In this document: one piece after another, positions 1-45,072 of the stretch | Layout of the letters: every line of letters begins with the position of its first letter | How positions within the stretch are numbered: the first letter of the stretch is position 1 | Made by a program: the position numbers and the translations under genes | Source of the DNA: an uncultured Lachnospiraceae bacterium | GTDB taxonomy: Bacteria; Bacillota; Clostridia; Lachnospirales; Lachnospiraceae | NCBI GenBank assembly: GCA_905233905.1 | Contig: CAJOFN010000005.1 | Location: forward strand, 1 to 45,072 | Length of the DNA: 45,072 bases | Direction of reading: 5' to 3' | Notes under the pieces: model-generated | Told to the model about the DNA's origin: nothing | Database searches by the model: none | Seen by the model: only the letters and a program-made list of their open reading frames with translations

Positions 1-65
1 GTTTCCAAACGGATGATGATTTTTATTTAGCCTACGAATGTAGTGGGGTATGTGGAGAAATAAGC

Positions 66-401
66 ATGAATAGCGAATATAGGACAATTATTGACAGTTT
101 TACAACACAGGCAAATGATCTTTTGGGTGACCAGATGGTCAAGGTCATACTTTATGGTTCATATGCGCGTGGCGATTATGATGAGCATTCAGATATAGAT
201 ATGATGTTTTTGACATCGCTTTCGGAAGATGAAATTAGAAAAGAAAAGAATAAGCTGTATGATTTGGCATTTGAATACGAAATGGATTATGGTGTGGAGA
301 TCAGTGTGATTATAAAGAATATTGAAGATTTTCAATATTGGCTTGGAGCATTGCCTTTTTACGATAATATAAATAGAGAAGGGATAGTATTACATGGATG
401 A
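66..401 (+). CDS. MNT-type nucleotidyltransferase-domain protein (MntA-like antitoxin)
   Basis: 111 aa ORF with the GSYARGDYDEHSDIDMMF nucleotidyltransferase signature; followed by a HEPN remnant. Confidence 0.85.
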   Translation: MNSEYRTIIDSFTTQANDLLGDQMVKVILYGSYARGDYDEHSDIDMMFLTSLSEDEIRKEKNKLYDLAFEYEMDYGVEISVIIKNIEDFQYWLGALPFYDNINREGIVLHG

Positions 402-527
402 TAGGAGATTGGATTTAAGCAGATACCGTAGAGTGCAGGTGCAAAGTATTGTTTTGAGAAGAAGCTGTACAGAGATTCCTTAAACCGCTCTTATTATGCG
501 GCGTTTTATGCTGTAAAAGCGATATGA
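394..527 (+). pseudogene. Degenerate HEPN-domain (MntA-partner toxin) remnant
   Basis: ATG at 394 reads MDDRRLDLSRYRR, then a frameshift; from 441 another frame reads AKYCFEKKLYRDSLNRSYYAAFYAVKAI*, a typical HEPN helix, and then stops. Confidence 0.7.
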
Positions 528-1235
528 GTTTTGAAATATGCCAGGCTAAAAACTCCTGTGGCAAAACTGCCAATAAGATGCTATAATGGGTTTATATCAA
601 GAGGCGGTAGCGCTTATTGAAAACATAGGGAGGTGAGGCTTTTGGCATTGGATACGCCAGAGAATATGACATTGGAAGATGCTTTGAAGCGGATAGACCA
701 GCTTGAAGCTGCGAACGCCGCTTTGAAAGGCGCGGGGAGGATCAACCGTGAGGTTAAGAATTCTATCATCAGGAAAGCTTGAGACGGATTCCAAGGGACG
801 GCGGGAATAAAATCAGCTATCGAGATGGGAAGGGCGGCAGGTCAGACAGATGATTTTATCAGGGATTATCTTATGAATAAGTTTGGAATAACATACGAAT
901 ACGCCCAGAACTGCCTTGATGCGGAATGGGAAGAGGATACCATCTTTGCATAAATATCTGCATACAGAAAATTTAGATAATTCCAAAAGAGCAGGATATA
1001 TGGCCAAAGACCGCATTCCTGTTCTTTTCATATCCGGAAAGAAAATGTGATACAGAGGCAACGGGCGAGATGCTGGACAACTTCATTCAGACTTTACTGG
1101 GAATGGGGGACATTAGCCTGTGGCAAGCCTTGTGGAGAGCATGACAGTATGCGGTAAGGAGGATAACATTCTGTAAACTCACATTGAAAAGTTATGAAGT
1201 ATATAATGTTGCTTTTATACTTAAGGGGGTGTTTT

Positions 1236-1994
1236 ATGTTCAGTGAGGACTTTGAAACAGCGGCGAATACTGCGGTAGTAAAGCGTTCTTTTCTTAAGGA
1301 AAACCCGCTGGGGTATTTCCTGCTTTCTGTTTTAGCAGGCATGTATATCGGTTTTGGCGTGCTGTTGGCATTTACTATAGGTGGTCTGTTAGCCGGTGCT
1401 CCTGCGACTAAGCCTGTGATGGGAGCAAGCTTCGGTGTGGCATTGTCACTGGTGGTAATGGCAGGAGCGGAGCTTTTTACCGGTAATAATCTGGTCATGG
1501 CAGCAGGAGTGTTAAAAAAGAAAACGACCGTTAGAGATGCGGTATATCTTTGGATAATATGCTGGCTGGGAAACGTATGCGGAGGGGCGCTTTTGGCAGT
1601 GCTGTACCACTTGACGGAGCTGGGCAATGGGACTGTTGGAGAGTTTATGGCATTGGGAGCCTTTGCAAAAATGACAGCGTCACCCATGGCACTTATTTCG
1701 AGAGGGCTGCTTTGCAATATGCTTGTGTGTATTGCAGTGTGGTGCGGCTTTCGTTGTAAGACGGAAAGCGGCAAGCTTATCATGATATTCTGGTGCCTGC
1801 TTGCGTTTTTTACAACAGGTTTTGAACATAGTGTGGCGAATATGACTTTGCTCACCATATCACTTTTAGAGCCTGCCGGTCAGGCAGTAAGCATGGCAGG
1901 ATGGTTCTATAATCTGGGACTTGTAACATTTGGAAATATGCTTGGCGGAATTTTCTTTGTGGCAGTTCCTTATTACCTGGCCGCAAAGCGTTAG
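1236..1994 (+). CDS. Formate/nitrite transporter (FNT) family protein
   Basis: FocA/NirC-like multi-TM sequence (AELFTGNNLVMAAG, WLGNVCGGALLAVL, GFEHSVANM); internal start after the RBS-like aaggggg chosen over 1194. Confidence 0.9.
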   Translation: MFSEDFETAANTAVVKRSFLKENPLGYFLLSVLAGMYIGFGVLLAFTIGGLLAGAPATKPVMGASFGVALSLVVMAGAELFTGNNLVMAAGVLKKKTTVRDAVYLWIICWLGNVCGGALLAVLYHLTELGNGTVGEFMALGAFAKMTASPMALISRGLLCNMLVCIAVWCGFRCKTESGKLIMIFWCLLAFFTTGFEHSVANMTLLTISLLEPAGQAVSMAGWFYNLGLVTFGNMLGGIFFVAVPYYLAAKR

Positions 1995-2014
1995 TTAAAG
2001 TATGAGGAGGTTGC

Positions 2015-2869
2015 ATGAGAAAAATATTATTGGCAGTATTTTGCTGCATATTGTTTGTTGTATTAAGTGCTTGTGGCAGCAAGACAGATGATCCGCTTAT
2101 ATCCTATTCATATCAGAAGCATCCCATTTCTATTAAGGATTATTCTAACGGAGATGAACTTATTACGGGTAATTATTTTTCTGTTACTTTAGACGAAGAA
2201 AGCGCAAAATCGTACCCAAAATTACAATCTGTCATAGACGGATTTAATTCCGGAGAGGAAAGCAGGCTAAAAGAAGAGATCAGAACACACTTAAATGATA
2301 TTATAGACATCCGAGAACAGGGCTTTGACGGTGAAGGTGAAGTCTATATGGATTATTATCCAAAAAGGGCTGACGGGGCTGCTTTTTCATCTGCCATTGT
2401 TGAATACAGCTTTTACGGCGGAGCCCATGGCATTACCCAGTATTATTCATACAACTACGATCCAAAAACAGGAGATAATATAGCATTGTCTGATGTTGTA
2501 AAGGATACCGATTCCTTGCCTGATATCATAGTTGATGAACTTGAAAAGCAAAATAATGATCTTTTGGAATTCTTCAAGGAGTCCCCGTCGGACAGGGATA
2601 ATCTCCTAAAGGACATACCGGGACGAATTATGAATAAGAGCCTTGTTTGGGCTCTCGATTATGAAGGAATATGGGTTTATTTTGAAGATTACGCAATGGG
2701 GGTCTATGCTGCTGGTTCGCAGGAGGTAAAGATAAGGTTTACTGATTATCCGGATCTTTTTACTGAGACTTACAACAACTATACAGACAAGGAGATACCG
2801 AAAGCAGACGAACAGGCCAAGCAAATCGAAGATGCCGGGATAACTGAGATTTCTTCGGATGCTATGTGA
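2015..2869 (+). CDS. Lipoprotein with DUF4163/DUF3298 (RsiV-like) domains
   Basis: Lipobox LSACG; C-terminal ALDYEGIWVYFEDYAMGVYAAGSQEVKIRFTD typical of DUF3298. Confidence 0.75.
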   Translation: MRKILLAVFCCILFVVLSACGSKTDDPLISYSYQKHPISIKDYSNGDELITGNYFSVTLDEESAKSYPKLQSVIDGFNSGEESRLKEEIRTHLNDIIDIREQGFDGEGEVYMDYYPKRADGAAFSSAIVEYSFYGGAHGITQYYSYNYDPKTGDNIALSDVVKDTDSLPDIIVDELEKQNNDLLEFFKESPSDRDNLLKDIPGRIMNKSLVWALDYEGIWVYFEDYAMGVYAAGSQEVKIRFTDYPDLFTETYNNYTDKEIPKADEQAKQIEDAGITEISSDAM

Positions 2870-2950
2870 TCGTGGAGGATATGCATATAAGAAGAATTTG
2901 ATAAACCGAAGAGCTTTATTAAGGTTAAAAGGAGTTTTAGGATTTTGAAG

Positions 2951-3625
2951 ATGAACACAGAAAAATTCACAATAAAGAACAGAAGTGCAACACTTTATCA
3001 TGCGGAGGCAGCGGACAGGCCTTTAATTGTTCTGAATATTTATTCCGGTGACGGAAGCTCTGTAGTCGATGCCTTAAGAACGTTGGATTGCCCGGATTTT
3101 AACCTGCTTTGTATTGGAGATCTAAAGTGGGATCATGATATGTCACCGTGGTACTGCCCGCCGCTGGCGGAAAGTGAACCGCCATGTACCGGCGGCGCAG
3201 ACGAATATCTCAAGCTGCTTCTTTCTGAAATACTTCCAAAAACAAAGGATATGATTAACGGAGATCCATCCCTTATGGGTATAGCCGGGTACTCGCTTGC
3301 AGGGCTGTTCGCTCTGTATTCCTTGTATCAGTGTGATGCCTTTGAGCGCGTGGCAAGTATGTCGGGGTCGCTCTGGTTTCCAGATTTTAAGGAATATTGT
3401 CTTGAACATGAGATGAAACGAAGACCTGACAAAATCTATCTTTCCCTTGGAGACAGGGAGGCCAGGACAAGAAACAGACTTTTGAAGACTGTTCAGGATA
3501 ATACAGAAAGCATTGTGAAGCATTATAGAGAGCTTGGGCTGGATGTGACATGGGAATTGAATCCGGGAAACCATTTCAAAGACGCGGCACTTAGAAGCGC
3601 AAAGGGGATCGCGGCAATTCTTTAA
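2951..3625 (+). CDS. Alpha/beta hydrolase, putative esterase
   Basis: GYSLAGLFALYSLY nucleophile elbow; C-terminal GNHFKDAALR; start uncertain (2945 or 2951). Confidence 0.75.
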   Translation: MNTEKFTIKNRSATLYHAEAADRPLIVLNIYSGDGSSVVDALRTLDCPDFNLLCIGDLKWDHDMSPWYCPPLAESEPPCTGGADEYLKLLLSEILPKTKDMINGDPSLMGIAGYSLAGLFALYSLYQCDAFERVASMSGSLWFPDFKEYCLEHEMKRRPDKIYLSLGDREARTRNRLLKTVQDNTESIVKHYRELGLDVTWELNPGNHFKDAALRSAKGIAAIL

Positions 3626-3706
3626 AATACTGTTTGCTTGACAATATCCTGCAGTGTAGTTACAATTCGGATTATGGTCTTGCAGATTGTAAGGAGGATG
3701 AAGTTT

Positions 3707-4456
3707 ATGGAAGGCAAAAAAGCCGGTTGGATCAATACAGCCATTATCGGGGTAAGTATAGTTATCAGTTGTGTGGCTCTTGCGTTCGGTTTGTCCCATT
3801 TCAAGTCGGAAAGTACGCATGTTATATCAGCTACAGGCAGTGCAAGTGTGGATTTTGAGGCGGACATTATTATATGGAGAGGTTCTTTCTCAGCGGTAGC
3901 AGATACTTCAAAGGAAGCGTACAAAAAGATCAAGGAGGACGCAGACCGGGTACAAAAATACCTTACGCAAAATGGTATTTCAGATAAGGAGATCGTATTT
4001 AATTCTGTCGATATTGGCAGAACCTACAGGGATATCTACGACGCAAACGGGAATTTCGCAGGCTCAGAACCGGAAGATTATCAGTTGACACAGAGTATTA
4101 AGATTACATCATCAAATCTTGACGGTGTTGAGAAGATATCCAGAGATATTTCCACATTGCTGGATCAGGGTGTGGAGCTTACGTCTGATTCTCCGGAATA
4201 CTATTATTCTGATCTGGATGCGTTAAAGCTGGATCTGATCGACAAGGCTTCCCAGAATGCCAAAGAGAGGATTGACATCATTGTAAACAATACCGGGGCA
4301 GCTCTTGGCAAAATGAATAACTCAAGTCTTGGAGTGTTCCAGATTACGGCAAGAAATTCCGGGACAGACAGCTACTCTTATGACGGAGCATTTGATACAT
4401 CTTCAAGAGAAAAGACTGCAACCATTACGGTGCGACTTGAATATGATCTGAAATAG
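3707..4456 (+). CDS. SIMPL (DUF541) domain-containing protein
   Basis: N-terminal TM then VISATGSASVDFEADIIIWRGSFS and C-terminal ATITVRLEYDL; aaggagg RBS at 3691. Confidence 0.85.
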   Translation: MEGKKAGWINTAIIGVSIVISCVALAFGLSHFKSESTHVISATGSASVDFEADIIIWRGSFSAVADTSKEAYKKIKEDADRVQKYLTQNGISDKEIVFNSVDIGRTYRDIYDANGNFAGSEPEDYQLTQSIKITSSNLDGVEKISRDISTLLDQGVELTSDSPEYYYSDLDALKLDLIDKASQNAKERIDIIVNNTGAALGKMNNSSLGVFQITARNSGTDSYSYDGAFDTSSREKTATITVRLEYDLK

Positions 4457-4495
4457 TACGTAAGTAAAATAATACAACATGTGGGAGGTTCAGGA

Positions 4496-7944
<3,449 letters not shown>

Positions 7945-7967
7945 ACAAGGAGTGCTAACCTTACGAT

Positions 7968-8228
7968 TCAGGCTTTAAGGAAGCCCAAAAGCCCTCTTTT
8001 TTCGTAAGGTTCGCTCTCAAGCGAGATAAAAGTATATCCCATATCCGCAATAGCATTTTTTATTTCCCATTCTGAAGGCTTTGTTTCACTCAAAAAAGTC
8101 GCCAGGCCTTTTGAATGAGAAGCGGATACTTTCTTTGCGTCCGTAACAGTCCTTCTGATCACATCGGATATGTGCGCTTCGCACATTCCACACATCATCC
8201 CGTCAATATTAACTGTTGTTTTGTACAT
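7968..8228 (-). CDS. Heavy-metal-associated (HMA) domain protein, metallochaperone-like
   Basis: VNIDGMMCGMCEAHI (MxCxxC motif); overlaps the ATPase gene. Confidence 0.85.
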   Translation of the reverse strand: MYKTTVNIDGMMCGMCEAHISDVIRRTVTDAKKVSASHSKGLATFLSETKPSEWEIKNAIADMGYTFISLESEPYEKRGLLGFLKA

Positions 8229-10332
8229 TTATCTCATCCCCGTTGTGCAGTTTATCCCCGTCGAGGTAATTTGTCATACTCTTAAGTCCGAGAACAACTG
8301 TTGAAGTATTGTGTAAAAGCGCAGATGCGGCAGGAGAAAGGATTCCCAACAGCCCTAAAATGATCAGCGAAGAATTAAAAGTGATGATGGTGCGATAGTT
8401 GAAGCGTATCCGCTTCATTAAGGCTTCACTTAAATGTCGCAGCCGGATGAGCTCAGACAATCCATCTGCGCCTATGGTGATGTCGGCAATCTGTCTGGCA
8501 ATAGCCGTACCGTCACTAATAGCAATCCCCACATCGGCTGCAGATAAAGCAGGAGAATCATTTATTCCATCTCCAACCATGATCACATGGCGTCCCTCAG
8601 ACTTTACACGCTCTACATATCCTGCCTTGTCCTCAGGTAAAACTTCCGAATAATACTCATCTATATTGATGCGCTGCGCAATAGATCTTGCGGCATTTTC
8701 ACTGTCCCCTGTCATCATCACAGTATGAACAAAGCCTATTTCCTTTAAATCCCTTATCACTGATTCAACATTCTCACGCAGGGGATCTTCGATAAGGATT
8801 ACCGCCGCAAGCTTTCCGTCTTTAGCATAATATAGACGGGAATACTCTTCAGGCAACGACTCATATTTATCCTGAGTTCCATCAGGAAGTGTTATGCTTT
8901 CGTCCTCAAACACAAAATGATAGCTTCCGATGATCGCGCTCTTTTCCCCGATCTTCGTGGAAATACCGTGCGCTACAATATATTCAACCTTTGAATGAAG
9001 CTCGTCATGCTTCAAGCCCTTTTCAAGCGCGGCGTTGACCACTGCATTTGCAATGGAATGAGGGAAATGTTCCTCAAGACATGCTGCTTCACGCAGCAGC
9101 TCATCCTCATCCTCTCCATTAAACGATACCACATCCACTACCTTGGGCTGAACCTTTGTAAGCGTTCCTGTCTTGTCAAGAACTATGGTATCCGCATCCG
9201 CTACCTCTTCCAGATAGCGTCCGCCCTTAACTGAAATATTATAGTGCGCTGCCTCTCTGATTGCCGACAATACAGATATAGGCATTGCAAGCTTTAATGC
9301 ACAGGAGTAATCCACCATCAGGACAGATACAGCCTTTGAAATATTTCCTGTCAGAAGATATGTAAGTACAGCCCCTCCCAATGTGTAGGGGACAAGTCTG
9401 TCTGCCAGATGCTCTGCTTTGCCTTCCAGTGAGGATTTTAGCTTTTCAGAGTCTTCGATCATCCGCACGATCTGGTCAAACCGTCCGGTTCCGCTGGTCT
9501 TTTTGACAAGAACCGTGATCTCTCCTTCTTCAACTATGGTTCCCGCAAAAACGCTTTTTCCTTCATCCTTTCTAACAGGAAGAGCTTCACCAGTCATGGC
9601 AGCCTGGTTGACCATAGCCTCTCCCCGGCATACTTCCCCGTCAAAGGGTATAAGATTACCCATCCGGACAACAACCTTATCGCCTTCTGCAACAGCTGAG
9701 GCATCCACCTGCACCTCTTCGTCATCCCTTTTAATCCAGACTGTGCTGATGTTTAGCGACATTCTCCTTGCCAGATCATCAACAGATTTCTTATGCGTCC
9801 ATTCTTCTATGGTGTCTCCTACATCTAAAAGGAACATCACAGAGGATGCGGTTGAATAATCTCCGGTAAGAATCGATGCAGCGATAGCTATTCCGTCCAA
9901 AAGAGGTACTTCTATCTTTCTGCGGCGAATTGTGTCTAACGCCCGTAGCAAAAACCTGGAAGACTTTAATATAGTCCATGCAACCCATACAGGCTCCGGA
10001 AGCAAAAGCCTTCTCCCGTAATTCATGACCACCTGGGAGATGAGCCTGTCATAATAAGCCGCTTCAGTTGAGCGGCTTGAATTCTCCAGATAAGACTGTG
10101 GAGCCTCTATTTCGTTAAGCTTTGTATTGCAAAGAATTGTAAGTATTTGATCCCGCTTGCCCTCAAACCTTATTACTGCATCCGCGGTTCTTTCATATAC
10201 TTTTACGGAAAGCACATTCGGCTGTTCCTGAAGATAATAAGCTAATGTGTCCGCCTGTGTAAAGCTCATGCGCCTCATGGAAAGATGAATGCGCAGCCTT
10301 CCCTTAAGCTCGTGCCTGATCGTAAATCTCAT
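8209..10332 (-). CDS. Heavy metal translocating P1B-type ATPase
   Basis: DKTGTLT, MTGDSENAA, MVGDGINDSPALSAADVGIA; HMA_2-like N-terminus; TM motif reads CALKLAMP rather than CPC. Confidence 0.92.
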   Translation of the reverse strand: MRFTIRHELKGRLRIHLSMRRMSFTQADTLAYYLQEQPNVLSVKVYERTADAVIRFEGKRDQILTILCNTKLNEIEAPQSYLENSSRSTEAAYYDRLISQVVMNYGRRLLLPEPVWVAWTILKSSRFLLRALDTIRRRKIEVPLLDGIAIAASILTGDYSTASSVMFLLDVGDTIEEWTHKKSVDDLARRMSLNISTVWIKRDDEEVQVDASAVAEGDKVVVRMGNLIPFDGEVCRGEAMVNQAAMTGEALPVRKDEGKSVFAGTIVEEGEITVLVKKTSGTGRFDQIVRMIEDSEKLKSSLEGKAEHLADRLVPYTLGGAVLTYLLTGNISKAVSVLMVDYSCALKLAMPISVLSAIREAAHYNISVKGGRYLEEVADADTIVLDKTGTLTKVQPKVVDVVSFNGEDEDELLREAACLEEHFPHSIANAVVNAALEKGLKHDELHSKVEYIVAHGISTKIGEKSAIIGSYHFVFEDESITLPDGTQDKYESLPEEYSRLYYAKDGKLAAVILIEDPLRENVESVIRDLKEIGFVHTVMMTGDSENAARSIAQRINIDEYYSEVLPEDKAGYVERVKSEGRHVIMVGDGINDSPALSAADVGIAISDGTAIARQIADITIGADGLSELIRLRHLSEALMKRIRFNYRTIITFNSSLIILGLLGILSPAASALLHNTSTVVLGLKSMTNYLDGDKLHNGDEINVQNNS

Positions 10333-10592
10333 TCTGCTTCTACCTGTACGGCATCATCTATTTCAGCTTCTTCCTTGTAGCGTGCCTCGTTGATAGCCTT
10401 TGCTCCCTCGTAAATGTCTTCACAATTTTCCTGAAGTATCGTTGCCTGGTCTACTATTACATCCTTTGCGCGCAATGCAGCGGCAGTACATTTGGTATAT
10501 ACATTTTTAGCGTCCTTGCTGGATAATACACGGATTCCCGCAGAGCCAAACAGTGTCCCGCAAAGAAATAATCCCCATTTACAAAATTTCAT
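10329..10592 (-). CDS. DUF6110-family small protein associated with the P1B ATPase
   Basis: 87 aa, N-terminal hydrophobic LCGTLFGSAGIRVLSSKDAKNVYTKCTAAALRAKD; 4-nt overlap with the ATPase. Confidence 0.7.
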   Translation of the reverse strand: MKFCKWGLFLCGTLFGSAGIRVLSSKDAKNVYTKCTAAALRAKDVIVDQATILQENCEDIYEGAKAINEARYKEEAEIDDAVQVEAE

Positions 10593-10681
10593 ACATATCC
10601 TCCTTACTACTGTTAGTCATTTCTAACCTTATAAAGACTACCACAATTCTCATCTGCATGTCAACAGTTCTTTGATGCTTT

Positions 10682-11374
10682 TTATATGTGTTCATTGGGA
10701 TCAAGACGGGATTGCACCACCATGAGAATACCCCTGCAAACGGTGATCGAGGCAATCGGTGCCGTCCATACGTTGCTGGCACCTATAGGAAAGGTATTAG
10801 TGAGCGTAGCGTCTTTTACTTCGTATTTTGTTCCGGTGATCGTGACTCCATCGGACCGGTCAGTCATGGAAAAGACCGAAAGGGAACAGTGTTCACGGGT
10901 GGGAAAGCTTTTTGTGACAGGCGCGCTGCCATCTGTCCCTCCGAAGATCACGATTTCTGTGCCTTCGCCAAGCAGGGTCGCGCAGCCTCCATGCCCGGCA
11001 ATATAGGTGCCGGTCTGGATGTTGGCATAAGCATGATCCACTCGCCCGCCTAAAGCGCACGCAATGGTAATATCCTTGTAACCGTTTTCCAATGTATAGC
11101 GCACGGCAAGCATTGTATCTGTATCGTCTTTACGGGTAGGATACTCTATGATCCTGGCCTCCGTACAGGCCGGGCGCGGAGCGGAATCAAAGTCTCCGAT
11201 GATAACTGCCGGTGTCAGCCCGAGACGGATCGCATTCTGATAGCCGCTGTCACAGGCAATGACAAGGGGAGCTGACGCCGCGTTGGAGAGATTGTTTTTG
11301 ATCATCTCCGGCAGCAGAGCATAGGGACCACCGGTGACGATAAGGCAGGGCAGTGGTGAGGTGGTAGACTTCAT
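10682..11374 (-). CDS. thiN: Thiamine diphosphokinase
   Basis: ACDSGYQNAIRLGLTPAVIIGDFDS, RKDDTDTMLAVRYTLENGYKDI, GALGGRVDH-like ACALGGRVDHAYANI. Confidence 0.92.
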   Translation of the reverse strand: MKSTTSPLPCLIVTGGPYALLPEMIKNNLSNAASAPLVIACDSGYQNAIRLGLTPAVIIGDFDSAPRPACTEARIIEYPTRKDDTDTMLAVRYTLENGYKDITIACALGGRVDHAYANIQTGTYIAGHGGCATLLGEGTEIVIFGGTDGSAPVTKSFPTREHCSLSVFSMTDRSDGVTITGTKYEVKDATLTNTFPIGASNVWTAPIASITVCRGILMVVQSRLDPNEHI

Positions 11375-12078
11375 TATTCTTTCATAGCGGCGTTGCCGAC
11401 GGTGTTGATAGCTGATCTGAAGGCCGGAATCTGCAGTATTGCAACGGTAAGTGCGGCTTCGGTTCCGATATAGATTATGTTATATACGATCGAATACAGC
11501 CAAGCGTTGCTTAAAATACCACTTTCCGGTGCGTAGGATGCGAAAAAGATCACACCGGACAGAACAGCAAATATGTAGCGTCCTGTGACAGCTATCAGAT
11601 AGCCGGGCAGAACACTTGAATTTTTTGAAAAAATACCTGACAGTCCAAGAGCGCCGAATGCGAAAACGTAGTCGCAGAGCATCTGAGGCAGGCTCAAAAT
11701 ATATGGATCAAGTAAAAGCAGGAGTATGCCAAACGCCACACCGCAGGCAATTCCACCTGAAAGGCCGAACCAATAGCCGATCAACGCAATGATCAAAAGT
11801 GAAAAAGGCGTTATATGACCGCCCATGGGCATCCTCGGCATAGGGATCATTGTCGCGGCTGCAGCTAAAGCTATTGCCATGGCTGAGTACGCCAGTTGGT
11901 GGATGCTGATACGCGCAGTTTTGTTGGTAAGCCTTTTTGTGATGGCTGCAGCGACAAGCAGAATAGCAAACATTCCGATAACCAGCGCTACATAGCCCAC
12001 CGTCGTCAGATCGTAAACCACTCCTCCGTATCCATCGTCTGTCGGTATTGCAAAGATACTTAAGATATTTTTGAACAT
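11374..12078 (-). CDS. thiT: ECF transporter S component, ThiT-like thiamine transporter
   Basis: Multi-TM, MPMGGHITPFSLLIIALIGYWFGLSGGIACG; downstream of a TPP riboswitch and upstream of thiN; start MFKN preceded by gaggggggat. Confidence 0.82.
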   Translation of the reverse strand: MFKNILSIFAIPTDDGYGGVVYDLTTVGYVALVIGMFAILLVAAAITKRLTNKTARISIHQLAYSAMAIALAAAATMIPMPRMPMGGHITPFSLLIIALIGYWFGLSGGIACGVAFGILLLLLDPYILSLPQMLCDYVFAFGALGLSGIFSKNSSVLPGYLIAVTGRYIFAVLSGVIFFASYAPESGILSNAWLYSIVYNIIYIGTEAALTVAILQIPAFRSAINTVGNAAMKE

Positions 12079-12119
12079 AAAAACATCCCCCCTCATTTTA
12101 AGCCGGGGATGCCATCAAG

Positions 12120-12228
12120 TCCTGACATACTATGAGCTTCCTTCCGCCGGTATTATCCGGTTCAAGTCATAAGGGTTGATGGCTCATTCTTATAATTGCC
12201 ATCTCTCAGCCGCTGCACCCCCAGCCAT
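12120..12228 (-). ncRNA. TPP riboswitch (THI element)
   Basis: Minus strand reads GGGGGTGCAGCGGCTGAGAGatgg...ACCCTTATGACTTGAACCGGATAATACCGGCGGAAGGAAGC, matching conserved TPP aptamer segments. Confidence 0.95.
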
Positions 12229-12291
12229 TATTATATTTACCGTATCTATTGTATGAGTTTTGGCTTTTTTGTCAAGAGCCTGCGATTTCCA

Positions 12292-12319
12292 TTGACAAGC
12301 TAATACAGGTTAATATACA
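12292..12319 (+). promoter_or_regulatory. Candidate sigma70-type promoter for the GH13 gene (TTGACA-N16-TATACA)
   Basis: Consensus hexamers read directly. Confidence 0.6.
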
Positions 12320-12361
12320 GTAAAACAGGAATTATGAAAGGTATTGAAGGTGGGGTGAGCT

Positions 12362-14212
12362 ATGTACAATAACTGGCTGGACAGCATTTACAGTGATACA
12401 TCGGAAGCGTTTGTATCAGATAATACGCCTGACATTGGCGATATCATAGACGTTACTATACGAATGTATAAGGATGCTCCTGTTAAAAGAGTGTTGGTGC
12501 GTGCAGTGCCTAACGGAGCGGAAAACTATTACAAAGCAGCCATTACAAAGGAAGAGAAGGGGCTTGTCTATTATACGGCAAAGCTTCCCATAAATGAGTA
12601 CAGAGTGCAGTATCAGTTTGACATTGTGACTGACACTAACATATATTTCTATACCCAGATGGGAATCACAACATATATACCGGATCAGACTTATGATTTT
12701 ATCATACTGTCTGACTACAGGCAGCCGGACTGGGTAAAGGGAGCTGTCTTTTATCAGATCTTTCCGGAACGTTTCTGCAACGGCAATCCTAAAATCAACG
12801 TAAGGTCAGGGGAGTATGAATATCGCGGAAACAAGTCTATAGAAATGGAATCCTGGTATGACAGACCCCTTAGCTGGGAGGAAGGCCATTCTCTTGATTT
12901 TTTCGGGGGCGATTTGGAGGGCGTAACAAAAAAGCTGGATTATCTGGAGGAGCTGGGAGTTACCGCTTTATATCTGAATCCCATTTTTTCGGCGTATTCA
13001 AATCATAAATATGATTGTATAGATTACTTTCATGTAGATGAGCATTTTGGCGGAGACGAAGCTTTGGAAAGGCTTTGCAAAGAAGTACATAAAAGAGGCA
13101 TGAAGATAATTCTTGATATATCTATCAATCATACGGGAATTGAGAATATATGGGTAAAGAAAGGCAAACCGTTTTATTTTAAAAATGCTGATGGCAGTCT
13201 TAAAGGGTGGTTTGGTATTGATACATTGCCGATTCTTGATTACAGGAATGGAGAATTGAGAAGGCTTGTTTATAAGGATGAGGATTCGGCTCTGAAAAAA
13301 TGGCTGAAAGAACCTTACTGTATAGACGGATGGCGTTTTGATGTTGCGGATGTTTTTGCCAGAAATGACAGAGTTCAGCTTGCGGATGAGGTATGGCAAG
13401 AGGTATGTGATGCTATCAGAGAGGTAAACCCCGATGCTTTTATCATTGGTGAGGATTGGGGAGATTGCGCAAAGTTTCTTCAGGGTCACTTGTGGAATAC
13501 ACCCATGAATTACTTTGGCTTCGGACGTATTATCAGACACTTTGTGGGACTGTCGGATCTGTTTTTGGAAAGGCATGAAGAGTTTGCTGATGTGAAATAC
13601 AAGCTTACCGCAAAGGATGTGGCTGCAAGATATAACGAGCATTATGCGAAGATCCCCGGGGTTATAGCCGACTGCCAGATGAATCTGTTTGACAGCCATG
13701 ATATTGCCAGACTACATAACTATGATGAGATCAGCTTTGACAGGTGGAAGATCGCGGTAACCGCTCAACTGCTTTGGACAGGAATTCCCTGTATTTATTA
13801 TGGAGATGAAGTTGCCATAGACGGATATACCGATCATGATTCGGGCTTCAGATACCCTATGCCATGGGATCGGATCACAGATGAAGGAAAGCGGCATCTA
13901 AACACTATACATATCATGACCGGGCTACGCAAAAACTATGATGCATTTTCAAGAGGAGGAAGAAAAGTAATATACGACGATGGCTATATCATTGCTATTG
14001 CCAGGTTTTTTAAGGATGAAGTTTTTTTGGGAGTGTTGTCTATGGAGGAAGAGGACAAGGAAATCACACTTCCCTTGAAGCTTGTGGGAGCATCTGCACC
14101 TGAAGGTGAGAGAGATATGTTTGGCATAAGCATAAAGGGAAGAGCTGCGGAAAATGGTGACTATATATTGTCAGTTCCGGCTGAAGGATCGTTGTTGATG
14201 AAGTGTTTATAA
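12362..14212 (+). CDS. Alpha-glycosidase, GH13 (neopullulanase/cyclomaltodextrinase-like)
   Basis: YQIFPERFCNG, DISINHTG, DGWRFDVADV, IIGEDWG, FDSHDIARL. Confidence 0.92.
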   Translation: MYNNWLDSIYSDTSEAFVSDNTPDIGDIIDVTIRMYKDAPVKRVLVRAVPNGAENYYKAAITKEEKGLVYYTAKLPINEYRVQYQFDIVTDTNIYFYTQMGITTYIPDQTYDFIILSDYRQPDWVKGAVFYQIFPERFCNGNPKINVRSGEYEYRGNKSIEMESWYDRPLSWEEGHSLDFFGGDLEGVTKKLDYLEELGVTALYLNPIFSAYSNHKYDCIDYFHVDEHFGGDEALERLCKEVHKRGMKIILDISINHTGIENIWVKKGKPFYFKNADGSLKGWFGIDTLPILDYRNGELRRLVYKDEDSALKKWLKEPYCIDGWRFDVADVFARNDRVQLADEVWQEVCDAIREVNPDAFIIGEDWGDCAKFLQGHLWNTPMNYFGFGRIIRHFVGLSDLFLERHEEFADVKYKLTAKDVAARYNEHYAKIPGVIADCQMNLFDSHDIARLHNYDEISFDRWKIAVTAQLLWTGIPCIYYGDEVAIDGYTDHDSGFRYPMPWDRITDEGKRHLNTIHIMTGLRKNYDAFSRGGRKVIYDDGYIIAIARFFKDEVFLGVLSMEEEDKEITLPLKLVGASAPEGERDMFGISIKGRAAENGDYILSVPAEGSLLMKCL

Positions 14213-14225
14213 TTTTTGCAGTTGG

Positions 14226-14254
14226 TTGAGCGCGTTTGAGGAATGTGCTATAAT
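14226..14254 (+). promoter_or_regulatory. Candidate promoter TTGAGC-N17-TATAAT with extended -10 (TGC)
   Basis: Hexamers and spacing read directly upstream of the DUF308 gene. Confidence 0.6.
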
Positions 14255-14317
14255 GGTGCGGATATACCGCAGTAAGCGGTTTGACCAAGGGAATTATAAT
14301 CAGAGGAGGTAACGACA

Positions 14318-14836
14318 ATGGCAGTTTTAAGTATTATCCTGGGAATTCTATTAGTGATCGGAGGGTTTTCGTGCATGTTCACGCCTGTACTGACATTCAT
14401 GAGTACCGGATTTTTCATTATCATTTTGTTTTTTGTATATGGATTGTTCGGTATTATAAGGGGCATCTCCGAAAAGCGCTATAACCTTGATTTTTTCTTT
14501 TCTATCCTGAGTCTGATCGCCGGCATAATAGGATTTGTTTTTCCCGGAGCAGCAGCGATGGAGAACAATATGATGCTGTTATTCATGGCGGCATTCTGGT
14601 TTATTGTAAAAGGAATCTTAGACATTATTCTCACACTCAATATCAATAAGGTGGTGCATAATACAGCAGCGACAGTCATAGGGGTTCTGCTGGGTATATT
14701 AAGTATCCTGCTGGGATTTTATTCCTTTGCACATCCTTTTGTTTTGGCGATCGCGCTTGGTTTCCTGATCGGATTGTATTTTGTAGAATCAGGCATTTCA
14801 ATGATCCTGTTTTCCACAATAAGATCAGGCGAATGA
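14318..14836 (+). CDS. HdeD/DUF308 family membrane protein
   Basis: Six hydrophobic helices with repeated LGILLVIGGF / LGILSILLGF pattern; RBS agaggaggt. Confidence 0.8.
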   Translation: MAVLSIILGILLVIGGFSCMFTPVLTFMSTGFFIIILFFVYGLFGIIRGISEKRYNLDFFFSILSLIAGIIGFVFPGAAAMENNMMLLFMAAFWFIVKGILDIILTLNINKVVHNTAATVIGVLLGILSILLGFYSFAHPFVLAIALGFLIGLYFVESGISMILFSTIRSGE

Positions 14837-14843
14837 TGGGAAA

Positions 14844-15290
14844 ATGAGTGAATATAAGTTTTATAACTGGGAGAGTGCAGATGCAGCTCCCGTAAGCGAA
14901 GAATATAAAAGCATAAAGAATCCGCGTCAGTTATACGATATTTTATCACAGCTTTGGTGTGAACACACCTGCGCACCCCGACTGAGAGAAGGCTGGTCCA
15001 AGGATAATATTACCCTTGGGCAGTGTTCTATTACGGCTTTTTTAGCACAGGATATATTTGGCGGAAAAGTATATGGCGTTAAAAGACCGGCTGGAAATTA
15101 TCACTGCTACAATGTTGTTGGCGACTGTGAATTTGATCTGACGAGTGAACAATTCGGTGATGAGGTACTTGACTATTCTGATAACCTGGAACAGTTCAGG
15201 GAAGTTCATTTTGAAAAAAAGGAAAAGGAAGAGAGATATAATTATCTGAAGGATGCATTGAAAAAATATTTGAAAAATACAGGGGAATAA
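14844..15290 (+). CDS. YunG-like family protein
   Basis: CAPRLREGWSKDNITLGQCSITAFLAQDIFGGKVYGVKRPAGNYHCYNVVGDCEFDLTSEQF. Confidence 0.7.
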   Translation: MSEYKFYNWESADAAPVSEEYKSIKNPRQLYDILSQLWCEHTCAPRLREGWSKDNITLGQCSITAFLAQDIFGGKVYGVKRPAGNYHCYNVVGDCEFDLTSEQFGDEVLDYSDNLEQFREVHFEKKEKEERYNYLKDALKKYLKNTGE

Positions 15291-15295
15291 GAAAA

Positions 15296-16783
15296 ATGCT
15301 GACACAGGCTTTAAGAGATGCCAGAAGATTTGAAGAGGAAAAGGAGAGAGAGATCACACCTGACCAACGTCCGAAGTATCACCTTTCTACAAGGGTAGGC
15401 TGGCTGAATGATCCGAATGGTTTTTGTTACTATCAGGGGAAATATCATCTGTTTTATCAGTATCATCCATATAATTCACACTGGGGTCCAATGCATTGGG
15501 GTCATGCGGTAAGCATGGATCTGATCCACTGGGAATATCTTCCCTGTGTAATGGCGCCGGATCAGCCGTATGACAGGGATGGATGCTATTCAGGAAGCTC
15601 GCTTACATTACCGGACGGAGGACATCTTCTGATGTATACCGGGGTAGTGAACGAGGAGACCGACGGAGTGATGAGAGGTGTTCAGACTCAGTGTCTGGCT
15701 ATAGGTGACGGCAGGGATTATGATAAGTATGAGAATAATCCTGTGCTTTCACTATCCGACATCCCTGAAGGCTCAAGCAAATATGACTTCAGAGATCCTA
15801 AGATGTGGCAGGGTAAGGACGGCAGATATTATGCGGTAGCTGTTACCAATAATTCATCGAAGGGCGGAGGACAGGTGCTGTTGTTTGTAAGTGAAGATGG
15901 ATTTAAGTGGGGTTATGAGACCACGATTGCCTCAAATGACGACAGGATAGGTCGCATGTGGGAGTGCCCGGATTTCTTTGAACTGGATGGCAAGGATGTT
16001 CTTATGTGCAGTGCAATGGATATGCTGCCCCAGGATTTAAAATACTACAATGGGAATGGTACATTTTATATTATCGGTGAATATGATCCCGACAGGGGAG
16101 TATTCAAGGAAGAAACGGATCATGCCGTAGATTACGGTATAGATTTTTACGCGCCGCAGACGATCTGTACGCCCGATGGCAGGCGCATTATGATCGCCTG
16201 GATGCAAAATTGGGATACCTGCAACCTTCATACACCGGATGTGCCGTGGTTTGGGCAGATGACCATACCAAGGGAGCTTTCCATAAAGGACGGTAGGCTT
16301 TATCAGAAACCAGTTCAGGAAATTGAACAGTTCAGAGAGGGGTACGTTTCCCACAAAGACGTAAGGTTTTCTGATGGTGAGATTTCTCTTCCCGGGGTAA
16401 AGGGCAGATGTGTGGATATGACACTTACCATAAAGCCTGCGGAAGATAAAGTATATCAGAAATTTGCGCTTCGTTTTGCAGAAAATGCCAAATATCATAC
16501 CGCGGTCAGCTTCAGACCCCATGAGGGAATACTAAAGATAGACCGTAAATTTTCAGGTTCAAGGCGTGCTATCATCCATCAGAGAAGGGCGGCTGTTGGC
16601 TGCAAGGATGGGTGTATAAGGATGCGCCTGCTTTTAGACAGATTTTCAGCGGAAATCTTTGTTGGTGAAGGTGAAAAGGTGATGACCACGACTATAACTA
16701 CTGAGATGTCAGCAGACGACATAACATTTTTTGTTGACGGCAGCGCTTATATTTCAGTAGAAAAGTATGATCTTGTTATGTGA
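15296..16783 (+). CDS. Glycoside hydrolase family 32 (sucrose-6-phosphate hydrolase/beta-fructosidase)
   Basis: VGWLNDPNGFCYYQGKYHLFYQY, FRDPKMW, WECPDFF. Confidence 0.94.
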   Translation: MLTQALRDARRFEEEKEREITPDQRPKYHLSTRVGWLNDPNGFCYYQGKYHLFYQYHPYNSHWGPMHWGHAVSMDLIHWEYLPCVMAPDQPYDRDGCYSGSSLTLPDGGHLLMYTGVVNEETDGVMRGVQTQCLAIGDGRDYDKYENNPVLSLSDIPEGSSKYDFRDPKMWQGKDGRYYAVAVTNNSSKGGGQVLLFVSEDGFKWGYETTIASNDDRIGRMWECPDFFELDGKDVLMCSAMDMLPQDLKYYNGNGTFYIIGEYDPDRGVFKEETDHAVDYGIDFYAPQTICTPDGRRIMIAWMQNWDTCNLHTPDVPWFGQMTIPRELSIKDGRLYQKPVQEIEQFREGYVSHKDVRFSDGEISLPGVKGRCVDMTLTIKPAEDKVYQKFALRFAENAKYHTAVSFRPHEGILKIDRKFSGSRRAIIHQRRAAVGCKDGCIRMRLLLDRFSAEIFVGEGEKVMTTTITTEMSADDITFFVDGSAYISVEKYDLVM

Positions 16784-18436
16784 TCACCCTTTAGCCATTT
16801 CCTCAAACTCACTTACCGGAACCGGTCTTGCAAAATAAAAGCCCTGGAACATGCGACACCCCATAGATACCAGCATATCAACCTGTTCCTTTGTCTCTAC
16901 GCCCTCGGTGATAGTCTCCATGCCCAACTGGGCAGCCATTTTGACAATGGACTGCAAGACCTTCCGGCTGCGTTCGTCTCGGTCTGTCTCCCTGAGGAAG
17001 CTCATATCTATCTTAAGCACATCGGCCTCAATGCTCTTAAGCATTGAAAGAGAGCTGTAGCCCGTGCCGAAGTCGTCAATCTCGACTATAAAGCCGGCGT
17101 TGCGAAGCTCATGCACTCTGAGAATTTGTTTTTCTGCATCTGACATTATTGCGGTTTCAGTGATCTCAAGCTTAAGTTTGCTGCGGTCTATCTGGTATTT
17201 CTCAACCAAAGAAGTAATTGCATCAACCACATCTATATAGTAAAAATCCAAAGCGGAAATATTTACCGAAAGATACAGATGGGACAATGGGGTGTTTTCC
17301 CATTCTTTTAGCTTTTTGGCAGCGAGCTCCCAGACGCGCCGGTCAAGCCTGGCTATAAGTCCTGCCTTCTCAAGAACAGGGATGAAACGTATAGGTGGAA
17401 CGATCTCTCCGTTTGGACGTACCCATCTTGCAAGTGCTTCTCCTCCAAGTATTTTACCGTCTTTGTCCACTTGAGCCTGTATAAAGATGCAGTATTCATC
17501 ATTGGCAAGATTTCTCTCAAAGCCGCTGGTTATCTTTTGCTGATAGCGTAGCTCTTCAAGCATTGTCTCGTCAAAGTGAGAAATCTGCGAGGCGTGTTCT
17601 GTGCGGTTTCGTACCAGTGCCATAACAGCCCTGTCAAACATTACGGATATCGGAAGACGGCGGTCCTTTACTTCAAATACCCCAACTGTAAAGTTCATCC
17701 TGAAAGCGCTGTCATCTAACAGAAGATCTATGCTTTCGATCACATCTAAAAGCCGGGAATTGTCAAATTGAGAGGATAGCATACAGGTAGCAAACTGATC
17801 AGCCTGAAGCCTTGCAACTATTGAATCATCGGGAGCAAAGCTTTGCAGCTGACGGGAAATCTCTATCAGAATATCATTTGCCCTTTCCCTTCCGAAAAGG
17901 CTGTTGACCATATTAAACTGGGCTATATCACCTGCCATGATACAGCAGGCTTCGTCAGGATGGAGATCAAGGAACTCACGGGTCTTTTGATGAAAACCGT
18001 CCCAATTATAAATACCCGTCAGAGGATCAATAAGGGTTGCCGGCTCAAATGCTTCGCTTCTTCGGTCATTAACATGATTGATCTCATCTTCAGTTGCTTT
18101 ATGAACAGTAATAAACTCAATAACGCAGGATAATACGGTTCCGTCATCCTGCGCGAGTTTGACCGGATTGGACAGGATATGGAATACCTGGTTTTCAAAG
18201 TATTCTTCCTTTTCCCGACGGGCGCCTGACACGCAGGCTTTGTAGCTGCTGCAGTTCTTGCATCGCTGGCTGGATTCCCAGACATTATAGCATCCGTTGG
18301 CAATGCTGAGCTGACCGTCCTTTATGGTTATCTCACGACATTCCAAGGGGTCTACAAGCCTGACCACATCATAGAGATCGCCTGTCATCTTCAAGAATTG
18401 TTCCATTTCCTTTACGTTGTATTCAGAGTAGTCCAT
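16784..18436 (-). CDS. PAS-like / degenerate GGDEF / EAL domain protein (probable c-di-GMP phosphodiesterase)
   Basis: EAL core GGEALARW, LEITETAIM, IDDFGTGYSSLSML, ITEGVET; GGDEF position reads LQADQF; N-terminal Cys cluster. Confidence 0.9.
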   Translation of the reverse strand: MDYSEYNVKEMEQFLKMTGDLYDVVRLVDPLECREITIKDGQLSIANGCYNVWESSQRCKNCSSYKACVSGARREKEEYFENQVFHILSNPVKLAQDDGTVLSCVIEFITVHKATEDEINHVNDRRSEAFEPATLIDPLTGIYNWDGFHQKTREFLDLHPDEACCIMAGDIAQFNMVNSLFGRERANDILIEISRQLQSFAPDDSIVARLQADQFATCMLSSQFDNSRLLDVIESIDLLLDDSAFRMNFTVGVFEVKDRRLPISVMFDRAVMALVRNRTEHASQISHFDETMLEELRYQQKITSGFERNLANDEYCIFIQAQVDKDGKILGGEALARWVRPNGEIVPPIRFIPVLEKAGLIARLDRRVWELAAKKLKEWENTPLSHLYLSVNISALDFYYIDVVDAITSLVEKYQIDRSKLKLEITETAIMSDAEKQILRVHELRNAGFIVEIDDFGTGYSSLSMLKSIEADVLKIDMSFLRETDRDERSRKVLQSIVKMAAQLGMETITEGVETKEQVDMLVSMGCRMFQGFYFARPVPVSEFEEMAKG

Positions 18437-18603
18437 ATTACATTCCTTACTATCATAAGTATCTCGCAATTATATGCTTATTATGGTAGAATAATGGTGA
18501 TTTGTCAATTCATACATATTTAGTATGCTAACGGTAAAGTTAGGTTAGACCATCATGTGGATAAGGTATTGTCGGGATAATGTCATTATGAAAGGATTAT
18601 GAT

Positions 18604-19779
18604 ATGGAAGATTTTAGATTTTACGCACCTACAGAGATTATCTTTGGAAAGGATGCAGAGGACAAGCTCGGAGAGACCGCTCGGAAATATGGGAAAAGGG
18701 CATTGATCGTTTTTGGGAAAAACAGCGTCATCAAAAGTGGATTGCTGGATAGTGTGCACAATTCCCTTAAAGCCTCAGGTGTGGAGTACAGGGATTTTGG
18801 CGGGGCAAAACCAAATCCAACATTGGTGCATGCAGTTGAAGGAGTAAAAGAAGCGATTGATTTTTCTGCGGATATGATCATCGGAGCAGGAGGCGGAAGC
18901 GCGATAGATACTGCCAAGGCAATAGCTCATGGAGCGGCAAATTCACAAGAGAGCCTATGGGATATATGGACTAAAAAGGTTCCTCTCAACAGATCACTTC
19001 CGGTGGGTGCGGTACTTACTATTGCTGCCGCAGGCAGCGAGATGAGTGATTCAGCCGTTCTTACAAATGAAGAGCTTGGTAAGAAATCCGGCTTGAATAC
19101 AGATTTTAACAGGTGCAGCTTTGCTATAGTAAACCCTTTGCGTGGAGCAACGCTTCCAGTACATCAGATTGCTGCAGGTATAACGGATATAATGATGCAT
19201 ACGATGGAAAGATATTTTATCCCGGATGTGACTGCGGAAATGACAGATGAGATAGCAGAGGGGCTTTTGCGTACAGTAATAAGAAACGGTGCCAGAATTG
19301 TTAAAGATCCTTCGGATTATGACGCGATGGCAGAGGTGTTTTGGGCGTCAAGCCTTTCTCATAACAATCTGACTGAATGTGGCAGGGGAAAGGATTTTTC
19401 GGTTCACAAGCTGGGGCATGCGCTTTCCGCAAAATATGATACAACACATGGAGATTCACTGTCTGCCGTTTGGGGCGCATGGGCAAAGGAGCTGTATGAG
19501 GATGCGGTTGGCAGGTTTTCAAAATATGCCCGTAAGGTATGGGCAGTCAATGAAAGCGACGATAAAAAAGCTGCACTGGAGGGAATTGATCATACAATAG
19601 ATTTCTTCCGCTCAATAGGCATGCCGGTTAGTCTGGCAGATCTGGATATTAATCCTGATGATAATGAGATCAAAGCGTTGTCTATGGATGCGACAATGCA
19701 GGATACTTTGAAGCTGTCGAGGATACGCCCCCTAAATGCGGCTTCGGTAGAAAAAATATATAAGGCTGCTGTTAGATAA
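18604..19779 (+). CDS. Iron-containing alcohol dehydrogenase
   Basis: FGKNSVIKSG, IIGAGGGSAIDTAKAIA, HKLGHALSAKYDTTHGDSLSAVW. Confidence 0.92.
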   Translation: MEDFRFYAPTEIIFGKDAEDKLGETARKYGKRALIVFGKNSVIKSGLLDSVHNSLKASGVEYRDFGGAKPNPTLVHAVEGVKEAIDFSADMIIGAGGGSAIDTAKAIAHGAANSQESLWDIWTKKVPLNRSLPVGAVLTIAAAGSEMSDSAVLTNEELGKKSGLNTDFNRCSFAIVNPLRGATLPVHQIAAGITDIMMHTMERYFIPDVTAEMTDEIAEGLLRTVIRNGARIVKDPSDYDAMAEVFWASSLSHNNLTECGRGKDFSVHKLGHALSAKYDTTHGDSLSAVWGAWAKELYEDAVGRFSKYARKVWAVNESDDKKAALEGIDHTIDFFRSIGMPVSLADLDINPDDNEIKALSMDATMQDTLKLSRIRPLNAASVEKIYKAAVR

Positions 19780-19793
19780 GGTGTTGAAAGCTT

Positions 19794-20501
19794 ATGATAA
19801 TAGATGAAATAAGAGCAGAATTATTTGAGAATCAGGACACAAAATATCGTGATTTTCAAAGCAAATTGATTCCAAATGTTGATACGGACAGCGTAATAGG
19901 GGTCAGGACACCGATATTACGCAAAATGGCAAAGAAACTGTCCAAACAGGAAAATATTGGGGAATTTCTGAAGGCTGTCCCACATACATATTTTGATGAA
20001 AACCAGCTTCATGCATTTATTGTTTCGGAGATAAAAGATTTTTCGCATTGCATGGAAGAAACGGAAAAATTTCTTCCATATGTTGATAACTGGGCGACCT
20101 GTGACCAGATGTCCCCTAAAGTATTTAAGAAACATAAGACCGAATTGAGTCAAAAAATAAAAATGTGGATCAACGCGAAAGAAACTTATACCGTCAGATT
20201 TGCGATAGGGATGCTGATGGAGCATTTTCTGGATGAAGATTATGATCCGGATTATCCAAAGTTAGTGGCAGCAGTCCGTTCTGAGGAATATTACATTAAC
20301 ATGATGATTGCGTGGTATTTTGCCACGGCTCTGGCGAAACAGTATGATTCAATATTGCCATATATAGAAAATTACTGTCTTGATACATGGACGCACAATA
20401 AAACGATACAGAAAGCAGTGGAGAGTTATCGTATCACAGACGGGCAGAAGGAGTATCTTAAGTCATTTAAGGTGAAAAACAAAAGGAAAAACATAAAATG
20501 A
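19794..20501 (+). CDS. DNA alkylation repair (AlkD-like) protein
   Basis: DTDSVIGVRTPILRKMAKKL, DNWATCDQMSPKVF, MMIAWYFATALAK. Confidence 0.9.
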   Translation: MIIDEIRAELFENQDTKYRDFQSKLIPNVDTDSVIGVRTPILRKMAKKLSKQENIGEFLKAVPHTYFDENQLHAFIVSEIKDFSHCMEETEKFLPYVDNWATCDQMSPKVFKKHKTELSQKIKMWINAKETYTVRFAIGMLMEHFLDEDYDPDYPKLVAAVRSEEYYINMMIAWYFATALAKQYDSILPYIENYCLDTWTHNKTIQKAVESYRITDGQKEYLKSFKVKNKRKNIK

Positions 20502-20578
20502 CTGGATTTTCTATGCTTATTATCATAAAATAGGTTTTATAAACAGCATTAATAAAGGTGGTTGGGGAGTGTGACTAT

Positions 20579-21730
20579 ATGAAGGTGTTATTACGCAAAA
20601 ATGCAAAATACATAACATTGGCATTGATCTTTTTGGTATGGCTGTCATTGCTGGTATTGTTTACCAAGGTCAAGATTCCGGCGGGGGATAATATTTCAGA
20701 GGTATTGCTGTATGCAGCCATGATAGGACAGATCAGTGCGGTTTTTTTGATCGCGATATTTGGATTTGGAGGCGAGGAGACAACTGGTACAGTCAAAAGT
20801 GTTGAAGATACTTCAAATGAAGAAATTGGACGTCTGACAGGTGAACTTAAGGCATCAGAGGAAGAGCTTGGACGTCTGACAGAAGAGCTTAAGTCGTCGG
20901 AAGAGAAGGTAGTAAGTCTGACGGATGAGTTGAAGGCATCAGAAGAGAAGGTAGAGAGTCTGACCGAGGAACTGAAGAGTTCGGAGGAAGAAGTCAGTCG
21001 TCTGACGGAAGAGCTAAAGACGACCGAGGATAGAGGAGAAGAGGTTGGCCGCTTGACCGAAGAACTGAAGGTGTCAGAGGATAAGATTGAGAGTCTAAGC
21101 GATGAGTTGAAGGCGTCAGAGGATAAGGTTGAGAGTCTGAGCGAAGAGCTGAAGAGTTCGGAGGAAGAGGTCAGCCGTTTGACGGAAGAGCTAAAGACGA
21201 CCGAGGATAACGGAGATGAGGTTGGACGCCTGACAGAAGAGCTTAAGACATCGGAAGAGAAGGTAGTAACTCTGACGGATGAGTTGAAGGCATCAGAAGA
21301 GAAGATTGACGGTCTGACCGAACAACTGGAGAAGTCAAAAGGAAATGTCACCAGTCTTACTGATGAGCTGGCAACGTCCGAGGGAAATGTCCGCAGGCTG
21401 ACCAGAGAACTGGAAAAGGCACTGGATGAGGCAAAGAGCCTAAAGGAAAGCTTGAATCAGATGAGTGAGGAAGCGGAGAATAAGGAAGAGAGTACGAGCG
21501 CCTCAATAGACAGCTCCATCATCGAACAGATCAAGAAAGAAACAGATGATATTAGCAATACGGCTTCTGAAACAAGCCGGCTGTCGCTGGAAGCAGCTAT
21601 GCGTTCCGCAGCGCTTGGTGAAGAAGGCAAGGAGTTTTCCGAGGTAGCCAAGGAGGTGCTGACCTTTGGAAAGACAGTAGGAAAATCCGCAAAATCAATA
21701 AGAGACCTGTGTAATAAAATAACTGCTTGA
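20579..21730 (+). CDS. Membrane-anchored coiled-coil repeat protein with MCP-like C-terminus
   Basis: Two N-terminal TM segments, ~14-residue LTEELKxSEEKVxx repeats, C-terminal SRLSLEAAMRSAALGEEGKEFSEVAKEV resembling the MCP tip. Confidence 0.85.
   Translation: MKVLLRKNAKYITLALIFLVWLSLLVLFTKVKIPAGDNISEVLLYAAMIGQISAVFLIAIFGFGGEETTGTVKSVEDTSNEEIGRLTGELKASEEELGRLTEELKSSEEKVVSLTDELKASEEKVESLTEELKSSEEEVSRLTEELKTTEDRGEEVGRLTEELKVSEDKIESLSDELKASEDKVESLSEELKSSEEEVSRLTEELKTTEDNGDEVGRLTEELKTSEEKVVTLTDELKASEEKIDGLTEQLEKSKGNVTSLTDELATSEGNVRRLTRELEKALDEAKSLKESLNQMSEEAENKEESTSASIDSSIIEQIKKETDDISNTASETSRLSLEAAMRSAALGEEGKEFSEVAKEVLTFGKTVGKSAKSIRDLCNKITA
20819..21430 (+). repeat. Intragenic 42-nt (14 aa) repeats nested in a 177-nt (59 aa) higher-order repeat
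   Basis: gacggaagagctaaagacgaccgagg occurs at 21004 and 21181 (177 nt apart); repeated gctgaagagttcggaggaagaggtcag. Confidence 0.9.
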
Positions 21731-21755
21731 CAAATATTTGCATTTGAGCTAATAT
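21727..21755 (+). promoter_or_regulatory. Strong sigma70-type promoter TTGACA-N17-TAATAT
   Basis: TTGACA 21727-21732 overlaps the upstream stop codon; TAATAT 21750-21755. Confidence 0.85.
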
Positions 21756-21762
21756 ACTCCCC

Positions 21763-21841
21763 ATCGGAGATGATTCCGGTACAACTTGATATGTTACAGA
21801 CAATGGCGTCAAAGAGAAGTTTTCTTTTTGACGCCTTTTTT
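21763..21841 (+). promoter_or_regulatory. Leader with hexaloop hairpins and intrinsic terminator (candidate ANTAR antitermination target)
   Basis: P1 AUCGGA-GAUGAU-UCCGGU (21763-21780); P2 core GAC-AAUGGC-GUC (21799-21810) overlapping the terminator 5' arm. Confidence 0.65.
21805..21841 (+). terminator. Intrinsic terminator in the GSIII leader
   Basis: GGCGTCAAAGAGAA-GTT-TTCTTTTTGACGCC followed by TTTTTT; 14-bp stem including one G-T wobble. Confidence 0.92.
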
Positions 21842-21860
21842 CATTGGAAAGGAGCGTACT

Positions 21861-23948
21861 ATGAGTAGTGTAAAAGAAATCTTTGGAAGCAGTGTATTTA
21901 ACGACGAGACAATGCGTGAACGTCTGCCGAAGGATGTTTACAAGGCGCTGCAAAAGACCATTGCCGAAGGAAAGCATCTGCAAATGGATCTTGCGAATGT
22001 GGTTGCGGAAGCCATGAAGGACTGGGCTGTAGAAAAGGGTGCAACTCATTTTACGCATTGGTTCCAGCCCATGACGGGAGTAACTGCAGAAAAGCATGAC
22101 AGCTTTATATCTCCTGAAGAGGGCGGAAGAGTAATGCTTGAATTTTCAGGAAAGGAGCTGGTTAAGGGTGAACCGGATGCTTCATCATTCCCCTCTGGAG
22201 GACTACGCGCCACCTTTGAGGCAAGAGGTTATACGGCATGGGACCCTACCTCATATGCTTTCATCAAAGACGACACTCTCTGTATTCCTACAGCCTTTGC
22301 TTCCTATGGTGGAGAGGCACTTGATAAAAAAACTCCATTACTTCGCTCAATGCAGGCATTGGAAAAACAGGCACTTCGGATATTGAGACTGTTTGGCGAC
22401 AACGAATCAAAGCGTGTTCTTACAACTGTGGGACCGGAGCAGGAATATTTTCTTATTGATGAGAAGATGTACGCAGAAAGACCGGATCTTATCTATACCG
22501 GAAGAACCCTGTTCGGTGCAAATCCTCCCAAGGGCCAGGAACTGGACGATCATTATTTTGGAATGATAAAGCCGCGGGTTAAGGCTTATATGAAGGATCT
22601 GGACGAAGAGCTCTGGAAGCTGGGGATATACGCAAAGACAGAGCATAACGAGGTTGCCCCGGCACAGCATGAGCTTGCTCCCGTATATCAGACTACCAAC
22701 ATAGCAACTGACCACAATCAGCTCACAATGGAGCTTATGAAAACAGTAGCTCAGAGGCATGGTATGGTATGTCTGCTGCATGAAAAGCCCTTTGCCGGAG
22801 TAAACGGTTCAGGGAAACACAACAACTGGTCAATATCAACTGATACGGGTATAAATCTTTTGGAACCTGGACAGACACCATCACAGAACGCACAGTTTTT
22901 ACTGTTCTTAGTTTCGGTGCTAAACGCAGTCGATACTTACCAGGGACTGCTTCGCATGTCGGTATCAAGCGCAGGCAATGACCACCGTCTGGGAGCGAAT
23001 GAGGCTCCTCCGGCAATAATGTCAGTATTTTTGGGTGATGAGCTTGATGCTGTGCTTTCTGCCATAAGGGACGGCAGGGATTACCATGACAGTGAAAAAG
23101 AGCTTATGAGCATTGGCGCAAGCGTGCTGCCACATATTCCCAAGGATACGACAGACAGGAACAGGACAAGCCCCTTTGCATTTACAGGAAATAAATTTGA
23201 GTTCAGGAGCCTTGGCTCATCAGCCTCCATATCGGGTCCCAATATTATACTTAATACCATAGTTGCTGAAGCGCTTCGCGGCTATGCGGATATTTTGGAA
23301 AAAGCAGATGATTTTGATCAGGCACTTACCGAGCTTATCAGAAATGAAATAAAGGAACATGAGAGGATATTATTTAACGGCAACGGTTACGGCAAGGAGT
23401 GGCCCAAGGAGGCAGAGAAGAGAGGACTTCTTAATCTGCCGACAACAGTTGAGGCAATGGAAACATTTATCGAGGATAAATCCATAGAGCTTTTTACAAA
23501 GCATGAGGTTTATTCCGAATCAGAGATCAGGGCGCGTTATGAAATCCTGCTGGAGAATTATTATAAGCAGATCAATATTGAGGCCCTTACCATGCGCTGG
23601 ATGGTCAGAAGAAATATCCTGGGTGCAGGGCTTTCCTATGAGTCAAAGCTTTCAGAGCTTATCATCAAAAAGAAGCAGGTGGGAATATCTTCGGAGACAG
23701 AAGAAAAGCTGCTTAACAGGTCATCTGAGCTAATTAAAATGATATACGACAGGCTTGAAATTCTTGAGGAAGCCATTGCCGGAGAAAAGGATATTGACAG
23801 CGTAAGCGAGCTGGCAAGATATCATGAGTACACAATACATGAGGCAATGCACAGCTTAAGAGAGGCAGTTGACAGCCTGGAGTCAATAGTGCCGAGGGAT
23901 ATCTGGCCGTATCCCACATATGGTGATCTGCTTTACAGCATAAGATAA
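21861..23948 (+). CDS. glnN: Glutamine synthetase type III
   Basis: [63 protein letters not shown] gaaaggag. Confidence 0.96.
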
Positions 23949-23970
23949 CGACAGAATCGAGGGTAAGAGC

Positions 23971-25623
23971 ATGTGTTCTATATTAGGTTATTGCGGGGCA
24001 AAAGGGGAATTAAAGGCAATAAAAGAGGCATTATCAAAAACTCATTCCAGAGGGCCTGATGACAGCCGGCTCCTTAATACTGGCAATGGATGGCTTGGCT
24101 TTAACAGGCTTTCTATAATGGGTCTTACAGAGTATGGGATGCAGCCCTTTGCATACAGCAACAAGCGGACAGTAGCCTTATCTGACGAAATGCTGGGATC
24201 AGAAGACCCAATAATACCAACAGGTACGGAAACGGTACTTGTATGTAACGGAGAAATATACGGCTTTCGTCCGATAAAAGAAGAACTGACACAAAAGGGT
24301 TACGAGTTTTTAAGCGACAGCGATTGTGAGATCCTCCCTGCACTGTACCATGAATATGGGACAGGAATGTTTGAAAAATTAGACGCGGAATTTGCTCTTA
24401 TCATCTACGATGTTAAGGAAGACAAGTATATAGCCGCCAGAGATCCTATAGGCATACGGCCTCTTTACTATGGTATTACGGAGGATTCGACTTTTGTGTT
24501 TGCTTCCGAGCCAAAGAATCTGACATCACTTGTAAAAAGAGTATATCCTTTCCCGCCGGGGCATTATTTTAAGGACAATAAATTTATAAAATACCGTGAT
24601 ATGTCTGAGGTAAGCTCTTACAGCAAAGATGGGATCACGGAGGTTACAAAAAACATCCATGACCTTCTGATAAAAGGCGTGAAAAAAAGATTGGATTCCG
24701 ATACGCCGGTGGGATTTTTGCTTTCCGGTGGTCTGGATTCCTCGCTGGTATGCGGTATTGCTGCCGCTGTTTCAGATAAGCCTCTGGAGACATGGGCAAT
24801 AGGAATGGAGACAGATGCGATCGATCTAAAATACGCCAGAGAGGTTGCGGAATTTATTCATTCAAACCATCACGAGGTCATTATTTCAAAACAGGATGTC
24901 CTTGATGCATTAGAAGAAGTAATTGAGGCGCTTGGTACATATGATATTACCACTATACGCGCTTCCATCGGGATGTATCTTGTCTGCAAGGCGATACATG
25001 AGCAGTCCGATATTAAGGTAATAATGACAGGTGAAATATCAGATGAAATATTCGGATATAAATACACGGATTTTGCTCCTAATGCAGGAGAATTTCAGAG
25101 AGAGGCTCAAAAGAGGATAAGCCAGCTTCATATGTACGATGTGCTTCGGGCAGACCGGTGCATAAGCGTAAATTCACTGGAAGCGAGAGTTCCTTTCGGA
25201 GATCTGGATTTTGTGGAATACTGTATGTCGGTTGACCCCGAACTAAAGCTTAACACCTACGGAAAAGGAAAATATCTTCTTCGTAAAGCCTTTGAAAAAG
25301 ACGAGCTTATTCCGGAAAATATTTTATGGAGAGAAAAGGCCGCTTTTTCAGATGCAGTTGGACATTCTTTAAAGGACGATCTTGTTGAATTGGCAGAAAA
25401 GCAATATTCAGATGAAGAATTTGAAACAGGCTGCATGAGATATTATTATGCAAGGCCCTTTACAAAGGAATCACTGATGTATCGTGAAATTTTTGAGCAT
25501 TATTATCCGGGACAGGCGGAGATGATCATTGATTTCTGGATGCCAAACAAGAACTGGAAGGGCTGTGATGTTGATGATCCTTCTGCAAGGGTATTGTCAA
25601 ATTATGGTGACAGCGGAGTATAA
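23971..25623 (+). CDS. asnB: Asparagine synthetase B (glutamine-hydrolysing)
   Basis: N-terminal MCSILGYCG (Cys2 amidotransferase), SRGPDDSRL, FLLSGGLDSSLVCGIAA. Confidence 0.92.
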   Translation: MCSILGYCGAKGELKAIKEALSKTHSRGPDDSRLLNTGNGWLGFNRLSIMGLTEYGMQPFAYSNKRTVALSDEMLGSEDPIIPTGTETVLVCNGEIYGFRPIKEELTQKGYEFLSDSDCEILPALYHEYGTGMFEKLDAEFALIIYDVKEDKYIAARDPIGIRPLYYGITEDSTFVFASEPKNLTSLVKRVYPFPPGHYFKDNKFIKYRDMSEVSSYSKDGITEVTKNIHDLLIKGVKKRLDSDTPVGFLLSGGLDSSLVCGIAAAVSDKPLETWAIGMETDAIDLKYAREVAEFIHSNHHEVIISKQDVLDALEEVIEALGTYDITTIRASIGMYLVCKAIHEQSDIKVIMTGEISDEIFGYKYTDFAPNAGEFQREAQKRISQLHMYDVLRADRCISVNSLEARVPFGDLDFVEYCMSVDPELKLNTYGKGKYLLRKAFEKDELIPENILWREKAAFSDAVGHSLKDDLVELAEKQYSDEEFETGCMRYYYARPFTKESLMYREIFEHYYPGQAEMIIDFWMPNKNWKGCDVDDPSARVLSNYGDSGV

Positions 25624-25640
25624 GCTAAAAGGGAAAACGT

Positions 25641-28600
25641 ATGATGGATTCTTTTGAAAAAATTCAAAAAGAGGGATTGTATGATCCCGGATTTGAACAT
25701 GATAATTGCGGAATAGGGGCAATAATAGACATAGAAGGCAGGGCGTCAAATAAGCTGGTAAGCGACGCCCTGCTTATAGTTGAAAATCTTGAGCATCGTG
25801 CAGGGAAGGATGCGGAAGGCAAAACCGGAGATGGCGTGGGTATACTTACACAGATACCCCATAAGTTTTTCGTTAAGGAAATGAAAAAAGAAGGAATAGA
25901 GCTTCCGGGCTTGAGGCAGTATGGGGTCGGAATGATATTCTTTCCACAGGATGATCTTGATATGAGACAGGCAAGATCCATGTTTACGATAATCGTAAGG
26001 AAGTCTCAACTGAATATTATAGGCTGGAGAAAGGTGCCCTGTGATCCTGAGGTACTTGGCAGCCGCGCCGCAGAATGTATGCCTGATATATGGCAGGTGT
26101 TTATTGAACGCCCCGAATCCGCAAAAAGCGATCTTGATTTTGACCGCATGTTGTACATTGTCCGCAGGGAATTTGAGCAGAGTAATGTAAATACCTATAT
26201 CTGTTCTCTTTCGTGCAGGACGATAGTTTATAAGGGGATGTTTTTGGTTAAGCAGCTTCGTACATTTTTTACTGATCTTTGTGATAAGGATTACGAATCC
26301 GCGATAGCTATGGTTCATTCCAGGTTTTCCACTAATACTACACCAAGTTGGGAGCGCGCCCACCCCAACCGCTTCATGGTTCACAATGGAGAGATAAATA
26401 CCATTAACGGTAATGTGGACAAAATGCTTGCAAGAGAAGAAACTATGCACACCAACCTCTTCTCGGATGAGGATATGGTAAAGGTACTCCCGGTCATTTC
26501 CCAAAGCGGCTCCGATTCCGCCAGCTTTGATAATACCCTCGAATTCCTCGTGATGAGCGGATTGGAAATACCTCTGGCTGCAGCGGTAATGATACCGGAG
26601 CCATGGGCGCATAATGAGACACTTTCACAGGAGGAACGGGATTTTTATCAGTATTACGCCACCATGATGGAGCCGTGGGACGGTCCCGCTTCCATTCTGT
26701 TTTCTGACGGGGATATAATGGGAGCGATATTGGACCGCAATGGTCTTCGTCCTTCGCGGTATTATGTGATGGATGATAACAGGCTTATTCTGTCCTCCGA
26801 GGTAGGAGTTTTGGAGCTGGATGAAAGGCATATAATAAAAAAGGAACGACTTCATCCCGGGAAGCTTCTGGTAGTGGATATTAGAGAAAAACGAATAATA
26901 GATGATGAAGAGCTGAAGGAAAAATATGCCCATGGAAAGCCTTATGGAGAATGGCTTGACAGCAAGCTTATAAACCTTTTTGAGCTTAAGATACCAAATA
27001 AAAAAGTAAGATCCTATACGGCAGAGGAAAGGGCAAAGCTGCAAAAGGCCTTCGGTTATACCGTGGAAAATTATCGTGACGGGATACTTCCCATGGCTTT
27101 AAACGGCAGTGAGTCGATAGGTTCCATGGGTGTCGATACTCCTATTGCTGCCTTATCAAAAGAATATCAGCCGTTGTTTTACTATTTCAAACAGCTTTTT
27201 GCCCAGGTTACAAATCCTCCGATCGATGCGGTCAGGGAGGAAATAATAACCTCCAGGACAGTTTATGCAGGTAAAAACGGAAATCTTTTAGAGGAAAAAC
27301 CGGATAACTGTCAGGTACTAAAAATAAACAATCCGATCCTTACAGACCTTGACCTTTTGAAGATAAAAAATATGGAAAAGGAGGGCTTTAAGGTTTCAAC
27401 TGTTTCACTTTTATTCTATAAGACAGCGCCTATGGAGAGGGTGATAAAACGTCTTTTTGTGGAGGTGGACAAGGCTTACAGGCAGGGAGCGAATATACTT
27501 ATCTTATCCGACAGGGGAGTGGATGAAAACCATGTAGCGCTCCCTTCGCTTTTAGCTGTCGCAGCAGTACATAAGCATCTCGTAGAGACAAAAAAATGTA
27601 CAGCAATGTCACTTATCGTAGAATCTGCTGAACCAAGGGAGGTGCATCATTTTGCAACGCTTCTGGGCTATGGTGCTTTAGCCATAAATCCCTATCTGGC
27701 ACATGCCACCATAGCGCAGCTCATAGAAGAGGAGCTGCTGGATAAGGATTATTATGCCGCGGTAGAGGATTACGATAAGGCAATACTGTTTGGAATAGTA
27801 AAGATCGCCTCCAAAATGGGGATTTCCACCATACAGTCATACCAGGGCAGTAAGCTGTTTGAGGCAATAGGCATATCTAAAGAGGTAATAGATGAATATT
27901 TTACCGGAACTGTCAGCAGGGTTGGCGGCATTACTTTAAGGGATATAGAAAAAGCAGTTGACAGTCAGCACAGCCGTGCCTTTGATCCGCTGGGGCAGCC
28001 GGTTGATCTGAAGCTTGATGCTCTTGGAAGGCACAAGCGAAGAGCTGACGGGGAAAAGCATCGATTCGATCCGCAGTCTATACACCTGATGCAGCAGGCA
28101 GTAAGGGAAGGAGATTACGGTAAGTTTAATGAATTTTCAGCTATAGTTGACAGTGAAGATACCGGATATTTAAGAAGTCTTGTGGAATTCAAATATTCCA
28201 AAAAGCCATTGCCGCTGGATAAGGTTGAAGATGAAGCGTCAATAGTTAAACGTTTTAAGACAGGAGCCATGTCATACGGCTCTATTTCCAGTGAAGCGCA
28301 TGAGACCCTAACTATTGCCATGAATCATCTTAATGCCAGCTCTAACAGCGGAGAAGGCGGGGAAAGTGATGAGCGCTTACAGTCCGCAGGTACAGCCCTG
28401 GATAAAAACTCCGCAATAAAACAGGTTGCAAGCGGAAGATTCGGAGTCACAAGTAAATATCTGGTAAGCGCAAAAGAAATCCAGATCAAAATGGCACAGG
28501 GGGCAAAGCCGGGTGAAGGAGGACATCTGCCGGGAGAAAAGGTATACCCGTGGATAGCTAAGACCAGACACTCCATACCGGGAGTATCTCTGATCTCACC

Positions 28601-30080
28601 TCCGCCGCATCACGATATATATTCCATCGAGGATCTGGCCCAGCTTATTTATGATCTGAAAAACGCTAATAAGAACGCAAGGATTTCGGTTAAATTAGTT
28701 TCTGAAGCAGGAGTCGGTACGATAGCGGCGGGAGTTGCAAAAGCAGGCGCTGCGGTGGTATTGATCTCAGGCTATGACGGCGGCACAGGAGCGGCGCCTC
28801 TTTCTTCAATCCATAATGCAGGGCTTCCTTGGGAGCTGGGGCTGGCGGAAACCCATCAGACACTTATAGCAAACGGATTGAGAAATCGCGTGATCCTGGA
28901 GACAGACGGAAAGCTTTTAACGGGACGGGATGTGGCAATCGCGGCAATGCTGGGAGCAGAGGAATTTGGTTTTGCTACGGCACCCCTTATTGCTATGGGC
29001 TGTGCAATGATAAGACAGTGCCAGTCTGATACCTGCCCCATGGGAATAGCCACACAGAATCCAGAGCTTAGAAAACGTTTTGCGGGCAAACCCGAGCACG
29101 TTGAGAATTTCATGCTGTTTGTAGCAAGACAGCTTCGTGAGATCATGAGCAGGCTGGGAATAAGAAGCGTGGAAGAGCTTGTGGGAAGGAGTGATCTGTT
29201 AAAGGTCAAGGATAAGCTTTCTGAAAAGCAGAGCAAGATAGATCTTTCAAAGATACTTATGGATACTCCCCACAAAAAGATTTCTCATTCAAAAAAATAC
29301 CTTTATGATTTTGAGCTTAACAAGACAAAGGATGAAAGCGTACTGCTGAAAAATGAGACCATAAATCGCGCAATGGAGACGGGAGAAAAGGGAGAGTGTT
29401 CCATTAGATTAAGAAGTGTGGACAGAACCTTTGGTACTCTTTTGGGAGCAGAGATTACCAGACATTTTTCTGATGGTTTAAAAGAGGATACAATAACGAT
29501 AAACTGTCTGGGCTCAGGCGGACAGAGCTTTGGAGCATTTATTCCGAAGGGGCTTACATTAAGGCTTACAGGCGACTGCAATGATTATCTCGGGAAAGGG
29601 TTATCCGGTGGTAAGCTCATAGTAAAAGCTCCTGAAAACGCAGGCTATGATCCCGGAGAAAATATCATAGCTGGAAATGTTGCCCTTTACGGAGCTACAG
29701 AAGGAAAGGTTTTCATTGCAGGAATGGCAGGAGAGCGTTTTGCTGTCAGAAATTCCGGTGCCTTTGCAGTAGTGGAAGGAGTAGGAGAGCACGGCTGTGA
29801 GTATATGACAGGAGGTAGGGTTGTTGTTTTAGGACCGACAGGAAAGAATTTCGCGGCAGGAATGAGCGGTGGAGTTGCTTATATTTTAGATGAGTCAAAT
29901 ACCCTGTACAAGAATCTCAATAAAGAGCTTGTAACAATGGAAGCTGTGGAGTATAGTAATGACCTGGAAGAATTAAAGCAGCTCATTGAAGAACACGTAC
30001 ATTATACCGGTTCAAATAAGGGAAGGCTTATCCTTTCAAAATTTGAAGAATACATACCCCATTTCAAAAAGATCAGTTGA
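25641..30080 (+). CDS. gltB: Glutamate synthase large subunit
   Basis: 1479 aa; HDNCGIGAI amidotransferase start, RFSTNTTPSWERAHPNR, GEGGE, KPGEGGHLPGEKV, SGYDGGTGAAPLSSI, C-terminal GXGXG beta-helix. Confidence 0.96.
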   Translation: MMDSFEKIQKEGLYDPGFEHDNCGIGAIIDIEGRASNKLVSDALLIVENLEHRAGKDAEGKTGDGVGILTQIPHKFFVKEMKKEGIELPGLRQYGVGMIFFPQDDLDMRQARSMFTIIVRKSQLNIIGWRKVPCDPEVLGSRAAECMPDIWQVFIERPESAKSDLDFDRMLYIVRREFEQSNVNTYICSLSCRTIVYKGMFLVKQLRTFFTDLCDKDYESAIAMVHSRFSTNTTPSWERAHPNRFMVHNGEINTINGNVDKMLAREETMHTNLFSDEDMVKVLPVISQSGSDSASFDNTLEFLVMSGLEIPLAAAVMIPEPWAHNETLSQEERDFYQYYATMMEPWDGPASILFSDGDIMGAILDRNGLRPSRYYVMDDNRLILSSEVGVLELDERHIIKKERLHPGKLLVVDIREKRIIDDEELKEKYAHGKPYGEWLDSKLINLFELKIPNKKVRSYTAEERAKLQKAFGYTVENYRDGILPMALNGSESIGSMGVDTPIAALSKEYQPLFYYFKQLFAQVTNPPIDAVREEIITSRTVYAGKNGNLLEEKPDNCQVLKINNPILTDLDLLKIKNMEKEGFKVSTVSLLFYKTAPMERVIKRLFVEVDKAYRQGANILILSDRGVDENHVALPSLLAVAAVHKHLVETKKCTAMSLIVESAEPREVHHFATLLGYGALAINPYLAHATIAQLIEEELLDKDYYAAVEDYDKAILFGIVKIASKMGISTIQSYQGSKLFEAIGISKEVIDEYFTGTVSRVGGITLRDIEKAVDSQHSRAFDPLGQPVDLKLDALGRHKRRADGEKHRFDPQSIHLMQQAVREGDYGKFNEFSAIVDSEDTGYLRSLVEFKYSKKPLPLDKVEDEASIVKRFKTGAMSYGSISSEAHETLTIAMNHLNASSNSGEGGESDERLQSAGTALDKNSAIKQVASGRFGVTSKYLVSAKEIQIKMAQGAKPGEGGHLPGEKVYPWIAKTRHSIPGVSLISPPPHHDIYSIEDLAQLIYDLKNANKNARISVKLVSEAGVGTIAAGVAKAGAAVVLISGYDGGTGAAPLSSIHNAGLPWELGLAETHQTLIANGLRNRVILETDGKLLTGRDVAIAAMLGAEEFGFATAPLIAMGCAMIRQCQSDTCPMGIATQNPELRKRFAGKPEHVENFMLFVARQLREIMSRLGIRSVEELVGRSDLLKVKDKLSEKQSKIDLSKILMDTPHKKISHSKKYLYDFELNKTKDESVLLKNETINRAMETGEKGECSIRLRSVDRTFGTLLGAEITRHFSDGLKEDTITINCLGSGGQSFGAFIPKGLTLRLTGDCNDYLGKGLSGGKLIVKAPENAGYDPGENIIAGNVALYGATEGKVFIAGMAGERFAVRNSGAFAVVEGVGEHGCEYMTGGRVVVLGPTGKNFAAGMSGGVAYILDESNTLYKNLNKELVTMEAVEYSNDLEELKQLIEEHVHYTGSNKGRLILSKFEEYIPHFKKIS

Positions 30081-31696
<1,616 letters not shown>

Positions 31697-31697
<1 letters not shown>

Positions 31698-32875
31698 TGC
31701 AGTATTCTTTTGAAGAGGTAATGAAGTACATAGAGGAAGAGGATGCCAAATTTATCAGGCTTGCATTTCGTGACGCTTACGGCATCCAGAAAAACATTTC
31801 CGTTATGCCCACAGAGATCAAAAAGGCGTTTGAGGAGGGTATTCCCATTAACGCAAGAAAGATCGCGGGATTTAAAGAGTGTCCCTATGCTTCTCTTTAT
31901 TTAAAGCCTGAGGCAGAAACTCTTTCCGTATTACCTTGGAGACCTGACAGCAACAAGGTTCTCCGTATGTTCTGTGGAGTGTACACTCCTTCAGGAGAGG
32001 AATATGCTTCCGATACAAGACTTCTCCTTAAAAATGCTGTTTTGCGCGCAAAAGAAGCAGGGATAGAATTTAAGTTTGGAAATGAAACTGAGTTTTATCT
32101 GTTTATAAATGATGAAAACGGTAAGTCTGCCAACATTCCATACGATGAAGCGGGCTATATGGATATCGCCCCTTTGGATAAATGCGAGAATGTCCGAAGG
32201 GAGATATCTCTCACCATAGAGAGAATGGGGCTTATCCCTGAAAGATCCCATCATGAAAGCGGCCCGGGGCAGAATGAGATAGATTTTCATTATGCCAGAC
32301 CCTTAAAAGCCGCGGATCAGATGACAACCTTTAAAATGGCGGTCAGCACAATAGCAAACCGGCTCGGGCTGACTGCTGATTTTTCCCCAAGACCGCTGCA
32401 GGATTATCCCGGAAACGGTTATCATATCAATATATATGCATCAGACGCAGACGGCAATGACATGGCAAAATATGCTGCAGCAGGCATATTAGAGAGGATC
32501 AGGGAAATAACCATCTTTCTTAATCCCACAGAGCTTTCTTATTCCAGACTTGGCAACAACAGTGCTCCGGACAGGGTAAACTGGTCAAAGCAGGGAGAAT
32601 CAGAGCAGCTATTGTACATGGAAACACGTAATGGCCGTACAAGGGCGGAGCTCCGTTCTCCGGATGCGGCAAGCAATCCATATCTTGTTTATGCACTTTT
32701 AATATATGCGGGACTTTCCGGGATAGAGCGAAGGCTTTCGCTGCCGGAAGAGACAGAAGAGAGCGGGGTATTTCTTCCTGCTTCCAGAAAGGAAGCCGTT
32801 AAGCTAATGCAGGAAAGCGATTTTGTAAAGCGGTTTGTGCCTCAAGAGATTATCAGGGAATACGCCAATGTATGA
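31697..32875 (+). CDS. Divergent glutamine-synthetase-family protein (GSI-like; possible non-canonical activity)
   Basis: GNETEFYLF, SHHESGPGQNEIDF, RAELRSPDAASNPYL; lacks GYEAP flap (GNNSAP) and RSxxIRIP; 1-nt stop/start overlap with pyrG (TGATG). Confidence 0.88.
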
Positions 32876-33455
32876 TAGCAGTGATATTATGCATAGCCTG
32901 CTGGTGGTTTCTGCCTCGGATCAATTTGATTCCGCTGTCAGAAGATCCATTCCCCAAAAGAAATTTGGCTCGATAGAGTTCAGAAAAAGTTCAGCGCTGG
33001 CGAGAAGATTTCTTTTGGAAAGAGAGTGTGATGTTGTAATTATAAATATGCCTCTTTCAGATGAAACGGGAGAGGAGCTGGCTCTTTACGCGGCGGAAGA
33101 GAGTACGACTTCCGTGATACTTGCCGTGCCAAGAGAGGTTTATTCTGCCGCCACTGAGGTGATGAGCAGTCATGGCATACTTGTGATATCCAAACAGGAT
33201 ATAGCCTCACAGGCAGAGCATGCTATTAGCTTTATGGGCTCATGGCAGGACAGGATAAGTCTTTTAGAGCAAAAGCTATTAAAGTCACAGAACAATCTGG
33301 AAGAACAAAGGATCATAACAAGGGCAAAATTCCTGCTGGTAGAGAATAAGAAAATGACAGAGGATGATGCCCACCGTTATATCGGAAAGCTTGCAATGGA
33401 CAGAGGCGTTTCAAGAGCCAATATTGCGAGGCTTCTGCTGGATGAAATAGGGTGA
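32868..33455 (+). CDS. ANTAR-domain RNA-binding regulator with pseudo-receiver domain (NitR-like)
   Basis: C-terminal LEEQRIITRAKFLLVENKKMTEDDAHRYIGKLAMDRGVSRANIARLLL is ANTAR; receiver-like N-terminus; 8-nt overlap with upstream gene. Confidence 0.88.
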   Translation: MYDSSDIMHSLLVVSASDQFDSAVRRSIPQKKFGSIEFRKSSALARRFLLERECDVVIINMPLSDETGEELALYAAEESTTSVILAVPREVYSAATEVMSSHGILVISKQDIASQAEHAISFMGSWQDRISLLEQKLLKSQNNLEEQRIITRAKFLLVENKKMTEDDAHRYIGKLAMDRGVSRANIARLLLDEIG

Positions 33456-33471
33456 GATCGGGGGTATCCTA

Positions 33472-36099
33472 TCAGTAGTCAAGCAAAAAATCCTTAATCT
33501 TCCTGAAAGCAAGGGCGTTTACAATAAAGGCAAAAAGCAGCGTGATCCCTGCAGAGAGGATCAGGCTCATGGGATCAGGTGTGCGGACAAGTTGGATGTG
33601 CGGCTGCTCCAGGGTCCTGATGATCCAATAGGCCAATCCCATACCGGAAAGCAAACCTGCCAAAATACCTGCTATGGTGGTAATTATAACCTCTTTTGCG
33701 GCATACATGGTTGTTTCGGATATTGTAAAGCCGTTTATCCGCATAATGCACAGCTCTTTCTTTTTTTGCATTACATATAGATTTGCCAGATTAAGAAGAA
33801 CTACCGAAGCCATGATCGCTGCCAAAACGATCAGCAGTACGATCACTCCGTTTAAAACAGCAGAAATGGAAGCAAACAGGGCTCTGGAGGTATCTGATCT
33901 CGACATAGAGGTAAAGCCCTTTACCTTTCGCAAGGATGCTAACAGCGCTTTCTCATCTGCGCCATTGAGCTTGACAAAATATGTATCCATGGGACATGGA
34001 CGCTGGAACAGGGTCTGATAATAATCCTCGGAAATTACCATAGCGCGTCCGGTATAGTTATCAAAGATGCCGCCAATAGCAGCCTCATATTCATTGACAA
34101 AATCATCGAAAATCCTGAAGGTATCTCCTGCCTTTAAGTCATAGGTTTCTGCTAAGCGCTTTTGTATCAGTATACTGTCAGAAGGAATTGTCATCAGCTT
34201 TCCGTCTTTGACATTTTTTACGGCAAAAAAGTCATTTAACCGGTCTGTATCCCCACAGATCAGTTCGGACAGCTCCATTGAACGGTCAACCTGATAGGTG
34301 GTGAATTTGTCAAGCACCTGCAAATAATCCGTTCCCGCGTCCTTTAAAACAGCTTCGATATCATCGGCCGTCGTGTCGGATGCATCAGGATTAAACCGGA
34401 CTTTTTTGTCATATTTTACAATTTCACCATATTGCTTATCCATTACGCCGTCAACCGCAGACTTGAGTGAAAATCCGATAACGAGAAGAGCCATGCAGCC
34501 TGCGACGCTGACTGTTGTTATAAGGATTCTTTTCCAGTCTGTCCGGATGGCCTCACCCTTCATAAGAGATACCGCTGTATGTGAAAGAAGCCTGTGACAT
34601 GCGCTAAAGGCGGCTGTTAGAGCTAACAGGATTCCCATTACAGCTACAATGGCTGTAGGTTCCGGTGAAAAATAAGGCATTGATTCCCCAAATACATACA
34701 TTCCGGCGTAGCCCTTACAGATCACGGCCTGCAGCCCCAGGTATGCCAGGGCTGTCCCCAGAATAATGCCGACAATTACACTTGTCAGCGCGAATAAGGC
34801 ATATTTTTTAAATATTTCACCGGTAAAGAAACCAAGTGCCTTCTGGGCACCTATCAGGGATCTTTGTTCGTCAGCCATCCTGCCAATAGTCGCATAACAC
34901 ACCAATGCTCCCACGACAACGAAAAGCAGAGAAAAGGACATGGCAAGACTACCAAGGTTGCTTGCTACCATTGAAAGATCCACAAAAGCAGCATTTGCCA
35001 TCCGGTCAAAGGAAAACCACCTGCAGGCACCGATTTCTTCAATTTGTGCGCGTATTTCTTCATATTGCTTTTCGGCTGTGATCAGGGATTTTTCATATTC
35101 ATTCAGTGCCTTGCCGGCTTTATCAACAGATTTTTCAAGCTTATCTGACTGGTATTCTGCGACATATGAGGCATCAATACCGTATTTTTCTTTGGTATAG
35201 GCTGCATAATCCTGCCATAATGCAGCGTATTTTTCGTTTATTTCTTCAGTTTCTTCCTTTTCCGCTAAGGTCAAAACCTCTTTTGCGGAATTGTATGTAT
35301 TCCATCCATTTTCTATCTGTGCCTCGGTGGCTTTCAATGTGCTCCAGACATAGGAATCCCTTAATTTGGAACGCTCTATGCCCAAGCTGTTAAGCTCATC
35401 CTGTATTTTTGATATTGCCTTGAAATAATCATCCTCAAATGGATTAAACCCTCTTGCTACATCGACCCTTATGTCTGCCCGCATATAGCTTTGCATGGTT
35501 TGTAACGGGTCAAAGGCTTCCCTGGTCACAAGAACGTATAAATTTTCCGGTAATCTTACGGTGATATGATCCGGGTGCAGTACCTCACCAACGATCAGAT
35601 AGTCCGGCCGGATCAGATAATTTGCGGTATTTCCCTTTGCGGTCAAAAGAGAAACCGTATCTCCTACAGAAAGAGAAAGCTTTTCCATAAGCTTTGACTC
35701 CAGAACACATTCTGACGGCTTTTCGGGAAGTCTTCCCTGCACAACGATAGGGACGCTTACCTTTTCGGTCAGGGAGTTCACCGTGACATTCTGTGTTTTT
35801 GTTTTGTTCTTTACCACAGCATTAGTCTGATAAAAGCCTTCAGCGCAGGAAACTCCATCTATGCTTTCTATGGCATCTACATCGCTTTGTGAAAACATAA
35901 GAGTGGATACTGCCTGAATATCCCGGAACGCTGTTTCGTCATAAAACTGTGCTCCGGAACGCTTAATTGCCTCGGAAGCGTAGATGATCCCAAGATAGCT
36001 GGTGACTCCGAGTGCTACGATAAGACATACTGAAAACCAGGATATCTTTTGTCTCGTAATATTTCTTATATTGTCTGAAAATTGAGTTCTTTTCATCAT
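33472..36099 (-). CDS. FtsX-like ABC transporter permease (two FtsX domains)
   Basis: 875 aa with two TM clusters separated by large extracytoplasmic regions; follows an ABC ATPase gene. Confidence 0.85.
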   Translation of the reverse strand: MMKRTQFSDNIRNITRQKISWFSVCLIVALGVTSYLGIIYASEAIKRSGAQFYDETAFRDIQAVSTLMFSQSDVDAIESIDGVSCAEGFYQTNAVVKNKTKTQNVTVNSLTEKVSVPIVVQGRLPEKPSECVLESKLMEKLSLSVGDTVSLLTAKGNTANYLIRPDYLIVGEVLHPDHITVRLPENLYVLVTREAFDPLQTMQSYMRADIRVDVARGFNPFEDDYFKAISKIQDELNSLGIERSKLRDSYVWSTLKATEAQIENGWNTYNSAKEVLTLAEKEETEEINEKYAALWQDYAAYTKEKYGIDASYVAEYQSDKLEKSVDKAGKALNEYEKSLITAEKQYEEIRAQIEEIGACRWFSFDRMANAAFVDLSMVASNLGSLAMSFSLLFVVVGALVCYATIGRMADEQRSLIGAQKALGFFTGEIFKKYALFALTSVIVGIILGTALAYLGLQAVICKGYAGMYVFGESMPYFSPEPTAIVAVMGILLALTAAFSACHRLLSHTAVSLMKGEAIRTDWKRILITTVSVAGCMALLVIGFSLKSAVDGVMDKQYGEIVKYDKKVRFNPDASDTTADDIEAVLKDAGTDYLQVLDKFTTYQVDRSMELSELICGDTDRLNDFFAVKNVKDGKLMTIPSDSILIQKRLAETYDLKAGDTFRIFDDFVNEYEAAIGGIFDNYTGRAMVISEDYYQTLFQRPCPMDTYFVKLNGADEKALLASLRKVKGFTSMSRSDTSRALFASISAVLNGVIVLLIVLAAIMASVVLLNLANLYVMQKKKELCIMRINGFTISETTMYAAKEVIITTIAGILAGLLSGMGLAYWIIRTLEQPHIQLVRTPDPMSLILSAGITLLFAFIVNALAFRKIKDFLLDY

Positions 36100-36109
36100 A
36101 AATCACCAT

Positions 36110-37333
36110 TTACCATAGAAGCTCTTTTGCGGAAAGAGGGTGGAGATTGACCCGGATCGCCGATACCATGCCATCCTTCAACCGAACCACCCGATCCGCC
36201 ATTTTTGCGATCTCTTCATTGTGTGTGATCATACAGACAGTTTTCCCCTGTACCCTGACCACATCCTCTATAACGGAAAGCACCTCTATGCTTGTGGAAA
36301 AGTCCAATGCAGCCGTTGGCTCATCGGCTATGATCAGCGTAGGGTTTTTGACCAATGCTCTTGCTATGGAAACGCGCTGCTGTTGTCCGCCGCTCATCTC
36401 GGAAGGATAATTGCCTGCACGCTCAGACAGTCCGACTTTTGCAATAGCTTCTTCCGGAGATATGGGGTTTTGTGATATTTCCGCAATAAATCTGACATTT
36501 TCCAGCGCTGTAAGATTAGGCATGAGATTATATGATTGAAATATAAAGCCGATATAATTCCGGCGATATGCCGTAAGCTCCTTCTCTGTGGGCTTGGAAA
36601 AATCTTTTCCTTCCACGATAAGAGAGCCTTCTGTCATAAAATCCATTCCTCCCACGATATTCATCATAGTGGATTTTCCGCAGCCGCTCTCGCCAAGCAC
36701 AACTAAAAATTCATGCTCGTATATATCAAGGTCAATACCCTTTAAAACCCGAAGTATATGATCACCATTGCCATACTCTTTGACGACTCCTCTTAAGGAT
36801 ATTAGGGTCTTTTTATCTTCTGCCTTCTCGACTGATCTGCCGTCCAGAATGGCATCAACATGCTCATCTGTAAGATACTGACCATAGGTTTTTTTGATCA
36901 GCTCATCCCTGCGGTCCAGAGACTCGTTGAGCCGTCGTATCTCCTGTTTGGCTGACAGGGCATCCCTTAATTCGGAAAGCTCGGTGATATCCTCAATTAT
37001 CAGGACTATAAACTGCCTGGATGAGTCCATTTCAATGGAATAGGTACTGACAAGGTAATGCTTTGGCTCTCCTGACAGCTCATATTCTACGGGCACCCTC
37101 ATATTGATCTTGTCGTTGAGGATAGCATCTAACATAATATCCATCAGATCATCATATTTCTCTCCATCAGCCTCAAAAAATACTTCCGCAAGGCTCTTTC
37201 CCGTAATATCATCCTTAAGCCCTAAAAATGCTCTGATAGACGAATTCCCCATCTGGATCCGCCGGTCTGTTCCGACCACCAGGACCCCGGCACTCATGTT
37301 TTCGATAACTCGTTGGTAAATTGTCTGTTCCAT
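36110..37333 (-). CDS. PAS domain-ABC transporter ATP-binding protein fusion (LolD/MacB-type ATPase)
   Basis: N-terminal PAS (MSAGVLVVGTDRRIQMGNSSIRAFLGLKDDITGKSLAEVF); GESGCGKST Walker A, MSGGQQQRVSIARAL signature, LIIADEPTAALD Walker B; RBS agaggg. Confidence 0.9.
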   Translation of the reverse strand: MEQTIYQRVIENMSAGVLVVGTDRRIQMGNSSIRAFLGLKDDITGKSLAEVFFEADGEKYDDLMDIMLDAILNDKINMRVPVEYELSGEPKHYLVSTYSIEMDSSRQFIVLIIEDITELSELRDALSAKQEIRRLNESLDRRDELIKKTYGQYLTDEHVDAILDGRSVEKAEDKKTLISLRGVVKEYGNGDHILRVLKGIDLDIYEHEFLVVLGESGCGKSTMMNIVGGMDFMTEGSLIVEGKDFSKPTEKELTAYRRNYIGFIFQSYNLMPNLTALENVRFIAEISQNPISPEEAIAKVGLSERAGNYPSEMSGGQQQRVSIARALVKNPTLIIADEPTAALDFSTSIEVLSVIEDVVRVQGKTVCMITHNEEIAKMADRVVRLKDGMVSAIRVNLHPLSAKELLW

Positions 37334-37381
37334 AGAATATCCCTCTTTATCACCAGATAATGACATGAATGGTATTAAAAA

Positions 37382-37411
37382 TCGGGGCAAGGAGTTGATC
37401 CAATGCCCCGT
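37382..37411 (-). terminator. Intrinsic terminator after the binding-protein gene
   Basis: CGGGGCA/TGCCCCG 7-bp stem (37383-37389/37404-37410); T-rich tracts on both strands. Confidence 0.75.
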
Positions 37412-37416
37412 TTTTA

Positions 37417-38397
37417 TTATTGATAGTCCTTAACGTTTGAGGCTGTAACCGGTTCAAAAGGAACCCATACTATTGTGCCTTCGTCATTAAGCCCCTCAAG
37501 GCCTTTGGCAGAGCCTTTTGTGGCAAGGGCTATGGCGGTCTTGATACCCATTTCGCCCTGTCCGGCAGCGGACTGATATGCTGTAAACTGCATTCCGCCG
37601 TCTACGATTGACTGGCAGCCGGCAGCCGTGGCATCTACACCAACAACAGGTATTTTGGAGGTGTCAAAGCCATGCTTTTTCATTTCTTTGACAATTCCTA
37701 TTGCCATGGTATCGTTATTACAGAACACCGCGTCAAAATCCTGTTTCGTCCTCAGGAATATATTGAACTTGTCAGCAGCTATCTCGTCAGACCAGTTCCC
37801 GTAGTCACAAAAGACGAAATCCGCGTTTACCCCATTATCCTTGAAATAGTCCTTTACTGCGGAAGTACGGCCGATAGTGCCTGAATGTCCAGGCTCACCC
37901 ATAAATATTAGGGCGTTTAGGGAAGAAGGCTTTCCAAGCTTATCCCAGACATATTCCGCCTGGAATGTGCCTGCATCCCTTTCCTGGCTTCCGACATACA
38001 TGTATTTGTCGGCATCAAGCTGATCCTCGGAGGGCATACTGTTTACAAATACTATAGGCAGATCGCCGGCGACAGCCTCAAGCTGCAGGGCAGTAGAGGA
38101 ATCACTCATAAGACAGATTATGGCGTCATAACCGCCGGATACGGCAGACTTGATCTGATTAACCTGATCGTCTACAGACGACGTGCCTTCCTGTACATCC
38201 AATGTCACACCCTCGGTGGAAGCCGTGGATATGGTCGCTTCCTGAAGCAGGGTCCTGTAGTCATCCAATGTGTTTGTTACATACATTATCTTTAGACCGG
38301 CTCCGCTGCCGCCCTTATCGCCGCAGCCAACGAAAACGCAGACAGCGATCAGAGCTATGGCAAGGAGGAAACCTGTTTTCTTTGTAATATTTCTCAT
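37417..38397 (-). CDS. Sugar-type periplasmic substrate-binding lipoprotein (Peripla_BP_4)
   Basis: Signal peptide with lipobox VFVGCGD; FCNNDTMAIGIVKEMKKHG, VVGVDAT; aaggagg RBS at the end of the MCP gene. Confidence 0.88.
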   Translation of the reverse strand: MRNITKKTGFLLAIALIAVCVFVGCGDKGGSGAGLKIMYVTNTLDDYRTLLQEATISTASTEGVTLDVQEGTSSVDDQVNQIKSAVSGGYDAIICLMSDSSTALQLEAVAGDLPIVFVNSMPSEDQLDADKYMYVGSQERDAGTFQAEYVWDKLGKPSSLNALIFMGEPGHSGTIGRTSAVKDYFKDNGVNADFVFCDYGNWSDEIAADKFNIFLRTKQDFDAVFCNNDTMAIGIVKEMKKHGFDTSKIPVVGVDATAAGCQSIVDGGMQFTAYQSAAGQGEMGIKTAIALATKGSAKGLEGLNDEGTIVWVPFEPVTASNVKDYQ

Positions 38398-38398
38398 C

Positions 38399-40450
38399 TT
38401 ACTCATCCTCCTTCTTAATCTTAAACTGCTGAACATAGCCGGTAAGTGTCTGGGAAGTCTCCGCCAGCTCGTGGGAGTTATCCGCAACGTCCTGGCTGCT
38501 TGCGGTAATGCTTTGAGCCTGCTCAACCATGCTCCTGGAGGTTTCGAGTATTTCATCGGCACTTGCTGCCTGCTGTTCTGAAATTGCCGCAACGTTGGCA
38601 GCAACATCATCTACCTTGGATACTCCGATTATCATTTCATCAATAACATCACTGGTAGACTGGATATTCTGGAATATCTGATCAAAGGTCTGCATTGCCG
38701 TGGCAATAAGCTCACTGTTCTCCTGAATACTTCTGGCACTTGCATTGGCCTGGGAAACAACGTCGTCGATCAGACCTCTGACCTGGTCGATAAGCGCTGA
38801 GATGTTGTTTACACTATCAGCGGAGTTGTTGGCAAGTCCTCCGATCTCTGTTGCCACTACCGCAAAGCCTCTTCCCGCCTCTCCGGCTCTTGCAGCCTCT
38901 ATGGAAGCATTAAGCGAAAGGAGATTGGTCTCTTCAGCAATATCACCGATCATGTCTACGATGTTAGTGATCTCATCCGAAGCCTTTCCTACCTTGTTAA
39001 TGGAAGTAACAAGCTCATCATTTGCCAGACGGATCCCGTCCATAGCTTCTGAAAGCCTTTCCATGTCGGCGCGGCCCTTTTGAGAGATGTCAACGGTTTC
39101 CTTCATGCTCTCTGAAGCCTTGTCAGAGTTGGCCTTGGTATCGGATACTACCATCTTTAAGGTAGTGGCGTTTTCGGCTATTTCGTTTACAGCTATTGCA
39201 AGCTCGTCAACGGTATGATTGAGGTTCTCCATGGCCTCTTCCTGGGACTGGGAGGCATCGTACATGTTGCGGCTTACGGTATCGCTGTTGTCAGACTGGA
39301 TCTTGAGACGCTCAGACTCATGGTTGATGGACGAAAGCATATTGCGCATTGAGCCGACGAATTTGCCAACTTGTTCACCCATGCGTCCGATCTCGTCATT
39401 GGAGGTATTGGACACTTCAATGGTGAAATCTCCCGATGACATAGCGGAAATATTCTCGGTGATGGCTGAAATAGGCTTTATAACCCGATCTACGATAAGT
39501 CTGATAAGGATACTGATTATTATCACAGCCAGCAGGCCGACCAGCAGAAGTATCAGGATCAGGCGGGTAACGTTCGCCATGATGATCTTGTTCTCGATGT
39601 AGGATACCAAAAGCCAGTCAGTATTGGAGACTTCAGAAAAGGCAACGGTATATCCACCCATCTGATCCGTGGAATAGTCGGCGTTGGCTATTTTCTCATA
39701 TACTCCGGCAAGAACAGGATCGCTGCTTCCGGGTGAAAGCGTCGTGGACACAAGTGATGAATCCCGGTGGGCCAGGATCATGTTGTCGTCGGTGTTGACA
39801 AGGAACGAACTGGCGTGCTTCATCTTGACGCCGGAATTAACGATGATCGAGATCTTGTCAAGGGTAACATCCGCCGCGGCTACCTTAAGGTCATCACTGC
39901 CATCATTGATGATGCCGGAGGCGGAGATGACGTATACACCGTCACTGTTCTTGTAAGCTTCGCCGTATGCCATGTCTACACGGGTAAGTCCCTGTTTAAA
40001 CCACTCAGTTGAGGTAGGGTCGCTTACCGAAAGCTCTGCGCCCTCACCAACATACAGCTTGCCGGACTGGCTTGCGGCGTAGACACCGTTGGGTGAATTG
40101 CTGTTCGTGCCCACATAGGCGCTTAACAGGTCTGCAAGCTCATCGTCAGAGGGCTTGACAGCCTCTATTGTAGTCTTGATGGTGGAGAAGTTCTCGAGAT
40201 TCTCCTGCATCCAGGCTTCGATGTTGTCACTCTGATTGGTGATCGATGCTTCAAGCTCTGACTGTGCCATCTCATGCATCCGTGACCTTGTAAGAACCGA
40301 AGATATAAGCACCAGGACAACGATAGTGACAAGCACCGCAGGCATGATGGACTGCAGCAGCTTATCCTTGATCTTTTTCTCCCTTTTTCCGTTGATTTTG
40401 CTTCCGGAACTTCCCGATGTGCCGGAAGAGCGCTTTTTTTGTCTTGCCAT
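38399..40450 (-). CDS. Methyl-accepting chemotaxis protein with dCache-like sensor and HAMP
   Basis: TM, dCache-like periplasmic region, HAMP, and [31 protein letters not shown] signalling tip. Confidence 0.93.
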
Positions 40451-40597
40451 TATTACCCTCTCCCTAAAAAATAAAACAATAATATGTCCACTATTGTACC
40501 ACAATATAGTAAATATGCACAATAATTATTGTATTGCGGGAGAATAATATTTTCCGTATAATTTACAGTGGCTGAAGTGGCATTGAAAGGAATTGCT

Positions 40598-41200
40598 ATG
40601 AAATACAAAAATATAGTATTTGACGTGGGTCATGTACTGCTATCATATCGCTGGAAGGGACTGATGATAGATTATGGCCTGACACCGAATGAGGCAGAGG
40701 AGTTTTACAATATAACCTGCCGCGATCCTCTGTGGGCTGAATTCGATTATGAGAACATTCCCTATGAGGATGTGATTGAAATGCTTGTAAAGAAGCATCC
40801 GGGGCATGAACCGGAGATAAGATATTTTTTTGAAAACAAGGAAAATATGCCTGTTGCAAGGCCCGAGGTATACGACAGGTGCGAAAGGCTTCATCAAAAG
40901 GGATACAGACTGTACATACTTTCAAATTACTCAAGCGTATTGTTTGAGACCCATACCCAAAAGATAACCGCGATGAAGTATTTCGACGGAGCCATGGTTT
41001 CATATATGATACACAGGATCAAGCCCGACTACGAAATATACAACGCTCTGTTTGACAAATACGATATCCTTCCCGAAGAAAGCCTGTTTTTTGATGACAG
41101 ACCGGAAAATGTCCAGGCGTCTATCGAATTGGGAATGGACGCTGTTTTGATAGAGTCAGAGGACGCCTTGCTGATCGAACTAAATAAGCTTTTGAAATAA
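40598..41200 (+). CDS. HAD-family hydrolase
   Basis: IVFDVGHVLL, ILSNYSS, SLFFDDRPENVQAS. Confidence 0.85.
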   Translation: MKYKNIVFDVGHVLLSYRWKGLMIDYGLTPNEAEEFYNITCRDPLWAEFDYENIPYEDVIEMLVKKHPGHEPEIRYFFENKENMPVARPEVYDRCERLHQKGYRLYILSNYSSVLFETHTQKITAMKYFDGAMVSYMIHRIKPDYEIYNALFDKYDILPEESLFFDDRPENVQASIELGMDAVLIESEDALLIELNKLLK

Positions 41201-41217
41201 AAAGCGGGGTTAGTGTA

Positions 41218-41246
41218 TTGACAAAGGAGTTTTTTTGCCCTATAAT
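41218..41246 (+). promoter_or_regulatory. Promoter TTGACA-N17-TATAAT upstream of the Rrf2 gene
   Basis: Perfect consensus hexamers with 17-nt spacer. Confidence 0.88.
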
Positions 41247-41293
41247 CCCACTAATCCCGTAGGAATATATAGATTTTGTTGGCGGAGGTTGTT

Positions 41294-41722
41294 ATGACTA
41301 TATCAACAAAAGGAAGATATGCCTTGAGAATCATGCTGGATCTGGCTATTTACAACACAGGTGAGCCGATACGCGTGAAGGATATAGCAAAGAGGCAGAA
41401 GATATCTGAAAAATACCTCGAGCAGATCATTTCCATGTTAAATAAATCAGGTTATGTTACGTCGGTCAGGGGCGCAAACGGAGGCTATTACCTTAAGAGA
41501 GCAACCAAAGAGTATACGGTGGGAGATATATTAAGGGTCACCGAGGGGAATATTACCCCTGTTTCCTGTGTGGACAATGATGATTGTGACAGGAAGGAAG
41601 CCTGTGTGGCGAATATTGTCTGGAAGAAGCTTGATGACGCCATCCGGGGTGTTGTAGATAATATAACCCTGGAGGATATGGTCGGCTGGTATGGCGACAT
41701 GTCTGTTGACTATGTGATATAG
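41294..41722 (+). CDS. Rrf2-family transcriptional regulator with Cx5Cx5C
   Basis: MTISTKGRYALRIMLDLA, KYLEQIISMLNKSGYVTSVRGANGGYYL; CVDNDDCDRKEAC. Confidence 0.92.
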   Translation: MTISTKGRYALRIMLDLAIYNTGEPIRVKDIAKRQKISEKYLEQIISMLNKSGYVTSVRGANGGYYLKRATKEYTVGDILRVTEGNITPVSCVDNDDCDRKEACVANIVWKKLDDAIRGVVDNITLEDMVGWYGDMSVDYVI

Positions 41723-41733
41723 AGGAGAGTGTA

Positions 41734-42744
41734 ATGGCAGGGATAGTTGAGGTTAAAAACCTATCAAAGACCTTTTACAACAAGGATTCCGAGGTAAATG
41801 CCCTAAAGGATATCAACTTAAGCATTGAAAAGGGAGACATATACGGGATCATAGGGATGTCGGGCGCAGGAAAGTCAACATTGGTACGATGTCTTAACTT
41901 CCTGGAAAGGCCCACCAGTGGTGAAGTATATATAGACGGGGAGGCGCTGTCGGGACTAAGCGACAAAAAGCTAAAGGAGATCCGGGGCAGCATAGCCATG
42001 ATCTTCCAGAACTTCAATCTGCTGAATCAGGTCAATATCATTGATAATGTAGCTTTTCCGCTCCGTATACAGAAGATGAATAAGGCTCAGGCAAGGCAGA
42101 AGGCAAGGGAGCTGCTTAAAACCGTAGGCTTAAGTGAAAAGGAAAAGAATTATCCGTCCCAGCTTTCCGGAGGACAAAAGCAGAGGGTGGCGATAGCAAG
42201 GGCTCTTGCAAACGATCCGAAGATCCTTCTGTGTGATGAGGCAACAAGCGCCCTTGACCCGAGGACTACGGCTCAGATACTGGAGCTTTTGAAAAAGATA
42301 AATGATGAAATGGGAATAACCATAATTGTTATTACCCATCAGATGTCCGTTGTTCAGGATATATGCCACAAGGTGGCCATAATAGAAGACGGCAGGCTGG
42401 CTGAAAGTGGGATAGTGTCGGATATATTCGCAAATCCCAAGTCTCATGCGGGAAAGATGCTGGTGATAGGGGAGAAGGATATGGAGATTCCTCTTCTCCA
42501 TGAGGACAGGAGAATAAGGATAGTATTCGAGACAAATTCTTCATATGAGCCGGTCATAGCGAATATGGTGCTTCATTTTAAAACACCGGTCAACATATTA
42601 AGAGCCAACACAAGAAATGTTGAGGGAACCGCTATGGGAGATATGATCCTGGGGCTTCCGGAGGATAAGAGGATGCAGGAAGATATGATAGCATACCTTG
42701 AAGAGAAAAAGCTTGTGGTATCGGAGGTTACGGAAGATGTTTGA
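41734..42744 (+). CDS. metN: Methionine-type ABC transporter ATP-binding protein with NIL domain
   Basis: GMSGAGKSTLVRCLNFLERPTSGEV, LSGGQKQRVAIARAL, C-terminal NIL-like domain. Confidence 0.92.
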   Translation: MAGIVEVKNLSKTFYNKDSEVNALKDINLSIEKGDIYGIIGMSGAGKSTLVRCLNFLERPTSGEVYIDGEALSGLSDKKLKEIRGSIAMIFQNFNLLNQVNIIDNVAFPLRIQKMNKAQARQKARELLKTVGLSEKEKNYPSQLSGGQKQRVAIARALANDPKILLCDEATSALDPRTTAQILELLKKINDEMGITIIVITHQMSVVQDICHKVAIIEDGRLAESGIVSDIFANPKSHAGKMLVIGEKDMEIPLLHEDRRIRIVFETNSSYEPVIANMVLHFKTPVNILRANTRNVEGTAMGDMILGLPEDKRMQEDMIAYLEEKKLVVSEVTEDV

Positions 42745-43405
42745 GAGTTTTACCGCTGAAGTAGTCAGCATGATAGGCAAGGGTATATTTGAAACCCTAT
42801 ATATGACAGTTATATCCACATTTTTCGGCTATATAATCGGACTGCCCTGGGGAGTGGCATTATATGTTTCATCTCAGAAAGGACTTAAACCCAACGCCGC
42901 GATATACGGCATATTAAGCTTTATAGCCAATGTCATGAGGAGTATTCCCTTCCTTATCCTGTTGATACTTGTGATGCCCTTTACCTTATTCATTGTAGGA
43001 AGGACCTACGGCTCCACGGCAACGATAGTGCCACTGACGCTTTCCGCTGCCCCGCTTATTGCGAGAATGGTGGAATCCTCAGTATCAGAGGTTGACGCAG
43101 GAGTAATTGAGGCGGCACAGTCCATGGGAGCAGGAACCTGGACCCTTATAACCAGCGTACTCCTTGTGGAAGGCAGGGTGTCTCTTATATCAGGCATTGT
43201 CATAATGCTGGGAACTGTTTTGGGCTATTCCGCGATGGCAGGAGTCGTTGGAGGCGGCGGTCTGGGAGACATAGCCATACGTTACGGCTACTACAGATAT
43301 CAGGCAGATATAATGATCGTTACGGTTGTGCTTCTGGTAGCGCTTGTAATGATCCTGCAGGCTCTGGGTTCAAAAATAGCTGTCGCTTTCGATAAGAGAA
43401 AGTAA
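42737..43405 (+). CDS. metI: Methionine-type ABC transporter permease
   Basis: FETLYMTVISTFFGYIIGLPWGVAL, MRSIPFLILLILVMPFT, AGVVGGGGLGDIAIRYGYYRYQ. Confidence 0.93.
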   Translation: MFESFTAEVVSMIGKGIFETLYMTVISTFFGYIIGLPWGVALYVSSQKGLKPNAAIYGILSFIANVMRSIPFLILLILVMPFTLFIVGRTYGSTATIVPLTLSAAPLIARMVESSVSEVDAGVIEAAQSMGAGTWTLITSVLLVEGRVSLISGIVIMLGTVLGYSAMAGVVGGGGLGDIAIRYGYYRYQADIMIVTVVLLVALVMILQALGSKIAVAFDKRK

Positions 43406-43467
43406 AGATTGGTAAAATTGTACAAATTATGATGAAGATAAGGTGAAAAATTGCACTACTAAACCTA

Positions 43468-43496
43468 TTGAAATAGTAGGAATAGTAGAGTATCAT
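43468..43496 (+). promoter_or_regulatory. Candidate promoter TTGAAA-N17-TATCAT with AATAGTAG direct repeat in the spacer
   Basis: Hexamers read directly; AATAGTAGGAATAGTAG lies between them. Confidence 0.55.
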
Positions 43497-43531
43497 TCTT
43501 ACTACCATATGAGTTAAGGAGGTAACAGATT

Positions 43532-45072
43532 ATGAATGGTTTAGGGAAAAAGCTTACAGCGTTGCTGTTGACAGGTGCTCTGGCAGGAGGACTTGGAGCC
43601 TGTGGAGGAGGCGGCTCAAGTCAGTCAACGGATACATCCGGGGCATCCTCCGATGAAGAGGTCACCCAAGAGGCTTCAAGTGATGTGGTTTACAGAACGC
43701 TGGATGAGATAAAGGATTCCGGTACGGTAAATATTGGTGTATTTTCCGATAAGAACCCCTTTGGTTATGTTGACGAAAACGGTGATTATCAGGGATACGA
43801 TGTATACTTTGCAGAGAGGATCGGAGAGGATCTGGGAGTAGATATCAATTATGTATCCACGGAAGCTGCCAACCGTGTTGAGTATCTTGAGACCGGCAAG
43901 GTAGATATAGTTTTAGCAAACTTTACCGTGACAGATGAGCGTGCCGAAAAGGTTGATTTCACTCTTCCTTACATGAACGTGGCTCTCGGTGTTGTATCTC
44001 CCGACAGCAATGTGATCAAGGATTTGAGTGAGATCGGAGAGGATGATGAGGTTATCGTTATTTCCGGAACCACAGCAGAGACTTATCTTACAGAGAACAA
44101 CCCTGAGATCAAGCTGCAGAAGTACGATACCTACGCAAATGCCAAGACAGCTTTAGAGAACGGACAGGCCGTGGCATGGGCGAACGACAATACAGAGGTT
44201 ATAGCCTACGCGCTGCAGAATTCAGGCTATACCGTGGGCATATCCGAGCTTGGAAGCAAGGATACCATAGCAGCGGCAGTTTCAAAGGGTAATTCAACTC
44301 TTCTTGACTGGTTAAACGGTGAGATAGAGAGCCTTGGAAGCGAGAACTTCTTCCACGCAGACTATGAGGCGACCCTGCTTGATACTTACGGAAAAGATTA
44401 CGAAGAGACACTTGTTGTGGAAGGCGGCAAAGCTGAGGCAGCAGGTGCTGAAGGAACAAGCGACGCTGATATTCCCGAAGGAAACGGCGAGACAATTAAG
44501 GTTGCAGCATCCCCCACACCTCATGCTGAGATCCTTGCAGAGGCGGCAAAGGTATTATCCGAGCATGGATGGAACCTTGAAGTAACAGAGTTTGAAGATT
44601 ATGTACAGCCCAACCTTGTTGTTGAGCAGGGTGAGTTTGACGCAAATTATTTCCAGCACATCCCTTACCTTGATGATTTCAATGCTGAAAAGGGTACACA
44701 TCTAATAAACGCAGGCGGTATTCATTATGAGCCCTTCGGGATCTATCCCGGAACAAAGAAGGAGCTTTCAGAGCTTTCTGATGGGGATGAGATAGCAGTA
44801 CCTAATGATACTACCAATGAGGCAAGAGCACTCCTTCTGCTCCAGGACAACGGTATCATCACCTTAAAGGAAGGCGCAGACCTTACAGCAACCAAGAACG
44901 ATATAGTTGACAATCCCAACAATATTGAGATCGTTGAGCTTGAGGCTGCACAGGTTGCAAGAGTAGCAAACGAAGCCGCGTTTGTAGTTCTTAACGGCAA
45001 CTACGCTCTTGAGGCAGGCTTCTCAGTGGCAAATGATTCTGTTGCATATGAGTCAAATGACTCGACGGCAGC
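43532..45072 (+). CDS. Fused SBP_bac_3 (polar amino acid-type) + Lipoprotein_9/NlpA (MetQ-type) substrate-binding lipoprotein; runs off window
   Basis: No stop before window end (absent from the ORF track). N-terminal lipobox LGACGGG; SBP_bac_3 region GYDVYFAERIGEDLG; MetQ-like region VAASPTPHAEILAEAAKVL...GEFDANYFQHIPYLDDF. Confidence 0.88.
   Translation, partial: MNGLGKKLTALLLTGALAGGLGACGGGGSSQSTDTSGASSDEEVTQEASSDVVYRTLDEIKDSGTVNIGVFSDKNPFGYVDENGDYQGYDVYFAERIGEDLGVDINYVSTEAANRVEYLETGKVDIVLANFTVTDERAEKVDFTLPYMNVALGVVSPDSNVIKDLSEIGEDDEVIVISGTTAETYLTENNPEIKLQKYDTYANAKTALENGQAVAWANDNTEVIAYALQNSGYTVGISELGSKDTIAAAVSKGNSTLLDWLNGEIESLGSENFFHADYEATLLDTYGKDYEETLVVEGGKAEAAGAEGTSDADIPEGNGETIKVAASPTPHAEILAEAAKVLSEHGWNLEVTEFEDYVQPNLVVEQGEFDANYFQHIPYLDDFNAEKGTHLINAGGIHYEPFGIYPGTKKELSELSDGDEIAVPNDTTNEARALLLLQDNGIITLKEGADLTATKNDIVDNPNNIEIVELEAAQVARVANEAAFVVLNGNYALEAGFSVANDSVAYESNDSTA

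Follow-up and report, generated by a model that had tools for sequence, protein, structure and literature searches.

Architecture of the fusion gene

The window analysed here, a stretch of 45,072 nucleotides from a Lachnospiraceae bacterium, is the entire contig C5 of a source genome assembly of 1.65 Mb in 112 contigs (93% complete). Its 3′ end is occupied by an open reading frame that begins with an ATG at position 43532 and runs stop-free through 513 codons (to 45070) as far as the contig end. Since the window spans the contig end to end, this gene is incomplete at its 3′ end. On the same strand it is preceded by genes for an Rrf2-family regulator, an ATPase and a permease (Table 1).

Table 1. 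Features of the gene cluster at the 3′ end of the window.
Feature	Position	Strand	Basis
Weaker palindrome copy CCCACTAATCCCGTAGG, upstream of the Rrf2 gene	41247..41263		Pattern scan; single weak match, may be chance
Rrf2-family regulator, head of the gene cluster	41294..41722	+	Pfam Rrf2, 1.4e-41
metN, ATPase with C-terminal NIL domain	41734..42744	+	Pfam ABC_tran, NIL
metI, permease	42737..43405	+	BPD_transp_1; NCBIfam MetI
Palindrome CCTATTGAAATAGTAGG, candidate Rrf2-type operator at the fusion promoter	43464..43480		Pattern scan
Fusion lipoprotein gene, 3′ end cut by the contig end	43532..45072	+	Open frame, SBP_bac_3 and Lipoprotein_9 in-frame
Signal peptide and lipobox LGAC, lipidated Cys24	43532..43603	+	Sequence; Cys24 conserved
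SBP_bac_3 half, L-cysteine-receptor type, residues 52–300	43685..44431	+	Pfam; closest solved chains 2yjp, 1xt8
Linker, about residues 301–318	44432..44485	+	Low model confidence; residues 298–312 below 50
MetQ half, residues 319–513 seen	44486..45072	+	Pfam Lipoprotein_9; 4ib2 match

The frame encodes two substrate-binding protein (SBP) domains in tandem. Residues 67–269 match SBP_bac_3 (2.5e-27, 95.7 bits against a gathering score of 26.4) and residues 322–511 match Lipoprotein_9 (8.9e-67, 225.1 bits against 27), the latter being the sole such domain found in the source genome. The whole-protein cut-offs of the NCBIfam MetQ models are missed by this truncated and diverged domain (150.5 against 374 and 149.7 against 228.85 bits). 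Alignment to full-length relatives places about 49 C-terminal residues of the MetQ half beyond the contig, and a search of the source genome with this short query returned no match for the missing tail. The AlphaFold models of the window fusion and of a full-length relative (mean pLDDT 75 and 79, respectively) both depict two lobes connected by a disordered linker, and the lipidated Cys24 is invariant in an alignment of 37 fusions. The first-pass annotation, which had described a single frame with lipoprotein signal, SBP_bac_3 domain, linker and MetQ domain, is thus borne out by the frame, the Pfam matches and the lipobox.

For the metN product the best NCBIfam model is MetN, under its cut-off, and the metI product reaches 207.9 bits (1.4e-61) with the MetI model, the cut-off being 212. 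Elsewhere in the window, a frame at 36110–37390 on the minus strand encodes an ABC-type ATPase (33% to MetN) in its C-terminal part, preceded by an N-terminal part that reads like a PAS domain; the frame adjoins a large FtsX-like permease frame (33472–36099).

Occurrence of the fusion in other genomes

In a scan of GTDB species genomes the best 80 loci were taken, and all of them are fused. They stem from many metagenome-assembled genomes and from isolates (Butyrivibrio NC2002, Lachnospiraceae XBB2008 and Lachnospiraceae YSD2013). Of 150 genomes sampled from the same family, eight besides the source genome contain this fusion, and many others have the halves separately. Complete frames among 81 fused ones span 542–666 amino acids, the linker comprises 13–42 residues (n = 81) and the lipobox is matched in 79 of the 81; full-length relatives stop after the MetQ half and contain no permease domain. 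The fusion at L105:2594-4291 carries a signal peptide devoid of the lipobox cysteine and may be secreted instead of lipid-anchored.

An assembly or frameshift error merging two genes, named in the first-pass annotation as one finding that would overturn it, would fit a contig that terminates within the gene and a gene order unlike that of most relatives. The fusion is nevertheless shared by many independent assemblies and isolates, and in a tree the window MetQ half clusters with fused MetQ halves (support 95). With at least 80 loci of SBP_bac_3–Lipoprotein_9 architecture recovered from other genomes, such an artefact is ruled out in practice and an assembly chimera was rejected; we regard either as extremely improbable. 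The fusion of two unrelated SBP families in one lipoprotein is confirmed. A literature search, with subscription papers mostly outside its reach, found no description of this architecture.

Ligand sites and structural relatives

The closest solved chains to the N-terminal half are 2yjp (229 bits) and 1xt8 (220 bits), both titled L-cysteine receptors in the PDB, as compared with 50 bits for the Neisseria cystine receptor 2yln. Structure alignment of this half with 1xt8 (CjaA) and 2yjp gives about 46–51% identity. The C-terminal half is closest to 4ib2 (1.1e-93) and to other MetQ proteins. A structure search with the model of the full-length relative matches 4ib2, the methionine-bound 4qhq, 1xt8 and 2yjp. 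Just two of the best 50 structure matches cover both halves, namely 6h30 (the GlnPQ tandem) and 4q0c (the periplasmic domain of BvgS), and both superpose poorly.

In NmMetQ, methionine is contacted by Tyr81, Phe98, His100, Tyr103, Arg156, Asn213 and Asn238 (PMC6739813). The equivalents of the first six, namely Tyr357, Phe374, His376, Tyr379, Arg432 and Asn488, are present in the window protein, while that of Asn238 lies beyond the contig end and is invariant in relatives. Throughout the 37 fusions these positions are invariant, except for Phe374, which is retained in 28. Contact positions of the N-terminal half were picked by motif match to the contacts modelled for FliY (PMC7170509), and the residues thus selected (Thr132, Arg137, Thr181 and Asp219) are invariant in the fusions as well. 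With L-cysteine receptors as closest relatives and the amino-acid contact positions kept, the N-terminal half resembles the L-cysteine receptors.

As judged from these residues, the predicted ligand sites are intact in both halves, and the N-terminal half would capture L-cysteine and the C-terminal half methionine. A half that is degenerate or acts only as a sensor finds no support, nearly all tested ligand-contact positions being invariant in both. The dual role in sulfur amino acids proposed in the first-pass annotation agrees with these data; for the N-terminal half they point to L-cysteine rather than to the cystine named there, the L-cysteine receptors 2yjp and 1xt8 scoring far above 2yln.

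Gene context of the fusion

The commonest gene order, FUSION-MetN-MetI-PermA-PermB-ATPase, is found at 50 of 81 fused loci, with variants at the others. PermA, a component of a polar-amino-acid ABC importer, occurs at all 75 fused loci with enough flanking sequence, and MetNI is usually found beside the fusion too. In relatives with separate proteins, the counterpart of the SBP_bac_3 half adjoins PermA-PermB-ATPase and that of the MetQ half adjoins MetNI, at different loci. As the halves belong to separate importers there, the fusion unites in one chain what are two pumps' binding proteins. Models of ectoine, glutamine and cystine importers match PermA and the ATPase, but with scores under the curated cut-offs, so that these two proteins do not reveal the substrate of the importer. 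In some fused operons (L038, L096, L105, L174 and others) MetN comprises about 257 residues, which is too short for a NIL domain, unlike the MetN of the window.

In the window, MetNI is the sole importer beside the fusion, as would be expected if both halves fed only MetNI and methionine were imported together with a second sulfur amino acid, as first proposed. This explanation is improbable, since in relatives a permease pair and ATPase of its own accompany the SBP_bac_3 half at 75 of 75 testable loci and MetNI is missing at eight fusion loci. The earlier description of the fusion as feeding MetNI is accordingly incomplete: MetNI is usually present, and a second polar-amino-acid ABC importer has to be added. 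No close PermA was detected in the 93%-complete source assembly, and the second importer is absent from the window; in this organism it presumably sits past the contig end.

At the eight fusion loci where no MetNI is adjacent (a ninth, L115, retains a MetN remnant of 76 residues), the genomes carry MetI elsewhere together with a second, stand-alone MetQ. This MetQ lies beside MetNI in seven of eight fetched stretches and on another contig in the remaining genome, G158. These loci, with the polar-amino-acid importer alone, could be read such that both halves feed that importer, or that the MetQ half serves as a spacer or scavenger, with the separate MetQ serving MetNI. We consider this unlikely, though less so than delivery to MetNI alone: MetNI is part of the same cluster at most fused loci, the fused MetQ is the only MetQ found in the genome of the window, and its ligand positions remain invariant. 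Genomes with a MetNI-linked fusion (G000, G163, G164, G251 and G306) possess a single MetQ, the fused one, which at such MetNI-linked loci is thus plausibly the functional MetQ.

Promoter and leader elements

The palindrome CCTATTGAAATAGTAGG overlaps a promoter-like arrangement of TTGAAA (43468–43473), a 17-nt spacer and TATCAT (43491–43496) ahead of the fusion. It is the only CCTA-N9-TAGG sequence within the window, and palindromes of its type occur upstream of 30 of 79 fusions as opposed to 16 of 1402 control stretches. The local Rrf2 protein probably binds this candidate operator. CymR is its best NCBIfam subfamily, yet the label was rejected because the curated equivalog cut-off is not reached (135.2 against 195 bits). 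At L181:6647-7087, an Rrf2 protein 62% identical to that of the window is encoded directly 3′ of a stand-alone MetN-MetI-MetQ operon, which supports a link between the regulator and methionine uptake.

SBPs can function as sensors, and the Rrf2 regulator in the local gene cluster might be taken to indicate a mainly regulatory or sensing fusion, one half of which delivers no substrate. The conserved neighbourhood with importers, where no receptor or kinase partner is seen, makes such a role very unlikely. At the fusion operon neither a riboswitch nor a T-box was found (window and 19 related loci). A TPP riboswitch is located elsewhere in the window, at 12122–12232 on the minus strand (61.5 bits against a gathering score of 54.3).

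A short frame in which Cys and Met codons abound precedes many fusions; that of L145, for example, encodes MCMCMCRMLFSQA and starts about 266 nt upstream. At least six Cys or Met residues within 14 are encoded at 44 of 81 fused loci versus 11 of 1326 control stretches. In leaders with the anchor motif, a Ser-Gln/Arg-Ala codon stretch pairs downstream at nine or more of 11 positions in 41 of 42 cases, whereas shuffled controls attain nine paired positions in 13%. The two strands covary: leaders with CAG have CTG, those with CGG mostly CCG or CTC. All these counts use one best site for each locus and come from related loci, and they overstate independence. The downstream stretch folds into a hairpin as well, ahead of a T-run, and together with the antiterminator and terminator pairing the leader has the layout of a ribosome-mediated attenuator. 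On these sequence features, the leader of the relatives looks like a Cys and Met attenuator, of which no earlier description was found in the literature searched. Neither Pfam nor NCBIfam contains a family that matches the leader peptides, and Rfam gave no match at eight fused loci.

A different layout is observed at L095, L096 and L125, where the Cys and Met codons immediately precede the stop codon (e.g. ...RCRMCMC*) and the usual anchor motif is absent. Cys- or Met-rich leaders also stand ahead of some stand-alone cysteine-importer and MetQNI operons (L044, L054, L057, L063, L068, L069 and L070), indicating that the leader family is broader than the fusion. Within this handful of unfused operons, the cysteine ones lean towards Cys (L068, L044) and the MetQ ones towards Met (L054, L063, L070). 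The window lacks such a Cys/Met leader and contains the Rrf2 gene and the candidate operator instead.

Origin of the fusion

Both operons, PermA-PermB-ATPase-SBP and MetQ-MetN-MetI, occur unfused. At L097, L105 and L108, and likewise at L175 from another family, the permeases lie upstream of the fusion and MetN-MetI downstream, an order that fits an end-to-end join of the two operons. We infer that the genes were fused in this manner.

Over the full fusion, L175 and L093 share 78% identity. Compared with the window, identity is 77–80% in their SBP_bac_3 halves and only 43–45% in their MetQ halves. L093 resides on a 3.4-kb contig in the assembly of a congener of the window organism, and may be foreign in view of this short contig. 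A stand-alone MetQ with 69% identity to the MetQ of L175 is found beside MetN-MetI in another family. A second lineage combining the same cysteine half with a different MetQ would be explained by two joins, or by one join followed by replacement of the MetQ-MetN-MetI module. A strict single origin is unsupported: the trees, calculated by a quick method and containing many weak branches, need five and three label changes, and the L093/L175 MetQ differs.

Proposed function

The fusion is probably a bifunctional lipid-anchored SBP for sulfur amino acids, which serves both a polar-amino-acid importer and MetNI. The N-terminal half would bind L-cysteine and dock on the polar-amino-acid ABC importer (two permeases and an ATPase), the C-terminal half would bind methionine and dock on MetNI, and the flexible linker would allow a single anchored chain to serve both. 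Such a fusion would hold the two receptors at equal number and the two pumps near each other. The fused loci, the co-location of the importers, the separate loci of unfused relatives, the closest relatives of each half, the invariant ligand positions, the lack of a further MetQ in genomes with a MetNI-linked fusion, the Cys and Met leaders and the second lineage speak for service to two importers; against it stand the second importer unseen in window and assembly, the eight loci with a separate MetQ and no adjacent MetNI, and PermA and ATPase models that name no substrate.

We give about even chances to a more far-reaching proposal, in which one chain services the two ABC importers at once and acts as a tether coupling cysteine and methionine uptake, two or more distinct MetQ lineages were each joined to one and the same lineage of cysteine receptors, and in many relatives an attenuator leader reads the charging of Cys-tRNA and Met-tRNA.

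SBPs are usually assigned to a single importer. With a conserved fusion of heterologous domains encoded next to two importers, it can be tested directly whether two pumps can be served by one SBP chain, and how they share docking. The fusion suggests, too, that Lachnospiraceae of the rumen and gut handle cysteine and methionine supply as a single unit.

Comparison with known systems

The leaders of the relatives resemble the cysteine leader peptides and attenuators of actinobacterial cys operons (PMC1262725) and uORFC-8-2 before cysS (PMC8632094) in placing a short Cys-codon frame upstream of sulfur-amino-acid genes. They differ in that Cys and Met codons are mixed and a dual uptake operon follows.

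The C-terminal half is a MetQ like 4ib2, NmMetQ and E. coli MetQ, and metI and metN with its NIL domain adjoin as in MetNIQ systems, where, however, MetQ is a separate protein. The N-terminal half has its closest solved relatives in two L-cysteine receptors, CjaA of C. jejuni (1xt8) and 2yjp of N. gonorrhoeae; unlike the fusion, each of these has a single domain and belongs to one importer. Two linker-joined SBP domains per chain are also found in SBD1-SBD2 of GlnPQ (6h30), but there both domains come from a single family, are attached to the permease and supply one importer (PMC8025302). The present chain, by comparison, contains two domains from two families, is lipid-anchored without a transmembrane domain, and is encoded adjacent to two importers. 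It works like tandem SBDs and is not a member of the GlnPQ type. Tandem binding domains as such are already known; the fusion of two SBP families beside two importers is a new form of this arrangement.
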